59,001 nucleotides of DNA from contig JANQUV010000039.1 in the NCBI GenBank assembly GCA_030730585.1, forward strand, positions 28,389 to 87,389. Direction: 5' to 3'. Below the pieces are notes generated by a model. The model searched no databases. It saw only the letters and a list, made by a program, of their open reading frames with translations, and was not told the DNA's origin. Numbering within the stretch: position 1 is the first letter of the stretch; each line of letters begins with the position of its first letter. Of this stretch, positions 1 through 59,001 are shown in pieces. Source of the stretch: Haliea sp. (GTDB taxonomy: Bacteria; Pseudomonadota; Gammaproteobacteria; Pseudomonadales; Halieaceae). The position numbers and the translations under genes were made by a program.

Positions 1-3000
1 CCAGCGCTTGGCATCCAGCAGAATCATATATAGTGCAGGCACGAGCAACAGCGTAATCACCGTCGCAAACACGATGCCGAAGGCCAGCGACACGGCCATC
101 GGCACGATTTCTTGTGCCTGAGCACTGCGCTCCAGCAACATGGGTGCCAGGCCAAAGAAGGTGGTCAGCGAGGTTAGCAGAATGGCGCGGAAGCGCTGTG
201 TGCATGACTCCACCACGGCCCGCAGGGGCTCTACGCCGCTCTTGACCGCATTGTTAATATGATCAACGAGGATCAGACTGTCGTTCACCACAACACCACT
301 CAATGCAATAACGCCCATCATGGACATCATGCTTAAAGGGTATCCGGTGAGCCAGTGGCCGACCACCGCGCCGATGACGCCAAACGGAATCACGCCCATA
401 ATAATCAACGGCTGTAGATAGGAGCGCGTGGGGATCGCCAATAGAGCATAAATACCGAACAGGGCGAGACCGAACCCGATCATCATGCTTTTCACTATCT
501 TGCTCTCCTCGTCGGCCATACCGGCAACGGCGTAGCTGAGCCCAGGGTAGCTTTGCAATAGCCCCGGGAGGACTTCGGCCTCCAGATCGGCAACGATACG
601 CGAAGGCTCTACCACGTCCTTATTGGCTTCCGCAGTGACTTCTGCTGCGCGCTGGTAGTTGATATGGGTCACTTTACGCAGCCCCTGCCGAACTTCCAGG
701 CTTGCCACCGTCTCGAAGGGCAGCTCTCGTCCATCCGGTGTGCGTATGTACATATCTTGTAGTGTATTGATCGTTTCGCGGTCGGCACGAGGGTAGCGCA
801 CCATGACTTTAACTTCATCGAGCCCGCGCTGCATGCGCTGGGCCTCGGCACCGTAGAAGGCGTGACGCACCTGAGTGGCAACCTCGTAGCGGGTCAGCCC
901 GAGTGCCTCCCCCTCCGGCAGCAGCTCAATATTGAACTCGTCCGCCGTATCGCTGGCGCCATTACGCACGTCATAGATACCGTCGTAGCGGTGAATGGCA
1001 GTTTCCAGCTCGGCGGCCGCTGCTCGCAACAGGGTGAAGTCGCGGTGCATCAGGTCGAAAGCAATCGCCGGTCCAAATGAGGGCCCGTCAGCGCTACTAA
1101 TAGACAGCACTTTGGTGCCGTGCAGGTTACCCACAGCTTCGCGCCAGCGCCGCTCGACTTCTCGCGTGGAAACGCTGCGCTGATCCTCCTTGGTGAGTTC
1201 GATTTCAACTCCGCCTGTAGTCCGGCCACTGCCATAGGCGAAGACATGATTGACGAGGTGTTCCTCGCCTCCCGTAGCATCGCTGTGCGACTTATCGACA
1301 TGCTCAAGTGCAGTCACGATATGTTCGATAACCGCTAGGGTGCGTTCCTCGGGGGTGCCTTCGGTCATTTCTAGTTGCATCGAAATAAATTCACCGGGCA
1401 CATCGGGTGCAATAACCGTGCGCACAATGCCGCCGGCCACTAGCCCGCTGCACAGGATCAACAGTGCAACAAAGGAGGCCAGGGTCGCGTAGCGATTGCG
1501 AATGCAGCGCTGCATTAATGGGCTGTAGCGCTCATGGATAAACCGTTTGAGGGTGTGGTTGACGCGCTGTTGTTGCCGGTCAACAGCGAGCAATAGCCGA
1601 TTACGTGTGGGTTTGCTGTGGGCCAAGTGTGCGGGCAGAATCCATTTGGATTCGATCAGCGAAAACACCAAACACAATATGACAACCCAACCACAGGCTT
1701 CTGGAAAAGCAGCGAAAACCCCCTCCATAAACAAGGTGGGCGCAAAAGCGACAATGGTGGTAAGCACGCCAAAGGTGGCAGGCACTGCCACTTTATTGAC
1801 ACCATCGACCACACTTTGAATGCTGTGCCCAAAACGTTCCTGTTCGGTGTAGGCGCTTTCTCCCATAATAATGGCATCGTCAACCACGATGCCCAGCACC
1901 AAGATAAAACCGAACAAGCTGATCATGTTCAGGCTAGCGTGAATATAGGGAGTGTTAATGAGTGCCATGGCGCCCAAGAAGCACACGGGAATACCCAGCA
2001 TGACCCAGAAGGCCAGCTTGATCTCCAAAAACAGCGCCAGCACGATGAAAACCAGCAAAGCACCCATCGCAAGGTTTTTCAGCATCATGCCCAAGCGCCC
2101 TTCCAGATAGAAGGTGATATCTGACCAGATGTCCAGCGTGACTGCAGACGGCAATTGAAGCTGCTTTTGTTCAACCCAGGCGCGAGTGGCCTCGGCTGTA
2201 TCCATAATATCCTGCTCACCCATGGCGAACACTTGAATGCCCAGCGAGTAGCTGCCGTTGAAGCGGGCGAAACCGCTGTCCTCTACAAAGCCATCGTTTA
2301 CCGTCGCGATATCCCCCAGCAGCAGCCTCGTGCCATCAGGGAAACTGCGTAAAACGATGGACTCAAAGTCCTGCTGCACGTAGGCCTGGCCTTGCGTGCG
2401 CAACAAAATATCGCCCTGACGGGTGCGCAGTGAACCGGCAGGCAGGTCCAGAGATGAGCGCGCTATAACATCGGCAACCTCGTGCAGTGTGAGGTGATAC
2501 TCACGCAGCAACGGCTCGGAAATTTCGATGGAGACCTCGTAGTCGCGCGCGCCCACGACCTCAGCCGCAGACACTTCGGGCAGGGTCAGTAAATCGCGCC
2601 GGATATCTTCTGCCAGTATTTTCATGCTGCGCTCGTCCAACTCCCCGGAAAGCTGCAGCTGAAGCGCAGGAAATTGCAGTTCCGGCTGGCTGATGATCGC
2701 GCTCTCGGCGTTGGCCGGAAAGTGTTGGATGGAATCGATGCGGTTTTTGATTTCACTGAGCAGGGCGTTGAGGTCGGTGCCTTCCTGGGGTTCCACCATT
2801 ACCCTGGCATGAGAGTCCAGGGCATCGGACTCCACGCGTTTGATGCCATCGAGGTCGTTGATCGCCTCCTCGATTTTTAACACGATGCCTTGTTCAACCT
2901 CTTCCGGAGAGGCGCCGGGATAGGACATATTGATAAAAATCAGTTCGATATCGAAGCTGGGGAACATGGACCGCTGGATATTAAATGCGGACCCGAGGCC

Positions 3001-3090
3001 GACCACCAGAATGATGGCCATGAGCAGGTTGGCCGCTACCGGGTTGTGTGCAAACCAGGCGATAACTCCGCCCTGATGGTGCGTGCTCAT
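1..3090 (-). CDS. RND-family efflux permease (AcrB/HAE1-like), 3' partial
   Basis: Inner-membrane proton-driven RND transporter that works with the adaptor encoded just upstream to expel substrates across the envelope. I translated 1030 codons from ATG at 3090 without a stop to the left edge. The protein starts MSTHHQGGVIAWFAHNPVAA, with the first membrane helix right after. Two large periplasmic loops each contain the PN/PC-type repeats of the family. The TM4 motif GIVVDDAIIMGE (about residue 400) carries the paired Asp of the proton relay. The visible end reads VPALYMILLDAKRW, matching the last transmembrane segment, so probably only a short tail is missing. The start codon overlaps the adaptor stop as ATGA, indicating translational coupling. 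Substrate unknown. Confidence 0.93.
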   Translation of the reverse strand, partial: MSTHHQGGVIAWFAHNPVAANLLMAIILVVGLGSAFNIQRSMFPSFDIELIFINMSYPGASPEEVEQGIVLKIEEAINDLDGIKRVESDALDSHARVMVEPQEGTDLNALLSEIKNRIDSIQHFPANAESAIISQPELQFPALQLQLSGELDERSMKILAEDIRRDLLTLPEVSAAEVVGARDYEVSIEISEPLLREYHLTLHEVADVIARSSLDLPAGSLRTRQGDILLRTQGQAYVQQDFESIVLRSFPDGTRLLLGDIATVNDGFVEDSGFARFNGSYSLGIQVFAMGEQDIMDTAEATRAWVEQKQLQLPSAVTLDIWSDITFYLEGRLGMMLKNLAMGALLVFIVLALFLEIKLAFWVMLGIPVCFLGAMALINTPYIHASLNMISLFGFILVLGIVVDDAIIMGESAYTEQERFGHSIQSVVDGVNKVAVPATFGVLTTIVAFAPTLFMEGVFAAFPEACGWVVILCLVFSLIESKWILPAHLAHSKPTRNRLLLAVDRQQQRVNHTLKRFIHERYSPLMQRCIRNRYATLASFVALLILCSGLVAGGIVRTVIAPDVPGEFISMQLEMTEGTPEERTLAVIEHIVTALEHVDKSHSDATGGEEHLVNHVFAYGSGRTTGGVEIELTKEDQRSVSTREVERRWREAVGNLHGTKVLSISSADGPSFGPAIAFDLMHRDFTLLRAAAAELETAIHRYDGIYDVRNGASDTADEFNIELLPEGEALGLTRYEVATQVRHAFYGAEAQRMQRGLDEVKVMVRYPRADRETINTLQDMYIRTPDGRELPFETVASLEVRQGLRKVTHINYQRAAEVTAEANKDVVEPSRIVADLEAEVLPGLLQSYPGLSYAVAGMADEESKIVKSMMIGFGLALFGIYALLAIPTRSYLQPLIIMGVIPFGVIGAVVGHWLTGYPLSMMSMMGVIALSGVVVNDSLILVDHINNAVKSGVEPLRAVVESCTQRFRAILLTSLTTFFGLAPMLLERSAQAQEIVPMAVSLAFGIVFATVITLLLVPALYMILLDAKRW

Positions 3091-4367
3091 GGTGAAGGCG
3101 CCTCACCGGTTATCGATTGCGCTTTATCCTCGGCAAGGTCGCTGTTGAGGGGGAGCGGTGAGTTTTTGATATGCTCCTGCTCGCGGAGCTCGCGACTGCT
3201 AACCCGCGATACCACACTCACTTCAGCACCGGTCAGTGCGTTGTCCAAAGTGGTGAGAATGACCTCGTCGCCGTCTTCCAACCCTGAAGAAACGTAGACA
3301 AAATCACCCCCGGTGCGCAGCGTGATAACCGCGCGATTGCGCACCAGATTGTTGTCATCGACCACTGCAACATTGTCGCCCGCGCGCATGACGTAGCGTG
3401 GCAGAGCCACCAATCCTGGCATTGGCCGCCCCTCGATGTTGGCGGTGACAAAGGTCCCCACGCGCAAGGCTGCGCGCTCCGGCTGGTTGAGGCCATAGGG
3501 GTCGTCAATACGCGCAACAGCAAACAGCGACCGCGAGCGTTCGTCGAAGACACCCTCACTGCGATGCAGCCGGGCAGGCCAATGACTGACGTCGCCGTTC
3601 ACGTCCGTATAGAGGTCAATGGTCGCACCAGCGTCGTCGCTGCGTACTCCGGGTAAGTCGAGATAAGCCAGTCGGGTCTGCGGGATAGGCAAGCGCACCT
3701 CGGCGATATCGACTGAGAAGATCTCGGCGAGTTGCGCGCCGGGTGTGACGAATTGCCCCAGTTCACTGTGTTTGGCGCTAATCAACGCCGAATACGGTGC
3801 GCGCACACTGGTTCTGTCGAGGTCATTCTGCGCTGTTTGCAGGTCAGCGCGCGCGGCGAGGAGTTGTCCTTCAGCTTGCGCCAGCTGTGGCTTGCGCAGG
3901 TACAGGTCGCGGGCCTCTGGTGATCTCTGGCTGCCGGCGGGAAGCTTTTCCCATTCTCGCCGTGCAACATCGGCTCGCCCTTGCTCCTGCAGCAATTCAC
4001 TTTCTGCTGCACGGATTGCGGCCTCAGCGCGCGCCTGCCGGGCTTGATAGTCTCGCGGGTCAATGCGCAGCAGCACTTCGTCTTTCTGTAAAAAACCGCC
4101 CACGTTAAAAGTCGGTGAGACCTCGACGATGCGGCCCTGAACTTCTGCCAGCAAGGTCGTTTGTTGCAGCGGTGAGACCGTACCCTGTGCTTGCATTGGG
4201 ATACGAATGGTTTCCTTTTCAGCGACCACCACATCCACAGTAACGGGCGCGTAGATTGGCTCGGTAATATCTGTGTCAGGCCGCAGTGAATAGAGCAGTG
4301 CTGTGATGAGGGCTGCTACCAGCAAGAGTGCGATAGCGATGATAGATTGGCTTTTTACCGTGGACAC
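3087..4367 (-). CDS. RND efflux periplasmic adaptor (membrane fusion protein, HlyD/AcrA family)
   Basis: Membrane-fusion subunit linking the RND permease to an outer-membrane channel. The 426-residue product starts with an uncleaved-type N-terminal membrane anchor (residues 8-27). A lipoyl/barrel-sandwich half follows (around TVSPLQQTTLLAEVQGRIVE). Next come a long alpha-helical hairpin rich in Ala, Gln, Glu and Arg (about 110-195), the second lipoyl half (SAKHSELGQFVTPGAQL), then beta-barrel and membrane-proximal domains. The start is GTG at 4367 with no strong Shine-Dalgarno. The stop overlaps the permease start by four bases. No outer-membrane factor gene is visible in the window, so a TolC homologue elsewhere is presumed. 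The charged tail after about residue 395 is not conserved in the family. Confidence 0.92.
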   Translation of the reverse strand: MSTVKSQSIIAIALLLVAALITALLYSLRPDTDITEPIYAPVTVDVVVAEKETIRIPMQAQGTVSPLQQTTLLAEVQGRIVEVSPTFNVGGFLQKDEVLLRIDPRDYQARQARAEAAIRAAESELLQEQGRADVARREWEKLPAGSQRSPEARDLYLRKPQLAQAEGQLLAARADLQTAQNDLDRTSVRAPYSALISAKHSELGQFVTPGAQLAEIFSVDIAEVRLPIPQTRLAYLDLPGVRSDDAGATIDLYTDVNGDVSHWPARLHRSEGVFDERSRSLFAVARIDDPYGLNQPERAALRVGTFVTANIEGRPMPGLVALPRYVMRAGDNVAVVDDNNLVRNRAVITLRTGGDFVYVSSGLEDGDEVILTTLDNALTGAEVSVVSRVSSRELREQEHIKNSPLPLNSDLAEDKAQSITGEAPSP

Positions 4368-4436
4368 ATTGAATACCAGTTCGGTGCACTGGCCCGCAAC
4401 ACCCAGTGTGCGAGCCCGTGCAAACGGAAAGTTATC

Positions 4437-4445
4437 TTTATATCA
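4437..4445 (-). promoter_or_regulatory. Possible extended -10 promoter for the RND operon
   Basis: On the minus strand the string TGATATAAA fits an extended -10 element (TGn plus TATAAA). It lies about 70 bases before the adaptor GTG and downstream of the mscS stop. No good -35 hexamer was found at the usual distance. The placement would let the efflux operon be transcribed separately from mscS. Confidence 0.3.
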
Positions 4446-4473
4446 CATAGGCAGATTTGCGCTCTGTGAAATA

Positions 4474-4491
4474 CTGGTAATACGCTACCAG
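4474..4491 (-). terminator. Hairpin just after mscS (weak terminator candidate)
   Basis: A perfect six-base stem, CTGGTA with TACCAG around a six-base loop, begins three bases after the mscS stop on the minus strand. Only a short mixed T run (TATTT) follows, so it could be a weak terminator or an RNA 3'-end stabiliser. Confidence 0.35.
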
Positions 4492-4493
4492 AA

Positions 4494-5312
4494 TCAGGCT
4501 TTTGTGGGGCTGTGTACGTCCATTTGCGGGAAGGGAATAGTGATTCCGGCTTCGTCAAACCTCAGCTTTACGGCCTCAATGGTGTCCCAGGAGACGGCCC
4601 AATAGTCTTCTGATTTCACCCAGGGCCGAACCAGAAACTTAACGCTTGAGTCCGCGAGTTCGCCAACGGCTATGGTGGGTGCCGGATCCAACAGTATCCG
4701 CTCGTCGGCAGCAATAATGTCCTCCAGCAGTTTCTTCGCCTTGCGTAGGTCATCCCCGTAGGAGACGCCAAAGACGAGGTCGACACGGCGTGTCGGGCGA
4801 GCTGAGTAGTTGGTGATGTTGTTGCCGATTACGGCACTGTTGGGCACGGTCACTTCTTTGTTGTCGGGAGTGGTCAGTATGGTGGTGAAAATACTGATGC
4901 TCTGAACAACGCCCATGGCGCCACCGGCTTCAACGAAGTTACCCTTCGTGAAAGGGCGAAAGATGATCAGCAATACGCCTGCGGCGAGGTTTGACAGGGA
5001 GCTTTGCAAAGACAGCCCGATGGCCAGGCCCGCGGCACCGAGTAGCGCCACCATTGACGTTGTGTCAATGCCGAGTTGGCTGAGTGCCGCGATGATCACA
5101 AACAGCAGCAATATCCAATGTAGAATGGACGTGAGGAACTTCACCAGCACCTCGTCCATTTGACGCGCTCGCATGAATTTATCAACCCATCCGGCGACGA
5201 CCTTCACCACTGTGCGGCCGATATAAAAAATAGCCAATGCAAAAATGATGCGTGTGCCCCAAGGTATCACGTAGCCTTGCAGCAGTTCGTTTAAGTCAAG
5301 ATTTTCGAACAT
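4494..5312 (-). CDS. Small-conductance mechanosensitive channel (MscS family)
   Basis: Tension-gated inner-membrane channel that releases solutes on osmotic downshock. The 272-residue protein has the minimal MscS layout: three transmembrane helices (about 15-35, 60-80, 85-110), then the cytoplasmic beta and alpha/beta domains. The pore-lining TM3 reads LLGAAGLAIGLSLQSSLSNL, with the Gly/Ala packing pattern typical of MscS, followed by GVLLIIFRPF. The C-terminal segment VDLVFGVSYGDDLRKAKKLL matches the mixed alpha/beta domain. Length is close to E. coli MscS (286). The gene is monocistronic or leads into the RND operon, and it is divergent from the MaoC gene. Confidence 0.93.
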   Translation of the reverse strand: MFENLDLNELLQGYVIPWGTRIIFALAIFYIGRTVVKVVAGWVDKFMRARQMDEVLVKFLTSILHWILLLFVIIAALSQLGIDTTSMVALLGAAGLAIGLSLQSSLSNLAAGVLLIIFRPFTKGNFVEAGGAMGVVQSISIFTTILTTPDNKEVTVPNSAVIGNNITNYSARPTRRVDLVFGVSYGDDLRKAKKLLEDIIAADERILLDPAPTIAVGELADSSVKFLVRPWVKSEDYWAVSWDTIEAVKLRFDEAGITIPFPQMDVHSPTKA

Positions 5313-5491
5313 GTTCGGTCTCCTGTTTTGTTACCTTGCCAATATACCGTACCTCCTCGCCTCGTGCAGGCTCTGCTCCGTCATGTGCGCTGCCTTGGTT
5401 CTGGTGAGAAACATTGAACCAGTGCCGCTGCTCAGGTATTGGAGGGGTGGTATAGTTCTTGATCCAACGTAAAGCTAGAGGACGCAGTAAC

Positions 5492-5947
5492 ATGACGATG
5501 ATATTTGAAACTCCCGCTGCTTTATTGGGCAGCGATGGCACTTCACTGGGCTGCACTGATTGGCTTGAGATCGAACAACGCCGCATCGATTTGTTTGCAG
5601 AAGCGACCGGTGATCATCAGTGGATTCACGTCGATCCTGAACGTGCAGCTAAAGGGCCTTTCGGTAAGACGATTGCCCACGGCTACCTAACGCTGTCCCT
5701 TGCCAATTTGTTTTTGCCGCAGTTATTGCAGGTGAGTAATGTGTCAATGGGCGTTAATTACGGCTGTGACAAGGTTCGCTTCCCAGCGCCTGTACCGGTC
5801 GGCAGTCGAGTTCGCGGTTGCGGCGAAATTGTTACGGCTGAATCCGTGAAAGGCGGCGTACAAGTGGTAGTGAGAGTGACGATTGAAGTGGAAGGCAGCG
5901 ACCGCCCGGCTTGTGTGATTGACACCATCAGCCGTTTTTTCCCCTAA
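5492..5947 (+). CDS. MaoC-like (R)-specific enoyl-CoA hydratase
   Basis: Single hot-dog-fold MaoC dehydratase, 151 residues, expected to hydrate trans-2-enoyl-CoA esters to (R)-3-hydroxyacyl-CoA. The hydratase signature is ATGDHQWIHVD, with the catalytic Asp at about 41 and His at about 46, followed by the substrate-loop stretch HGYLTLSLANLF. I chose ATG at 5492 because AGAGGA lies nine bases upstream. A TTG eleven codons earlier is in frame but has no such site. It is the first gene of a plus-strand run with the NUDIX and flavoprotein genes, in a block rich in CoA-ester genes. The exact substrate cannot be read from sequence. Confidence 0.88.
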   Translation: MTMIFETPAALLGSDGTSLGCTDWLEIEQRRIDLFAEATGDHQWIHVDPERAAKGPFGKTIAHGYLTLSLANLFLPQLLQVSNVSMGVNYGCDKVRFPAPVPVGSRVRGCGEIVTAESVKGGVQVVVRVTIEVEGSDRPACVIDTISRFFP

Positions 5948-5968
5948 AGCTCCGTCGAGGTTGCGTGT

Positions 5969-6667
5969 ATGTTGGAAATGGGTGTAGGCGAGGTTCCAAT
6001 TTATCCCTCTGCCACGGTGGTGCCAGTGCGCGACGGTCCAAAGGGCCTGGAGGTGCTGCTTTTGCAGCGTAACGCCGCGCTGAAGCATATGGGGGGCGAA
6101 TGGGTATTTCCAGGCGGCCGCGTAGATCCTGCGGATTATACGGTGCCGGGCGATCATGATCTGGCTGCGCTACAGGCGGCAATCCGCGAAACACAGGAGG
6201 AAGCGGGCGTACAGATTGCCGCTAAGCAGTTATGTTCTTTGTCGCATTGGACCACACCGGAGGGCGCCAAGCGGCGCTACAGCACCTGGTTTTTCCTCGC
6301 TGTGTTGGCAGCTGACCAGGAGGTGCGTGTGGATGGTGGTGAAATTTCTGCCTATCGCTGGGTGCGTCCTGCCGATGCTTTTGCCGACATTCGCAATACA
6401 GAGAGCCCGTTCCGTTTGATGCCGCCGACCTATGTCAGTTTGGTCGAGCTAGCCGCCTATGCTGACACGGCCGCGGCACAGTGTGCCTTGCGTGCGCGAG
6501 CGCCGCTGCGCTTTGCGCCGCGCATGGTGATGCTCGAGGGAGGCGTATGCTTTTTGTACGAGGATGATGCGGGTTACCAGAGCCTGTTGGAGGATGCTTC
6601 CGGGCCCCGGCATCGCACCTATATGGTTAATAATCAGCTTGAGTATATTCGAGACGTGCCGGGGTGA
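5969..6667 (+). CDS. NUDIX hydrolase (NUDT19/CoA-pyrophosphatase-like)
   Basis: Hydrolase of a nucleoside diphosphate linked to another moiety. The NUDIX box is recognisable: GG at 49-50 and RETQEEAG at 73-80 supply the metal-binding glutamates. The spacing between the two halves is about ten residues longer than the textbook Gx5Ex7REUXEEXGU, as in the larger NUDT19/NUDT8-type branch. At 232 residues it also matches those longer members. The stop overlaps the GTG start of the next gene (GTGA), suggesting coupling. In the context of CoA-ester genes, hydrolysis of CoA or acyl-CoA is an attractive but unproven role. Confidence 0.85.
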   Translation: MLEMGVGEVPIYPSATVVPVRDGPKGLEVLLLQRNAALKHMGGEWVFPGGRVDPADYTVPGDHDLAALQAAIRETQEEAGVQIAAKQLCSLSHWTTPEGAKRRYSTWFFLAVLAADQEVRVDGGEISAYRWVRPADAFADIRNTESPFRLMPPTYVSLVELAAYADTAAAQCALRARAPLRFAPRMVMLEGGVCFLYEDDAGYQSLLEDASGPRHRTYMVNNQLEYIRDVPG

Positions 6668-7937
6668 GTGAGCCCCTGTTGCGCCGACGGGAGTTATTGG
6701 CCGGGCTGGGTGCGGGATCCGCAGGCCTGTTGCTACCCGGCCAGGCAGCGGCCGTGTCGCGGCAGGATATTCGTTCTTGGGATGATACGACCGATGTACT
6801 GGTTGCGGGGTCGGGTTCTGCGGCCTGCAGTGCGGCCATTGAGGCTCGGCGCAAAGGTGTACCCGTATTGCTGATTGAGTCGTTACCCCAATTTGGCGGC
6901 TCCTCGGCAATGTCTGGCGGCGTTGTGTATGCGGGTGGCGGTACTGCCCTGCAGCGTGCGGGGGGGTTTGAAGATGGCGTTGAGGATATGTATCGCTTCA
7001 TAGCCGGCAATAGTGGTTCCCACCCGCAACTGAGAAAAATACAACGTTATTGTGAGGAGAGTGCGGCGCACTTCGATTGGATGGTCGCTTTGGGTGTGCC
7101 CTACAACGAGCGCTTCACATCCGCAAAAGAGCTGAGCCTTGGCGACGAATCTCTGTATTACTCGGGCAATGAACTGGCGTGGCCGGCTTGCGACAATGCG
7201 CGTCCGGTGCCGCGTGGCCATGTGCCCGGCCGACGGGTGGGCGCGCTTTGATGGAAGTGCTGTTGGCGCAGACAGCGGCTGCAGGAGCCGTGCTGCGTTC
7301 TGGTGTTACAGGGCGGCGTTTAATTGTAGAGCGCGATGGCCGGGTGGTCGGCATGCAGGTGCTGGCAGAGGGCGTTACTCGCAATATTCGAGCGCTGCGA
7401 GGCGTGGTGCTTGCCTGTGGTGGCTTCATACACAACCGCCAGATGGTACAACGCCATGCTCCGGCGCTGTTTGACGGCTCAGCGCCCTGGGGTAGCGCCG
7501 GTGAACTTGGCGAAGGTATTGCGATGGGTTCAGCCGTCGGTGGCGAAACCTTGCAGATGCATGAGGGGCTTGCCATCACTCCCATTTACCCACCCGAATC
7601 CGCGCTGGCGGGCATTGTGGTGAACGCCACTGCTCAGCGCTTTTTGGCTGAAGACAGTTACTACGGCGTACTGGGCGATGCTATCGCTTACCAGCAACAG
7701 GGGCAGGCCTGGCTAATTACTGATGCGAGCAGCAGCTTTAATTTTCCTCAAGACAATTTTTTGCCGGTAGCCGAAGGCTCTACTATTGGTGAAGCCATTC
7801 ACGGGCTGTTTGCGGCAGGCCGCACGGTGGCGGGCTTGCCGGTTGCGCCTTATATAGCCAGCGGGTTCTCGGTGGGTGATTGCACCTTCTTTGGCCGCCG
7901 CGCCGGTATCGCGGCGGCCAGTGAGATACCCTCATGA
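6664..7937 (+). pseudogene. FAD-binding (fumarate reductase/ketosteroid dehydrogenase-like) flavoprotein, frameshifted and internally shortened
   Basis: Two adjoining reading frames encode one FAD_binding_2 flavoprotein. The N-part (GTG at 6664, overlapping the NUDIX stop) has a Tat-like leader (RRRELLAG, then a hydrophobic stretch to about 30) and the dinucleotide-binding motif GSGSAA at 49-54. Just after PRGHVPG the frame is lost near 7225-7235 and runs to TGA at 7251. The following frame resumes with TGGRALMEVLL, as if one base were missing in a C/G run. Near the C-end, TIGEAIHGLFAAGRT joins two regions that are normally separated by roughly 80-100 residues in relatives known to me. So an in-frame deletion is also likely. 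The end (GFSVGDCTFFGRRAG) is the usual family terminus. Sequencing error could explain the frameshift but not the deletion. Confidence 0.75.
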
Positions 7938-8104
7938 TTCATATTGTCTGGAGCCCGCAGTTATTGTTCCTGTGGCTGGAAGATCCTTTTGCCATGTTCC
8001 CTGGCACCATGATGATGGCGCGCGGTATCCCCGACCCGCAGCAACGATCCGATCTGGTCGCTTATCTGAAGCGCGCTTCTGTGCGCAGTGTAGAAGAGGA
8101 GTAA
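7934..8104 (+). pseudogene. C-terminal stub of a class I cytochrome c
   Basis: A 56-codon frame opening with ATG that overlaps the flavoprotein stop as ATGA. Its content matches the last third of small cytochromes c: LFLWLEDPFAMFPGTMMMA, then GIPDPQQRSDLVAYLKRAS. This includes the PGTxM methionine heme ligand and the terminal helix. No CXXCH heme-attachment motif and no signal peptide exist upstream in this frame, where a stop lies four codons before the ATG. It is therefore most likely a remnant of an electron-acceptor gene once paired with the flavoprotein. It could still be translated as a short peptide, but it cannot bind heme covalently. Confidence 0.65.
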
Positions 8105-8106
8105 CA

Positions 8107-8970
8107 ATGACAGTCAGACCACGTACGGCGCTGTATATGCCGGGATCTAATTTGCGCGCGATGGATAAGGCGCGCCGCCTGCCGGCGGATGCCATTATTT
8201 TTGACCTTGAGGACGCTGTGGCACCAGATGCAAAGCCTGCTGCACGCGCTCAAGTATTGGAGCAACTCGCCGCAGGGGGTTACGGAGCACGCCAGCTGGT
8301 GGTGCGCTGCAACGCACTGACCTCACCTTGGGGGCATGAAGATCTGCAGGCCATGGCCAGGTCGTCGCTTGGAGTTATCTGCCTGCCGAAGGTGGAGTCC
8401 GTCGAGCAATTACAGGCTGTGGTGGCCCTTTTGGACGATCTGGGCCGCGAAGATATCGTGATCTGGGCCATGATCGAGACGCCAATGGGCGTCGCCAATG
8501 TCGAGCAGATCGCAGGTTTCACGCGTGTGAGTGCGTTGCTCATGGGCACCACAGACTTGTGTGCGGAGCTGCGCTTGCCGCCAGATCCATTGCGGCAGGG
8601 TTTGCTCTATGCACTGCAACGCTGTGTGCTTGCAGCGCGGTTAGCCGGCATCATGGTGCTGGATGGTGTGTATCTGGATATTGGTGATAAGCCTGGGTTG
8701 CAGGCGGTGTGCGAACAGGGGCGCGCCCTTGGATTCGACGGCAAGACGCTGATTCACCCGGGGCAGATTGAGGCTACCAATCTCGTTTTCGGCCCTGCTC
8801 CCGGTGCGGTGGAACACGCACAGCGTTTGCTGGCCTTATGGGAGGAAACCGCGTCGGCGGGCAAAGCAGTTGCCGTATTGGACGGTAAGTTGATTGAGTC
8901 GATGCATGTTGACGAGGCGTTGCGCGTTCTCGCTACAGCCGAACATATCGCCCGGCTGCAGCAAGAATAG
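8107..8970 (+). CDS. HpcH/HpaI aldolase / CitE-like CoA-ester lyase
   Basis: 287-residue TIM-barrel lyase of the citrate lyase beta/malyl-CoA lyase family, which cleaves or forms 3-hydroxyacyl-CoA thioesters with a divalent metal. Visible motifs are MPGSN (11-15, phosphate/CoA loop), DLEDAV (33-38), the metal-ligand glutamate in MIETPMG (about 124), Asp at about 150 in GTTDLCAE, and FDGKTLIHPGQI near the C-terminus. The start ATG at 8107 is preceded by GAGGAG inside the end of the cytochrome stub. An upstream in-frame extension overlaps that stub and was not used. Candidate substrates are malyl-, methylmalyl- or citramalyl-CoA-like esters. The neighbouring thiolase/DUF35 pair suggests a branched or side-chain CoA pathway. 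Confidence 0.88.
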   Translation: MTVRPRTALYMPGSNLRAMDKARRLPADAIIFDLEDAVAPDAKPAARAQVLEQLAAGGYGARQLVVRCNALTSPWGHEDLQAMARSSLGVICLPKVESVEQLQAVVALLDDLGREDIVIWAMIETPMGVANVEQIAGFTRVSALLMGTTDLCAELRLPPDPLRQGLLYALQRCVLAARLAGIMVLDGVYLDIGDKPGLQAVCEQGRALGFDGKTLIHPGQIEATNLVFGPAPGAVEHAQRLLALWEETASAGKAVAVLDGKLIESMHVDEALRVLATAEHIARLQQE

Positions 8971-8987
8971 TCTGCGCTAGTAGGCTT

Positions 8988-10175
8988 TTAGCGTTTAATG
9001 ATCACCGAGCTACCGTGGCCGAACAGCCCCTGATTGGCCGTGATGCCGACGCGCGCGCCCTGCACCTGCCGATCACCGCACTCGCCGCGTAACTGCCAAA
9101 CGAGTTCGCAGACCTGAGCGAGTGCCTGTGCAGGCACGGCTTCACCGAAGCAGGCCAGGCCACCGGAGGGGTTGACAGGAATCTTGCCACCTACCGCTGT
9201 GTCGCCGCGGCGCAGATAGTGTGCCGCTTCGCCGCGTGGCGTGAGTTGAAGGTCCTCAATCCAGTCGAGCTCGAGAGCGGTAGACAGGTCATACACTTCC
9301 GCGAGGTCCACATCTTCAGGCCCAATTCCAGCCTCTTCATAGGCCTTTACCGGAAGTGCGGCGCGGAAGCTGTGTGCTTCAATGCCGGCTGCGGCTGCCG
9401 AGTCGGTGGCGATATCAGGCATCTCCACGACGGCGCTGGCAAAGCTTGGCGTCACGGTAGAAATAGCCGCGATGCGCGGGGCATCAGCCTTGCCAATGCG
9501 CCGTGCGTACTCCGCGCTGCACAAGATGAGTGCAGCACCGCCATCACTGGTGGCACAGATGTCCATCAACCGCAGAGGGTCTGCGACCATCGCTGATGCA
9601 GCAACGTCCTCCGCGGTAAAGCACTTGCGATAGCGTGCGCGGGGATTCTTGCTGCCAATCAGCGAGTTCTTCACTTTGACCGCAGCGAAGTCTTCCAGCG
9701 TATCACCGTACACGTCCATGCGGCGCCGGGCATACAAGGCAAAGTAGGTGGGGTTGGTGATGCCAAGGTAAAAACGCACCCAGTCGGGATCTTCGGGGCG
9801 GTAGCCGCCGGCCGGCGCCAGGAATCCTTTTGGTGTCGTGTCTGCACCGATCACCACCGCAACATCACAGGCCCCGGCGAGGATCTTGTTGCGCGCGGCG
9901 GCCAGAGCCTGAGACCCGGAAGCGCAAGCGGCGTAAGAGGTGTTGACCTCACAGCCCTGCCAACCCAGCGCTTGGGCGAAAGTCGCACCCGCTACGTAAC
10001 CAGGGTAACCACAGCGTACAGTGGCTCCGCCGGACACGAAGCCAACATCACGCCAGGGAATGCCTGCATCAGCCAGCGCCTCGCGGGCGGCGGCGACGCC
10101 GTACTCAACAAAATTGTGTCCCCATTTCCCCCAGGGGTGCATGCCGGCGCCAATGATCGCGACTTCATTACTCAT
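8988..10175 (-). CDS. Thiolase-fold lipid-transfer-protein-type enzyme (SCPx/Ltp family), DUF35 partner
   Basis: 395-residue thiolase-superfamily protein. The nucleophile region AACASGSQAL puts Cys at about 84. The NPSGG block is present near residue 335, and the C-end HGSSVII is typical. The GHPxG motif that supplies a catalytic histidine in degradative thiolases is replaced by FGEAVPA (about 343-349). This departure is usual for members that pair with a DUF35 protein, including steroid side-chain retro-aldolases (Ltp2 type). The start ATG at 10175 shares one base with the stop of the DUF35 gene (TAATG). Tight coupling with DUF35 argues for a heteromeric enzyme. Whether it performs thiolysis or retro-aldol cleavage is not decided here. 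Confidence 0.85.
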   Translation of the reverse strand: MSNEVAIIGAGMHPWGKWGHNFVEYGVAAAREALADAGIPWRDVGFVSGGATVRCGYPGYVAGATFAQALGWQGCEVNTSYAACASGSQALAAARNKILAGACDVAVVIGADTTPKGFLAPAGGYRPEDPDWVRFYLGITNPTYFALYARRRMDVYGDTLEDFAAVKVKNSLIGSKNPRARYRKCFTAEDVAASAMVADPLRLMDICATSDGGAALILCSAEYARRIGKADAPRIAAISTVTPSFASAVVEMPDIATDSAAAAGIEAHSFRAALPVKAYEEAGIGPEDVDLAEVYDLSTALELDWIEDLQLTPRGEAAHYLRRGDTAVGGKIPVNPSGGLACFGEAVPAQALAQVCELVWQLRGECGDRQVQGARVGITANQGLFGHGSSVIIKR

Positions 10176-10624
10176 TAGCGCTGCTCCCCTTGGTCGGCCA
10201 TGGGCCGCCATTTCCAGGTCATTTTGATATCGTCTTCGGTTTCGTGCAGCGGTTCCAGTACCAATTCCATGGCCATTCCCACTTTTAGGTCAGCAACATT
10301 GACGCCCGTGACCACCTGCCCCAATACCGTCATTTTCTCGTGCTCGAGGGTCACTGCAGCCAAGGTATAAGGCTCGAACGGCTCTGCGGCCACAAAGGGA
10401 GCTGGCGGCTTGTAGCAGGCATTGGTGTAACTCCACACGTGGCCTGTTCTGCTGAGTTCGACCTCTTTAAACTCAGTACTGTCGCAGTCAGGGTTTCTGC
10501 AATAGCGGGTTTGTTTGGGAAAAAAGTAGGTGCTACAGGCGCAGCACTGGGTACCGATCAGTCGAGGCTGATCGTCCATTGTGAACCAGCCTTCAATAGC
10601 TGGCGCAAGGGGTTTTTGACTCAT
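10175..10624 (-). CDS. DUF35 OB-fold protein with rubredoxin-like zinc ribbon
   Basis: 149-residue acyl-CoA-associated OB-fold protein of the ChsH2/DUF35 type. The N-terminal zinc ribbon has CxxC at 27-30 and a second Cys pair at 42 and 47. The OB-fold portion follows, with GHVWSYT and FEPYTLAAVTLE. DUF35 proteins act as obligate partners of thiolase-like enzymes, stabilising them and binding the acyl-CoA. I chose ATG at 10624 because GGAG stands about seven bases upstream. Another in-frame ATG five codons earlier lacks this. The gene is first in a two-gene operon with the thiolase and divergent from the SDR at 10878. Confidence 0.85.
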   Translation of the reverse strand: MSQKPLAPAIEGWFTMDDQPRLIGTQCCACSTYFFPKQTRYCRNPDCDSTEFKEVELSRTGHVWSYTNACYKPPAPFVAAEPFEPYTLAAVTLEHEKMTVLGQVVTGVNVADLKVGMAMELVLEPLHETEDDIKMTWKWRPMADQGEQR

Positions 10625-10719
10625 GGGATACTCCGCCAATGTTCGATGTTCAGGGTACTACCCGTCACCCGCTGCAGGCAACCGGGCAGGCAGGTCGGTG
10701 CGCTTCTCTAAGGTGGGGT

Positions 10720-10755
10720 ATACCAATGCAGACCTATGAGAGATGGGCTTGGTAT
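10720..10755. promoter_or_regulatory. Inverted repeat in the divergent DUF35/SDR intergenic region
   Basis: ATACCAA (10720-10726) and TTGGTAT (10749-10755) form a seven-base inverted repeat with a 22-base gap. It sits about 100 bases before the DUF35 start and 120 before the SDR start. It could be an operator for both operons. There is no other support. Confidence 0.25.
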
Positions 10756-10877
10756 TCATGCGCCGTCCCCCGGTTCAGTAAGTTGAGCTTTGCTCTAGTG
10801 CGTTGCTCGGCGGTTAACACTTGGGAGGCACGAGGGGCCACAATACGGCTTTAACTGTGCAATCAGGGAGTATCAAC

Positions 10878-11639
10878 ATGAAACGTTATGCGATGACCGG
10901 CGGCGCTACGGGGATTGGCGCCGCGCTGCGCAAGCAGCTCAGTGCAGCGGGCCACGAAGTGATTTCAATCGACATTAAGGAAGGCGATATTATTGCGGAT
11001 CTCTCGACGCAAGAGGGGCGTGATCGTGCGCTGGCGGAAGTGCACGCGCGTGCGGCAGACGGCCTCGACGGCTTTATTGCCTGCGCCGGGTTACCTCCCG
11101 TCGCGCCGCCGCGCATTATTGCCGCGGTAAACTACTTCGCGGCCGTGGTGATGGCGGCCGGGTTGCGCGATTTGGTCGGAAAGCGGCGTGGCACGGTACT
11201 GCTGGTGAGCTCAAACTCAGCGCCAATGATGCCCACAGCGCACCCCTTGGTACAGGCTTTTTTGGCCGACGATGAGGCCCCGGCCCTGGAAATTGCCGAG
11301 GGCGAAGCAGGTCAAACCGTGTATGCAGGGTCCAAACACGCGTTGACCGTGTGGATGCGTCGCAACGTGGTGAGCTGGGCCAAAGAAGGCGTTCGGCTCA
11401 ATGCCATTGCCCCGGGCATTACCGACACACCGCTCACTCAGCAGGTATTTGCCGACGAGGATCTGGGCGATGTAATGCGTGATTTCAGTGCCAGCGTGCC
11501 TTGGGGCAAAACCGCTCAGCCAGAGCAGATCGCCAATGTCATGCGCTTCATGCTGAGCGACGAGGCCGACTTCGTCTGTGGTTCGGTATTCTTCGTTGAT
11601 GGTGGCTCAGACGCGATGTTGCGCTCGGATCAGTTCTGA
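10878..11639 (+). CDS. SDR oxidoreductase resembling 3-alpha-hydroxysteroid dehydrogenase/carbonyl reductase
   Basis: 253-residue classical short-chain dehydrogenase. The cofactor loop is TGGATGIG (7-14), and the catalytic set is Ser at about 111-112 with Tyr149 and Lys153 in YAGSKHALT. An insertion before the catalytic Tyr (QAFLADDEAP region), the following TVWMRR and the C-terminal FVDGGSDAMLR strongly recall Comamonas 3-alpha-HSD/carbonyl reductase, where the same region forms the substrate lid. The start ATG at 10878 has GGGAG nine bases upstream. It is divergent from the DUF35-thiolase operon and convergent with the lipoprotein gene downstream. An alicyclic or steroid-like hydroxyl substrate is inferred, not shown. 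Confidence 0.88.
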   Translation: MKRYAMTGGATGIGAALRKQLSAAGHEVISIDIKEGDIIADLSTQEGRDRALAEVHARAADGLDGFIACAGLPPVAPPRIIAAVNYFAAVVMAAGLRDLVGKRRGTVLLVSSNSAPMMPTAHPLVQAFLADDEAPALEIAEGEAGQTVYAGSKHALTVWMRRNVVSWAKEGVRLNAIAPGITDTPLTQQVFADEDLGDVMRDFSASVPWGKTAQPEQIANVMRFMLSDEADFVCGSVFFVDGGSDAMLRSDQF

Positions 11640-12235
11640 GCCGCGTCGCCGGCGTCTGCCGCACTGCGGATGACGTTGGCAATCTCCTCACTCAGCTTTT
11701 CAAGCAGCGTGCTGTAGGCGGCTGCCGTGGCACTGGCTTGCCAGTCGGGCCCTTGCACCGGCGTCGACCATCGACTGATTCTTTGTGCCAGCAATACATC
11801 GCTGTCGCGGCGTGTCACCCGCCACTCGGCTACCAGTTCCGCACTGCTGCTGCTGGCGTCCAATGCAAGTATGGACACTTGCACGGCAAAGTCGGGGAGG
11901 TCATCGCGCCGCCACGGGTGAGGGCGTATATCCTGAGTGTTCAGGCCAGTAGACAGGTTGAGGCCAAGCACGCGCTGTATGCCCGCTGGTAGTGGTTCAG
12001 CCCAGCGTTCGTAGCTAGCAACATGTAAGCGATTGCCACCTTCGCTGTAGACCATGGCGTTTCTGTTTAAGTATTCCGGAATCGTGATCGGGCCCACGCC
12101 TACTGATGGTGCATGGCCGGTGGCGGCAGCCTGCTGATTGCTGCTCAGCACATAGTGTTGGTGCTGGGGAGAGGTGCCACATGCCACTAAAAGCAGAGTT
12201 GTTGCAACGCACAACAGATGTTTGATGGAGTTCAT
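11630..12235 (-). CDS. PqiC/ABC-type transport auxiliary lipoprotein (DUF330)
   Basis: 201-residue outer-membrane lipoprotein. The signal peptide ends in the lipobox LVAC with Cys at 19. The rest matches the PqiC/YmbA family: VGVGPITIPEYLNRNAMVY near the N-end and GPDWQASATAAAYSTLLEKL near the C-end. It is the last gene of the four-gene lipid transporter operon, and its ATG overlaps the MCE gene stop (ATGA). In Pqi-type systems this lipoprotein docks the MCE tube to the outer membrane. The 3' end overlaps the convergent SDR gene by about ten bases. Confidence 0.88.
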   Translation of the reverse strand: MNSIKHLLCVATTLLLVACGTSPQHQHYVLSSNQQAAATGHAPSVGVGPITIPEYLNRNAMVYSEGGNRLHVASYERWAEPLPAGIQRVLGLNLSTGLNTQDIRPHPWRRDDLPDFAVQVSILALDASSSSAELVAEWRVTRRDSDVLLAQRISRWSTPVQGPDWQASATAAAYSTLLEKLSEEIANVIRSAADAGDAAQN

Positions 12236-13203
12236 TGGCTGTTCTCACTCTTGCCACGAAGCAGCGACTCAGGCTGCTCCTCTAGGGTTTTTGCCAGCAT
12301 CTGAAGAGCGCGGCCCGCCAGCGTCAGCTCGTACAGCGCCTCGTTGAGCCGATAAGCGGTGGCAGAATCTTCAGACACCAGTCCGTCGATTTCGCCCATT
12401 GTGCTTTCAAAGCGCTCAGTGGCATTGCGCAAGGCGGTCATATTGTCTCGCAGCAGTGCGGTAAGCTGGGGTAATGTATTAGTAGCTTCTGCGACCAGCG
12501 CGTTGGAGCTTTTCAACATGCGGTCGATCTCAGTGCCTGCGCTGGATACGGTGGTTTCCAGCTGGGTGGTTAGAGCCTGGACGGCGACCAGGGTTTGCCC
12601 AATATCTGCAGGCAGCTGCTGGAAAGGCTCCTGCTTGACGAATGCGTTTACGTTGGAAGCAATACTCTGCAGGTCGGCGGCCATCTGCGCGAGATCGAGT
12701 GATTCGATTTGGCTGGTTATGCGCTCTAGCTCTGTGGGTATGGTGGGGATCTGCGTGTATTGAGTCTCAATGGAAGGCAGGTCGACGGGCGTCTCAGGGT
12801 GAAAGTCCAGTTGCACATACAGCAACCCTGTCAGCAGGCTTTGGGTGTTCAGTTGGGCGCGCAGGCCGCGGCCAATGAGGTCGTCGATGAGAGCGGCAGA
12901 GGATCGGTCGGTCATCTGTACGCTGTCGCCCGACAATTCAGCTTCGACCTGCATAATGAGTTTTGCCGTCGCGCTATCCAGCAACAAGTTAATGCCGGTA
13001 ACCTGGCCGACTTCGACGCCTCGTAAGGTCACCGGTGCGCCTAAGCTCAAGCCTTTCACTGAGCTGTCAAAGATCATCACGACTTTGCTGCGGTCGCTGC
13101 CCAGGCCTGAACCCAGCACGAATAAAAGAGTCGCCACCACAATTAGCAGGGCACCTATAATGAAGCCGCCAATAGCGACACTGTGTGATCGTTCTTCAGA
13201 CAT
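12232..13203 (-). CDS. MCE-domain protein of a Mla/Pqi-type lipid ABC transporter
   Basis: 323-residue MlaD-like protein: one N-terminal membrane helix (about 11-32), then a single MCE domain (GLSLGAPVTLRGVEVGQV core). A long helical coiled-coil tail follows, which in this family builds a hexameric tunnel for lipid passage. It is longer than E. coli MlaD (183), so the tail could span more of the periplasm, as in LetB/PqiB-like designs with fewer MCE modules. It overlaps the ATPase gene upstream and the lipoprotein gene downstream, consistent with a single operon. Confidence 0.9.
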   Translation of the reverse strand: MSEERSHSVAIGGFIIGALLIVVATLLFVLGSGLGSDRSKVVMIFDSSVKGLSLGAPVTLRGVEVGQVTGINLLLDSATAKLIMQVEAELSGDSVQMTDRSSAALIDDLIGRGLRAQLNTQSLLTGLLYVQLDFHPETPVDLPSIETQYTQIPTIPTELERITSQIESLDLAQMAADLQSIASNVNAFVKQEPFQQLPADIGQTLVAVQALTTQLETTVSSAGTEIDRMLKSSNALVAEATNTLPQLTALLRDNMTALRNATERFESTMGEIDGLVSEDSATAYRLNEALYELTLAGRALQMLAKTLEEQPESLLRGKSENSQ

Positions 13204-13981
13204 TGCCCGGTGTCTCCCCTGCGGCGGCGCTGCGTGTCAGAAATTGTCGCACCACGGCCTGTTCGCTGTGTTCGCGCAATTCTTGCGGATTGCCATAGCC
13301 GATCATGGTGCGTGTGCTGGCATCCAGATATACGCTGTTGTTGGCAATGGCGAAAATGCTGGGTAGTTCGTGGGTCACCATGACGACAGTAGCGCCAATG
13401 GATTCCTTGAGCTGTAATATCAGGTCATCCAGCAGTTGCGAGCTTATGGGATCCAGCCCTGCGGAAGGTTCATCGAAAAACAGAATTTGCGGGTCTAGCG
13501 CAATGGCTCGTGCCAGTGCGGCACGTTTGTTCATGCCGCCGCTGATTTCTGAGGGGTAGTAGCTCTCGAAGCCACCCAAGCCTACCAAAGACAGTTTGTA
13601 GCGCACCACGTCCTTGATCTGTGCCGCAGAAAAATCGGTGTAGAGCTGCAAAGGGAGGCTAACATTTTGTTCCAGTGTCATGGCGCTGAACAAGCCCCCT
13701 GACTGGTAGGTGATGCCCCAGCCGCGCCGCATAACATTACGCTCGGTGGCGGTCGCGCTGGTAAAGCTGCTGCCAGCATAGCGTATTTCACCTTTGGCGG
13801 GTTCCAGTAGCCCCAGCATGTGCTTGAGCATGGTGCTCTTGCCGCAGCCGCTACCCCCCATGATGACAAAGATGTCACCCCGATATACCGAAAAGTTGAG
13901 GTCCCGCTGAATAACGGTGCTGCCAAACGCCATGGTCAGGTCGCTCACTTCGATATGGACTTCTCGTCTGTCGGTGCTCAT
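13196..13981 (-). CDS. ABC transporter ATP-binding protein (MlaF-like)
   Basis: 261-residue ATPase powering the lipid transporter. Walker A is GGSGCGKST (42-50), the signature is ISGGMNKRAALARA, and Walker B is ILFFDEPSAGLDP followed by the switch His in MVTHE. The SGGM signature in place of the usual SGGQ, and overall similarity, place it in the MlaF branch. The ATG overlaps the permease stop as ATGA and its own end overlaps the MCE gene start, so expression is coupled. Confidence 0.92.
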   Translation of the reverse strand: MSTDRREVHIEVSDLTMAFGSTVIQRDLNFSVYRGDIFVIMGGSGCGKSTMLKHMLGLLEPAKGEIRYAGSSFTSATATERNVMRRGWGITYQSGGLFSAMTLEQNVSLPLQLYTDFSAAQIKDVVRYKLSLVGLGGFESYYPSEISGGMNKRAALARAIALDPQILFFDEPSAGLDPISSQLLDDLILQLKESIGATVVMVTHELPSIFAIANNSVYLDASTRTMIGYGNPQELREHSEQAVVRQFLTRSAAAGETPGNV

Positions 13982-15117
13982 CAGATATCCAGGTGTTGGA
14001 ACAGGATATTGATGGCGGCATCCGCGACAATCAGGTACACCAGCGCCGTGACGACTGCCTCCGTCGCGGCTTTGCCAACGCCGGCGGAATTGCGTCCGGA
14101 CTGCATGCCTGCGCGGCAGCCGGCAATTGCAATGAGTACGGCAAAGATAACGCTTTTTAGCAGCCCAATGCCTATGTGCGCGATATCTACGGCAGCGTTC
14201 GCCTGGTTTGCGTACTGCAGCAGTGAGATCCCCATGCCTCCAGCGACGATCCCGCCGCCGACAATGCCGAGCAGGTTTGCGTAGATCGTCAGCAACGGCA
14301 TAGTGAGTATCAGGGCGAGCATGCGTGGAATGACGAGAAACTCGATGGGAGAAACGCCCAAGGTGCGTACTGCGTCGATTTCTTCGCTGGCCTGCATGGT
14401 GCCCAGCTGGGCTGCATAGGCCGCACCCGTGCGACCCGCCATGACTATGGCCGTCATCAGCGGCCCCATCTCGCGTAGCAGGCCGATAGTGACGAGGTCG
14501 GCCACATAAATGCCAGCACCAAACTGCTGCAACTGAACCGCACCCAGATAGCCTAGAATCATCCCCACCAAGATGCTGGTGAGGCTAATGATAGCAAAGG
14601 CGTCAGGGCCTGATTGGTAACAGAAGTTGCGGAAGTCAGAAAAGCGCGTATTGGCTTTGCCGGTGATGAGTGCTCCCAAGGCGATACAAATGTCGCCAAA
14701 GAAAGCCAGTGACTGACGCAGGTCGTCGATGATGCCTTGCAGCGCTTGTGTTGGGCTGCGTAGTCGCTCCCACCATGCTTTATTGGCTACCTGTTGCCGG
14801 CGGTGGGTAGGGACTGAAGTGGCAATTGACAACAGGCGTCGCGCGTTGTCGGGCAGTGCGCTGGTATCGAGTTCAATCTCGCGTTCGCTGCAGTAGCTTG
14901 CGCATTTCAACAGGAACGACATCAGCAGCGTGTTCCACTCGCCAAGTTGATCGCAATTCAGGCAAATGGTGCCAGCTCCGGCACCGTTGAGTTGTGCCTG
15001 CAGTGTGCGGAAGTCAGGTACTACCGCAGCGCTAACCCAGTCTCCTTGCAGCAACAGCGTTACAAGGTTGCGAGAGTTGTCGACCTGTAATTCGAAGCCG
15101 GTAGCCGGCCTATCCAT
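13981..15117 (-). CDS. MlaE-family lipid ABC permease with N-terminal STAS domain
   Basis: 378-residue permease with two parts. The first 90 residues form a STAS-like alpha/beta domain (LLQGDWVSAAVVPDFRTLQA, later TICLNCDQLGEWNTLLMSFL). The remainder is the MlaE permease with the family stretch MGPLMTAIVMAGRTGAAYAA and about five helices. In E. coli the STAS subunit (MlaB) is a separate protein, so here it is fused to the permease. ATG at 15117 was taken. A TTG fourteen codons upstream is in frame (392 residues) and cannot be excluded. It is the first gene of the operon. Confidence 0.88.
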   Translation of the reverse strand: MDRPATGFELQVDNSRNLVTLLLQGDWVSAAVVPDFRTLQAQLNGAGAGTICLNCDQLGEWNTLLMSFLLKCASYCSEREIELDTSALPDNARRLLSIATSVPTHRRQQVANKAWWERLRSPTQALQGIIDDLRQSLAFFGDICIALGALITGKANTRFSDFRNFCYQSGPDAFAIISLTSILVGMILGYLGAVQLQQFGAGIYVADLVTIGLLREMGPLMTAIVMAGRTGAAYAAQLGTMQASEEIDAVRTLGVSPIEFLVIPRMLALILTMPLLTIYANLLGIVGGGIVAGGMGISLLQYANQANAAVDIAHIGIGLLKSVIFAVLIAIAGCRAGMQSGRNSAGVGKAATEAVVTALVYLIVADAAINILFQHLDI

Positions 15118-15195
15118 TGCCTGAACACTCTGAATCTTTCGCGACGTAGCGTAACGCAAAGGCCACTTTATCGCCAGTCAGCGCTATGTGGGCGG

Positions 15196-15723
15196 CTATT
15201 GGAAGGGTAATGCAGGCCGCACCTTTTCAATGACTGCGCTTGCATCCCGGTAGATGTTTTCAACGGACTTTTGGTTGCCGGCCTGCTGTCGCCGCGAGAT
15301 CATGGTCATGGGGAAGAGGTAATGGTCTGTTTGCTGGTAGCGCAATGCCCGACTGCGCCCGGCCTTGTCTTCATAAATCACCCAATGCAGGTCGAGCTCG
15401 CTGGCGAGCAGGTCACCCAGTACAAGGCCCATGGCCTGCAGTGCTCTAGCGTCTTCTGCGCCGACGATGCCCTGATCCAGAAGCCTTTGTAGCATGCGGA
15501 TGTCGCGTCCGGGGTTGCCGCTGATGCCCTGCCCAAGACGACGGCGCGCCGTTTCATCGATGCTGGCGCGTTGTTGCGCCATAAAGGCAAGGTCGACCAG
15601 GGATAGTTTGCTGATCTCCACCGCCGGCGGTGCCGCGCCCGCCAAGGTGGGTAAGGCCAGCGCTATGATGACGGCCACAAGGCCAGTGCTAAGAAAGCGT
15701 TGGGTGGTCACGGAAGGTCTCAT
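15196..15723 (-). CDS. Secreted DUF3806-type protein
   Basis: 175-residue exported protein of unknown function. A signal peptide (residues 1-30, ending TLAGAA) is followed by a compact domain. Recognisable conserved features are the basic RRRLGQ helix, the segment LGDLLASELDLHWVIYEDKA and the Trp/Tyr pair typical of DUF3806. The start ATG at 15723 has GGAG six bases upstream. A longer in-frame extension runs into the dapA coding region and is not credible. It is divergent from dapA and lies behind the lipid-transporter operon on the same strand, with a 78-base gap. Confidence 0.7.
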   Translation of the reverse strand: MRPSVTTQRFLSTGLVAVIIALALPTLAGAAPPAVEISKLSLVDLAFMAQQRASIDETARRRLGQGISGNPGRDIRMLQRLLDQGIVGAEDARALQAMGLVLGDLLASELDLHWVIYEDKAGRSRALRYQQTDHYLFPMTMISRRQQAGNQKSVENIYRDASAVIEKVRPALPFQ

Positions 15724-15889
15724 GGTATACTCCAGTGCTGAAGTCGGCTCGGGGCCGCGAGTGTGCAGTGTCATCGATTTTAGCGCATCGCGGTTGTCAT
15801 CGTGTCCCCGGCATGGATAATTGCGCACTTCTTTACTCCGGCGTTCAGCGATAGTGGCCAACGCCCGGCACATTTCTGGAGATTTTCCG

Positions 15890-16762
15890 ATGATAACCGG
15901 CAGTATTGTCGCGCTTGTAACGCCGATGCACCCGGATGGTAGCTTGGACTGGGACCGTCTGGAGCGTTTGTTGGATATGCATATCACGGCTGGCACCAGC
16001 GCGATCGGTGCTGTGGGGACCACCGGCGAGAGCGCAACACTTAGCGTGCCGGAGCACCTTGAGGTGATTCGTCACTGTGTACGTTACGTTAATGGCCGGA
16101 TTCCGGTCATCGCTGGCACGGGCGCCAACTCGACGCGCGAGGCTATCGAGCTGACCAGTGTGGCGGCGCAAAACGGCGCCGATGCCTGCCTGCTGGTAAC
16201 GCCGTACTACAACCGCCCCACACAGCGCGGCCTGTATGAGCATTTTAAAGCCATTGCTGCCGCTGTTAGCATACCGCAGATCCTGTACAACGTACCCGGG
16301 CGCACCGCTGTGGACATGGACAATGACACGGTCGTACGTTTATCCGAATTGGAGAACATTGTCGGTATCAAAGACGCTACCGGTGATCTGTCGCGGGTGC
16401 CAGATTACAAGGCCCGCTGTCCGCAAGATTTTGCGATCTACTCCGGCGACGATCCCACGGCGATGGAGCTGATGCTGGCGGGCGGTCATGGCAATGTGTC
16501 GGTGACCGCCAATATTGCCCCGCGCCCGTTGGCGGATGTATGTCGCCTGGCTCTGGAGGGTAAGCGGCCCGAGGCGGCTTTAATTAATGACCGCTTGTCT
16601 GGCCTCAACCGGGCTTTGTTTCTGGAAGCCAATCCGATTCCGGTGAAGTGGGCGATGCAGCAGCGTGGCTTGATCGAAGCGGGTATTCGGTTACCCTTGA
16701 CGCCACTGGACGAGCGCTTTCATGCGCAGGTCCTGGCAGCTCTGGAGGCGGCAGGAATTTAA
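15890..16762 (+). CDS. dapA: 4-hydroxy-tetrahydrodipicolinate synthase
   Basis: 290-residue class I aldolase that condenses pyruvate with aspartate semialdehyde, the committed step to diaminopimelate and lysine. Motif GTTGES is at 43-48, Tyr133 lies in LYNVPGRT with Arg138, and the Schiff-base Lys161 lies in GIKDAT, exactly the E. coli numbering. ATG at 15890 is preceded by GGAG eight bases away. An upstream in-frame extension of 23 codons has no such site. The stop overlaps the bamC start (TAATG), a gene order (dapA-bamC) shared with E. coli. Confidence 0.97.
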   Translation: MITGSIVALVTPMHPDGSLDWDRLERLLDMHITAGTSAIGAVGTTGESATLSVPEHLEVIRHCVRYVNGRIPVIAGTGANSTREAIELTSVAAQNGADACLLVTPYYNRPTQRGLYEHFKAIAAAVSIPQILYNVPGRTAVDMDNDTVVRLSELENIVGIKDATGDLSRVPDYKARCPQDFAIYSGDDPTAMELMLAGGHGNVSVTANIAPRPLADVCRLALEGKRPEAALINDRLSGLNRALFLEANPIPVKWAMQQRGLIEAGIRLPLTPLDERFHAQVLAALEAAGI

Positions 16763-17817
16763 TGATGAACTTTACAAAGCTGGCACTGCGTGCGGCACTG
16801 GCCGTTGGGCTTACCGCCTCGGCGGGCTGTAGTTACCTGTTCGGTGATGAGGGTATGTTCCCGGATACCTCACAGGACTACAAACAGGCACGTGAAATGG
16901 AACCTATTCGTGTTCCAGAGGGTGCGCTTGGCACCAATCTGCAGGAAATTTACCCCATCCCACCGATACAGGATGATCTGCTGCTGGAAGGTGAGTTTGA
17001 AGTGCCTCGTCCAACACCCCTGGTGGCGGGCGCAGGTGAGGACGTTGTCCGTATCCAGTCCCTCGGAGATGAGAGCTGGGCGCTGGTGGCTATGGCTCCC
17101 GGGCAGCTGTGGCCGCAGGTGCGCAGCTTTTTGACCTCGGCGGGGATTCAGGTGGGCCGTGTGGACGCGCAAGCCGGGATTATTGAAACCAGCTGGCTGG
17201 ATCTGGAGGGTCAAACGATGTCCTCGCGCTTCCGCTTCCGCATTGAACAGGGGGTGCAACGCGGTAGCAGTGAGTTGCATGTGCTGCAGATGCGCCAGGC
17301 GGGCGACGTGTCCACGTGGCCCGCTGAGTCCACTGATGTTGGGCAGGAGCAGGAAATGTTGAAGGCGGTGGCGCAGTTCGTCGCCAACAGCGCCGATTCA
17401 GCCCCGGTGTCTATGCTGGCGGATCGCGCCATGAGTGCCGAAGGCAAGCTTGCGATGGAGGATGTTCCCGGTGGGGGCAGTGTGCTGCGTTTGGGTTTGC
17501 CGTTTACCCGCGGGTGGGCCTCAGTCGGCAAGGCGCTTGAAGAGTCGCGCTTTGAGGTGACCGACCGTGACCGCAGTGAGGGTATTTACTATGTGCGCTT
17601 CCTGGGTGAGGCCGCTAATGAAGAGGGCGGTTGGTTCTCTTGGATGTTTTCCAGTGAGGATGAAAATCCGCTGGTAGGGCGCAATTTGCTGGTAAGCGTG
17701 GCAGCCGCGGGAGACCGAGAGGTCACTGTTGGTGTGGCCCCCGTGGCCGGCGACTCACCGTTGGAAAGGCGCGACCAGCAAGCATTGCTGACGGTACTTA
17801 AAGGCAATATCAACTGA
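16762..17817 (+). CDS. bamC: Outer-membrane protein assembly lipoprotein BamC
   Basis: 351-residue lipoprotein of the Bam complex. The signal peptide ends at LTASAG/C with Cys at 23. An unstructured N-terminal segment rich in Pro follows (RVPEGALGTNLQEIYPIPPI, the BamD-binding lasso), then two helix-grip domains. E. coli BamC has 344 residues. Two adjacent ATG codons (16762 and 16765) are possible starts. It is translationally coupled to dapA, and the essential partner bamA lies at 39.9 kb in the same window. Confidence 0.92.
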   Translation: MMNFTKLALRAALAVGLTASAGCSYLFGDEGMFPDTSQDYKQAREMEPIRVPEGALGTNLQEIYPIPPIQDDLLLEGEFEVPRPTPLVAGAGEDVVRIQSLGDESWALVAMAPGQLWPQVRSFLTSAGIQVGRVDAQAGIIETSWLDLEGQTMSSRFRFRIEQGVQRGSSELHVLQMRQAGDVSTWPAESTDVGQEQEMLKAVAQFVANSADSAPVSMLADRAMSAEGKLAMEDVPGGGSVLRLGLPFTRGWASVGKALEESRFEVTDRDRSEGIYYVRFLGEAANEEGGWFSWMFSSEDENPLVGRNLLVSVAAAGDREVTVGVAPVAGDSPLERRDQQALLTVLKGNIN

Positions 17818-17826
17818 GGCGCTGAA

Positions 17827-18621
17827 ATGCTCCGTTTTGCATCGCTTGGCAGCGGCAGTAAAGGCAATGCCACGGTGGTGTCGGGTGGTGCAACGACGGT
17901 GCTGATTGATTGCGGGTTCTCGGCGCGTGAAACCCGGCGGCGCTTGGCGCTTTTGGGCTTGTGCCCGACGCAGCTCTCGGCAATTCTGGTGACACATGAA
18001 CACAGCGACCATAGCGCAGGTGTCAGTCGCGTGGCCCGCCAGTGGGATATCCCGGTCTATCTGACTCACGGCACCTTGCGCAGCGGTCGTTTGGAAGGCT
18101 GCCCTACGGTGGTTTGTTTTAACAGCGAAGAGAGCTTTCCGATCGGCGACTTGTGGGTAGACCCCGTGGCGGTGCCTCATGATGCACGAGAGCCCTGCCA
18201 GTATCGGCTGGCCCATGGAGGCCGCTCCCTTGGCGTCTTGACCGACTTAGGCAGTATTACCCGTCACGTGGTCGAGCGTTTTCGTGGCTGTGATGCCCTG
18301 GTGTTGGAGTTCAATCATGATCTTGAGATGCTCTGGGCAGGCAGCTATCCTCCAGCACTCAAGCGCCGTGTGGCGGGTGATTGGGGGCATTTGAATAACC
18401 AGCAGGCTGCGGAACTGCTGCGGCAGTTGGGCCCCGAAACCCTGCAGCATCTTGTCGTGGCACACATCAGCGAGCACAATAATTGCCCGTCTCGCGCTGC
18501 TGCAGCGCTTGCACCTGTGCTTGGAGCGGGTGACCCACGCGTGGTCTTCGCGGCTCAGAATGCAGGCTTCGACTGGCTCGCGCTAGCGACAGTGACGGGG
18601 CAAAGTCAGGCGTTCCAGTGA
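17827..18621 (+). CDS. MBL-fold metallohydrolase (YycJ/WalJ-like)
   Basis: 264-residue metallo-beta-lactamase-fold protein. The zinc motif THEHSDH is at 56-62, with further ligands in VPHDA and in VVAHISEHNN near the C-terminus. The opening FASLGSGSKGNATVV is characteristic of the YycJ group, which has been linked to DNA mismatch processing as an exonuclease in Bacillus. It starts ten bases after bamC, so it is probably in the dapA-bamC transcript. The 3' end overlaps the convergent lipoprotein gene by 39 bases. Confidence 0.88.
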   Translation: MLRFASLGSGSKGNATVVSGGATTVLIDCGFSARETRRRLALLGLCPTQLSAILVTHEHSDHSAGVSRVARQWDIPVYLTHGTLRSGRLEGCPTVVCFNSEESFPIGDLWVDPVAVPHDAREPCQYRLAHGGRSLGVLTDLGSITRHVVERFRGCDALVLEFNHDLEMLWAGSYPPALKRRVAGDWGHLNNQQAAELLRQLGPETLQHLVVAHISEHNNCPSRAAAALAPVLGAGDPRVVFAAQNAGFDWLALATVTGQSQAFQ

Positions 18622-19074
18622 TGGCCAATGGATTGGTTGAGGGCAGCTAAGCGAGCTGTTGCCGTGCAGATTAACGACAGCGAGCTCGGGCAGGCGGTAC
18701 AGTGGTGCCGCGTCTTCTATCCGGTTGTCATCCAGCATAACGCTGCGCAATTCCAGCAGCACCCCCAGTTCACGAATATCGGTGAGCGTATTGCCGCCAA
18801 GGTTGAGCCAGCTCAGGCTGGAAAAACTGCCCAGACCTTCGATGCTGCGCACCCCAGCACCGCTGCAATCGAGCGTCTGTAATTCTCCTATGCTGCTGAT
18901 TTTATTGTCGTTGATGGCTTGTTCCAGGCATGCACGCAGCGCCGGGTCCTTAACCTGGAAGTCAGTAAGCAGTGGCCGTGGGCTGTAGACTACCCGTTCA
19001 TTCACGCTAAAATCATACTGTTGGCAGCCCGCCAGGAGGTATGCGAAGAAAACGATGATCCATGGGTGGCGCAT
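18583..19074 (-). CDS. Leucine-rich-repeat lipoprotein
   Basis: 163-residue predicted lipoprotein. The signal peptide ends in LLAGC with Cys at 17. About four LRR-type units follow (SIEGLGSFSSLSWLNLGGNT, then LRSVMLDDNRIEDAAPLYRL), with the internalin-like spacing LxxLxLxxN. Leucine-rich repeats normally mediate protein contacts, and no partner is evident. The gene converges on the MBL gene and is divergent from the cyclase-like gene, so it appears monocistronic. Confidence 0.75.
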   Translation of the reverse strand: MRHPWIIVFFAYLLAGCQQYDFSVNERVVYSPRPLLTDFQVKDPALRACLEQAINDNKISSIGELQTLDCSGAGVRSIEGLGSFSSLSWLNLGGNTLTDIRELGVLLELRSVMLDDNRIEDAAPLYRLPELAVVNLHGNSSLSCPQPIHWPSLERLTLPRHCR

Positions 19075-19152
19075 AGCGGTGATCTCTGTTGTGGCGAGCA
19101 GAGCGCGCGGCGTGGGCTCGCAGCGCTCATGGATTCCGTTGGTCTAGCACCC

Positions 19153-19158
19153 TATAAT
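19153..19158 (+). promoter_or_regulatory. Consensus -10 box upstream of the cyclase-like gene
   Basis: A perfect TATAAT lies 38 bases before the ATG at 19196. The position 17 bases upstream holds only a weak -35 (TGGATT). A transcription start near 19165 would give a leader of about 30 bases and drive the two-gene cyclase-like/HD unit. Confidence 0.5.
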
Positions 19159-19195
19159 GATACTGGGGAAGAGTGAAAGAGACGAGTGACTGAGC

Positions 19196-20545
19196 ATGGT
19201 TGACGTAGACGAGGCCGGCGCCATGAAGAACGGCGCGGCCACAGATCACAAGACTATCATTATTTCTCAGCGTGGCAATCTTAAAGCGCTGGAGAGTGCG
19301 TTGCGTAAGCAATGGCGCCTGGGACAAAACATTGTGTTGTGCTGGAGCGCGGATGAGCGCGGTGTTCTAGTGATCTTTGTCCCCCATTATTTCTTAGGCA
19401 ACTTTTGTGCCCGGCTAGACCACGCAGGGGTGCAGGACAACGAGGCCTTTGTTCGTGAGCTCATATCGGGTGACCGCCGCAAACCTCACGATGAGTTCTT
19501 CGCCATTGCCAATCGGCTGGATATTGCGCCCGGCTTTATCCGGCTGGACACGCCAATAGCGGATGAGCCCGCGGTTGTCAGTGCGGTAGAACAGCTGATC
19601 AAGCGCTATGGTCTAAGCTACGTGAGCGATCGGGCGGTGTTGTTGTTTGATATCGCGGAGTTTTCGCTGTTCACACCGTTCGAGCAGGCGAGCCAGCTCA
19701 ACAGCCTCTCCTATTCGCTGAACTCTGCTTATAACAAGCTGTTGGTACAGGGCATTGAGGTGCATTTTTCCCGCACCACAACGGGCGATGGTTTCTACGT
19801 GTGGAATCGCGCGCTTGGCGCGCAGGCCAACCGTGATCTGTTTTATTTTCTGTTGCTGGTGATAGCTGACAATGCGGTAGCGCGGCGGGCTTCACGTGGT
19901 AATACGGTACCCGTAATCCGTGCTGCGTATCACGTGGGCAGCCACTATGAGTTGTATCAGGCCGAGGGCGTGAACCCCACTGTATACAGCTACATCGTTG
20001 GCGATGTGACGATTGAGTTGGCGCGGTTGGTCGAAAAGGCACAACCGGAGCAAATCCTTATGGGCCACTTTGAGACCGCTTTGGATGTGCCCGCAGGAAG
20101 CAATGCCGAAGCGCAAGAACTGGTGTTTTCTCCGGGGTTTCTTGAGTACTGCAATCAAGGTCTGAGTGGGCTGCAGGGCATACAGTTTGCCGGTAAAAAT
20201 GTCGCCAAGCTGCATTGCAGGCTTTCCGGCTCAGGCGTTGCCGATGATCGGCGCGCCGTGCGCAGATTCCTGATCATCGATAAACACGGGCTTTCCCGTC
20301 ACGCCTACAATCTTGAACTTGGGATCGAATTCGAAGACCTGACACTGGCCCTGGGGCTTGCCGAGGCGGCCTTGCCAGAGGAGGTGGCTGAATCTTCTGC
20401 AGCCGCGGTGGCACTGGACATGTTCGCCAGTCCCGATGCCGAAGACGGCATAGCTACGGGTGAGGTGAGCCTGTATGAGCAGGTTGAGGAGTTGGCCTCT
20501 CTGCTACAGGATCGCTTTCACCCCGAAGCACAGGATAACCCTTAA
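19196..20545 (+). CDS. Divergent class III nucleotidyl cyclase-like protein
   Basis: 449-residue soluble protein not assigned to a named family with certainty. The central part resembles a class III cyclase homology domain. LLFDIAEFS (Asp152) matches the first metal-binding Asp. TTTGDGFYVW (Asp198) matches the second, and their spacing of 46 is close to the 44 in mammalian cyclases. GDVTIELARLVEKAQPEQIL (269 on) matches the later GxxVNxAxR block. Arg277 of that block is kept, but the transition-state Asn is Ile273, and the base-selecting Lys is not evident. Residues 1-140 and 330-449 match nothing I know; the tail is acidic. The HD/PDE-like gene follows after five bases. It may be a cyclase, a degenerate sensor or a cyclase-fold scaffold. 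Confidence 0.6.
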   Translation: MVDVDEAGAMKNGAATDHKTIIISQRGNLKALESALRKQWRLGQNIVLCWSADERGVLVIFVPHYFLGNFCARLDHAGVQDNEAFVRELISGDRRKPHDEFFAIANRLDIAPGFIRLDTPIADEPAVVSAVEQLIKRYGLSYVSDRAVLLFDIAEFSLFTPFEQASQLNSLSYSLNSAYNKLLVQGIEVHFSRTTTGDGFYVWNRALGAQANRDLFYFLLLVIADNAVARRASRGNTVPVIRAAYHVGSHYELYQAEGVNPTVYSYIVGDVTIELARLVEKAQPEQILMGHFETALDVPAGSNAEAQELVFSPGFLEYCNQGLSGLQGIQFAGKNVAKLHCRLSGSGVADDRRAVRRFLIIDKHGLSRHAYNLELGIEFEDLTLALGLAEAALPEEVAESSAAAVALDMFASPDAEDGIATGEVSLYEQVEELASLLQDRFHPEAQDNP

Positions 20546-20550
20546 TCGCT

Positions 20551-21453
20551 ATGGTACGACTGACTAACTGCGAGCGTTACGACATCACCGGTCAAGTTGC
20601 ACTGGGTGATGTATCTGCGGTGCTTGAGGAAGTGCGTCGCACGCTCAGGGCGCAATGGCCTGAGGGAGATTGGTCGGCTCTCGATAGCCTTGGCCGGCTG
20701 TTCGTAGAGCTCTATTCGAGCGATCATCCTGAGTATCACGGTTGTGATGTGGGGTATCACGATGCCGAGCACGTCTTGGACGTGACATTGGCGATGGCGC
20801 GGTTAGTGGTCGGCAGGGAAAAACGCTGGCGCGGGGCCTTCGCCTTCGATGCTCGTTTGGCCATGGCCGGGATTGCCAGCGCGCTGTTTCATGATGCAGG
20901 TTATTTGCGTCGGCGCGGCGATCGCCGGCACAGCACCGGTGCGGCCTATACCCGTACGCATGTTCGTAGAGGTGCTGCGCTGATTAGGTCGCAGTTTCCC
21001 GCCGTTGGGTTAGGGTCGCTCGCTCCGATGTGTGCCTGGCTGGTGCATTTTACCAATTCCAACCGCAAACCTCCGAGGCTGGTAATGGGTAGCCAGAGAG
21101 AATGGCAGCTTGGTGCCTTGCTGGGCACTGCCGACCTACTGGCGCAAATCGCAGCGCCTGATTACTTGGAGAAATGCCGCCTGGCGCTGTACGACGAGTT
21201 TGTTGCCTGTGGTATAGCGGCTGCCGACCAGTCCCCCAATCCTGAAATTTGCAGCTATCGTTCTCGCGATGATTTAATGCAGCGCACCTCCGGCTTTGTT
21301 AGTCGGGTCGCTGGAACCCGATTAGAAGAGGACTTTGCCGGAGCGTATCACTACGCGAGCAGCTACTTCGACGGCGAGAACCCGTACTTGGATGCGGTTG
21401 TGGCTAATTGCGCCCGCCTCGAGCTCTGGTTAGCGCCTGGCCCCATCCACTGA
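20551..21453 (+). CDS. HD-domain phosphohydrolase resembling cyclic-nucleotide phosphodiesterases
   Basis: 300-residue metal-dependent HD protein. GYHDAEHVLDV (His70, His74, Asp77) follows the class I phosphodiesterase pattern YHNxxHxxDV. LFHDAGY (His114, Asp115) supplies the HD pair, and TADLLAQ (Asp195) matches the later metal-ligand Asp. About 40 N-terminal residues precede the domain. The gene lies five bases after the cyclase-like gene, with no good Shine-Dalgarno, implying coupling. The pairing suggests synthesis and breakdown of the same nucleotide signal. Other HD substrates (dNTP, ppGpp, cyclic dinucleotides) remain possible. No HD-GYP motif is present. Confidence 0.7.
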   Translation: MVRLTNCERYDITGQVALGDVSAVLEEVRRTLRAQWPEGDWSALDSLGRLFVELYSSDHPEYHGCDVGYHDAEHVLDVTLAMARLVVGREKRWRGAFAFDARLAMAGIASALFHDAGYLRRRGDRRHSTGAAYTRTHVRRGAALIRSQFPAVGLGSLAPMCAWLVHFTNSNRKPPRLVMGSQREWQLGALLGTADLLAQIAAPDYLEKCRLALYDEFVACGIAAADQSPNPEICSYRSRDDLMQRTSGFVSRVAGTRLEEDFAGAYHYASSYFDGENPYLDAVVANCARLELWLAPGPIH

Positions 21454-21458
21454 TTGCG

Positions 21459-22286
21459 ATGCCCGGTTTCTCCGCACAGGCGCACGCTGGGATTGCCGTT
21501 ATTGCGGCAGATGCATCACTTGATGCGAAGGCGGCGGCTTTGGCGCAGGAGTTGGGGTTACCCTTTCTCAATGCTCACGCAGCGCTGACATTGCCCGGCC
21601 TGCAAGCGCTGCTGCGGGTAGAAGTGGATGCCTTAGCCTTGCAGGCAGTGGCCTCGTCTGGGCAGGCACCGGGGCCAGTGAGTGTTGATTTTGGCGCGGG
21701 TGCGATGCGTCATCGACGACGAGGCGGGCAGAATGAACTGCTGGGCAAGGCTGTTGGCGTGGGTAAAAAGCGCGGACTATCGGTTCTCGACGCCACCGCT
21801 GGCCTCGCCCGCGATAGCTTTGTGTTGGCCGACCTGGGTTGTCACTTGCTGCTTACCGAGCGTGAGCCTGTGGTGGGCGCGTTGGTGGCCGCGGGCCTGG
21901 CGCGCGCCATGCGCTCGCCAGATCCCTGGCTTGCTGAGGTCGTCAGTCGTATGCGGTTACACCGCGGCTGTGCCACCCACTTGCTGGCACCGCAGCTGGC
22001 GGGCGTCGATGTCATCTATCTCGACCCAATGTTTCCCGAACGCGACAAGTCTGCCGCTGTAAAAAAAGAAATGGCGCTGTTTCAGAGCCTGTTTGTGCGC
22101 AGCAACGCCGAAGACGACGCAGGTGCTCTATTGGATTGGGCGTTGCACTGTAATGTGGCCAGAGTGGTTGTAAAGCGTCCGCTGCGGGCACCGCCTTTGT
22201 GCTTGCAGCGGCCTTCGCATGCCATTGTCGGCAAAGCGGTGCGTTATGATGTCTATATACTGCGCAGCCTTGGACAGAACGCATAG
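21459..22286 (+). CDS. rsmJ: 16S rRNA (guanine-1516-N2)-methyltransferase
   Basis: 275-residue SAM-dependent methyltransferase modifying G1516 of 16S rRNA. The SAM motif is DATAGLARDSFVLADLG (from 111), acidic motif II lies in LLLTEREP, and the catalytic motif is YLDPMFPER around 185-193. These together are typical of RsmJ. ATG at 21459 follows the HD gene stop by five bases. A longer frame starting inside the HD gene lacks supporting features. Convergent with the SDR gene downstream, four bases apart. Confidence 0.92.
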   Translation: MPGFSAQAHAGIAVIAADASLDAKAAALAQELGLPFLNAHAALTLPGLQALLRVEVDALALQAVASSGQAPGPVSVDFGAGAMRHRRRGGQNELLGKAVGVGKKRGLSVLDATAGLARDSFVLADLGCHLLLTEREPVVGALVAAGLARAMRSPDPWLAEVVSRMRLHRGCATHLLAPQLAGVDVIYLDPMFPERDKSAAVKKEMALFQSLFVRSNAEDDAGALLDWALHCNVARVVVKRPLRAPPLCLQRPSHAIVGKAVRYDVYILRSLGQNA

Positions 22287-22290
22287 CCGC

Positions 22291-23067
22291 TTAATGGCGA
22301 GCGGCCATGCGGAACAGGCGCCGCGTCAACAACGATTGGAACAGCGGGTCCAGCCAGCGGTAGAGTCGCCCTGACAAGTAGACCGGTGTGCCCCGTTCCA
22401 CGGCTCGCAGGCCCTCTCTCACCACGAGTTCGGCAGAATACCAGACGAACCCCGGCGTGCCATCCTTCATGTCTTGTAGCCCGGCGGTGCTGTGAAAGTC
22501 GGTATGAGTATAGCCGGGGCAGAGTGCGCACACCTTTACACCGCTGCCTTGCAGGGTGACGGCAAGGTCTTCCGAGAGTGCAATCAGGTAGGCCTTGCTG
22601 GGGCCGTAATTACAACCTCCAGCGCGAGGTATGCGGCCCGCCACCGAGGCCACATTTATCACCCTGCCGAAGCTACGTTCGCGCATGGAGGGTATAAACA
22701 AGTGGCACAGTTGCGCCACGGACAGCATCATCAGTTGGAAGAAGGCTTGGTGATCCTCCCAGCTGCGGTCCATCAGAAGATCTGAGCCCGCGATGCCGGC
22801 ATTGTTAATGAGAAAATCGATGTCGATGTTTTGAGCTTGGAGGCTGCGATGCAAGTTCTCGGGGGCGGCCGGATCACTGAGGTCAGCTGTTTCAACCTGT
22901 ACGCTGCAGCCGTGCGCTTGCGACAGCTCTGCCGCAAGCGTTTCCAGCCGCTCCTTGCGTCTTGCCACTAACACCAGGTTGTAGCCTGCAGCGGCAAGTT
23001 GCCGCGCGAACTCTTCACCGAGCCCGGCTGATGCGCCGGTAATCAAAGCAGTGCGCTTGCGTGTCAT
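22291..23067 (-). CDS. SDR oxidoreductase (DltE/YdfG-like)
   Basis: 258-residue short-chain dehydrogenase. The cofactor loop is GASAGLG (11-17), the segment NNAGIAG is present, the catalytic Ser is in NVASVAG, and Tyr/Lys are in NYGPSKAYL thirteen residues later. The C-terminal hydrophobic region with basic residues (YRWLDPLFQSLLTRRLFRM) may touch membrane. ATG at 23067 has GGGAG about eight bases upstream. It stands head to head with a related SDR gene at 23169. Substrate unknown. Confidence 0.88.
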   Translation of the reverse strand: MTRKRTALITGASAGLGEEFARQLAAAGYNLVLVARRKERLETLAAELSQAHGCSVQVETADLSDPAAPENLHRSLQAQNIDIDFLINNAGIAGSDLLMDRSWEDHQAFFQLMMLSVAQLCHLFIPSMRERSFGRVINVASVAGRIPRAGGCNYGPSKAYLIALSEDLAVTLQGSGVKVCALCPGYTHTDFHSTAGLQDMKDGTPGFVWYSAELVVREGLRAVERGTPVYLSGRLYRWLDPLFQSLLTRRLFRMAARH

Positions 23068-23168
23068 TCGTTTTCTCCCCAAGATACGCTCGTATAGCTG
23101 GCATGGTACTTCACGGCGTTGATGCTGTCTGCGTGTATCACAACCGCTGAACCAGAGGTAAAGAAGCG

Positions 23169-23927
23169 ATGAATAATGTGAAAGGGGTTGCGCTGGTAAC
23201 GGGAGCGTCTTCCGGGCTGGGCGCTGCTTATTGTCGGCAGCTGGCCAATCAGTGTAAGACGATCATCGCCGTGGGCCGGCGTGCCGATCGGCTCGAGGCG
23301 CTGCGCCTGGAGCTAGAGGGGGAGACCTGTGTGTACCCCGTGGTAGCGGATCTGACCACGGTGGAAGGTGTGACGCGCTCTGTAGAGGCCCTGCGTCAGC
23401 AGGGGCCGGTGAGTATTCTGGTCAATAACGCAGGTTTTTCAACCTTGGGTGATTTTGCCGACAGTGCACTGGACGTTGAGCTGCAAATGGTTCGCCTGCA
23501 TATTGATGCGCCTTTGGAGCTGGTGCGGGCTGCGCTGCCCTTTATGCGTGAGCAAGGTGCCGGCAGTATTATCAATGTGTCCTCTGTGGGTGCTTATTTG
23601 GATATGCAAAAAACCGCCGTGTACGGCGGCTGCAAAGCGTTTTTGCTGACGTTCTCCAAGGCTTTGCAGGCCGAGGAGGCGGGGCACGGCATCCGTGTGC
23701 AGTGCATATGCCCCGGCCTGACTCGCACGGAAATTCACGATAACCCGCATTTCGCGGGTTTTGACAAATCGCGCTTTCCTGCAGGAATGTGGATGGAGGC
23801 TGACGAGGTGGTCACCGAGAGTCTCTCGGCTTTGCGCGGCACCGAGGTGGCGGTTATTCCGGGTAGGATTAACCGGGATCTGGTGCGCAAGAGCTTGCAG
23901 CAGCAGTTGTCTCTGCTAGAGGAGTAG
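23169..23927 (+). CDS. SDR oxidoreductase, paralogue of the divergent neighbour
   Basis: 252-residue short-chain dehydrogenase. The cofactor motif is TGASSGLG (11-18), NNAGFS is present, and the catalytic Ser in NVSSVG lies thirteen residues before Tyr in VYGGCKAFL. It has the same overall layout as the protein encoded at 22291, including an RxxRLEALxxEL region after the second strand that favours NADPH. GAGGT stands eleven bases before the ATG. The 3' end overlaps dapE by twelve bases in convergent orientation. Substrate unknown. Confidence 0.88.
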
Positions 23928-25043
23928 TCGCTCCATTACCCCATGATACAGCCGCGCGAGCCTGGGTAGGTCTTCAACAAGGACACACTCGTTGCGCTTG
24001 TGAATAGTAGCGTTGATGGGTCCAAGCTCCGCGACTTGCGCGCCGGTAGGTGCTATGAAGCGACCATCGGATGTGCCTCCAGCGGTCGACAGCTCGGTAT
24101 TCAAGCCCGTTACCGCGTGAATGGTTGCGACGACTGCGTCGACCAGACTGCCCGCGGGTGTCAGAAACGGTTCGCCGCTGAGGTGCCAGTCCAAGCTGTA
24201 GTCTAGCCGATGCGCCTGAAGAAGCGCTTCCGTGCGTCGCATCAGGTCGCTTGCGGTAACCTCAGTTGAAAAGCGGAAATTGAACTGAACTTGCAGGTCG
24301 CCGGGAATGACATTGGTCGCGCCGGTGCCGCTGGAGATATTCGATATTTGCAGGGAGGTCGCCGGGAAGAAGGTATTGCCCTCATCCCAGACTTGGCAGG
24401 TCAGGGCATGGAGTGCGGGCAGTACACGGTGAATGGGGTTGTCAGCGAGCTGCGGGTAGGCAATGTGGCCCTGTATGCCGCGCACGTTCAGTGTCGCGCC
24501 GAGTGAACCGCGCCGGCCGTTTCTGACTACGTCACCCAGTGCAGCGCTGCTGGAGGGCTCGCCCACCAGGCACCAGTCGATGTGCTCGCCCTGCTGCTGC
24601 AGGTAATCAATAACTTTGACCGTGCCATTGTGCGCGGGGCCTTCTTCGTCCGCGGTGATCAGAAAGCCAATTCGGCCAACGTGGTTCGGGTGTGCAGCGA
24701 CAAAGTCTTCGCAGGCCACCACCATTGCCGCAAGGCTGCCCTTCATGTCGGCGGCACCGCGGCCGTATACGAGGCCGTCACGCAATGTGGGTTCGAAGGG
24801 TGGGCTGTCCCACCCGGTCTCGGGGCCGGTGGGTACGACGTCGGTATGCCCGGCAAACACCAGCAAGGGGCCACTTATGCCACGCACAGCCCAAAAGTTA
24901 TCGACCTCACCAAAACGCAGCGGTGTGCAAGCAAAGCCGATCGCACGCAGCCTCTCCATCATCAAGGCTTGGCAGCCCGCATCGTCTGGCGTCACGGATT
25001 GCCGGCGAATGAGTTCGCAAGTCAACTCCAGGGTGCGTTCCAT
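23916..25043 (-). CDS. dapE: Succinyl-diaminopimelate desuccinylase
   Basis: 375-residue M20-family zinc amidohydrolase that releases LL-diaminopimelate and succinate. Zinc ligands and catalytic residues are visible: His66 and Asp68 in AGHTDVVP, Asp99 in GAADMKG, Glu133-Glu134 in TADEEGPA, and the late His in ATIHKRNE. The length equals E. coli DapE (375). ATG at 25043 has AGAGG upstream. It follows dapD by fifteen bases in the minus-strand dap operon. Confidence 0.96.
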
Positions 25044-25058
25044 AAGGGTGCCTCTAGT

Positions 25059-26078
25059 CTAGTTGTGTGCGTGAAGCTCAGCGTTAAGTTCAACAGCAGA
25101 GCGGTTGGTGAGGCACTCTACAGCGCCGGTTGCTGAGTTACGCCGAAACAGCAGCCCTGACTTTCCTGCCAGCTCGCGCGCTTTGACTGTTTCAACGGCG
25201 TGCCCCTCTGCATCAAGCACCACGACCTTGGTCCCCGCCGTGACAAATAATCCGGCCTCCACAGTGCAGCGGTCACCCAATGGAATACCGATGCCGGCAT
25301 TGGCACCGATGAGGCACTCGCGCCCAACGGCTATGATGATATTGCCGCCACCGGACAGTGTGCCCATAGTCGAGCAGCCGCCACCCAGATCGGATCCGCT
25401 GCCAACGGTAACGCCTGCTGATATACGGCCTTCAATCATGCCCGGGCCATCGGTGCCGGCGTTAAAGTTGACGAAGCCTTCATGCATGATGGTGGTGCCC
25501 TCTCCAAGATAGGCACCGAGGCGAACACGAGCGGTGTGTGCGATACGTACGCCGGTCGGTACCACGTAATTGGTCATTTTTGGGAATTTATCGACACAGC
25601 TGACTTCCAGCGTAGCGCCACGCAGGCGCGCGGCGAGCTGTCTGGCAGCCAGCTCACTGATGTCGATGGCACCCTCGCTGGTCCAAGCCACGTTGGGCAA
25701 AATGCCAAACATGCCCTGCAAGTTGGTGCCATGGGGTTTTACCAGCCGATGCGACAACAGGTGCAGCTTGAGATAAGCCTCAGGAACCGTGGTGGGTGCA
25801 GTGTCCTCACGTAATATCACCAAGACTGCTGGCGCTTGAGCGCTGGCCAGATGTGCAGCAATCTGTGCCTGTTCGGTGGCGCCCGCCGCCGCCAGTGCCG
25901 CTTCCAGTGCGAGCAGCTGCTGGGGCTGCAAGGGGCTTATATTGTCGCTCGCCCCAACCGCGGCTATCAGCTCTGCGGAAGGTGCGAGGATAGGCTGGGG
26001 AAAGAAGGCCTCCAGCCAGTCTCCATGACTGTTTTGAGTGCCCAAGCCTAGGCCTAAAGCAAATGCTGCATGGTTCAT
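25059..26078 (-). CDS. dapD: 2,3,4,5-tetrahydropyridine-2,6-dicarboxylate N-succinyltransferase
   Basis: 339-residue left-handed beta-helix acyltransferase that succinylates tetrahydrodipicolinate. It belongs to the longer Pseudomonas-type DapD (about 344 residues) rather than the 274-residue enterobacterial form. Hexapeptide repeats run through VRLGAYLGEGTTIMHEGFVN and the following Gly-rich stretch with GGGCSTMGTLSGG. Between the ArsC-like gene and dapE in the operon. Confidence 0.96.
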   Translation of the reverse strand: MNHAAFALGLGLGTQNSHGDWLEAFFPQPILAPSAELIAAVGASDNISPLQPQQLLALEAALAAAGATEQAQIAAHLASAQAPAVLVILREDTAPTTVPEAYLKLHLLSHRLVKPHGTNLQGMFGILPNVAWTSEGAIDISELAARQLAARLRGATLEVSCVDKFPKMTNYVVPTGVRIAHTARVRLGAYLGEGTTIMHEGFVNFNAGTDGPGMIEGRISAGVTVGSGSDLGGGCSTMGTLSGGGNIIIAVGRECLIGANAGIGIPLGDRCTVEAGLFVTAGTKVVVLDAEGHAVETVKARELAGKSGLLFRRNSATGAVECLTNRSAVELNAELHAHN

Positions 26079-26119
26079 AAGAAATAGTTCCTAGCCGGGC
26101 CCGTCGCAGCGGGGTGAAT

Positions 26120-26476
26120 TCAGAGGGTGTGTTTCAGCAGCAGAGATTCCCAGTCGGGTGCCGAGAAGCCGCAGCGGCGTTCATGGCCGATATCCAGCAG
26201 CGGCCGCTTGATCAGCGTGGGCTGATCAAGAATCGCCGGTAGTGCATGCGTTTCATTCATCGTGTCGCGCGCTTCGGATGATAGCGCTTTCCAGCTCGTG
26301 CTGCGGCGATTAATCAGTGTCTCCCAGCCGAGCTCTTGCAGCCACTGCTTCACCAGAGCGGGGTCGAGCCCGTCGCGGCGCACATCGTGAAAGCGGTATT
26401 CAATGGCATGCTGCTCAAGCCAGCGCAGAGCCTTTTTTACCGTGTCGCAGTTGCTGATGCCGTAAACGGTAATCAT
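26120..26476 (-). CDS. ArsC/Spx-family protein (YffB-like)
   Basis: 118-residue thioredoxin-fold protein. It has a single active-site Cys at 10 in GISNCDTVKKA and the distal IKRPLLDIG segment with the conserved Arg-Pro. This gene is typically found between nth/dapC and dapD in gammaproteobacteria, so its job is probably thiol redox rather than arsenate resistance. ATG at 26476 was chosen. The open frame extends a further 99 codons upstream into the end of nth, without family similarity. Confidence 0.9.
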   Translation of the reverse strand: MITVYGISNCDTVKKALRWLEQHAIEYRFHDVRRDGLDPALVKQWLQELGWETLINRRSTSWKALSSEARDTMNETHALPAILDQPTLIKRPLLDIGHERRCGFSAPDWESLLLKHTL

Positions 26477-26562
26477 CGCTATCTCGTGGCAAATTGGGTG
26501 GGGTACAAGGATAGCAAAAAATGCTCGGTGATACAGTCGAGCCTCATATGCCGGTTCCGTTT

Positions 26563-27219
26563 TCAGGCCTTTAGCGTGCGTTTTGGATGCTTCCGATGTG
26601 GGTAGCAGGTGCGGCAGATATCGCATACTCGCCCATCGCAGCCCCGTGCGCTGCAAAACTCCCGCCCGTAAAAAATAATCTGCAAATGCAGGCTGTTCCA
26701 GGCGCTCTCGGGGAATAACCTTTTCAAATCGCGCTCCGTTTGCACCACGTTCTTGCCGCTGGTCAGGCCCCAACGCTGTGCCAGCCGGTGGATGTGTGTG
26801 TCCACTGGAAAAGCCGGTACGCCGAACGCCTGTGCCATGACCACGCTCGCGGTTTTGTGCCCTACGCCAGGCAGCCGCTCAAGGGCCTCCATATCGACCG
26901 GCACGAGCCCGCCATGTTCGGCCATAAGGATTTCGCTCAAACGTTTGATCGCTGCAGATTTCTGCGGTGAAAGCCCGCAGGGACGAATGATGTCGCGAAT
27001 GGCTTCAACCGTCAGCCGCGCCATATCAGCCGGGTTATCGGCCAGCGCAAATAGCGCCGGCGTCACTTGATTCACCCGCTCATCGGTGCACTGTGCGCTG
27101 AGCAACACGGCGATAAGCAGAGTAAAAGGATCTTTGTGGTCCAGCGGTATGGGTTGTTCCGGATAGAGGGCTTGCAGGTGTTGTTGAATAAACGCCACGC
27201 GCGCGGCTTTGCGTAACAT
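26563..27219 (-). CDS. nth: Endonuclease III (DNA glycosylase/AP lyase)
   Basis: 218-residue base-excision-repair glycosylase for oxidised pyrimidines. The HhH motif LPGVGHKTA carries catalytic Lys122, and VDTH carries Asp140. The C-terminal iron-sulphur region contains Cys at 189, 194, 199, 202 and 205. The E. coli spacing is CX6CX2CX5C, whereas here a CX9CX2CX2C set is the simplest choice, so ligand geometry differs. It starts four bases after the dapC... operon neighbour (dapC stop at 27224 lies just upstream in transcription order) and belongs to the same transcript. Confidence 0.93.
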   Translation of the reverse strand: MLRKAARVAFIQQHLQALYPEQPIPLDHKDPFTLLIAVLLSAQCTDERVNQVTPALFALADNPADMARLTVEAIRDIIRPCGLSPQKSAAIKRLSEILMAEHGGLVPVDMEALERLPGVGHKTASVVMAQAFGVPAFPVDTHIHRLAQRWGLTSGKNVVQTERDLKRLFPESAWNSLHLQIIFYGREFCSARGCDGRVCDICRTCYPHRKHPKRTLKA

Positions 27220-27223
27220 TCGT

Positions 27224-28414
27224 CTATAGCGCCTTTATAGCGCGAACCATGCGTTCTGCGGCTTCAATGCAATCTTTCAGCGGGGCCACCAAGGCGATGC
27301 GTACGCGCTGTGCGCCGGGGTTTCCTGTGGGGGTTTCCCTGGCGAGAAAGGTTCCGGGCACAACCGTAACGTGCTCCTGGCGGTACAGGTGGCGGGCGAA
27401 CTCGGTATCTGCCACGGGTGTCTCTGGCCACAAATAAAATCCCGCTTGCGGCCGTTCAACGTTCAGATGCCCCTGCAGAATGGGCAGCACGGCATCGAAC
27501 TTTTCCCGATACAGGGCGCGGTTGACGCGCACATGGCCTTCATCGCGCCAAGCCGCCACGCTTGCGTGTTGATGATGCAAGGGCATGGCGCAGCCGTGGT
27601 AGGTCCGGTAACGCAAGAAATCCGCCATCACCTCGGCGTCGCCCGCCACAAACCCAGAGCGCAACCCCGGCAGGTTGGACCGTTTGCTAAGACTGTGGAA
27701 TACCACGCAGCGCCGGAACCGGGTGTTGCCCATCTCGGCGCAGGCTTGCAGCAGGCCCGGTGGCGGGTTGGACTCATCGCCGTAGATTTCGGAATAGCAC
27801 TCGTCGCTGGCAATAATAAAGTCGTACCGCTCTGCCAGTGTAATGAGCGTTTGCAGCTGTGCGAGGCTCATCACCGCACCGCTGGGGTTGCCGGGAGTAC
27901 AGATATAGAGCAATTGGCAGCGTTGCCACACCTGCTCAGGGACAGTGGCGAAGTCAGGTAGGTGCTGTGTTAGGGCGGTAGCATTGACGAATTCCAGCTG
28001 CGCGCCTGCAAGTAAGGCGGCGCCCTCGTAAATTTGGTAAAAGGGGTTAGGGCTGACCACCGTGGCCCCATGACCCGCCGTAACGACTGCCTGAGCGAAG
28101 GCAAACAAGGCTTCCCGGGTGCCGTTCACCGGCAGCACTTGCGTCTCGGCGTTTACAGCCGGCAGCTGGAATCGCTGCTGCAGCCAGTCAGCAATCGTTT
28201 CGCGCAGTACCGTCTCGCCCCGTGTGGCAGGGTAATTTGCCAGCAGGGGCAGCTGCGCTGCCAATGCCTCAAGCACGAAGTTGGGCGATGCATGGCGCGG
28301 TTCGCCAATCGACAGAGCGATAGGCCTGCGATCGGCTGGCGGCTGCAGGTCGGCAAACAGCGCACGCAGCTTCTCGAAAGGATAGGGGTGTAGACGATCC
28401 AGCAGCGCGTTCAT
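27224..28414 (-). CDS. dapC: Succinyldiaminopimelate transaminase
   Basis: 396-residue fold-type I aminotransferase that makes N-succinyl-LL-diaminopimelate. The PLP Lys is at about 244 in SLSKRSNLPG, Asp in IASDECYSEIY, Asn in TPGNPSG, and the C-terminal Arg in QRVRIAL. Its place between glnD and nth, with dapD and dapE downstream, supports DapC over a general aminotransferase. It begins six bases after glnD. Confidence 0.93.
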   Translation of the reverse strand: MNALLDRLHPYPFEKLRALFADLQPPADRRPIALSIGEPRHASPNFVLEALAAQLPLLANYPATRGETVLRETIADWLQQRFQLPAVNAETQVLPVNGTREALFAFAQAVVTAGHGATVVSPNPFYQIYEGAALLAGAQLEFVNATALTQHLPDFATVPEQVWQRCQLLYICTPGNPSGAVMSLAQLQTLITLAERYDFIIASDECYSEIYGDESNPPPGLLQACAEMGNTRFRRCVVFHSLSKRSNLPGLRSGFVAGDAEVMADFLRYRTYHGCAMPLHHQHASVAAWRDEGHVRVNRALYREKFDAVLPILQGHLNVERPQAGFYLWPETPVADTEFARHLYRQEHVTVVPGTFLARETPTGNPGAQRVRIALVAPLKDCIEAAERMVRAIKAL

Positions 28415-28420
28415 GGGTGA

Positions 28421-31135
28421 TTATTGGTCCTCGAGTTGATCGTCCAGCTGCTCACGTATTGCCCGCTGAATCGCGCTACAAAGCGCCTCGTCACTTAGTG
28501 GTTGCTGGTCGGCACCGGTAATGAAGAAGACGTCCTCAACCCGTTCACCCAGCGTCTGAATTTTTGCCGCCTGCAATTCCACGCCGTGCTCAACGAAAAT
28601 TCTGCCGATGCGGGCAAGCAGGCCGGGTCGGTCCCGTGCAGACACTTCCAGCACGCTAACCTGCTTGATTTCATCAAGAAATATGCTGGTTTCTGTCGCT
28701 ACTGGAAACGATTTTATCTGCCGCGGTGTGAGTCGTTGAATATTGGGGGCACGGTCGAAATCTGCAGCAGCCAGGGCTTGCGTCAGTTGGTCACGGATAT
28801 GGCGCAACTTTGCACTTTCATCAGCGATGGGGCTGCCGTCTGAGTTCAAAACGTAAAACGTATCGAGGCTCATGCCGTCTCGCGCGTTGTAAATTCTGGC
28901 ATCGTGCACACTCAATTCAAGCTGCTCGAGCTCTGCGCAAACGCGTGAAAATAGCTGCGCATGGCTGCGCGCGTGAATAAAAATCTGCGTGGCATTGGCG
29001 ACACTGGAGTCTGAGCTGTTGCGAATCAGTACCAGCGGCTGCTCGCGTTGGTAATGCCCGGCAGTCGCTTCCGTGTGCCAGGCAATATCTTCGGGTTTTT
29101 CCCGCAAGAAATAGTCTTCTCCCTGGCCACGCCACAGGTCCTCCAGCTCCTCTGGCGTAAATCCGCGGTACTCCAGCAAGTCTGCTGCGGCTTTGCGGGT
29201 CTGTTCTATCCAGACTTGCTTGTCGACCGGGTTTTCCAGGCCGCGCCGCAGAGCCCGACGCGTGCCGGTATAAAGTTGGCGCAGCAGGCTGCCGCGCCAC
29301 GCGTTCCAGAGTGTAGGGTTGGTTGCGTTGATGTCTGCAACGGTCAGTGTGAATAAATAGTCCAGGCGATCAAGGCTGCCCACGTGGTGCGCAAATTGCT
29401 GGATAACGTCAGGGTCTGATATATCTTTGCGCTGCGACACCGCCGACATGGTCAGGTGGTTGCGTACCAACCATACGACCAAGTCGTTATCGTTCTCACT
29501 AAGTCCATGCTCTGAGCAAAAACGTGCGGCATCCACGGCCCCAAGCTCCGAGTGGTCACCACCCCGCCCCTTGCCAATATCGTGGTACAGCCCGGCGATA
29601 TACAGTAACTCGATTTTGGGCAGGCGCCGGGCGACCCGGCTGCTGACCGGGAAACGTTCATCAAACTCAGGTTTCTGGAAGCGCCGCATATACTGGATGA
29701 CTTCCAGCGTGTGGGCATCGACCGTATAGGTGTGGAAGAGGTCGTGCTGCATTTGGCCTACGATTTTGCCGAATTCCGGCAGGTAGTTGCCAAGGATGCC
29801 GTAACGCGTCATGCCGCGCAGCAGACGCGTCATATTGTGCGGCGAGCGCAGAACATCAAGGAAGCTGGAGCGGTTGGCCGGGTCTGCGCGGAAAGCACGG
29901 TTGACCAAATGCCTGTGTTCGCGAATCAGTCGAATGGTGGGCGTGCCAACACCGATTATTCCCGGTTCACGGCCCGCCAGCACGAATACTTCAAGCAGGG
30001 CGTTCGGTTGGTTGCTGAACAGGTCGTCGCGCAGCGCCTCGATGTAGCCGTTGCGAACCTGAAAGCGCTCATTGAGTATGCGTACTTCATCCAGCTGGTC
30101 TGCGCGCAAGATAGCATGGTCAAAGTTCTGCACCAGCAGCTCGTTCAGCTCGCCGAGCGCCAGCGCCCAGCGGTAGTAGGTTTGCATGAATTGTTCGACG
30201 GCCAGCTTTTTGCCGTCTTTGAAGCCCCAGAGCTCTGCCAGCGCGCGCTGGTGATCAAACAGCAGCCGGTCCTCTTCGCGGCCAGCCACCAAATGCAAGG
30301 CATAGCGTACCTGCCACATGAAGTCCCGGCCATGCAGCAACATGCGGCGTTCGTCCGGCGTCAGGAACTCACCGGTGTCCATGTTTTCCAGGGAATCAAC
30401 GCCGAAATGCCGCTCCGCAATCCAAGCGATAATCTGCAAGTCGCGGAGCCCGCCAGGTGAGCTTTTTACATTGGGCTCGAGGTTGTATTCGGTGTCTGCA
30501 AATTTGGCGTGCCGTGCCCTTTGTTCCTCCAGCTTGGCGCGAAAAAAATCTGCGCTGGGCCACATCTGGTCGGGGCCGGTGCGCGCCCGAACCTCAGCCA
30601 TCAGCGCTTCAGGGCCGCGGATAACCCTCGTCTCCAGTAGATTTGTAAGGATTGTGATGTCTCCGCGGGCCTTGTTACAACATTCGCGCACTGTTCGCAC
30701 GCTATGGCCTATCGTCAGCCCCAGATCCCAGAGCTGTGTGACAAACTGTTCCAGTTGTGCATGGCAGGATTCACTGTTTTCTTCCAGCAACACCAGAATG
30801 TCGATATCAGAATGTGGGTGCAGTTCTCCGCGTCCATAGCCGCCCACCGCGATCAAGGCGGGTTCCGCCCCCGACCAATGACAGCTATCCCACAATGTTC
30901 CGAGTAGAACATCCATAAACCAAGAGCGCAGGTGCAGTAAGTCGGCAACCCGGGTGCCCGCATGGAACTGGGCATGCAGATACTCTGCCGCCGTTTTTAA
31001 CGCCTGCTTACCCGCCGGCAGCGTATTGCCAGCATCGATAGCGGCCTTGAAGGCTGCGCGGTCAAACAACTGATCAGGCAGCTGCGGGCTCTGGTCGTAG
31101 GATGCTTCTGCTACAGAGGTGTCAGAAGCGCTCAT
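28421..31135 (-). CDS. glnD: Bifunctional [protein-PII] uridylyltransferase/uridylyl-removing enzyme
   Basis: 904-residue nitrogen sensor that uridylylates PII proteins when glutamine is low and de-uridylylates them when it is high. It has a nucleotidyltransferase domain with GGYGRGE (98-104) and DID (110-112). A central HD domain carries HDIGKGRGGDHSELG, and two C-terminal ACT domains contain VSARDRPGLLARIGRIF. ATG at 31135 lies within the end of map (14-base overlap). An in-frame ATG ten codons upstream would lengthen the overlap. Confidence 0.95.
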   Translation of the reverse strand: MSASDTSVAEASYDQSPQLPDQLFDRAAFKAAIDAGNTLPAGKQALKTAAEYLHAQFHAGTRVADLLHLRSWFMDVLLGTLWDSCHWSGAEPALIAVGGYGRGELHPHSDIDILVLLEENSESCHAQLEQFVTQLWDLGLTIGHSVRTVRECCNKARGDITILTNLLETRVIRGPEALMAEVRARTGPDQMWPSADFFRAKLEEQRARHAKFADTEYNLEPNVKSSPGGLRDLQIIAWIAERHFGVDSLENMDTGEFLTPDERRMLLHGRDFMWQVRYALHLVAGREEDRLLFDHQRALAELWGFKDGKKLAVEQFMQTYYRWALALGELNELLVQNFDHAILRADQLDEVRILNERFQVRNGYIEALRDDLFSNQPNALLEVFVLAGREPGIIGVGTPTIRLIREHRHLVNRAFRADPANRSSFLDVLRSPHNMTRLLRGMTRYGILGNYLPEFGKIVGQMQHDLFHTYTVDAHTLEVIQYMRRFQKPEFDERFPVSSRVARRLPKIELLYIAGLYHDIGKGRGGDHSELGAVDAARFCSEHGLSENDNDLVVWLVRNHLTMSAVSQRKDISDPDVIQQFAHHVGSLDRLDYLFTLTVADINATNPTLWNAWRGSLLRQLYTGTRRALRRGLENPVDKQVWIEQTRKAAADLLEYRGFTPEELEDLWRGQGEDYFLREKPEDIAWHTEATAGHYQREQPLVLIRNSSDSSVANATQIFIHARSHAQLFSRVCAELEQLELSVHDARIYNARDGMSLDTFYVLNSDGSPIADESAKLRHIRDQLTQALAAADFDRAPNIQRLTPRQIKSFPVATETSIFLDEIKQVSVLEVSARDRPGLLARIGRIFVEHGVELQAAKIQTLGERVEDVFFITGADQQPLSDEALCSAIQRAIREQLDDQLEDQ

Positions 31136-31895
31136 CGGACCGCCGCGTGAAAATCTCGCAGCCATCGGCTGTTACTCCAAGGGTGTGTTCCCACTGGGCC
31201 GACAAACGGCCATCACGGGTGGTGACGGTCCAGCCGTCCTTTGCGTTGAGTTTGGTGTGTCGCCGGCCCGCATTGATCATCGGTTCAATAGTAAAAGTCA
31301 TGCCTTCCTCCAGCACCAAACCCGTGCCGGGTTTGCCGTAGTGCAGTACTTGCGGGTCCTCATGAAAAATCTTGCCAATCCCATGTCCGCAGTATTCGCG
31401 CACCACAGAGTAATAATTTTTCTCCGCATGCTGCTGAATAACCGCGCCGATATCACCCAGACTGGCACCGGGGCGCACAATCGCCAAGGCCATGTACAGG
31501 CACTCCTGCGTAACCTGAATCAGGCGCTGCGCATGGGGGGCAACCTCACCCACCTCGACCATGATACTGGTGTCGCCGTGGTAACCATCCTTGATCACGG
31601 TGACGTCAATATTGACGATGTCGCCCGCCTTGAGCTTTTTGCTGTCTGAGGGAATGCCGTGACAAACAACCTCGTTGATCGAGGTACAAATAGAGCGGGG
31701 GAAGCCGTTGTAGTCGAGAGGCGCAGGAATCGCGTTCTGCACTTCGGTAATGTATTCGTGGCAGATACGATCGAGGTCACCTGTAGTGATGCCTGGCTCC
31801 ACGCGGGGCTTGATCATTTCCAGCACTTCAGCGGCCATACGTCCTGCCACGCGCATCTTCTCGATTTCGTCGGGGGTCTTGATTGTAACTGCCAT
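31122..31895 (-). CDS. map: Methionine aminopeptidase type I
   Basis: 257-residue enzyme that removes the initiator Met from nascent proteins. The dinuclear metal site is visible: Asp in VNIDVTV and in GYHGDTS, His in GHGIGKIFHE, Glu in GMTFTIEPM and the late Glu in WEHT. It is the first gene of the map-glnD-dapC-nth-(arsC-like)-dapD-dapE operon and is divergent from rpsB, as in many pseudomonads. Confidence 0.96.
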   Translation of the reverse strand: MAVTIKTPDEIEKMRVAGRMAAEVLEMIKPRVEPGITTGDLDRICHEYITEVQNAIPAPLDYNGFPRSICTSINEVVCHGIPSDSKKLKAGDIVNIDVTVIKDGYHGDTSIMVEVGEVAPHAQRLIQVTQECLYMALAIVRPGASLGDIGAVIQQHAEKNYYSVVREYCGHGIGKIFHEDPQVLHYGKPGTGLVLEEGMTFTIEPMINAGRRHTKLNAKDGWTVTTRDGRLSAQWEHTLGVTADGCEIFTRRSDERF

Positions 31896-31990
31896 GTGCT
31901 ACCTGTTTTTTGTGCAAGGGGTGGGTATTGGGGCGCCGCCGCTGGTTGGGGTATTCTACAGGAATTGCGGGTTGTTTGAGTAATCTCCCG

Positions 31991-32018
31991 GGGCGGCCCG
32001 TTGGGCCGCTGCGTCGCT
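31991..32018 (+). repeat. Left arm of a 28-bp inverted repeat pair
   Basis: The arm reads GGGCGGCCC... through ...GCTGCGTCGCT and matches the reverse complement of 32173-32200 at 26 of 28 positions. Each arm also contains its own hairpin (GCGGCCC paired with GGGCCGC around three bases). The 154 bases between the arms have no gene. It could be a dispersed intergenic repeat or a small non-autonomous element. Confidence 0.75.
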
Positions 32019-32172
32019 CCGGGGCCCGGAGGTTCTTTTTGCTCCACTGCGGGCGCATGCGGCTCGCTGACCCTGTTTCTTCTTGCGCTACCATCTGGCG
32101 GCTGAGTTGTTGGTAGGTTTGGTGTCTGCCAGGGCTGCTACGTGTTTGATGTGGTTGGTTCCCGCTGCGCGA

Positions 32173-32200
32173 AGCGACGCAGCGGCCCCAAGGGCCGCCC
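32173..32200 (-). repeat. Right arm of the 28-bp inverted repeat pair
   Basis: Mirror copy of 31991-32018 with two mismatches. A third, shorter relative, CGCGAAGCGACACAGCAGCC, begins about 60 bases further on, near 32241, in the same orientation as this arm. Several degenerate copies in one gap point to an intergenic repeat family. Confidence 0.75.
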
Positions 32201-32335
32201 CCAGAACAAAGCCTCCGCACAAGAGCAGAAAGTCACCCACCGCGCGAAGCGACACAGCAGCCTAACCGGGCCCACCCTCCATCAGAGCCCCAGCCTCTAA
32301 CCAGCAACCCGCCGCTTCCCAGCAGCCCCCACTTG

Positions 32336-32344
32336 TGGTATAAA
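32336..32344 (+). promoter_or_regulatory. Probable rpsB promoter, extended -10
   Basis: TGG followed by TATAAA fits an extended -10 element (TGn then the hexamer). No clear -35 precedes it, as is common for extended -10 promoters. Transcription would start near 32351 and give a leader of about 150 bases before the rpsB ATG. Confidence 0.5.
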
Positions 32345-32363
32345 GCGCCGCGTCTTTACGGGT

Positions 32364-32468
32364 GGGCTAAGGCTCGAAAGCCCGCAGGGAAGGAAATCTA
32401 ACGTCGCACACATATCGACACCTGCGTCAGGGTGCCGGCTTCGGTCGGTTTGGCGCTTGGGATATGTG
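32364..32468 (+). promoter_or_regulatory. Structured rpsB leader RNA, candidate S2 autoregulatory element
   Basis: Two structural parts are visible. First, GGGCT and AGCCC (32364-32383) form a hairpin. Second, CACATATC (32409-32416) pairs perfectly with GATATGTG (32461-32468), closing a domain that holds two further hairpins (CACC/GGTG at 32419-32434 and CCG/CGG around GCTT at 32435-32444). This gives a three-way junction about 30 bases before the start codon. Ribosomal protein S2 represses its own operon through the leader in gammaproteobacteria; assigning that role here is inference. Confidence 0.55.
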
Positions 32469-32499
32469 GAGGCCTAACCCGATACAAAAGGCAATTATT

Positions 32500-33255
32500 A
32501 TGACAACGCAAGTAAGCATGCGTGACCTGCTGCAAGCAGGCGCTCACTTTGGTCACCAGACCCGGTACTGGAACCCCAAGATGGATCGTTTCATCTTTGG
32601 CGCCCGGAACAAGATCCACATCATCAACCTGGAGCACACTGTGCCCGCGTTTAATGAGGCTTTAGCCCTCATTCAGCGGCTTTCCGGGAACAAGAACAAG
32701 ATTTTGTTTGTCGGCACCAAGCGTGCGGCAGGCAAGATTATCAAAGAACAGGCGGATCGCGCCGGCATGCCCTACGTGAGCCATCGCTGGCTCGGCGGCA
32801 TGCTGACCAACTACAAGACCATACGCGCCTCAATAAAGCGTCTGCGTGAGCTGGAAGCACAGCAAGCAGACGGTACCTTCGCCAAGCTCACGAAGAAAGA
32901 AGCGCTGATGCGCAGCCGTGACATGGAGAAACTTGAGCGCAGTATTGGCGGTATCAAGGACATGGGCGGCTTACCTGATGCACTGTTCGTGATTGACGTT
33001 GATCACGAGCGTATCGCCATTACCGAGGCCAACAAACTCGGCATACCGGTGATTGGCGTAGTTGATACCAACAGCAACCCCGATGGCGTTGATTACGTTA
33101 TCCCGGGCAACGACGACGCAATCCGCGCTATCAAGCTGTATGTATCTGCCGTGGCTGATGCCTGCCTTGCCGGCAAGTCCGATGCGGGCGACCAGAGCGT
33201 TGTGCGTGACGAGTTTGTTGAAGTGGCGGCGGCTGCTGAGTCAGCAGCCGAGTAA
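32500..33255 (+). CDS. rpsB: 30S ribosomal protein S2
   Basis: 251-residue ribosomal protein. The start [20 protein letters not shown] and the conserved [20 protein letters not shown] and RWLGGMLTN segments identify S2, and the length matches E. coli (241) with a slightly longer acidic Ala/Glu tail. ATG at 32500 was preferred over an upstream in-frame extension of twelve codons that lies in the leader. It heads the rpsB-tsf unit. Confidence 0.98.
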
Positions 33256-33263
33256 ACCTCGCA

Positions 33264-33295
33264 CTCCGGGGCAGCCATCGTGGCTTGCCCTGGAG
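33264..33295 (+). promoter_or_regulatory. Strong hairpin between rpsB and tsf
   Basis: CTCCGGGGCA pairs with TGCCCTGGAG (one G-U), and GCC/GGC extends the stem toward a five-base loop with one bulged T. No T run follows, so it is not a standard terminator. It may tune tsf relative to rpsB by partial attenuation or RNA processing. Confidence 0.5.
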
Positions 33296-33367
33296 TACCC
33301 TGGCCTCCGTTCGGGGGCGATCGTAAAGAATTCGCGGCCCTTTTGAGGTCGTAGCAGGAGAAACCCC

Positions 33368-34225
33368 ATGTCTGCAGCATTGGTCAAAGAACTACGTGAG
33401 CGTACCGGTTTGGGTTTGTTGGAGTGCAAAAAAGCGCTGGCGACCGCCGACGGTGACGTTGAAAAAGCGATTGAAGAGTTGCGTAAATCCAGCGGTATGA
33501 AGGCGGCAAAAAAAGCCGGGCGCACGGCAGCTGACGGCGTTGTAGCAACTCGCATTGCCGAAGACGGCAGCTACGGTGTGATCGTTGAAGTGAATAGTGA
33601 AACGGATTTTGTGGCCCGCGATGAGAACTTTTTGGGCTTTGTTGCCCAAGTGGTAAATGCCGCCTTTGAAGGCCGTCAAACCGACGTGGCCGCTCTGATG
33701 GCCGGCGATCTCGAATCGGCTCGCGAGGCTCTGGTACAGAAGATCGGCGAAAATATCAGCGTGCGTCGCGTCAACTTGGTGACAGCTGATGCAGGTGTCG
33801 TCGGTGCCTACGTCCATGGCAATAACCGCATTGCAGTGCTGGTTGAGCTCAAGGGTGGCGATCAAGACCTGGCCAAAGACGTTGCGATGCACGTTGCCGC
33901 GGTGAACCCTCAGGTTGTATCTGCTGAGCATATGCCGGCGGAAGTGATTGAGAAGGAGCGTGAAATTTATACTGTACAGGCGCAGGATTCCGGCAAGCCC
34001 GCTGAAATTGTTGAGAAGATGATCGGTGGTCGTATTAAGAAGTTTCTTGCTGAAAACAGCCTTGTTGAGCAGGCATTCGTCAAGGACCCCGACGTGACGG
34101 TTGGTAAGTTGGTCTCGGCTGCAGGTGCTGCGGTGGTGTCTTTTGCCCGTTTTGAAGTGGGTGAGGGCATCGAGAAGGAGCACGTTGATTTCGCCGCTGA
34201 AGTGGCCGCGCAGCTGAAAGGTTAA
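33368..34225 (+). CDS. tsf: Elongation factor Ts
   Basis: 285-residue nucleotide exchange factor for EF-Tu. An N-terminal UBA-like domain ([20 protein letters not shown]) is followed by the conserved core [16 protein letters not shown], which contacts EF-Tu. AGGAG lies seven bases before the ATG. It is followed directly by a clear intrinsic terminator, so rpsB-tsf forms its own transcription unit. Confidence 0.98.
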
Positions 34226-34240
34226 GGCTGTGATTGGTTA

Positions 34241-34269
34241 AAAAAAACGGGGCTTAGGCCCCGTTTTTT
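34241..34269 (+). terminator. Intrinsic terminator after tsf
   Basis: A perfect CGGGGC/GCCCCG stem with TTAG loop is flanked by a run of seven A on the left and six T on the right. The A tract can extend the stem and works in either direction. It starts 15 bases after the tsf stop. Confidence 0.92.
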
Positions 34270-34368
34270 ATGCCTTTGGGCTAGTGTCAGGTGGGACTTT
34301 ATGGGGTGCGGTACTAGGGTGCGGCCCGATTGTCCTGTACTATAGCGACAGTTCGGGAGACGACCGTT

Positions 34369-35094
34369 ATGCCACAACCTTCAGGCGACAAGAAATATAA
34401 ACGCATACTGCTCAAACTCAGTGGCGAGGCCCTTACCGGTAGCGAAAAATTTGGTATCGACCCGCGTATTCTCGATCAGTTGGCGCTGGAAATTGGCCAG
34501 TTGGTCGGCATCGGTGTGCAGGTGGGTATCGTTGTGGGCGGTGGTAATTTGTTTCGAGGCGCAGCACTGCAGGCAGCAGGCCTTGATCGCGTAACCGGCG
34601 ATCATATGGGTATGCTGGCAACCGTTATGAATGCGCTGGCCCTGCGCGATGCACTGGAAAGGTCGAGTATCGCCACTCAGGTAATGTCTTCTATCCCCAT
34701 GAGTGGTGTGGTTGATCACTACGACCGGCGCAAGGCGATTCGTGCCCTGAGCAACGGTGATGTGGTGATTTTCTGTGCCGGCACGGGTAATCCTTTTTTT
34801 ACTACGGATTCTGCGGCCTGCCTGCGCGGTATTGAGGTCGATGCCGACCTCGTGCTCAAGGCCACCAAGGTTGACGGCGTCTACTCGGCTGACCCCATGA
34901 AGTTCAGTGATGCCGTCAAGTACGAGCATTTGAGTTACGACGAGGTGCTGGACAAAAAGCTGGAAGTGATGGATCTGACGGCGATCTGTCTGTGCCGGGA
35001 CCACCGCATGCCAGTGCGCGTTTTCAAGATGGAAGAGCGCGGCGCATTGCTGAATATTGTGCGCGGCGGTGTGGAAGGGACCCTCATTCAATAG
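34369..35094 (+). CDS. pyrH: Uridylate kinase
   Basis: 241-residue bacterial UMP kinase of the amino-acid-kinase fold, essential for pyrimidine nucleotides. It shows the phosphate-binding [19 protein letters not shown], and the [15 protein letters not shown] segment. ATG at 34369 has GGGAG about nine bases upstream. Thirteen extra upstream codons from an alternative start are not conserved. It begins the unit after the tsf terminator and is followed by frr. Confidence 0.97.
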
Positions 35095-35121
35095 CCCTAT
35101 TGCAGCGCAAGGAGAATCAAA

Positions 35122-35679
35122 TTGATTGACGATGTCAAAGCTGAGGCCGAAGAGCGGATGGAAAAGAGTGCCGAGGCACTGCTTCACCACTTCAACAAAA
35201 TCCGCACCGGTCGCGCACACCCCAGCATCCTTGATGGTATTCGTGTCGAGTACTACGGCTCTGAGTCACCCCTGAATCAGGTGGCCAACATTAGCGTGGA
35301 AGATGCACGTACGCTGATGGTCACAGCCTGGGACCGTGCGCTCACGCCGAAGATAGAGCGCGCCATCATGAAGTCCGATCTCGGCTTGAACCCCTCATCG
35401 GCCGGCGACGTGATCCGTATACCCATGCCAATGCTGACGCAAGAGACTCGCAAGGGTTTTATACGCCAGGCCCGTGCCGAAGCGGAGGCCGCTCGAGTAT
35501 CTGTGCGCAGCGCGCGTCGCGATGCCATGAGTATGTTGAAGGAATTGCTGAAGGAGAAAGACATCAGTGAGGACGACGAGCGCCGTGGTCAGGATTTGGT
35601 ACAAAAACTGACGGACAGCTTCACTGACCGCATTGAGAAAATGTTGGCAGACAAAGAAGCTGACCTGATGGAAATTTGA
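35122..35679 (+). CDS. frr: Ribosome recycling factor
   Basis: 185-residue factor that splits post-termination ribosomes with [23 protein letters not shown] matches the family N-terminus, and the core [13 protein letters not shown] is conserved. The start is TTG at 35122, supported by GGAG seven bases upstream and by alignment with the usual MI(S/D)D start. Same length as the E. coli protein (185). Confidence 0.97.
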
Positions 35680-35692
35680 GCTACCCCCACGT

Positions 35693-36463
35693 ATGCCCAA
35701 CCGCGAAACGTCAGGTCAGTCGGAGCTTATTCCGGTACCTCGCCATGTTGCCATCATCATGGATGGCAACAATCGTTGGGCGCGGCGTGAGGAGCTCCCC
35801 GGCCACGCAGGGCACCGAGCCGGTTCGGAGGCTGTACGCGGCGTTTTGCGCGCCTGCCAGCAGCATCACATCGAAGTGCTGACCCTGTTCGCGTTTAGCA
35901 GCGAAAACTGGGGTCGTCCTCGTCCGGAAGTGCGTGCGCTCCTCGCGTTGCTGTCGCGTTACCTACGCAATGAAGTTCGCGACTTGCACAAAGACGGTAT
36001 TCGTTTGCGCTTCATAGGGCAGCGGTGCCGGTTTAGCGAGGGGCTGCAGCGTTTGATGGCTAACGCAGAATACCTCACCCGCAAAAACACCGTCGCCACA
36101 GTGGTCCTTGCGGTTGATTACGGGGGTCGTTGGGATGTTGTACAGGCAGCCCGTCAGTTGGCTTCGAGGGTGCACGCTGGGGAGCTCTCTGTGGATGCCA
36201 TTGATGAAGCTACGTTGGCGGCTGAAGTGGCGCTCAGCGACTTGCCGCCTCCGGACCTGTGTATTCGAACCGGGGGCGATGCACGTATCAGTAATTTCAT
36301 GTTGTGGCAGTTTGCCTACAGCGAGCTGTATTTTACCAACACGCTCTGGCCGGACTTTGGTGAGTTGGAATTCGCGCGCGCGTTGTCGGATTACGCCCGG
36401 CGCGAGCGCCGGTTTGGCCTGCGTGAGCCCGACGCGCTGGCGTCTGGAGCGCACGATGCTTAA
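35693..36463 (+). CDS. uppS: Undecaprenyl diphosphate synthase (cis-prenyltransferase)
   Basis: 256-residue enzyme making the C55 lipid carrier for peptidoglycan and LPS. HVAIIMDGNNRWA carries the catalytic Asp at about 24, and the later blocks LTLFAFSSENWGRP and DLCIRTGGDARISNFMLWQ are family signatures. The last eight bases overlap the cdsA start. Confidence 0.97.
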   Translation: MPNRETSGQSELIPVPRHVAIIMDGNNRWARREELPGHAGHRAGSEAVRGVLRACQQHHIEVLTLFAFSSENWGRPRPEVRALLALLSRYLRNEVRDLHKDGIRLRFIGQRCRFSEGLQRLMANAEYLTRKNTVATVVLAVDYGGRWDVVQAARQLASRVHAGELSVDAIDEATLAAEVALSDLPPPDLCIRTGGDARISNFMLWQFAYSELYFTNTLWPDFGELEFARALSDYARRERRFGLREPDALASGAHDA

Positions 36464-37292
36464 GCAACGCTTGATTACGGCCTTGGCCATGGCAGGGCTT
36501 TTTCTGGCAGCGGTGTTGTTTTTGCCTATGTTATGGCTGGCGGGATTGTTGGCGGCGGTGGTGTGTCTGGGGGGGTGGGAGTGGGCGCGGCTGGCTGGCT
36601 GGCAGTCGAGTGTTGCCCGCGCTATGTTTGTAGTGCTCTTGGGCTGTGTGTTGGCCGCTCTGTTTACTTATGCTGAGTTACGCTCTGTACCGCGCCGCGA
36701 GCAGGTGCAGCCCATTCTCGGTGTTGCCTGCTTGTGGTGGTCATTCGCTCTGCTTTGGGTCAAGAGTTACCCCGCCAGCGCCGTGCTCTGGCGCAGTCGA
36801 GTTGTGCGCAGTGCAATGGGGCTGATGATTCTTGGCTGTGCCTGGCTAGCAGCGGTCTATCTTCTGGCTTTCCCGCGCGGTGGCTTGCTGCTGGTGGTGA
36901 TGGTGTTGATTGTGGTGGCGACTGATGTTGGCGCCTATTTTGCGGGCACCCACTTCGGGCGCCACAAGCTGGCTGTTCAGGTTAGCCCCGCTAAAACCTG
37001 GGAGGGTTTCTGGGGAGGCGTTGCCAGCGCCTCGCTGTTAGCCATTGTCTTATGGTCATTGTTGCCTGGGCGTATGGCCCATATTGGCCTCGCTGCGGTG
37101 GTGGCGGTAGTCGTCGCAACAGCCCTGGCATCGGTTGTTGGTGATTTAACCGTCAGTATGGTCAAGCGTGAGAGTGGCGTGAAGGACAGCGGTTCACTGC
37201 TGCCGGGCCATGGAGGCCTGCTTGATCGCCTGGACAGTCTCTGCAGCGCTGCCCCCGTCTTTGCCCTTGGCCTGTTACTGGCGGGGTGGTAG
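36456..37292 (+). CDS. cdsA: Phosphatidate cytidylyltransferase
   Basis: 278-residue integral membrane enzyme forming CDP-diacylglycerol. About eight hydrophobic helices precede the C-terminal signature [20 protein letters not shown] followed by GLLDRLDS, which is diagnostic. ATG at 36456 overlaps uppS by eight bases. A longer open frame reaching into uppS is only the other frame of that gene. Confidence 0.95.
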
Positions 37293-37296
37293 CGCG

Positions 37297-38499
37297 ATGT
37301 CTGTAGTGCAGCAAGTCGTTGTTTTGGGTAGCACGGGGTCCATTGGGGTAAGCACGCTCGATGTCATTGCCCGTCATTCAGACCGGTTTAGTGCCTGGGC
37401 ATTGGCGGCAAACCGCTCAGTGACCGCGCTTGCGGCCCAGTGCCGTGCACTGCGGCCCCGTTACGCAGTGATGATGGATCCGGACTGCGCTGAAACGCTG
37501 CGCACTGAGCTCTCAGGTGATTGTGATACTGAAGTTCTGGCCGGCGCTGACGGGCTCAACTATGTTGCGACGCACGCTGAGGTGGATGCCGTAATGGCTG
37601 CCATAGTAGGTTCAGCGGGGCTTCCCTCTACGCTCGCGGCAGTGCAGGCGGGCAAGCGCGTGTTATTGGCCAACAAAGAGTCGTTGGTTATGGCGGGCCA
37701 CCTGTTGATGTCTGCTGCGCGTGCCTCCGGTGCCGTGATTTTGCCGATCGACAGCGAGCACAATGCGATTTTTCAGTGTTTGCCGCAGGGTGATTTGGCA
37801 CAGCCTCGCTTGGACGGGGTCAGTAAAATCCTTTTGACCGCCTCAGGCGGCCCCTTTCGCACCTGGTCCGCCTCAGCGATTGCGGCGGCGACCCCGGCCC
37901 AGGCGTGCGCGCACCCGAACTGGTCCATGGGTCGCAAAATATCGGTGGATTCGGCAACGCTGATGAATAAAGGGTTGGAGTTGATCGAGGCCTGCTGGTT
38001 GTTTGATGTGGCGCCCGCCCGCGTGGACATTGTGGTGCACCCCGAAAGTATAGTGCATTCGCTAGTGCAATATGTCGATGGCTCGGTGTTGGCTCAGTTG
38101 GGGAACCCGGATATGCGTACCCCAATCGCCTACGGATTGGGGTGGCCGCAAAGAATCGATGCGGGCGTAGCGGCTCTCGACCTGGTGGCACTGTCCAAGC
38201 TACATTTTGAAGCGCCGGATGAGGTGCGCTTTCCTTGTTTGCGTATCGCCCGCGAGGCTGCCGCAACCGGCGGCACCGCGATGGCAGTCTGTAATGCTGC
38301 CAATGAAGTGGCGGTTGAGGCGTTCCTGGCCGAGCGCATCGCCTTTAGTGACATTCCGCATGTCATTACAGCCGCGCTGGAGGCCGTTGCCATTGTTGAA
38401 CCGACCAGCCTTGATGTGGTCGAAACAGCGGACCGTGACGCTCGCGCCATTGCCGTAGAGCAAGTGGTGCGGCGGCGCGTTGCAGGCGGGGAGAAGTAA
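37297..38499 (+). CDS. dxr: 1-deoxy-D-xylulose 5-phosphate reductoisomerase
   Basis: 400-residue NADPH enzyme of the MEP isoprenoid pathway, producing the precursor later polymerised by UppS. The cofactor loop is GSTGSIG (11-17), [10 protein letters not shown] is present, and the metal-binding acidic residues lie in [17 protein letters not shown] at 37297 follows the cdsA stop by four bases, and the stop shares bases with the rseP start (TAATG). Confidence 0.96.
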
Positions 38500-39854
38500 T
38501 GGACGTGGCTTATACTATCGCGATTACCTTGGTGACCCTGGGCGTTCTGGTATTCGTTCACGAATACGGACACTTTTGGGTCGCCCGCCGCTGTGGGGTC
38601 AAGGTGCTGCGTTTTTCAATCGGTTTTGGCAAGCCTCTGTACACTTGGCACGACCGACACGGAACGGAGTTTTGCCTTGCCCTTGTCCCCTTGGGCGGTT
38701 ACGTGAAGATGTTGGATGAGCGAGAAGGGGAAGTGGCTGCGTTCGAGCAGGAGCAGGCCTTTAACCGCAAGCCCGTGCAGCAGCGTATTGCCGTGGTGGC
38801 TGCAGGTCCGATTGCGAATTTCCTGTTGGCTATCGTCGCTTACTGGTTCTTGTTTATGGCCGGGGAAAGCGGCTACTCACCCGTGATTGGGTCGGTGAAG
38901 GCAGGGTCAGTGGCGGATATTGCCGGCCTTGAGGCAGGCCAGGAAATTGTCGCGGTTGATGGTGAAGAGACGCCGACCTGGCAGGCTTTGAGTTTTCGTC
39001 TGTTGGATCGCATCGGCGACAGCGGCCCGATACATTTTAGCGTCAAGTATCCTGATTCACGCATGCTCTACGAATCAGAAGGTACACTACAACGCTGGCT
39101 CTCCGAAGATGACGCGCCGGATTTGCTGGGTGGGCTTGGTATTACTCCCTACGCACTGGCTCTGCCGCCCGTTATTAGTGAGGTTGTTGCCGATAGCCCT
39201 GCGGCGCGCAGCGGGCTGCTGCCGGGTGACCTTATCCTCAGTGCAGACGGCAGGCCCATGGCCGAATGGATGGAATGGGTGGCCTACGTGCGAGAACGGC
39301 CCGGCCAGGTGATTGAGATCGATGTACAAAGAGGCGATAGCGCGCTGGAGTTGCAGATTGTGCCAGAGGGCGCCGCCGATGCGGATGGCGCGATAATCGG
39401 CCGAGTGGGTATAGCTGTTGCGATACCGGCGCTGCCTGCCGACATGCTGCGAGAGTTTGAGCGCGGCCCAGTTGAGTCATTGGGTGCAGCCGTTGTCCGC
39501 ACCGGCGATTTGGTAGGCTTCACGCTGGAGTCTATCAAGAAGATGATCCAGGGCCTGATCTCACCAAAAAACTTGAGTGGTCCCATTACCATTGCTAAAG
39601 TGGCATCCGCCTCAGCAAAGTCGGGGTTGGAATCTTATATCGGTTTTCTTGCACTGCTCAGTGTCAGCCTCGGAGTCTTGAATCTGTTGCCCATTCCGGT
39701 GCTTGATGGTGGCCATTTGCTGTATTACATCGTAGAGATGTTGGCGGGGCGCCCAGTGCCAGAGAAGGTACAAATAGTGGGGTACCAGTTGGGCCTGTTT
39801 TTGATCCTCGGGGTTATGGCTCTGGCCCTGTATAACGATTTCGCGCGCCTGTAG
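38499..39854 (+). CDS. rseP: Site-2 membrane zinc protease RseP
   Basis: 451-residue intramembrane protease of the sigma-E envelope stress response. The zinc motif VFVHEYGHFWVARR has His21, Glu22 and His25 in the first helix, and the C-terminal PVLDGGHLL supplies the third ligand. Two PDZ domains lie between (around GLEAGQEIVAVDG and ARSGLLPGDLILSADG). The length equals E. coli RseP (450). It is placed next to bamA, whose products it helps to monitor. Confidence 0.96.
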   Translation: MDVAYTIAITLVTLGVLVFVHEYGHFWVARRCGVKVLRFSIGFGKPLYTWHDRHGTEFCLALVPLGGYVKMLDEREGEVAAFEQEQAFNRKPVQQRIAVVAAGPIANFLLAIVAYWFLFMAGESGYSPVIGSVKAGSVADIAGLEAGQEIVAVDGEETPTWQALSFRLLDRIGDSGPIHFSVKYPDSRMLYESEGTLQRWLSEDDAPDLLGGLGITPYALALPPVISEVVADSPAARSGLLPGDLILSADGRPMAEWMEWVAYVRERPGQVIEIDVQRGDSALELQIVPEGAADADGAIIGRVGIAVAIPALPADMLREFERGPVESLGAAVVRTGDLVGFTLESIKKMIQGLISPKNLSGPITIAKVASASAKSGLESYIGFLALLSVSLGVLNLLPIPVLDGGHLLYYIVEMLAGRPVPEKVQIVGYQLGLFLILGVMALALYNDFARL

Positions 39855-39930
39855 CCTGTAGGGTTGGGCAACGCAGGCATTGATTCATCGAAGACCTTGG
39901 GGTCGGGCCTTACCAGTGGTTGGAACTATT

Positions 39931-42528
39931 TTGAAAAGACGCATTAATCTGCTGCTGGCACTTATACTGCTGGCGCTTGCTCCGTTGGGGCAGGCTCAGG
40001 ACGCTTCGTTTATCGTTGCGGATATCCGCGTGGAGGGCTTGCAGCGTATTTCTGCGGGCTCGGTGTTTGCTGCCATGCCCTTGGCCGTCGGAGACCTGGT
40101 TAACGCCGAGGCTATTCGCGCTGCTTCTCGCAGCCTCTTCGCAACCGGCAATTTTGATGACATTCGCATTGGGCGGGACGGCAACGTGCTGGTGGTGATT
40201 GTGGTTGAGCGCCCGAGTATTAGCGAAATCAATATTGACGGTAATAAAGCAATCGAAACCGAAGCACTGCTTGACGGCCTGCGCGGCGCTGGCCTGGCCA
40301 TAGGGCAGGTATTCCAGCGCTCAACGCTGGAGGGCATGCAGTTAGAGCTGCAGCGTCAATATGTTCAGCAGGGCCGTTATGATGCGAATATTGAAACAGA
40401 AGTGTTGCCGGAACCGCGTAATCGGGTAGCCGTCAACATCGATGTAGACGAAGGCACTGTCGCTGCGATCAAGCACATTAATGTGGTCGGCAACGAGGTG
40501 TTCAGCGACGATGAACTCACTGAGTTGTTTGCGCTGAAGACAACAGGATGGTTCTCCTTTTTCAACAATAACGACAAGTATTCGCGGGAGAAGCTCACCG
40601 GTGATTTGGAGACATTGAGCTCCTATTATCTGGACCGAGGTTACCTGCAGTTCACAATTGACTCTACGCAGGTCTCGGTTTCGCCGGATAAGCGCTCGGT
40701 GTACATCACCGCGAACGTCACTGAGGGCGAAAAATTCACCGTCAGCAGCGTGGATCTTTCCGGTGACCTGGTGCTGCCCGAGAGCGATTTGCGGCGGTTT
40801 ATTCTCATTGGTGAAGGCCAGACCTTTTCTCAGCAGCAGGTGACCTCTACGGAGGAGTTCATCACCCGCAGGCTGGGTAACGAGGGCTATAATTTCGCCA
40901 AGGTAACGGGTATTCCGGAGCTGAACGAGGACGACAATACGGTTGGCCTGAAATTCTTCGTTGACCCCGGCAAGCGTACCTATGTTCGCCGTATCAGCTT
41001 CAAGGGAAACCAGAAGACGGCTGACGAGGTGCTGCGCCGTGAAATGCGCCAGATGGAGAGTGCACCGGCCTCCGCTTCAGCGATTGAACAGTCCCGTATT
41101 CGTCTTGAACGCTTGGGCTACTTTAGTAAAGCGACAGTAGACACCCCTGAGGTGGCTGGGCACGATGACCTGATCGACGTCGATTTCGCTGTTGAAGAGC
41201 AATCTTCGGGTAGCATCGGGGCCAGCTTTGGTTACGCACAGGATGCGGGTTTGATTTTTGGTCTGAATTTGCAGCAAGACAACTTTTTGGGAACCGGGCG
41301 ACGTATCGGCGTCGGCCTTAACTCCTCACGCTATCAGGACTTATACAATTTCAGCTATACCAATCCCTACTTCACCGAAGACGGGGTGAGTCGGGGATTT
41401 AACGTTTTTTTCCGCTCTACTGACCTGTCGGAGATTAACGTTGCGCGATATACCACCGACACGCTCGGCGCAGCACTTAACTTTGGCTACCCAATCAAAG
41501 AGACCCAGCGGCTTGGGTTCAGCTTTGGCGTTGCTAGCACCGATATTACTGCCGGCCGCTTCGCCGTACAGGAAATCAAGGCCAGCCCGCGCCTGATAGA
41601 AGGGGTAGAGGGTTTCTATGAGAGTAACCTGCTGCCCGACGGTACGTTTTCCGCGCCGGAGATCTTTCAGCCACTCAGCGAACTGCCAGAAGGCTCTCTG
41701 ACGATTCCTGATGAGCCGGGTTTCCTGGACCTGAATGGTGATGAGTACCTGAACTGGACGACGTCCTTGAGTTGGAACCAGTCCACTTTGAACCGGGGTA
41801 TTCTCGCCACTCGCGGTGAGGCCCAGTCTCTGGTGTTTGAAGTTGCGGTTCCCGGCTCCGATGCCCAGTTCTACAAGCTGGTATACAGGGGTGAAAAGTT
41901 CATGCCCATCACCGAGGAGTGGATTGTCCGGTTCCGTACCGAGTTAGGCTATGGGGACGGTTATGGAGACACAACCAACTTGCCGTTTTTCGAGCATTTC
42001 TTCTCCGGCGGTTTTGGGTCCGTGCGCGGGTTTGAGTCCAACACTCTTGGGCCGCGTGGCACGCCAGCCGCCTTGTATGATATTAACCAGCCTGTGACCG
42101 AGATCGACGAGGACGGCCGCCCGCTGCAGGTGGGTGGGCCCGACGGGTCACAGTTTGGTTATCGCTTCGACCCGGCTACCGGCAAGTTGAGCTTTAGTGT
42201 GCCTGACACCACGCCGGATCCTTTCGGGGGTAATGCCTTGATTGAGGGCAGCGTAGAGTTGTTGTTCCCTCTGCCTTTCCTGAAGGATCGCAGTAAATTG
42301 CGTTCCGCGCTCTTTTTCGACGTCGGCAACGTGTTTAATACCAAGTGCTCCAGTAACCAGCTGAACTGCTTTGATGTCGATGCGGGAGAGTTGCGCTACT
42401 CGGTCGGCGTGGGTGTGACCTGGATTACCGGGTTTGGGCCCATGAGTTTCAGCCTTGCCAAACCGCTCAATGAGTCCCCCGAAGATGAGCGCGAGATTTT
42501 CCAGTTCACACTGGGCCGGGGTTTCTGA
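39931..42528 (+). CDS. bamA: Outer-membrane protein assembly factor BamA
   Basis: 865-residue Omp85 protein that inserts beta-barrel proteins into the outer membrane. A signal peptide (MKRRINLLLALILLALAPLG, cleaved after AQA) precedes five POTRA domains (about 25-425) and a 16-strand barrel. GSVRGFESNTLGP holds the lock motif VRGF, and the C-terminus ends FTLGRGF with the terminal Phe. It is longer than E. coli BamA (810), with extra residues in two barrel loops (near ESNLLPDGTF and TEIDEDGRPLQVGG). TTG at 39931 is preferred because GGA lies six bases before it and the signal peptide then starts properly. An upstream TTG is also in frame. Confidence 0.94.
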   Translation: MKRRINLLLALILLALAPLGQAQDASFIVADIRVEGLQRISAGSVFAAMPLAVGDLVNAEAIRAASRSLFATGNFDDIRIGRDGNVLVVIVVERPSISEINIDGNKAIETEALLDGLRGAGLAIGQVFQRSTLEGMQLELQRQYVQQGRYDANIETEVLPEPRNRVAVNIDVDEGTVAAIKHINVVGNEVFSDDELTELFALKTTGWFSFFNNNDKYSREKLTGDLETLSSYYLDRGYLQFTIDSTQVSVSPDKRSVYITANVTEGEKFTVSSVDLSGDLVLPESDLRRFILIGEGQTFSQQQVTSTEEFITRRLGNEGYNFAKVTGIPELNEDDNTVGLKFFVDPGKRTYVRRISFKGNQKTADEVLRREMRQMESAPASASAIEQSRIRLERLGYFSKATVDTPEVAGHDDLIDVDFAVEEQSSGSIGASFGYAQDAGLIFGLNLQQDNFLGTGRRIGVGLNSSRYQDLYNFSYTNPYFTEDGVSRGFNVFFRSTDLSEINVARYTTDTLGAALNFGYPIKETQRLGFSFGVASTDITAGRFAVQEIKASPRLIEGVEGFYESNLLPDGTFSAPEIFQPLSELPEGSLTIPDEPGFLDLNGDEYLNWTTSLSWNQSTLNRGILATRGEAQSLVFEVAVPGSDAQFYKLVYRGEKFMPITEEWIVRFRTELGYGDGYGDTTNLPFFEHFFSGGFGSVRGFESNTLGPRGTPAALYDINQPVTEIDEDGRPLQVGGPDGSQFGYRFDPATGKLSFSVPDTTPDPFGGNALIEGSVELLFPLPFLKDRSKLRSALFFDVGNVFNTKCSSNQLNCFDVDAGELRYSVGVGVTWITGFGPMSFSLAKPLNESPEDEREIFQFTLGRGF

Positions 42529-42555
42529 TCATTTTTTCTGATGTTGGAGTGTATT

Positions 42556-43074
42556 GTGTCTAGAGTCCTTAAAGTCGTATGTCTCACTGCCGCTCTGTTG
42601 CTGCCGACCCTGGGTTGGGCTCAGGGTAAAATTGCCGTGGTTAACCTGGAGCAGGCTATCCTGCAAACAGATCACGCCCAGAAACGTTTGGCTACCGAGC
42701 GTAGCAACGATGCCTACAAGTCCGACAAGGCGGAGTTCGATCGCCTCAAGGATGAGCTGGACAAAATGGTCAAGGATTACCAGAAGGATTCGGCGGTAAT
42801 GAGCCAAGACCAGCAGTTGTCTGCCCGTAGAAACCTGGCCAGTAAGCAGGCTGACCTCGAGCACGTAGCCGGTAAGCTGCAACAGACTGAGCAGCAAGTG
42901 GGCCAGCAGCTGCTGGAAGAAATGTCACCCAAGGTGCAAGAGGTTCTGCAGGAACTGATCAGCACAGAAGGTATTGGCTTACTGTTGCAGCGTGGGTCGG
43001 TCATTCATGCTGATGCTGGTTATAGCATCACCGCCAAGGTGACAGACAAGCTCAACCAAGCCTTTACGGAGTAA
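42556..43074 (+). CDS. skp: Periplasmic chaperone Skp/OmpH
   Basis: 172-residue chaperone holding unfolded outer-membrane proteins for BamA. The signal peptide ends GWAQ, the strand IAVVNLEQAI follows, and then two long charged helices forming the tentacle (about 45-130). GTG at 42556 is chosen since GGAG stands seven bases upstream. An ATG five codons earlier is in frame but lacks a site. Located between bamA and lpxD as in E. coli. Confidence 0.92.
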   Translation: MSRVLKVVCLTAALLLPTLGWAQGKIAVVNLEQAILQTDHAQKRLATERSNDAYKSDKAEFDRLKDELDKMVKDYQKDSAVMSQDQQLSARRNLASKQADLEHVAGKLQQTEQQVGQQLLEEMSPKVQEVLQELISTEGIGLLLQRGSVIHADAGYSITAKVTDKLNQAFTE

Positions 43075-43081
43075 ATTTCGT

Positions 43082-44095
43082 ATGCCCACCCTCGGCGAGC
43101 TTGCGGCGTTTCTGGGGGTAGGTCTACGCGGTGACCCTGCCACCGCCGTGGTCGGAATTGCGCCGCTGGCGCGCGCAAACGCATCTCAGCTATCGTTTCT
43201 GGCGAATGCCCGCTACCTCGGGCAATTGCAGCATACGCAGGCAGCCGCGGTCATTCTGCGGCCCGATCAAGCCGATGGGTGCCCGGTAGCGTGCCTGCTG
43301 GCAGATAACCCGTACCTCGCCTTTGCCCGAGCTACGACACTATTCGTCGATGAAGCACCGGCGCCCGCGGGAGTGCATCCCAGCGCCACTGTTTCGCCTT
43401 TGGCACAGCTGGCGGCGAACGTCTCAGTTGGACCAAACGTCGTGATTGATAACGGTGCTGCGATCGCTGAGGGCGTCGTGCTTGGCGCAAATTGTGTCGT
43501 CGGTGAGCGCTGCAGCATCGGCGCAGGCACGCGCTTGCACCCGGGCGTTGTGTTGTATCGGGATGTGCGGATTGGCGAGCAGTGCACTGTGCACAGTAAT
43601 ACGGTGTTGGGAGCCGATGGGTTTGGTTTTGCGCCAAGCCCCGAAGGCTGGCAAAAAATTCATCAGCTCGGCGGTGTTCGCATTGGTGACCGTGTTGAGA
43701 TCGGCGCCTGTGCAACCATTGATCGAGGGGCCTTGGAGGATACCGTCGTTGAAGACGGTGCGATCATCGATAACCTGGTGCAAATCGCGCATAACTGCCA
43801 CATCGGCAAAAATACCGCGATAGCCGGTTGCACAGGCTTGGCTGGAAGCACGATTATAGGGGCGAATTGTACGCTGGCCGGCGGCGTTGGTGTGGTTGGC
43901 CATGTCGAGATCTGCGACAATGTGCACATTACGGGCATGACCATGGTCACCAAGTCCATCACCGAGCCGGGTTCCTACTCGTCGGGGACGCCCATGGCAC
44001 CCACGCGGGACTGGAAGCGCAGCGCCGTGCGGTTCGCACAGCTCGACAGTATCCAGAAACGCCTCGCGGGGCTGGAAAAACAGCAACAGCAATGA
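43082..44095 (+). CDS. lpxD: UDP-3-O-(3-hydroxyacyl)glucosamine N-acyltransferase
   Basis: 337-residue left-handed beta-helix acyltransferase for the third step of lipid A synthesis. It has an N-terminal uridine-binding domain, hexapeptide repeats from about residue 100, and the catalytic His region [21 protein letters not shown] short C-terminal helix ([18 protein letters not shown]) ends the protein. Starts eight bases after skp. Confidence 0.96.
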
Positions 44096-44120
44096 TCCCT
44101 GGGGGACCCGCAGTTTGATC

Positions 44121-44549
44121 ATGGATATTTCGGAAATTCGGAACCACCTGCCACACCGCTATCCCTTTCTACTTGTAGATCGTGTGTTGGAATTGAACCT
44201 TGGGGATTCCATCGTCGCTTGCAAAAATTTGACGATTAATGAGCCGTTTTTCAACGGACATTTCCCTGAACAGCCTGTATTTCCTGGTGTTTTGCTGCTT
44301 GAAGCTATGGCACAGGCGGCGGGCATACTCGGTTTTAAAACGATGAACAAGACCCCGGCTGATGGTTCCATGTATTATTTTGTCGGTGCGGATGATTTGC
44401 GGTTCAAGCGCCCCTGCGTGCCGGGCGACCAGGTGATGCTACGGGCCAAGATTCTCTCTGATCGCCGCGGTATCTGGAAGTTTGAGGTGAGCTCTGATGT
44501 CGACGGCCAGCGCTGTGCGTCTGCCACTATCCTGTGTGCTGATCGTTAA
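44121..44549 (+). CDS. fabZ: 3-hydroxyacyl-[ACP] dehydratase FabZ
   Basis: 142-residue hot-dog dehydratase of fatty acid synthesis. The catalytic His47 lies in [12 protein letters not shown] and Glu61 in [10 protein letters not shown]. The N-terminus [16 protein letters not shown] closely matches Pseudomonas FabZ. A TTG two codons upstream (44115) is in frame; ATG at 44121 is used, though neither has a strong ribosome site. Flanked by lpxD and lpxA, as is standard. Confidence 0.95.
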
Positions 44550-44552
44550 GCA

Positions 44553-45323
44553 ATGATTCATAGTCATGCCCTTGTAGACCCTTCAGCCAAAGTCGCCGAT
44601 GACGTGGAGATAGGCCCTTGGACCTTGATTGGTCCGGGTGTGGAGATTGGTCCGGGCTGTAAAATTGAGTCCCATGTGGTGATTAAAGGGCCTACGCGTA
44701 TTGGCGCGGGTAATCATATTTATCAGTTTTCGACGATTGGCGAGGCAACGCCCGACCTCAAGTACCGGGACGAGCTTACCTACCTTGTCATCGGTGATAA
44801 CAATATTATTCGTGAAAACGTGACGATCCATCGCGGCACGGTTCAGGACAGAGCAGAAACGACGATTGGGAATAACAACCTGATTATGGCGTATGTTCAT
44901 ATCGGGCACGATTCCTGTATCGGTAACCACACGATATTGGTCAATAACACGGCCCTCGCTGGCCACGTTCAAGTGGGGGACTGGGCCATATTGAGCGGCT
45001 ACACGCTGGTGCATCAGTTTTGCAAGATTGGTGCGCACAGCTTTAGTGGCATGGGCACCGCTATCGGTAAGGACGTCCCGGCATATGTGACGGTCAGCGG
45101 AGCGCCTGCCGAGGCCAAGACCATCAATATCGAGGGGCTGCGCCGCCGCGGTTTCTCCTCTGAAGCCATTAGTCAGCTCAGGCGCGCCTTCAAAATTGTT
45201 TATCGGCAGGGGCTCACTCTGGAGCTGGCGATTCAGCGTCTGGAAACCATGCTGCGCGATACTCCCGAGGTGCAGGTTATGATTGACTCCATCCGTGCCT
45301 CGGAACGCGGTATCGTCCGCTAG
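44553..45323 (+). CDS. lpxA: UDP-N-acetylglucosamine acyltransferase
   Basis: 256-residue trimeric beta-helix enzyme for the first step of lipid A synthesis. Hexapeptide repeats begin at IHSHALVDPSAKVADDVEIG. The catalytic His lies near 125 in LIMAYVHIGHDSCIGN, and a helical C-terminal domain starts at INIEGLRRRG. The stop nearly coincides with the lpxB start. Confidence 0.97.
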   Translation: MIHSHALVDPSAKVADDVEIGPWTLIGPGVEIGPGCKIESHVVIKGPTRIGAGNHIYQFSTIGEATPDLKYRDELTYLVIGDNNIIRENVTIHRGTVQDRAETTIGNNNLIMAYVHIGHDSCIGNHTILVNNTALAGHVQVGDWAILSGYTLVHQFCKIGAHSFSGMGTAIGKDVPAYVTVSGAPAEAKTINIEGLRRRGFSSEAISQLRRAFKIVYRQGLTLELAIQRLETMLRDTPEVQVMIDSIRASERGIVR

Positions 45324-45325
45324 TG

Positions 45326-46477
45326 ATGGGCGCGCGCCTGCGTGTGGGTATACTCGCCGGTGAAGCGTCTGGTGATATTTTGGGTTCTCGGCTACTGGTT
45401 GCACTCAGGCGCCGGCACCCTGAACTGCAGGTTGAGGGCATCGGCGGCCCGCTTATGCAGGCGCAGGGGTTCAACAGTTTGTTCCCTATGGACCGACTGT
45501 CAGTCATGGGCTTTGTGGAGCCACTAAAGCGCCTGCCGGAATTATTACGCATACAACGCAGCCTGCATCAGCATTTCCTAGCCAACCCCCCGGACGTTTT
45601 TATTGGCATCGATTCGCCGGACTTCTGCCTGCGGCTGGAAGCTAAATTGCGCGATGCCGGTATTCGAACGGTACATTTGGTTAGCCCTTCGGTGTGGGCC
45701 TGGCGTCAGGGGCGTATCCGGAAAATTCGCCGGGCGGTGGACCGCATGCTGTGCCTGTTTCCTTTCGAAACCGCGATTTATCACCAACACGGTGTACAGG
45801 CGGATTTCGTTGGTCATCCGCTAGCCGATGAGATCCCTTTATTTAGCGACGGCGATTCAGCCCGGCGCGCACTCGGGCTTGCTGTTGAGGGCCGCATATT
45901 GGCTTTGCTGCCGGGGAGTCGCGCTGGCGAGGTGTCAATGTTAGCGCCACTGTTTTTGGAGGTGGCGCGGCGGCTTGCAGCAGCAGACCCAGAGCTACGC
46001 TTTGTGCTGCCAGCGGCCAACGCAGAGCGTGAGGCGCAATTACGCGCGCTGCTGAAGGGGGCCCCCGATCTCCCACTGTTGCTGGTTCAGGGGCGTTCTC
46101 GTGAGGTAATGGCTGCTGCGGATGCGGTGTTGCTGGCATCTGGAACGGCTACGCTTGAGGCATTATTGGTGCAGCGACCAATGGCTGTCGCCTACAGAAT
46201 GGCGCCCCTGAGTTGGGCGCTGGTTTCGCGCCTGGTGCGCACGCCATTTGCCGCACTGCCTAATATACTGGCGGGCAGAGCGCTGGTGCCTGAGCTCATT
46301 CAGGACGCAGCCACGCCTGCCCGCTTGGTGTCTGTTGTGCAGGCGCTTTTGTACAACGCGAAAGTGGCTGCGGAGCAGAGGCAGGCATTTGCGGCTATTC
46401 ACCAGTCGTTGGCGCGTGGCTTCGGCGAACGCTGCGCAGATGCCATTGATGCGGTGTTCAATGATCGAGCCAGGTAA
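45326..46477 (+). CDS. lpxB: Lipid-A-disaccharide synthase
   Basis: 383-residue GT-B glycosyltransferase (GT19) joining UDP-diacylglucosamine and lipid X. Key segments are [14 protein letters not shown] at the N-end, [12 protein letters not shown], and the C-terminal donor site [13 protein letters not shown]. Two overlapping starts exist: GTG at 45323 (shares a base with the lpxA stop) and ATG at 45326, the one adopted. Confidence 0.96.
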
Positions 46478-46485
46478 AATCGTTT

Positions 46486-47082
46486 TTGGATATTGATCCG
46501 GAGGCGCCCGGGGTAGCCGGGGTTGACGAAGTGGGCCGTGGGCCGCTCGCGGGTGATGTGGTCGCGGCAGCGGTGATTCTGGACCCTGCTCTGTCGATAG
46601 TCGGTTTGCGCGATTCAAAAAAGCTCAGCGCCGCGCGCCGCGAGGTTCTGGCGGAGCAGATTCGGGAGCGAGCGTTGGGCTGGGCGTTAGGCCGCGCGTC
46701 TGTCGCCGAAATTGACACATTGAACATCTTGCAAGCGTCCCTGCTGGCTATGCGGCGTGCCGTAGAGGCCCTGATACCACAGCCGATTAGCGTGCTGGTT
46801 GACGGTAACCGCCTGCCTGTTTGGCGCTACCATGCGCAGGCAGTGGTGGGGGGCGATGGCCGCGTAGCCTCCATCGCAGCGGCGTCTATTCTCGCCAAGG
46901 TGCAGCGAGACAAGGAGTTGCTGGAACTCGATAGCCTCTACCCTGGTTATGGATTTGCGGCTCACAAAGGGTACCCCACAGCACAGCATCTAGAGGCTTT
47001 GCGCCGGCTTGGAGTGTCTCCAGTGCACCGTCGCAGCTTCGCCCCAGTCAAAAACCTGTTGCCGGAGGCGCACCGGGGGTAA
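46486..47082 (+). CDS. rnhB: Ribonuclease HII
   Basis: 198-residue type 2 RNase H removing ribonucleotides from DNA. The active site [12 protein letters not shown] (Asp14, Glu15) is intact, with later acidic residues in [10 protein letters not shown] and VLVDGN, and the C-terminal HKGYPTAQH. The only usable start between the preceding in-frame stop and the motif is TTG at 46486, so a rare start codon is required. It sits between lpxB and dnaE as in E. coli. Confidence 0.94.
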
Positions 47083-47091
47083 ACTGGTTTC

Positions 47092-50000
47092 ATGGCCGAC
47101 TTCATACACCTCAGACTACACACCGAATACTCGCTGGTTGACGGCATGGTGCGCGTCAAGCCTCTCATTGCGCGCGTTGCAGCGCTGGGCATGGCTGCGG
47201 TCGGGGTTACCGACTGTACCAATTTCTATGCCTTGGTGAAGGTTTACAAGGCTGCTTTCGCGGCGGGGGTCAAGCCGATCTTTGGCGTGGACATCCGCGT
47301 TCTGGATGAGGATGACCCGGAGCGAGCCTACCCGCTGTGCTTGTTGGCGATGAATGACGCCGGTTACCGTAACCTGACCGTGCTGATTTCACGGGCTTAT
47401 ACCGAGGGCCAGTACCTGGGTGACCCCTATGTGCATAAAGCGTGGCTGGCAGAGCGCAGTGACGGCCTTATTGCCTTGTCCTGTGGGGCTGCAGGCGATG
47501 TAGGCCAGGCATTGTTGGGTGGTCGCTCTGCGCAGGCGCAGGAGCGTGCGGGGCACTGGATGGGGCTCTATCCCGGGCGCTTTTATCTGGAACTGCATCG
47601 CACCGGGCGCGAAGGTGACGAAACGCATTTACACGCCGCAGTGGAGTTGGCGGCTAGCCTGCAGTGCCCCGTAGTCGCGACCAACGACGTGCGCTTTCTG
47701 GATGCCAGCGAGTTCGAGGCGCATGAGGCCAGAGTGTCGATCCGGGAAGGACGAACGCTAGACGACCCCCGGCGGGTACGGGCCTACACAGACCAGCAAT
47801 ATCTGCGCTCGCCGGAAGAAATGGCCGAGCTGTTTGCGGATATTCCAGAGGCCCTGCGTAACAGCGTAGAGATCGCGCGGCGCTGTAACGTGGTGCTGGA
47901 GTTGGGCAAGCCCTACCTACCCGATTACCCAGTTCCTGCCGGCCTCACCATGGACGCCTACTTCAGGCAGGTGTCACACGAGGGTCTGGACCAGCGCCTG
48001 CGGCGCTTGTTTGATGCTTCCAGCGCGGAGTTTCCCGGGCGGCAGTCTGAGTACCGGGCGCGGCTTGATTTTGAACTCGACACCATTATCCAGATGGGCT
48101 TTCCCGGTTATTTTCTGATCGTTATGGACTTTATTCGCTGGGCCAAGCAGCAGGAAATTCCTGTGGGTCCGGGCCGGGGCTCGGGCGCGGGATCTCTGGT
48201 GGCTTACGCGTTGGAAATCACTGACCTCGACCCACTGCAGTACGACCTGCTGTTTGAACGCTTCCTCAACCCCGAGCGGGTGTCGATGCCCGATTTCGAC
48301 GTTGATTTCTGTATGGACCGGCGCGACCGTGTGATTGACTACGTTGCCGACACCTATGGCCGTGAGGCGGTGTCTCAGATCATCACCTTCGGCACCATGG
48401 CAGCGAAAGCGGTGTTGCGCGATGTGGCGAGGGTGCAGGCTAAGCCCTATAGCCTGGGCGACAAGCTATCCAAAATGATTCCCTTTGAAGTGGGGATGAC
48501 GTTGGAGAAGGCGCTGGAGCAGGAAGAGGTGCTGCGCGATTTTCTCGCCGAGGATAGCCAGGCGCTGGAAATCTGGGACATGGCTGTGCAGTTGGAGGGG
48601 ATTACTCGCAATATTGGCAAACACGCCGGCGGGGTGGTGATTGCACCCTCCCGGCTGACAGATTTTTCTCCGCTGTACTGCGATGAGACGGGTGGAGGCC
48701 TGGTCACGCAGTATGACAAAGACGACGTTGAGGAAGCGGGCCTCGTCAAATTTGACTTTTTAGGCCTGCGCACCTTGACCATTATTGATTGGGCGGTGCG
48801 CATGATTAATGCCGTGCGCCTGCAGCAGGGCGAAGACGCGCTGGATATTGACGCGATTCCACTGGACGACGCGGCCAGTTTCCGGCTGTTGCAGGCGGCC
48901 GAGACTACGGCGGTGTTCCAGCTTGAATCGCGTGGTATGAAGGATCTCATCAAACGCCTGAAGCCCGACTGTTTCGAGGATATCATCGCCTTGGTTGCCC
49001 TGTTTCGGCCAGGGCCCTTGCAGTCGGGTATGGTCGACAACTTTATCAACCGCAAGCACGGGCGTGAGGCCATTTCTTACCCCGATCGCGAATATCAGCA
49101 TCCGCTGTTAAAACCTATCCTGCAACCGACCTACGGCATTATTCTTTATCAGGAACAGGTGATGCAGATTGCCCAGGAACTCGCCGGCTATAGCCTGGGT
49201 GAGGCGGATTTGCTGCGCCGGGCAATGGGTAAAAAGAAGCCCGAGGAAATGGCCAAGCAGCGCGCAGTATTTGAAGAGGGTGCGCAGAGTAAAGGCGTCG
49301 ACGGTGAGCTGGCCATTCGTATTTTTGATTTGGTGGAAAAGTTCGCGGGTTACGGTTTCAACAAGTCGCACTCCGCGGCCTATGCGCTGGTGTCCTACCA
49401 AACAGCGTGGCTGAAGACGCACTATCCGGGGCATTTCATGGCCGCCGTGATGAGTTCGGAACTGCAGAACACCGACAAGATTGTGGTGTTTGTGGAGGAG
49501 TGCAGGGCCATGCAATTGGCGCTGCGCCTGCCCGATGTTAACGAAGGCCAATACATGTTTACCGTGGATAGCGAGAACGCAATTATCTACGGTTTGGGGG
49601 CAATCAAGGGGCTGGGCGAGGGGCCCGTGGAAAACCTCCTGCGCGCACGGGAAGCGGGGGGCCCATTTCTTGATCTGTTTGATTTCTGCGCTCGCACCGA
49701 TCCGCGCAAGGTCAATCGTCGCGCCATCGAAGCCCTGATTCGCGCCGGGGCCTTTGACCGGCTGAACGTTGACCGCTGGGTATTAATGGCCGCCCTAGAC
49801 GACGCGCTCAAAACCGCTGAACAGAGCGCTAACAACCGTGAGTGCGGTATCGCGGATTTGTTTGGTGAAGTGGCATCGACCCCGCTGCAGGCCGACGGCG
49901 ATGCTTACGCTGCGTTTCATGCAGCCCGGCCCTGGTCGGTGCGGGAGCGTCTTGGGGGCGAAAAAGACACCCTGGGATTGTATGTGACAGGACATCCTAT

Positions 50001-50580
50001 CGACGAATACGAGCAGGAAGTGCGTCGTTTCGCACCCACCTTGATCGCCGATCTGCGCGCCGACAAGCAGGGTAACCAGATGCTTGCGGGGCTTATAGTA
50101 GCCACCCGTACAATGAAGACCAAGCGTGGCGACACGATGGCCATCCTCCAGCTGGATGATCGCAGTGCGCGAATTGAAGTCACGGTGTACCCGGAAACGC
50201 TGAGCGAAAAGCGCGAGTTACTGGTGAAGGATCAAATTGTTATTGTTGAAGGCAGTGTTGCGCACGACGATTACTCGGGTGGTTTGTCGGTGCGTGCTCG
50301 CGATGTGCATAGCCTGCAAGCGGCGCGTGAGTCGTTTGCGGCTGAGTTGACCATTGAAGTCAGGCAGGAGTTGCTCGATGAAGCACTGGCCGAGCGCCTT
50401 GCCCAAGCATTAGAGGCGTCGAGGGGCGGGCGCTGCCCCGTGTCAGTTTGGTATTGTCAACCCGGTAGCCGGGCACGTATTGCACTGGGTGAGCGCTGGG
50501 CGGTGGTGCCAACGGATGAATTGTTGCAGCAGCTTCGCGATTGCGTCGGCCAGGAATACGTGGCGCTGCAGTACGCCTGA
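47092..50580 (+). CDS. dnaE: DNA polymerase III subunit alpha
   Basis: 1162-residue replicative polymerase, the same size as E. coli DnaE (1160). It begins with a PHP domain (FIHLRLHTEYSLVDGMV), followed by the polymerase palm with PDFDVDFCMDRRDRVIDYV carrying catalytic Asp residues and VGPGRGSGAGSLVAYAL. The tandem HhH region (YGFNKSHSAAYALVSYQT before it) follows, then the OB-fold near 1000 and the C-terminal tau-binding part. It is the last gene of the long plus-strand run. The 190-base gap after it lacks a clear terminator. Confidence 0.98.
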   Translation: MADFIHLRLHTEYSLVDGMVRVKPLIARVAALGMAAVGVTDCTNFYALVKVYKAAFAAGVKPIFGVDIRVLDEDDPERAYPLCLLAMNDAGYRNLTVLISRAYTEGQYLGDPYVHKAWLAERSDGLIALSCGAAGDVGQALLGGRSAQAQERAGHWMGLYPGRFYLELHRTGREGDETHLHAAVELAASLQCPVVATNDVRFLDASEFEAHEARVSIREGRTLDDPRRVRAYTDQQYLRSPEEMAELFADIPEALRNSVEIARRCNVVLELGKPYLPDYPVPAGLTMDAYFRQVSHEGLDQRLRRLFDASSAEFPGRQSEYRARLDFELDTIIQMGFPGYFLIVMDFIRWAKQQEIPVGPGRGSGAGSLVAYALEITDLDPLQYDLLFERFLNPERVSMPDFDVDFCMDRRDRVIDYVADTYGREAVSQIITFGTMAAKAVLRDVARVQAKPYSLGDKLSKMIPFEVGMTLEKALEQEEVLRDFLAEDSQALEIWDMAVQLEGITRNIGKHAGGVVIAPSRLTDFSPLYCDETGGGLVTQYDKDDVEEAGLVKFDFLGLRTLTIIDWAVRMINAVRLQQGEDALDIDAIPLDDAASFRLLQAAETTAVFQLESRGMKDLIKRLKPDCFEDIIALVALFRPGPLQSGMVDNFINRKHGREAISYPDREYQHPLLKPILQPTYGIILYQEQVMQIAQELAGYSLGEADLLRRAMGKKKPEEMAKQRAVFEEGAQSKGVDGELAIRIFDLVEKFAGYGFNKSHSAAYALVSYQTAWLKTHYPGHFMAAVMSSELQNTDKIVVFVEECRAMQLALRLPDVNEGQYMFTVDSENAIIYGLGAIKGLGEGPVENLLRAREAGGPFLDLFDFCARTDPRKVNRRAIEALIRAGAFDRLNVDRWVLMAALDDALKTAEQSANNRECGIADLFGEVASTPLQADGDAYAAFHAARPWSVRERLGGEKDTLGLYVTGHPIDEYEQEVRRFAPTLIADLRADKQGNQMLAGLIVATRTMKTKRGDTMAILQLDDRSARIEVTVYPETLSEKRELLVKDQIVIVEGSVAHDDYSGGLSVRARDVHSLQAARESFAAELTIEVRQELLDEALAERLAQALEASRGGRCPVSVWYCQPGSRARIALGERWAVVPTDELLQQLRDCVGQEYVALQYA

Positions 50581-50771
50581 GCTGACAACTCTCCTTGGCG
50601 GTTGCCGGTTCGAACTGCTGCACCGCCCACCGGTCTCTGCACGGTTTCGTTTGCTCTGCCCTGCATGCCTGCCCAGAATGTCGTGTGGTGTTAGTGGCCC
50701 TTTCACACATAATATTTTTGCACAGCGCACTGCCTGCAACACTGCTGATATAACAATAGAGGAATGTTCTT

Positions 50772-51563
50772 ATGCTGCTAAAAGACAAGGTTGTCATTGT
50801 TTCAGGAATCGGCCCGGGCTTAGGTCAGGAATTGTCCACATTGGCTGCTCAAGAGGGCGCCAGCGCGGTGGTTATCGCGGCTCGCACCGCGGCCAAGTTG
50901 GAGACCGCAGAAGCCGAAATTGATGCTCTGGGTTTGGGCACGAAAGTGCTCAAGGTGGTGACGGATATTGCCGATTCGGGGCAATGTAAAGCGCTGGCAG
51001 AGGCCGCTTTGAAAGCTTTTGGGCGCATTGACGTATTGTTCAACAGCGCTTACGACCCGGGCAGTTTTGAGCCTATTGCAGAAGCTGACCTCGACGGTTG
51101 GCGCCGCAGCATGGAGGTCAACTTTTTTGGCACCATGCAGCTCACGCAGGCCTGCATTCCCGCTATGCGCGCCGCCGGTGGCGGTGCCATCGTGATGATT
51201 GCCACTATGGTGGAACACAAACCTTTGGCCACTCAAGGTGGCTACGGCGCATCCAAGTCGGCGCTGCGCGCTGCCACCAAGCACTTGGCACTGGAGCTGG
51301 GTGCTGACAATATCCGGGTTAACAGCTGCCATATGGGTTGGATGTGGGGCCCCGCGGTGGCCGGCTATTTCGATTGGCAGTCACAGGCGTCGGGGCGCAG
51401 CACGGAAGAGCTGATCGCCGAAGTTACGCGCAGCATTCCCCTGGGCCATATCCCGGACGATGGCGACTGCGCCAAGGCGGCCGTATTTCTCGGATCAGAC
51501 TACGCATGCGTGGTGACCGGTGCGGCACTTGACGTCAATGGCGGCGAGTTTATGCCGCTCTGA
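50772..51563 (+). CDS. SDR oxidoreductase with Thr in the catalytic Ser position
   Basis: 263-residue short-chain dehydrogenase. The cofactor loop is SGIGPGLG (11-18), and Tyr158 and Lys162 are in YGASKSAL. The residue thirteen before the Tyr, normally Ser, is Thr145 (VMIATMVE), and the usual NNAG is FNSAYD. These changes are found in a subset of family members; activity may be retained. GAGGAATG precedes the ATG at 50772. It heads a short run with the MFS transporter and the LuxR-type regulator, suggesting a substrate-specific uptake and oxidation unit. Confidence 0.85.
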   Translation: MLLKDKVVIVSGIGPGLGQELSTLAAQEGASAVVIAARTAAKLETAEAEIDALGLGTKVLKVVTDIADSGQCKALAEAALKAFGRIDVLFNSAYDPGSFEPIAEADLDGWRRSMEVNFFGTMQLTQACIPAMRAAGGGAIVMIATMVEHKPLATQGGYGASKSALRAATKHLALELGADNIRVNSCHMGWMWGPAVAGYFDWQSQASGRSTEELIAEVTRSIPLGHIPDDGDCAKAAVFLGSDYACVVTGAALDVNGGEFMPL

Positions 51564-51576
51564 CGGGAATTTTTGC

Positions 51577-52788
51577 ATGTTTTATGGGTGGTGGTTGGTC
51601 GGTGTTGCGTTTCTGGTCTTGATGGTCAGCAATGGCAGCATCATGTATTCCTACAGCGTAGTTGCGGTGCCCTTGGGCGAGGCCTTTGATGCCAGCCGCG
51701 TGACAATGATGCTGGGCATGACAGGTATGACGTTGGCAGGGGGGCTAATCTCTCCGTTCCTCGGCGGCTGGATCGACCGTGGGTCGCTACGCCTGATTAT
51801 GCTGGTGGGTGCGCTTGGGCTCGCCTCAGGCTATGTCGTTTTGTCACTGACGACCGCGAGTTGGCAGGTGCCTTTGGTCTATGCCGGCTTGATGGTGCTG
51901 GGCATTAATTTGCTCGGACCATTGACGACGTCGACCATGCTGGCGCGCTGGTTTTCGCGGCGGCGCGGCCTGGCACTCGGCGTTGCCGCGGTGGGTACCT
52001 CAGCCGGTGGTTTTATTTTTCCACCGCTGGTGCAATGGTTAATTGACACTTTTGAATGGCGCAACGCGCTGCGCATCTTGGGCGTGGGCACGCTTTTGGT
52101 GACCTTGCCTGCGGTGTGGTTGGTGGTCAGCCGGCCCGCCGATCGTGGCTTGCATGCAGATGGTGATGCACCGCCTGCGGGGCCCGCCTTCCTGCCCCCG
52201 CCGCTGTCCACTGCGACGCTCTTACGGGAGCGAAATTTCTGGTTGGTAGCCTTGGCGATGGGTCTGCTGTTTGGTGTGTACTCGGCGCTACTGGCGAATC
52301 TGGTGCCGTTTGCGAGAGGAGTTGGCGCTGCGCCTGAAAGTGCAGCGTTTCTGGTTTCGGTGATAGCGCTGTCTGGCATCGTGGGAAAGCTGGCCTTTGG
52401 TGCTATCGCAGATCGTCTCGACTTGCGCTTGGCACTTGCAGCATCGATGGTATTGGTGATGATGGGCGTGCTTTGCTACCTGGTGAGCTCCACGTATCCG
52501 GTGCTGGTATTGGGTAGCGTTAGCTTGGGCTTGGCGGCCGGAGGCATGTTGCCCGTGTGGGGCTCGCTACTGGCGGTGTTGTTTGGCGCTGCCAACTATG
52601 GTCGTGTCATGGGGATGATGAACCCCGTACTTATGCCGTTGACTTTGCTGGGCCCGCCGCTGGCAGGGCTTGTTTATGACACCAGCGGCAGCTACGGCGG
52701 TGCTTTTATCGGTTTCATTGTTGCTCTGTTTGTGGGCCTGGTGTTGTTGCCTCTCATTCGACTGCCGGTTACCACCAGCGCGGTTTAA
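51577..52788 (+). CDS. Major facilitator superfamily transporter (monocarboxylate/OFA-like)
   Basis: 403-residue inner-membrane carrier with about twelve hydrophobic helices. The loop 2-3 motif GGWIDRGSLR and the second-half GAIADRLDLR are the two MFS signatures, and WFSRRRGLALGVAAVGTSAG after helix 4 is typical of the OFA/MCT-like branch. ATG at 51577 follows GGGA and lies 13 bases after the SDR stop, so they are likely co-transcribed. A carboxylate substrate is plausible. Confidence 0.9.
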   Translation: MFYGWWLVGVAFLVLMVSNGSIMYSYSVVAVPLGEAFDASRVTMMLGMTGMTLAGGLISPFLGGWIDRGSLRLIMLVGALGLASGYVVLSLTTASWQVPLVYAGLMVLGINLLGPLTTSTMLARWFSRRRGLALGVAAVGTSAGGFIFPPLVQWLIDTFEWRNALRILGVGTLLVTLPAVWLVVSRPADRGLHADGDAPPAGPAFLPPPLSTATLLRERNFWLVALAMGLLFGVYSALLANLVPFARGVGAAPESAAFLVSVIALSGIVGKLAFGAIADRLDLRLALAASMVLVMMGVLCYLVSSTYPVLVLGSVSLGLAAGGMLPVWGSLLAVLFGAANYGRVMGMMNPVLMPLTLLGPPLAGLVYDTSGSYGGAFIGFIVALFVGLVLLPLIRLPVTTSAV

Positions 52789-52893
52789 ACGTGAAAGGGG
52801 CATTCTCGTGCAGACACCTGAAATAGCGAGTGTGACTGGCGCAGGCGGCGCCATCGAAGGCTGGACAATCCGTGCTTTGACGCAGGATACAGC

Positions 52894-54024
52894 ATGCGCG
52901 ACTACCTGATTTCGCAACCGATGAATGAGTTGTTACTGGCGCTTTCGCGCGGGCCGGTAGCAGACCCTCCTTGGCAAGAGTTTTTGCGCCTGCTGGGCAC
53001 CGCGCTGGAGGCTGACTACGTCACCTTGATTTTACGCGCCCCTCGTGAAGGTGACGCAGGATTGGTCATCAATTCGGTTGTGCTGTCACCCGATGTGGTG
53101 GATGCCTACAACGAAAGCTATTTTGCGCTAGACCCCTTTGTAAACTTGCCGCCGGGCCAGGTGTGTTCTGTGGACGAGTTTGTTGCGGCGGGAGACTATT
53201 ATCAGTCCGCCTATTTTCGCCAGTACGTGGAGCCGACCGGCATACGGTACCTTATGGGTGCCGACTTGGGCGATGCGCTGGGTAACACTGCGCGTTTGCG
53301 CTTTGCGCGGGTTGCTGCGCGCGGTGACTTTTCAGCCGCGGAGCGCGATTTGTGTCATTGCCTGCTACCACACATTCAGCAGACCATCCGCCTGCAGGCG
53401 CGCATCGCTCGGGTGGAGAGCGAGCGCTCTCTGTTTGCAGCGGCAGTGGACCGCATGGCCTTGGCGGCTTTTATACTGGATCAGCGCGCCCGCATCCGCC
53501 ACAGCAATCAAGCTGGCGAGCGCTTGCTGGCTGAGGGCCGCTGGCTAACGCAGTATGAAGGCCAGCTGCGCCTGGTGCACCGAGCGGATCAAGCCGCCTT
53601 TCGGCAGTGCCTGGACGACGTTATGCAGGCGCATCTGTGCGGTGAACCCGGCCTGGTAAAAGCTTTGCGCCTGGGTGCGGGCAGCAGCGTTGGGCCCGGT
53701 TTGTTAATGCGCCCGTTACCCCTGGTCGCCGCCTCTGACGGCAGTCGCAACCCATCGGTGGCGATCTTTGTTTCTGACCCGGAGCACCCACGCGAAGCGC
53801 CAGCTGCCGTGTTAATGACATTGTTCGGGCTGACCCGTGCGGAGGCGAACTTGAGCCTGCTATTGGCGAGCGGTGCTACGCTGGACGAGGCATGCGCGCA
53901 GCTGCACATTTCGCGCAATACCGGAAAATCTCACCTTAGCGCTATTTTCGCTAAAACCGGAGTTGCCCGGCAAACCCGCCTCGTGCAACTTATACTGAGC
54001 AGCGTTGCCCCCATGGGCGACTGA
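52894..54024 (+). CDS. LuxR-type transcriptional regulator
   Basis: 376-residue regulator. The C-terminal 65 residues form a LuxR helix-turn-helix: LFGLTRAEANLSLLLASG aligns with the LTxREXEVL start, and HISRNTGKSHLSAIFAKTG aligns with the recognition helix HISxxTVKxHLxxIxxKxG. Two sensor-like segments precede it, a GAF/autoinducer-like N-terminal region (to about 170) and a PAS-like region (about 185-290). The aspect of the N-end FVNLPPGQV and YFRQYVEPTGIRY suggests small-ligand binding. It may control the SDR-MFS pair upstream, from which it is separated by 105 bases. Confidence 0.82.
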   Translation: MRDYLISQPMNELLLALSRGPVADPPWQEFLRLLGTALEADYVTLILRAPREGDAGLVINSVVLSPDVVDAYNESYFALDPFVNLPPGQVCSVDEFVAAGDYYQSAYFRQYVEPTGIRYLMGADLGDALGNTARLRFARVAARGDFSAAERDLCHCLLPHIQQTIRLQARIARVESERSLFAAAVDRMALAAFILDQRARIRHSNQAGERLLAEGRWLTQYEGQLRLVHRADQAAFRQCLDDVMQAHLCGEPGLVKALRLGAGSSVGPGLLMRPLPLVAASDGSRNPSVAIFVSDPEHPREAPAAVLMTLFGLTRAEANLSLLLASGATLDEACAQLHISRNTGKSHLSAIFAKTGVARQTRLVQLILSSVAPMGD

Positions 54025-54046
54025 CCACAACCGGAGACCATCTTCT

Positions 54047-54334
54047 ATGTCGCAACAGGATGTTATAGAGGCGGCTACGTTTCGTCGCCTGCTGGCTCAC
54101 CTTGACAGTCGCAAAGACGTGCAAAATATTGAGTTGATGAATCTGGCGGGTTTCTGCCGTAACTGTTTGGCCAATTGGTATGCAGAGGCTGCTGCAGACC
54201 AGGGTGTAGAAGTTGCGCGCGATGATGCCAGGGCCAGGGTGTATGGCATGCCCTATGCTCAGTGGAAAGCGCAATATCAGCTTAGCGCCACTCCAGACCA
54301 GCTGGCAGCAATGCAGGCCGCACCTCGCGACTGA
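54047..54334 (+). CDS. DUF1244-family protein
   Basis: 95-residue protein matching DUF1244: FRRLLAHLDSRKDVQNIELM is followed immediately by NLAGFCRNCLANWY with the Cys pair at 37 and 40. The second half, containing YGMPYAQWKAQYQ, is also conserved in the family. Function unknown; the strict Cys pair may bind metal. ATG at 54047 has CCGGAG upstream. It starts 22 bases after the LuxR-type gene. Confidence 0.88.
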   Translation: MSQQDVIEAATFRRLLAHLDSRKDVQNIELMNLAGFCRNCLANWYAEAAADQGVEVARDDARARVYGMPYAQWKAQYQLSATPDQLAAMQAAPRD

Positions 54335-54341
54335 AGGGCTG

Positions 54342-54611
54342 TTACAGCTCGCGTAGCCGGCGGAAGTAACCAAGTCGTGTGCTGTAGGGTTCTAGCGCAC
54401 GGTCTGCGGTTATTTGCATGAGAGTAGCGATGGAGCCTATCGGCTGTCGCGGGTCACTGGGTGCAGCCATCAAATGTCGGCTCAGTTGCTGTAGCCCGTC
54501 GCCAATGGCCGACGCGCTCTCAACGGTAGCCTGCAAGAGCATCATTTCAGCCACAACCGCATCGGCAACTGTGCGCTGTAATCGTTCCTGTGGAGTGAAA
54601 CCTCTGTTCAT
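54342..54611 (-). CDS. Small hypothetical protein
   Basis: 89-residue soluble protein with no recognised domain. It looks mostly helical (TPQERLQRTVADAVVAEMML, then an Ala/Ser-rich helix) with a basic C-end (YFRRLREL). The start ATG at 54611 has GGGAG eight bases upstream, the best argument that it is real. It ends eight bases from the convergent DUF1244 gene. Phasin-like helical proteins look similar, but that is not enough to call one. Confidence 0.55.
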   Translation of the reverse strand: MNRGFTPQERLQRTVADAVVAEMMLLQATVESASAIGDGLQQLSRHLMAAPSDPRQPIGSIATLMQITADRALEPYSTRLGYFRRLREL

Positions 54612-55135
54612 GCTGTTTTCTCCCTCGGCTCAAGCCTTAATAGAGTGCGCACCTGCACCGACACTGTGCGCTGCTGATCCGGTTAACCACTTAGCGCTGC
54701 GTTTTTTGCAGGTACGAATGAGGTTTAGCAAGCTTTGTGCCAGCTTGCGGCGCGCAGCATAGCCTCCCGGTGTGACAATGCAACGTGGGAGCGCGTTATT
54801 TTTACCGTTCGTGGTCCGCGCTGGCTTCAGGCAGTGCCGCAGTTCTGCGTCCGTGGTAGCGGGCAAAGCCGCATAGGCTGCGAGGGTAGTGCTAACGAAG
54901 AGAAGCGGGAGTAGGCCGCGTTTTATTGTTCCGTGCAGCGTTCGCCTAGTGCAACGCGCAGTGACAGTGGGCGCTCGATGGCATTGTAAATATTTCACAG
55001 ATTTAGCGGCGCGCGCCAGCTTGAGTGGTTGTGCCGGCGGGTAGCAGCTTCTGGGCGCCCCATGAACTTCATGTGACTTATGTAAAATATTGCATAACAA
55101 TGGCGCAGGCGTGTGACCATGAATGAGGAATAGTG
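54612..55135. other. 524-base gap with one doubtful frame and a palindrome
   Basis: On the minus strand an open frame (54630 to about 54938) would encode a signal-peptide-like segment (KRGLLPLLFVSTTLAAYAAL) followed by about 70 residues with a few Cys. It lacks ATG, GTG or TTG at the right place; only CTG or ATA are available, so I do not call it a gene. The right-hand part holds the palindrome at 55061-55073 and AT-rich sequence that could be a promoter for the hydrolase gene at 55136. Confidence 0.5.
55061..55073. promoter_or_regulatory. Perfect palindrome CATGAACTTCATG upstream of the hydrolase
   Basis: CATGAA and TTCATG surround one central C. The site lies 63 bases before the ATG at 55136, in the position of an operator. 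The AT-rich stretch TATGTAAAATATTGCATAAC follows directly and could contain the promoter. Confidence 0.4.
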
Positions 55136-55735
55136 ATGGATTTGGTGAGAAACAGCCTGGGCATCGGTCGTAAGCCTGCCCTGCTGCTGGTGGATATGAT
55201 CCGCGGGTTTACCGATCCCGCCTGCCCTCTGGGTAGTCAGTGTGAGTCGGTGGTGGCTGCGAATGTGGCGTTGCTGGCGGCTTTTCACCAGCGCCGGCTG
55301 CCGGTATTTTTTACCACCGTGGTTTATCACAACACGGATCAGGCCATGGTTTTTCGGCAGCGCGTCCCGGCCCTGAATATACTGACACCGGAGTCGGACT
55401 GGGTGCAGATTGATCGCCGCCTGCAGTGCTTGCCAGGCGATGTACTGCTTGAAAAGCAATGGGCCAGCGCCTTCCATGGCACTGATCTTGACAGTCAGCT
55501 GCGTGCCCGCGAGGTTGATTCCCTGGTTGTTACGGGTCTTACTACCAGTGGTTGTGTGCGCGCCACGGTAATTGATGGTCTGCAATATGACTATCGTGTA
55601 GTCGTGGCCAGTGAGGCAGTGGGTGATCGTAATCCGAGCGCCCACGCTGCCAATCTTCACGATATGAATGCCAAATACGCTGACGTAGTTTCATTGGAGA
55701 CTGTGCTGGATATGTTGTGCGAATCCGGACGTTGA
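55136..55735 (+). CDS. Isochorismatase-family cysteine hydrolase
   Basis: 199-residue cysteine hydrolase. The catalytic triad is visible: Asp20 in LLLVDMIRGF, Lys108 in LLEKQWASAF and Cys140 in TGLTTSGCVRATVID, with the cis-peptide context before the Cys. The closest relatives in pattern are N-carbamoylsarcosine amidase and maleamate amidohydrolase rather than isochorismatase. GAGGA lies before ATG at 55136; a GTG one codon earlier is an alternative. Convergent with the sigma54 regulator gene, 30 bases apart. Confidence 0.88.
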   Translation: MDLVRNSLGIGRKPALLLVDMIRGFTDPACPLGSQCESVVAANVALLAAFHQRRLPVFFTTVVYHNTDQAMVFRQRVPALNILTPESDWVQIDRRLQCLPGDVLLEKQWASAFHGTDLDSQLRAREVDSLVVTGLTTSGCVRATVIDGLQYDYRVVVASEAVGDRNPSAHAANLHDMNAKYADVVSLETVLDMLCESGR

Positions 55736-55765
55736 AGCGGTCTACCCGCTCGTCGGGCTCAACGG

Positions 55766-57751
55766 TTACGCTGGACCCTCTTCCCTGACTCGCTTTAATC
55801 GCCGCCACAACGTCGTTGGGCTGATGCCGAGGTGCTCCGCAGCCTGCGCACGGTTGCCTTCAAAACGTTGCAGTGCTGCCAGGATCATCTCCATTTCAGC
55901 CAGCTGCAGAGGGGTCCGTGTACCCACTTTGGTGATGGTGGCCTTGCCGCTCGCGCAGGTATCCACGGTTGGGTAGAGCTCCGGCGCGATGTGCGGCAAC
56001 CACGCGCCCAGGGTTGTTGCACTATCATGACTGATCAGGTGGGTAACAATGCGCTCGGTGACATTCTCCAGCTCCCGTACATTTCCCGGCCAGGCATAAG
56101 CTTGCAGTGCTTCGCCCAGGGTATCGAGAATGGCACCTGTCGGCACATCGATGCCGTATTCCCTGGCTTGGTTAGACAGCAGCCAGTCGGCAATGGGCAG
56201 GATATCCTGCCGGCGCTGGTGCAGGGGCGGAATCAGCAGATTCAGCACGTTCAGGCGATAGTACAGGTCCTGTCTGAAGTGGCCATCCTTCACTAACTGT
56301 GCCAGGTCGCGATTGGAGGCGCAGACAAACTTTACATTCAGCGGGACTTCTTTGTTCGTTCCCAGTGGCCTCAGCTTGCGCTCCTGGATGATCCGCAGAA
56401 TTTTTGCCTGCTGCGTTAATGGTAATTCACTGATTTCGTCGAGAAAGAATACGCCGTTGTGAGCTGCCTGCAGCAAGCCGGTACGTCCGCCTTTGCGCGA
56501 TGCGGTAAAGGCGCCGTCGGCGTAACCGAACAATTCACTTTCAAACAATTCTTCGGGGATGGCGCCGCAGTTGATGGCGACAAATTCACCGCGGCGAAAG
56601 GGCCCACGCTGGTGTATCTCGCGAGCGACCAGTTCTTTGCCGGTGCCGGATTCCCCGGTAATAAGTACCGTGCCCCTGGTCTGGGCGTAGGCGCTCACCA
56701 ACTGGTCGATCTTCGCCATGGATTCCGTACGGTATTGTAATTTGTCGTTACCCGATGCCACGCCACCGCCTGCAGCCCGATCGCGCTCCCCCGGGTCCTC
56801 TGCGTCGCCGTCTTTACGCAGCGAGTAGACATAACCGTGTTCCGGATGCTCGCGAGAGCACTGGAAGCGCCTGGCCACGCAGGGTTGCTGGTCGATGATG
56901 ACGTTACCCGGGTGACCCTCGCGCTCGGTATCTTGCAGTGCCAGGTGAAGCTGGCCCACCGCCTGGCTGATCTTGCGTGGGTCATTTATCCCGAGTGATT
57001 CGAGCTGGCTGCGGTCATACGCCAGCAACTCGCCTGACGGGTCCGTCAGCAGGGTCGCCATGTTGTTATTGGCCAGTGCGGCATGTTTTGCGCGATGAAC
57101 GAGTGTGCGGATGTGTGCCGCGACACCGACAGCCACTGCCTCGTGCAGCAATGTGCGACAGGAGTCACTGGAGTACAACAGCAAGCTCTTGACGTTCTCT
57201 TGCTCGGCGAGCGAACACACGTAGCTGGAGCCGATAATGAGCGGGTAGCCCTTTTTCACGGCAAGATAGACCAGCGCCCGGGCTTCATCCGCCGTTTCAT
57301 AGCGTGCGATATCAATCTGGGCGTTTAGCAGGGGCTGTAGGCTTGCCAGTATATCCGAGTGGTCGCTGTTGCTGATCATCATGACGCGACTTTCCAGCGC
57401 GGAGGCAGTGCTCAGTGCCTTGATGATATCGCGATCGCTAACCGGGAGACTGATCACGGGCAGGTCAATGCGCTGTTTCAGGTATCCGCTGTTGGAGCCG
57501 GCACTGACCACTACATCAGCGTGCTGGTATTGCAGGATACTGTTGATAGTGACGTCTTTCTCGAATACGAAGTCGAGGATTTCGATCCGCGCAAGGCTGC
57601 TGAATTCAGGGCTGACGACACTGATTAGCTGGCTCAGTTTGCGAAAGCCCACGACTAAAATAGTAGGGCGGTAATCCTGGGTTAGCAGCCAGTCCATAGA
57701 GTCTCTCTGTATTTGGCGTGTCAGAGCGGAAGCCATTGTGACCGCTTTCAT
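55766..57751 (-). CDS. Sigma54-dependent activator with PrpR-type N-terminal sensor domain
   Basis: 661-residue enhancer-binding protein. Residues 25-225 resemble the PrpR N-terminal domain, which senses a small metabolite. A PAS-like part follows (230-312), then the AAA+ domain with Walker A GESGTGKE (366-373) and Walker B FFLDEI (435-440). The Fis-type helix-turn-helix at the end contains GNRAQAAEHLGISPTTLWRR. The sigma54-contact loop is GAFTAS (413-418) in place of GAFTGA or GAFTGS. Possible starts are ATG 57751, 57736 and 57697; AGAGA precedes the last. It is divergent from a TonB receptor that has a sigma54 promoter, which is therefore the likely target. Confidence 0.9.
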   Translation of the reverse strand: MKAVTMASALTRQIQRDSMDWLLTQDYRPTILVVGFRKLSQLISVVSPEFSSLARIEILDFVFEKDVTINSILQYQHADVVVSAGSNSGYLKQRIDLPVISLPVSDRDIIKALSTASALESRVMMISNSDHSDILASLQPLLNAQIDIARYETADEARALVYLAVKKGYPLIIGSSYVCSLAEQENVKSLLLYSSDSCRTLLHEAVAVGVAAHIRTLVHRAKHAALANNNMATLLTDPSGELLAYDRSQLESLGINDPRKISQAVGQLHLALQDTEREGHPGNVIIDQQPCVARRFQCSREHPEHGYVYSLRKDGDAEDPGERDRAAGGGVASGNDKLQYRTESMAKIDQLVSAYAQTRGTVLITGESGTGKELVAREIHQRGPFRRGEFVAINCGAIPEELFESELFGYADGAFTASRKGGRTGLLQAAHNGVFFLDEISELPLTQQAKILRIIQERKLRPLGTNKEVPLNVKFVCASNRDLAQLVKDGHFRQDLYYRLNVLNLLIPPLHQRRQDILPIADWLLSNQAREYGIDVPTGAILDTLGEALQAYAWPGNVRELENVTERIVTHLISHDSATTLGAWLPHIAPELYPTVDTCASGKATITKVGTRTPLQLAEMEMILAALQRFEGNRAQAAEHLGISPTTLWRRLKRVREEGPA

Positions 57752-57764
57752 GGCTATTTCAAAA

Positions 57765-57815
57765 TGAAAAAAGCACTATGAAACAAATCTGAAAGAATAT
57801 GAAATAATAACGAAA
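57765..57815 (+). promoter_or_regulatory. Phased TGAAA direct-repeat array, candidate activator binding sites
   Basis: TGAAA occurs at 57765, 57779, 57790 and 57800, and a CGAAA variant at 57811. The steps are 14, 11, 10 and 11 bases, close to one helical turn. The first copy is also part of an inverted repeat, TTTCA-AAA-TGAAA (57757-57769). The array sits about 110-160 bases upstream of the -24/-12 promoter, the usual position for enhancer sites of sigma54 activators. Confidence 0.5.
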
Positions 57816-57920
57816 GTACACGGCCCGGTAATTGCTGTCGGGGTGCTTTGTGAGTTGATAAGTTAATGAAAAATATAATAATATCTGTATCTAGAAGGAA
57901 ACTTTTTGCGGGCCTGACGA

Positions 57921-57937
57921 TTGGCACGATAAATGCT
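57921..57937 (+). promoter_or_regulatory. Sigma54 (-24/-12) promoter of the TonB receptor gene
   Basis: TTGGCACGATAAATGCT matches YTGGCACGNNNNTTGCW at all key positions except one. GG of the -24 element (57923-57924) and GC of the -12 element (57935-57936) are separated by exactly ten bases. Transcription should begin near 57947, about 50 bases before the ATG. Confidence 0.8.
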
Positions 57938-57997
57938 GGGAGGTGAGTTCAGCAAACTCTTCGCTGGGGATGACAGACGATCATGGGGATACCGACA

Positions 57998-59001
57998 ATG
58001 AATACCAGAAAAAGATTGGTAGCACTGGCTGTTGCGGCTGCTGCTGGAGCCTGTGGTGTGGCACCGGTAGTGTATGCGCAAAACGGTTTTACGATTGAAG
58101 AAGTCGTGGTGACCGCTCGTAAACGTGCAGAAAACCTGCAAGAAGTACCGATTGCGATCACTGCGATCGACGAGCAGACGCTGCAGCGCGCCGGGGTTGA
58201 GCGCCCAGGGGACTACATTGGCCTGATTCCCAACGTAACAATTGTTGACACTGCCAACGTCGGCGATACCCAGGTCAGTATCCGCGGTATCGTCTCTACT
58301 CGTGACGCCGAATCCACATTCGCTTACGTGGTGGACGGTATTCTCAGTACCAATCCGAACAGCTTCAATGAAGAATTGTTCGATGTGCAGCAGGTGGAAG
58401 TTCTAAAAGGGCCCCAGGGCGCACTGTACGGGCGCAATGCTGTGGCGGGCGCGATTTTGGTGACTACCAAGGCGCCGACCGAAGAATTCGAGGGTAAAAT
58501 CACTGCCGGTGCGGGTAACCAGGATCTGCGCAAGCTCAGCGGTACGGTCAGTGGACCTATCGTGGGTGATACGGTGCTCGGGCGTCTTTCCTTCAGTACC
58601 CGCCAGGATGATGGCTCTTACTCAAACACATTCTCCGGTCGCGACGGGGTAGTGGATTTTATTGAAGACGACAGTCTCCGTGCCCGGGTAACCTGGGATG
58701 TGAACCCTGACCTCAGACTGGATTTCCGTGCGGGTTACTCGGAAGTAAAGGCCGGTGCGATTAACTTTAATGCCGTGTTTGCAATTCCCCAGTTCGAGGC
58801 AGCTTTTGGTAGCCCGCAGTTTTTTGCTGATGTTAATGAGCTTGATCCCAATTTTGTTTTCAATGTGCCCGGTGAAAACCAGCAGGAAACAAAAGACTTT
58901 GCAGTCAAGCTGGACTGGGACCTTGGCTTCGCCGACCTGGTGGCCAGTGTTGCCTACAACGACCTGGACGAGTATCTGTTGTCGGATGGCACCAGTGCCA
59001 C
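57998..59001 (+). CDS. TonB-dependent outer-membrane receptor, 3' partial
   Basis: 334 complete codons are visible before the right edge. The signal peptide ends VVYAQ (about 27), and the segment IEEVVVTARKRAENLQEVPI contains the TonB-box-like region and the start of the plug. The plug continues with VSIRGIVSTRDAES, AYVVDGI, VEVLKGPQGALYGRNAVAGA and ends near TTKAP; the beta barrel then begins. It is the type abundant in marine Halieaceae and sphingomonads. ATG at 57998 has GGGGAT upstream; an in-frame ATG five codons earlier is possible. Controlled, by inference, by the divergent sigma54 activator. The substrate is unknown. Confidence 0.95.
   Translation, partial: MNTRKRLVALAVAAAAGACGVAPVVYAQNGFTIEEVVVTARKRAENLQEVPIAITAIDEQTLQRAGVERPGDYIGLIPNVTIVDTANVGDTQVSIRGIVSTRDAESTFAYVVDGILSTNPNSFNEELFDVQQVEVLKGPQGALYGRNAVAGAILVTTKAPTEEFEGKITAGAGNQDLRKLSGTVSGPIVGDTVLGRLSFSTRQDDGSYSNTFSGRDGVVDFIEDDSLRARVTWDVNPDLRLDFRAGYSEVKAGAINFNAVFAIPQFEAAFGSPQFFADVNELDPNFVFNVPGENQQETKDFAVKLDWDLGFADLVASVAYNDLDEYLLSDGTSA

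Follow-up and report, generated by a model that had tools for sequence, protein, structure and literature searches.

A remodelled class III cyclase-fold protein and a class I-type phosphodiesterase-like neighbour in Haliea: a candidate make-and-break pair

Do two adjacent genes of Haliea make and break a cyclic nucleotide? The question is raised by a 59,001-nucleotide stretch of its DNA (hereafter, the window), in which an earlier note, made from the sequence alone, described a cyclase-like protein with an altered active site coupled to an HD protein resembling phosphodiesterases. Both open reading frames lie on the + strand where the note had put them: gene 1 at 19196–20545 (449 aa) and gene 2 at 20551–21453 (300 aa), with 5 bases between them. 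A SAM_MT gene (PF04445, RsmJ-like; Pfam 2e-62) follows at 21459–22286 (+; the start codon is our choice) and is probably the third gene of the transcription unit. Literature searches with general terms found no paper on the gene 1 or gene 2 proteins. Our reading, held tentatively at a probability of roughly 0.4, is that the two proteins form a cyclic-nucleotide make-and-break pair, the cyclase belonging to a remodelled class III branch.

Sequence searches placed gene 1 in no known family. The protein matched nothing in Pfam, NCBIfam or PADLOC and no PDB entry by sequence, whether searched as a single sequence or as a profile; a plasmid search found no match. PF00211 is absent from the 13 families listed for 73 gene 1 members at E-values up to 10, and in profile searches no library cyclase model recognized gene 1 or its relatives. 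What matches its relatives had were weak and to unrelated families. HTH_3 was the commonest of these, a weak, sub-threshold resemblance in the N-terminal third (13/73 members, best E 7.1e-4) that stayed below the cut-off in all four members with scores displayed. The predicted structure was more informative. The AlphaFold model of gene 1 has a class III cyclase fold, with a best Foldseek E-value of 3.0e-8 and VIA-align Z scores of 13.2–14.7 among the best 50 matches listed, the highest over 183 residues. Gene 1 is thus predicted to fold as a class III cyclase, as the earlier note had supposed, and not as something unrelated. The cyclase-fold core covers approximately residues 135–380 (19598–20335, +), the span of most VIA-align rows. 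It is preceded by an alpha/beta domain at residues ∼18–134 (19247–19597, +), delimited from AF2 secondary structure. Alignment columns below 0.3 bits number 40 in the core versus 4 in the N-terminal domain. Comparison of the gene 1 profile with six cyclase domains by hhalign gave 3.2% probability and an E-value of 0.014; in profile alignment, weak as it is, D152, T194, D198, Y266, I273 and R277 fall on motif positions of other cyclases.

To gauge conservation at these positions, we used an alignment of 102 of the 110 gene 1 relatives fetched (8 were dropped as truncated or of unsuitable length, and near-copies remain among the rows) and a thinned set of 73 rows. The metal-binding aspartates and the later arginine that the earlier note had picked out are all correct, with the claimed spacing of 46 between the first two, and their conservation shows that the pattern is not due to chance. 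D152 (19649–19651, +), which aligns with the Asp of other cyclases, and D198 of the GDG motif (19787–19789, +) are present in 102/102 relatives, and R277 (20024–20026, +), the transition-state Arg, in 101/101 plus one gap. D152, D198, T272 and R277 are invariant in the thinned set. Moreover, both aspartates and the arginine are retained in loci titled alpha-, beta- and gammaproteobacteria, which speaks for activity, since a dead enzyme would not need them.

The remaining active-site positions are changed throughout the family. I273 (20012–20014, +) does occupy the place of the transition-state Asn, where relatives have Ile (97), Val (3) or Leu (1), plus one gap; of the Asn–Arg pair, Arg occurs in 101/101 rows and Asn in 0/101. 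The claimed absence of a base-selecting Lys also holds across all 102 relatives: the equivalent position, T194 (19775–19777, +; register from profile alignment), carries Ser in 63, Thr in 37 and Ala in 2. The adjacent residue, R193, is Arg in 96/102. At the second base-selecting position, Y266 (19991–19993, +), we found Tyr in 67, Phe in 33, Asp in one and one gap, that is, Tyr/Phe and not Asp/Thr in 100/101 rows with a letter. No relative has a pair of the Lys–Asp/Thr or Glu–Cys type; Ser, Thr or Ala is instead combined with Tyr or Phe, and once with Asp. Position 332, which by eye corresponds to the phosphate-contacting Lys, is Ser, Ala, Gly, Met or Cys in 101/102. Equivalences at 194, 266 and 332, like those at 134, 137 and 246 of gene 2 (below), were drawn from sequence alignment, spacing or eye.

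With class III adenylyl and guanylyl cyclases (PF00211; Ma1120, Cya2, CHASE2 cyclases), gene 1 has in common the predicted fold, the two metal Asp, a DIxxF(S) loop and the Arg. Unlike them, it matches no Pfam family, lacks a base Lys/Glu and nearly always the Asp/Thr partner, and carries Ile in place of Asn; it also has an extra conserved DKHG motif and an N-terminal domain (18–134) without clear family. The PycC pyrimidine cyclases of Pycsar likewise combine a class III fold and two metal Asp with a non-purine base pocket. According to PMC11224242, PycC base residues are, for example, F100/R142/Q144 or F60/K104/F109; counted by offset from the metal Asp, a comparison in which a one-residue shift is possible, these places in gene 1 hold L150, T194/T196 and Y201, with R193 one place off. 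We set a Pycsar identity aside, as the base residues given there are unmatched by offset and PADLOC contains no match to gene 1. A further difference from PycC is that gene 1 is present in 32/37 genomes of its family.

For gene 2, neither the single sequence nor a profile matched anything in the PDB, and PDEase_I scored 11.6 bits, under its cut-off of 24.8, with a weak match in 16/19 gene 2 members. A profile search for cyclase and phosphodiesterase domains, as the earlier note had proposed, drew a blank for gene 1 and a sub-cut-off hit for gene 2. The gene 2 model aligned with known structures over residues 10–297 (VIA Z 18.7, 240 aligned residues), and the best 50 matches listed are all class I phosphodiesterases (Z 17.8–18.7). 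These data predict a fold like that of eukaryotic class I phosphodiesterases, in agreement with the resemblance noted earlier. HD-GYP, SpoT and dGTPase identities were provisionally set aside, none being among the structure matches listed. A defence pair was also set aside; all that pointed to one was a CARF match of gene 2, at E 0.044.

The sequence pattern reported for gene 2 is correct as well, with Y69-H70-D71-A72-E73-H74-V75-L76-D77-V78 followed by H114-D115 and then D195. Conservation was counted over 50 distinct strong relatives. H70 and H74 (motif H70-D-A-E-H74, 20758–20772, +), probably the catalytic and the first metal His respectively, are each present in 50/50; in the HD metal pair (20890–20895, +), H114 is found in 49/50 and D115 in 50/50; the later metal Asp, D195 (21133–21135, +), is in 50/50. 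H137 (20959–20961, +; 50/50) is by inferred equivalence the probable sixth residue of the metal pocket. Judged by the residue spacing of PDE4, T246-x-x-F249 (21286–21297, +; T in 49/50, F in 50/50) probably stands where class I enzymes have their invariant base-selecting Gln and their clamp Phe; the one relative without Thr at the presumed Gln position has Ser. Six of the eight metal-pocket residues listed for class I phosphodiesterases in PMC5617230 are in place (H70, H74, H114, D115, H137, D195). Of the other two, His is replaced by Y118 (50/50) and Glu probably by T134 (48/50; by the same kind of equivalence). The class I signature H-D-[LIVMFY]-x-H-x-[AG]-x(2)-[NQ], as worded in PMC10865986, is not matched by gene 2, which reads HDAGYLRRRG there.

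Gene 2 thus resembles eukaryotic class I enzymes (PF00233; PDE10A, PDE1B, PDE4) in predicted fold, in HxxxH, HD and the later His and Asp, and in having Thr-x-x-Phe at the inferred place of Gln-x-x-Phe. It differs from them in being bacterial, in the substitutions Tyr for His, Thr for Glu and Thr for Gln, and in its sub-cut-off match to PF00233. The closest parallel to the pair is CAPE of streptophytes, a class III adenylyl cyclase fused to a class I phosphodiesterase, which joins the same two folds; Marchantia, Ginkgo and Anthoceros CAPE also have Thr at the Gln position (PMC8115329). As described there, CAPE is a fusion with transmembrane regions and consensus cyclase residues, whereas gene 1 and gene 2 are separate and the cyclase is remodelled. 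Gene 2 also matches part of the NCBIfam model NF045583 (Npun_R2479 family HD metalloprotein), at 40 bits, far under its 400-bit cut-off, the best stretch being residues 127–225; a literature search under the name Npun_R2479 found no paper.

Within the window's family the two genes keep company in one direction. Wherever a family genome carries gene 2, gene 1 is its neighbour (16/16), yet 16 of the 32 genomes with gene 1 lack gene 2, a patchiness best accounted for by gene 2 having been lost repeatedly. The coupling of gene 1 and gene 2 is one-sided; what stands of the earlier word 'coupled' is the 16/16, and what does not is any constant partnership, gene 1 being often alone. The loci retrieved from named genomes, often short, numbered 80; in 76 of them gene 2 was not detected. 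Conversely, for 30 of the 50 distinct strong gene 2 sequences the retrieved locus did not include gene 1. In two genome sets, with the window's genome counted in each, gene 1 was present in 9/369 and 5/398 genomes and gene 2 at E ≤ 0.001 in 34/369 and 27/398 (19 and 9 below 1e-40); gene 1 and a strong gene 2 occurred together in 3/369 and 2/398, and the window's own genome was the only one with the two side by side. These counts reject a fixed pairing across bacteria. Independent distribution, which the earlier note had named as telling against its proposal, is thus largely what we see outside one clade, but not inside the window's family.

Within a near-clade of gene 2, two families of the order (G039 and f1) retain the pairing. 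Three strong gene 2 relatives, belonging to two families, are each the next gene downstream of a CHASE2 cyclase in which, read by eye, Lys, Thr, Asn and Arg are in place. Among the 30 distinct strong sequences located away from gene 1, a cyclase was detected next to those 3 only; none was detected beside another relative (L175, genome G143) that shares its family with one of them. Neighbours of gene 2 relatives are mostly unrelated. SAM_MT directly follows gene 1 in 11/14 window-family loci without gene 2, and in G039 the gene immediately upstream of the pair, 60 bases away from gene 1, is a RelA/SpoT gene (L193).

How, then, might the pair work? Gene 1, a protein of nucleotidyl-cyclase type, would belong to a new class III branch and would bind an NTP via its two metal Asp and DIxxF(S) loop. 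It would probably cyclize the NTP in a remodelled pocket, with Ser/Thr plus Tyr/Phe at the base positions, Ile replacing Asn, and Arg kept. Gene 2, as a class I-type phosphodiesterase of bacteria, would hydrolyse the 3',5'-cyclic product of gene 1, or cAMP. The data themselves give predicted folds, residues, their conservation and, in one clade, adjacency; NTP binding, catalysis and product of gene 1, and the action of gene 2 on that product, are what we infer. In favour of the pair stand the two predicted folds, the conserved metal Asp and Arg, the 16/16 adjacency and the three gene 2 relatives beside CHASE2 cyclases. Counting against it, the Asn, both base residues and the phosphate-Lys position all appear to be replaced in gene 1; gene 1 also persists without gene 2, cyclase models miss it, gene 2 lacks the signature His and probably the Glu, and few of the strong gene 2 sequences away from gene 1 adjoin a detected cyclase. 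A bolder form, which we consider unlikely, is that gene 1 represents a new class of cyclase, its remodelled base and ribose pocket yielding a signal that is neither cAMP nor cGMP (one with a different base, a modified nucleotide or a linkage that is not 3',5'), with gene 2, its base pocket altered as well, as the dedicated off switch, alongside ordinary cAMP signalling in the same cell. Altered sites would not by themselves prove an unusual nucleotide, because Ma1120 is an active adenylyl cyclase with Ala replacing the transition-state Asn (PMC4215837), and the Marchantia CAPE phosphodiesterase, with Thr for Gln, is described as cAMP-specific in PMC8115329.

The same replacements throughout the gene 1 family would also fit gene 1 being a pseudo-cyclase, which would bind a nucleotide with its two Asp as sensor or scaffold and make no product, while gene 2 degraded cAMP from another enzyme. 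Such an enzyme is at hand. The genome encodes a PF00211 cyclase, which scores 95.2 bits, along with seven cNMP-binding stretches, and retention of gene 1 without gene 2 in half of the gene 1-bearing family genomes fits as well. On the other hand, metal Asp in 102/102 and Arg in 101/101 are unexpected in a pseudo-enzyme. CpdA is encoded elsewhere in the genome and scores above its cut-off in 15/16 gene 2-bearing family genomes (the exception is G015), which would make a second cAMP phosphodiesterase redundant. We regard this alternative as only somewhat less likely than the make-and-break pair. With a PF00211 cyclase, cNMP-binding proteins and CpdA all present, ordinary cAMP turnover looks covered without the pair, which favours the make-and-break reading. 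The PF00211 cyclase and CpdA also speak against a plainer idea, in which gene 1 makes cAMP as no more than a diverged adenylyl cyclase and gene 2 is a cAMP phosphodiesterase, as in plant CAPE. Ma1120, the Marchantia enzyme and the three gene 2 relatives adjoining cyclases with a Lys–Thr pair (by eye) are precedents for it, but with base-position Lys in 0/102 relatives and Tyr/Phe for Asp/Thr in 100/101, we think it improbable. Least likely is that the adjacency is an accident of operon layout, with gene 2 acting on an unrelated substrate (dNTP, (p)ppGpp or another phosphoester): HD domains have many substrates (PMC8177086), and the SAM_MT and RelA/SpoT neighbours and the mostly unrelated company of gene 2 relatives would suit it, but gene 2 resembles class I phosphodiesterases over nearly its full length, with no other HD family among the matches listed, the pairing is kept in two families, and gene 2 relatives are separately found next to CHASE2 cyclases.

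Gene 1 defines a conserved proteobacterial family covered by no Pfam or NCBIfam cyclase model, in which the metal machinery of a cyclase is retained and the parts that choose the substrate are replaced. Gene 2 brings a predicted eukaryote-type phosphodiesterase fold into proteobacteria; for bacteria and archaea, PMC10865986 speaks of only 'a few examples' of class I phosphodiesterases. If the make-and-break pair works as proposed, it would lead directly to a further nucleotide signal, and give access to bacterial relatives of enzymes of major importance as drug targets.

Two adjacent open reading frames described in the earlier note, and all residues named there, are present in the sequence as stated. 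Gene 1 (19196–20545, + strand, 449 aa) and gene 2 (20551–21453, + strand, 300 aa) lie in the same direction, 5 bases apart. A RsmJ-like SAM_MT gene (PF04445) begins 5 bases past gene 2, if the ATG at 21459 is its start. Because all three genes are co-directional with 5-base gaps, they are probably co-transcribed. In f1, the family of this genome, SAM_MT lies directly 3′ of gene 1 in 11 of 14 loci without gene 2 (the ORF calls did not settle two of the other three), so the tie of gene 1 to SAM_MT is no looser than its tie to gene 2. Divergent from gene 1 is a short gene for a lipoprotein-like leucine-rich-repeat protein (18583–19074, – strand); its cluster occurs in 17 fetched loci, in 16 of them just before gene 1 on the opposite strand.

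The gene 1 protein had no match in library models, a single-sequence PDB search or a profile PDB search. Among 73 family members, no cyclase model matched; there were weak matches only, such as HTH_3 in 13. An AlphaFold model built from these members (pLDDT 88.1, pTM 0.83) nonetheless resembles class III cyclases, mostly across residues ∼135–380 (best Foldseek E 3.0e-8; VIA Z 14.7, 2.8 Å, 183 residues), and the cyclase likeness proposed earlier is thus upheld by the predicted fold. Alignment of the gene 1 profile with six cyclase domains from neighboring loci was weak (3.2% probability, E 0.014), yet all six named positions fell on cyclase motifs. In several relatives, part of the N domain weakly resembles XRE/HTH_3 (best E 7.1e-4; score 20 bits versus a cut-off of 23); by offset, this part corresponds to gene 1 residues ∼82–115 (19439–19540). 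The window's own gene 1 protein gave no XRE/HTH_3 match.

Conservation was assessed in 102 proteins from 110 loci, with eight left out for length or truncation and near-copies retained. The metal aspartates D152 and D198, as well as F156, are present in 102/102; R277, the transition-state Arg, and T272 are each found in 101, with one gap. At I273, the transition-state Asn position, residues are Ile (97), Val (3) or Leu (1). At T194, the base-selecting Lys position, Ser (63), Thr (37) and Ala (2) occur, and its partner Y266 is Tyr (67), Phe (33) or Asp (1). The adjoining R193 is Arg in 96/102, and in 20/20 rows linked to gene 2; if the strand register were shifted by one, an Arg would lie at the base. 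A DKHG motif (residues 362–365) is nearly invariant, and columns below 0.3 bits number 40 in the core versus 4 in the N domain. Since the metal aspartates, Arg, replacement residues, DKHG and core columns are all conserved, the alignment indicates that this site is rebuilt rather than decayed.

The gene 2 model (pLDDT 93.6, pTM 0.93) matches class I phosphodiesterases over residues 10–297 (VIA Z 18.7, 3.5 Å, 240 aligned; Foldseek best E 3.7e-4). All 50 VIA matches listed are to such enzymes, so the predicted fold agrees with the earlier assignment. PDEase_I was weakly matched in 16 of 19 family members (best E 7.7e-4), gene 2 itself scoring 11.6 bits, under the 24.8 cut-off. Fifty distinct relatives with strong matches (E < 1e-60, ≥200 aa) all share H70, H74, D115, Y118, H137, D195 and F249; H114 and T246 are each kept in 49 of them, and T134 in 48. 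T246 lies 51 residues past D195, which is the spacing of the Gln in PDE4B; T246 is thus its probable equivalent. Of the eight metal-pocket residues listed for the Giardia PDE (PMC5617230), gene 2 keeps six, and two are replaced.

Coupling of the two genes, also proposed earlier, is one-sided in f1, and outside it they mostly occur apart. Of 58 relatives, a figure that counts the window's own genome, 33 carry gene 1 and 20 carry gene 2; for f1 the figures are 32/37 and 16/37. In all 16 f1 genomes with gene 2 (one copy, in G026, being a fragment at a contig end), it adjoins gene 1, and gene 2 without gene 1 was not found in any of the 37. Of the 21 relatives outside f1, only G039 has both, adjacent, and three (G047, G052, G053) have gene 2 alone. 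Counting the window's own genome in every figure and taking E below 1e-40 as strong, gene 1, strong gene 2 and both occur in 9, 19 and 3 of 369 class genomes and in 5, 9 and 2 of 398 phylum genomes. In the other genomes with both (G223, G424, G481), the two are on different contigs. Among 80 loci from named genomes, many of them short, four have gene 2, adjoining gene 1 in L002 and L003 and ∼3.1–3.3 kb upstream in L039 and L046.

A tree was built from 50 gene 2 sequences, 20 of them linked to gene 1 (15 from f1 plus G039, L002 and L003, with L039 and L046 only loosely linked). Linkage requires 2 changes (shuffled mean 15.9); one change was seen in 0/200 bootstraps, but the AU test does not reject a single clade (p 0.163). 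For gene 1, a quick-method tree with 48 rows (30 f1, 5 other linked, 13 chosen others) requires 10 changes in linkage to gene 2 against a shuffled mean of 15.9, and starred branches force at least 6 of the 10. Together, the trees fit early pairing, after which gene 2 was lost repeatedly while gene 1 was retained, though trees alone cannot separate gain from loss.

Elsewhere, strong gene 2 relatives lie directly downstream of a CHASE2-class III cyclase in L173 (cyclase at 2610–4826, by Pfam), L174 of the same family, and L180 of another; read by eye, these cyclases retain the motif residues Lys, Thr, Asn and Arg. They form bacterial tandems of a cyclase and a class I-type PDE without gene 1. 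Such neighbors accompany at least 3 of 30 distinct strong gene 2 sequences away from gene 1, a search model built from these three cyclases possibly missing others; by that model L175, from the family of L180, has none. In one genus (L226, L246), a cyclase gene and the gene for a weaker gene 2 relative converge (cyclase by Pfam for L246). Beside gene 1 relatives, a co-directional cyclase-domain gene lies downstream in L052, and a cyclase–FHA protein (L197:4012–4947) is convergent, 23 bases away. In G039, of another family than f1, a RelA/SpoT gene (L193:7214–9484, – strand) lies 60 bases upstream of gene 1, co-directional with the pair. PP2C phosphatase and FHA protein genes precede a gene 2 relative in L184 (6305–7760) and, by clustering, L183, a phosphoprotein signaling neighborhood.

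The folds of both proteins are settled within the limits of prediction. The altered sites are no proof of a new nucleotide, because Ma1120 is an active adenylyl cyclase with Ala for Asn and Marchantia CAPE-PDE, with Thr for Gln, is described as cAMP-specific (PMC4215837 and PMC8115329). The base residues reported for Pycsar (PMC11224242) have no match in gene 1 by offset, but R193 lies one position away. The genome of the window encodes a single PF00211 cyclase (95.2 bits) with a cNMP-binding protein ∼1.2 kb away, seven cNMP-binding stretches in total, and CpdA above its cut-off. CpdA likewise exceeds its cut-off in 15 of the 16 f1 genomes with gene 2, the sole exception being G015, which has both genes. 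Nearly all relatives that lack gene 2 also have CpdA, which alone therefore does not explain the losses. It is possible that gene 1 is a pseudo-cyclase and gene 2 a cAMP phosphodiesterase. Over this we favor, at a probability of about 0.42, a putative make-and-break pair in which gene 1 would form a cyclic nucleotide and gene 2 degrade it. With CpdA already present, another phosphodiesterase acting on plain cAMP would only duplicate its role; this slightly favors a separate nucleotide or pool.
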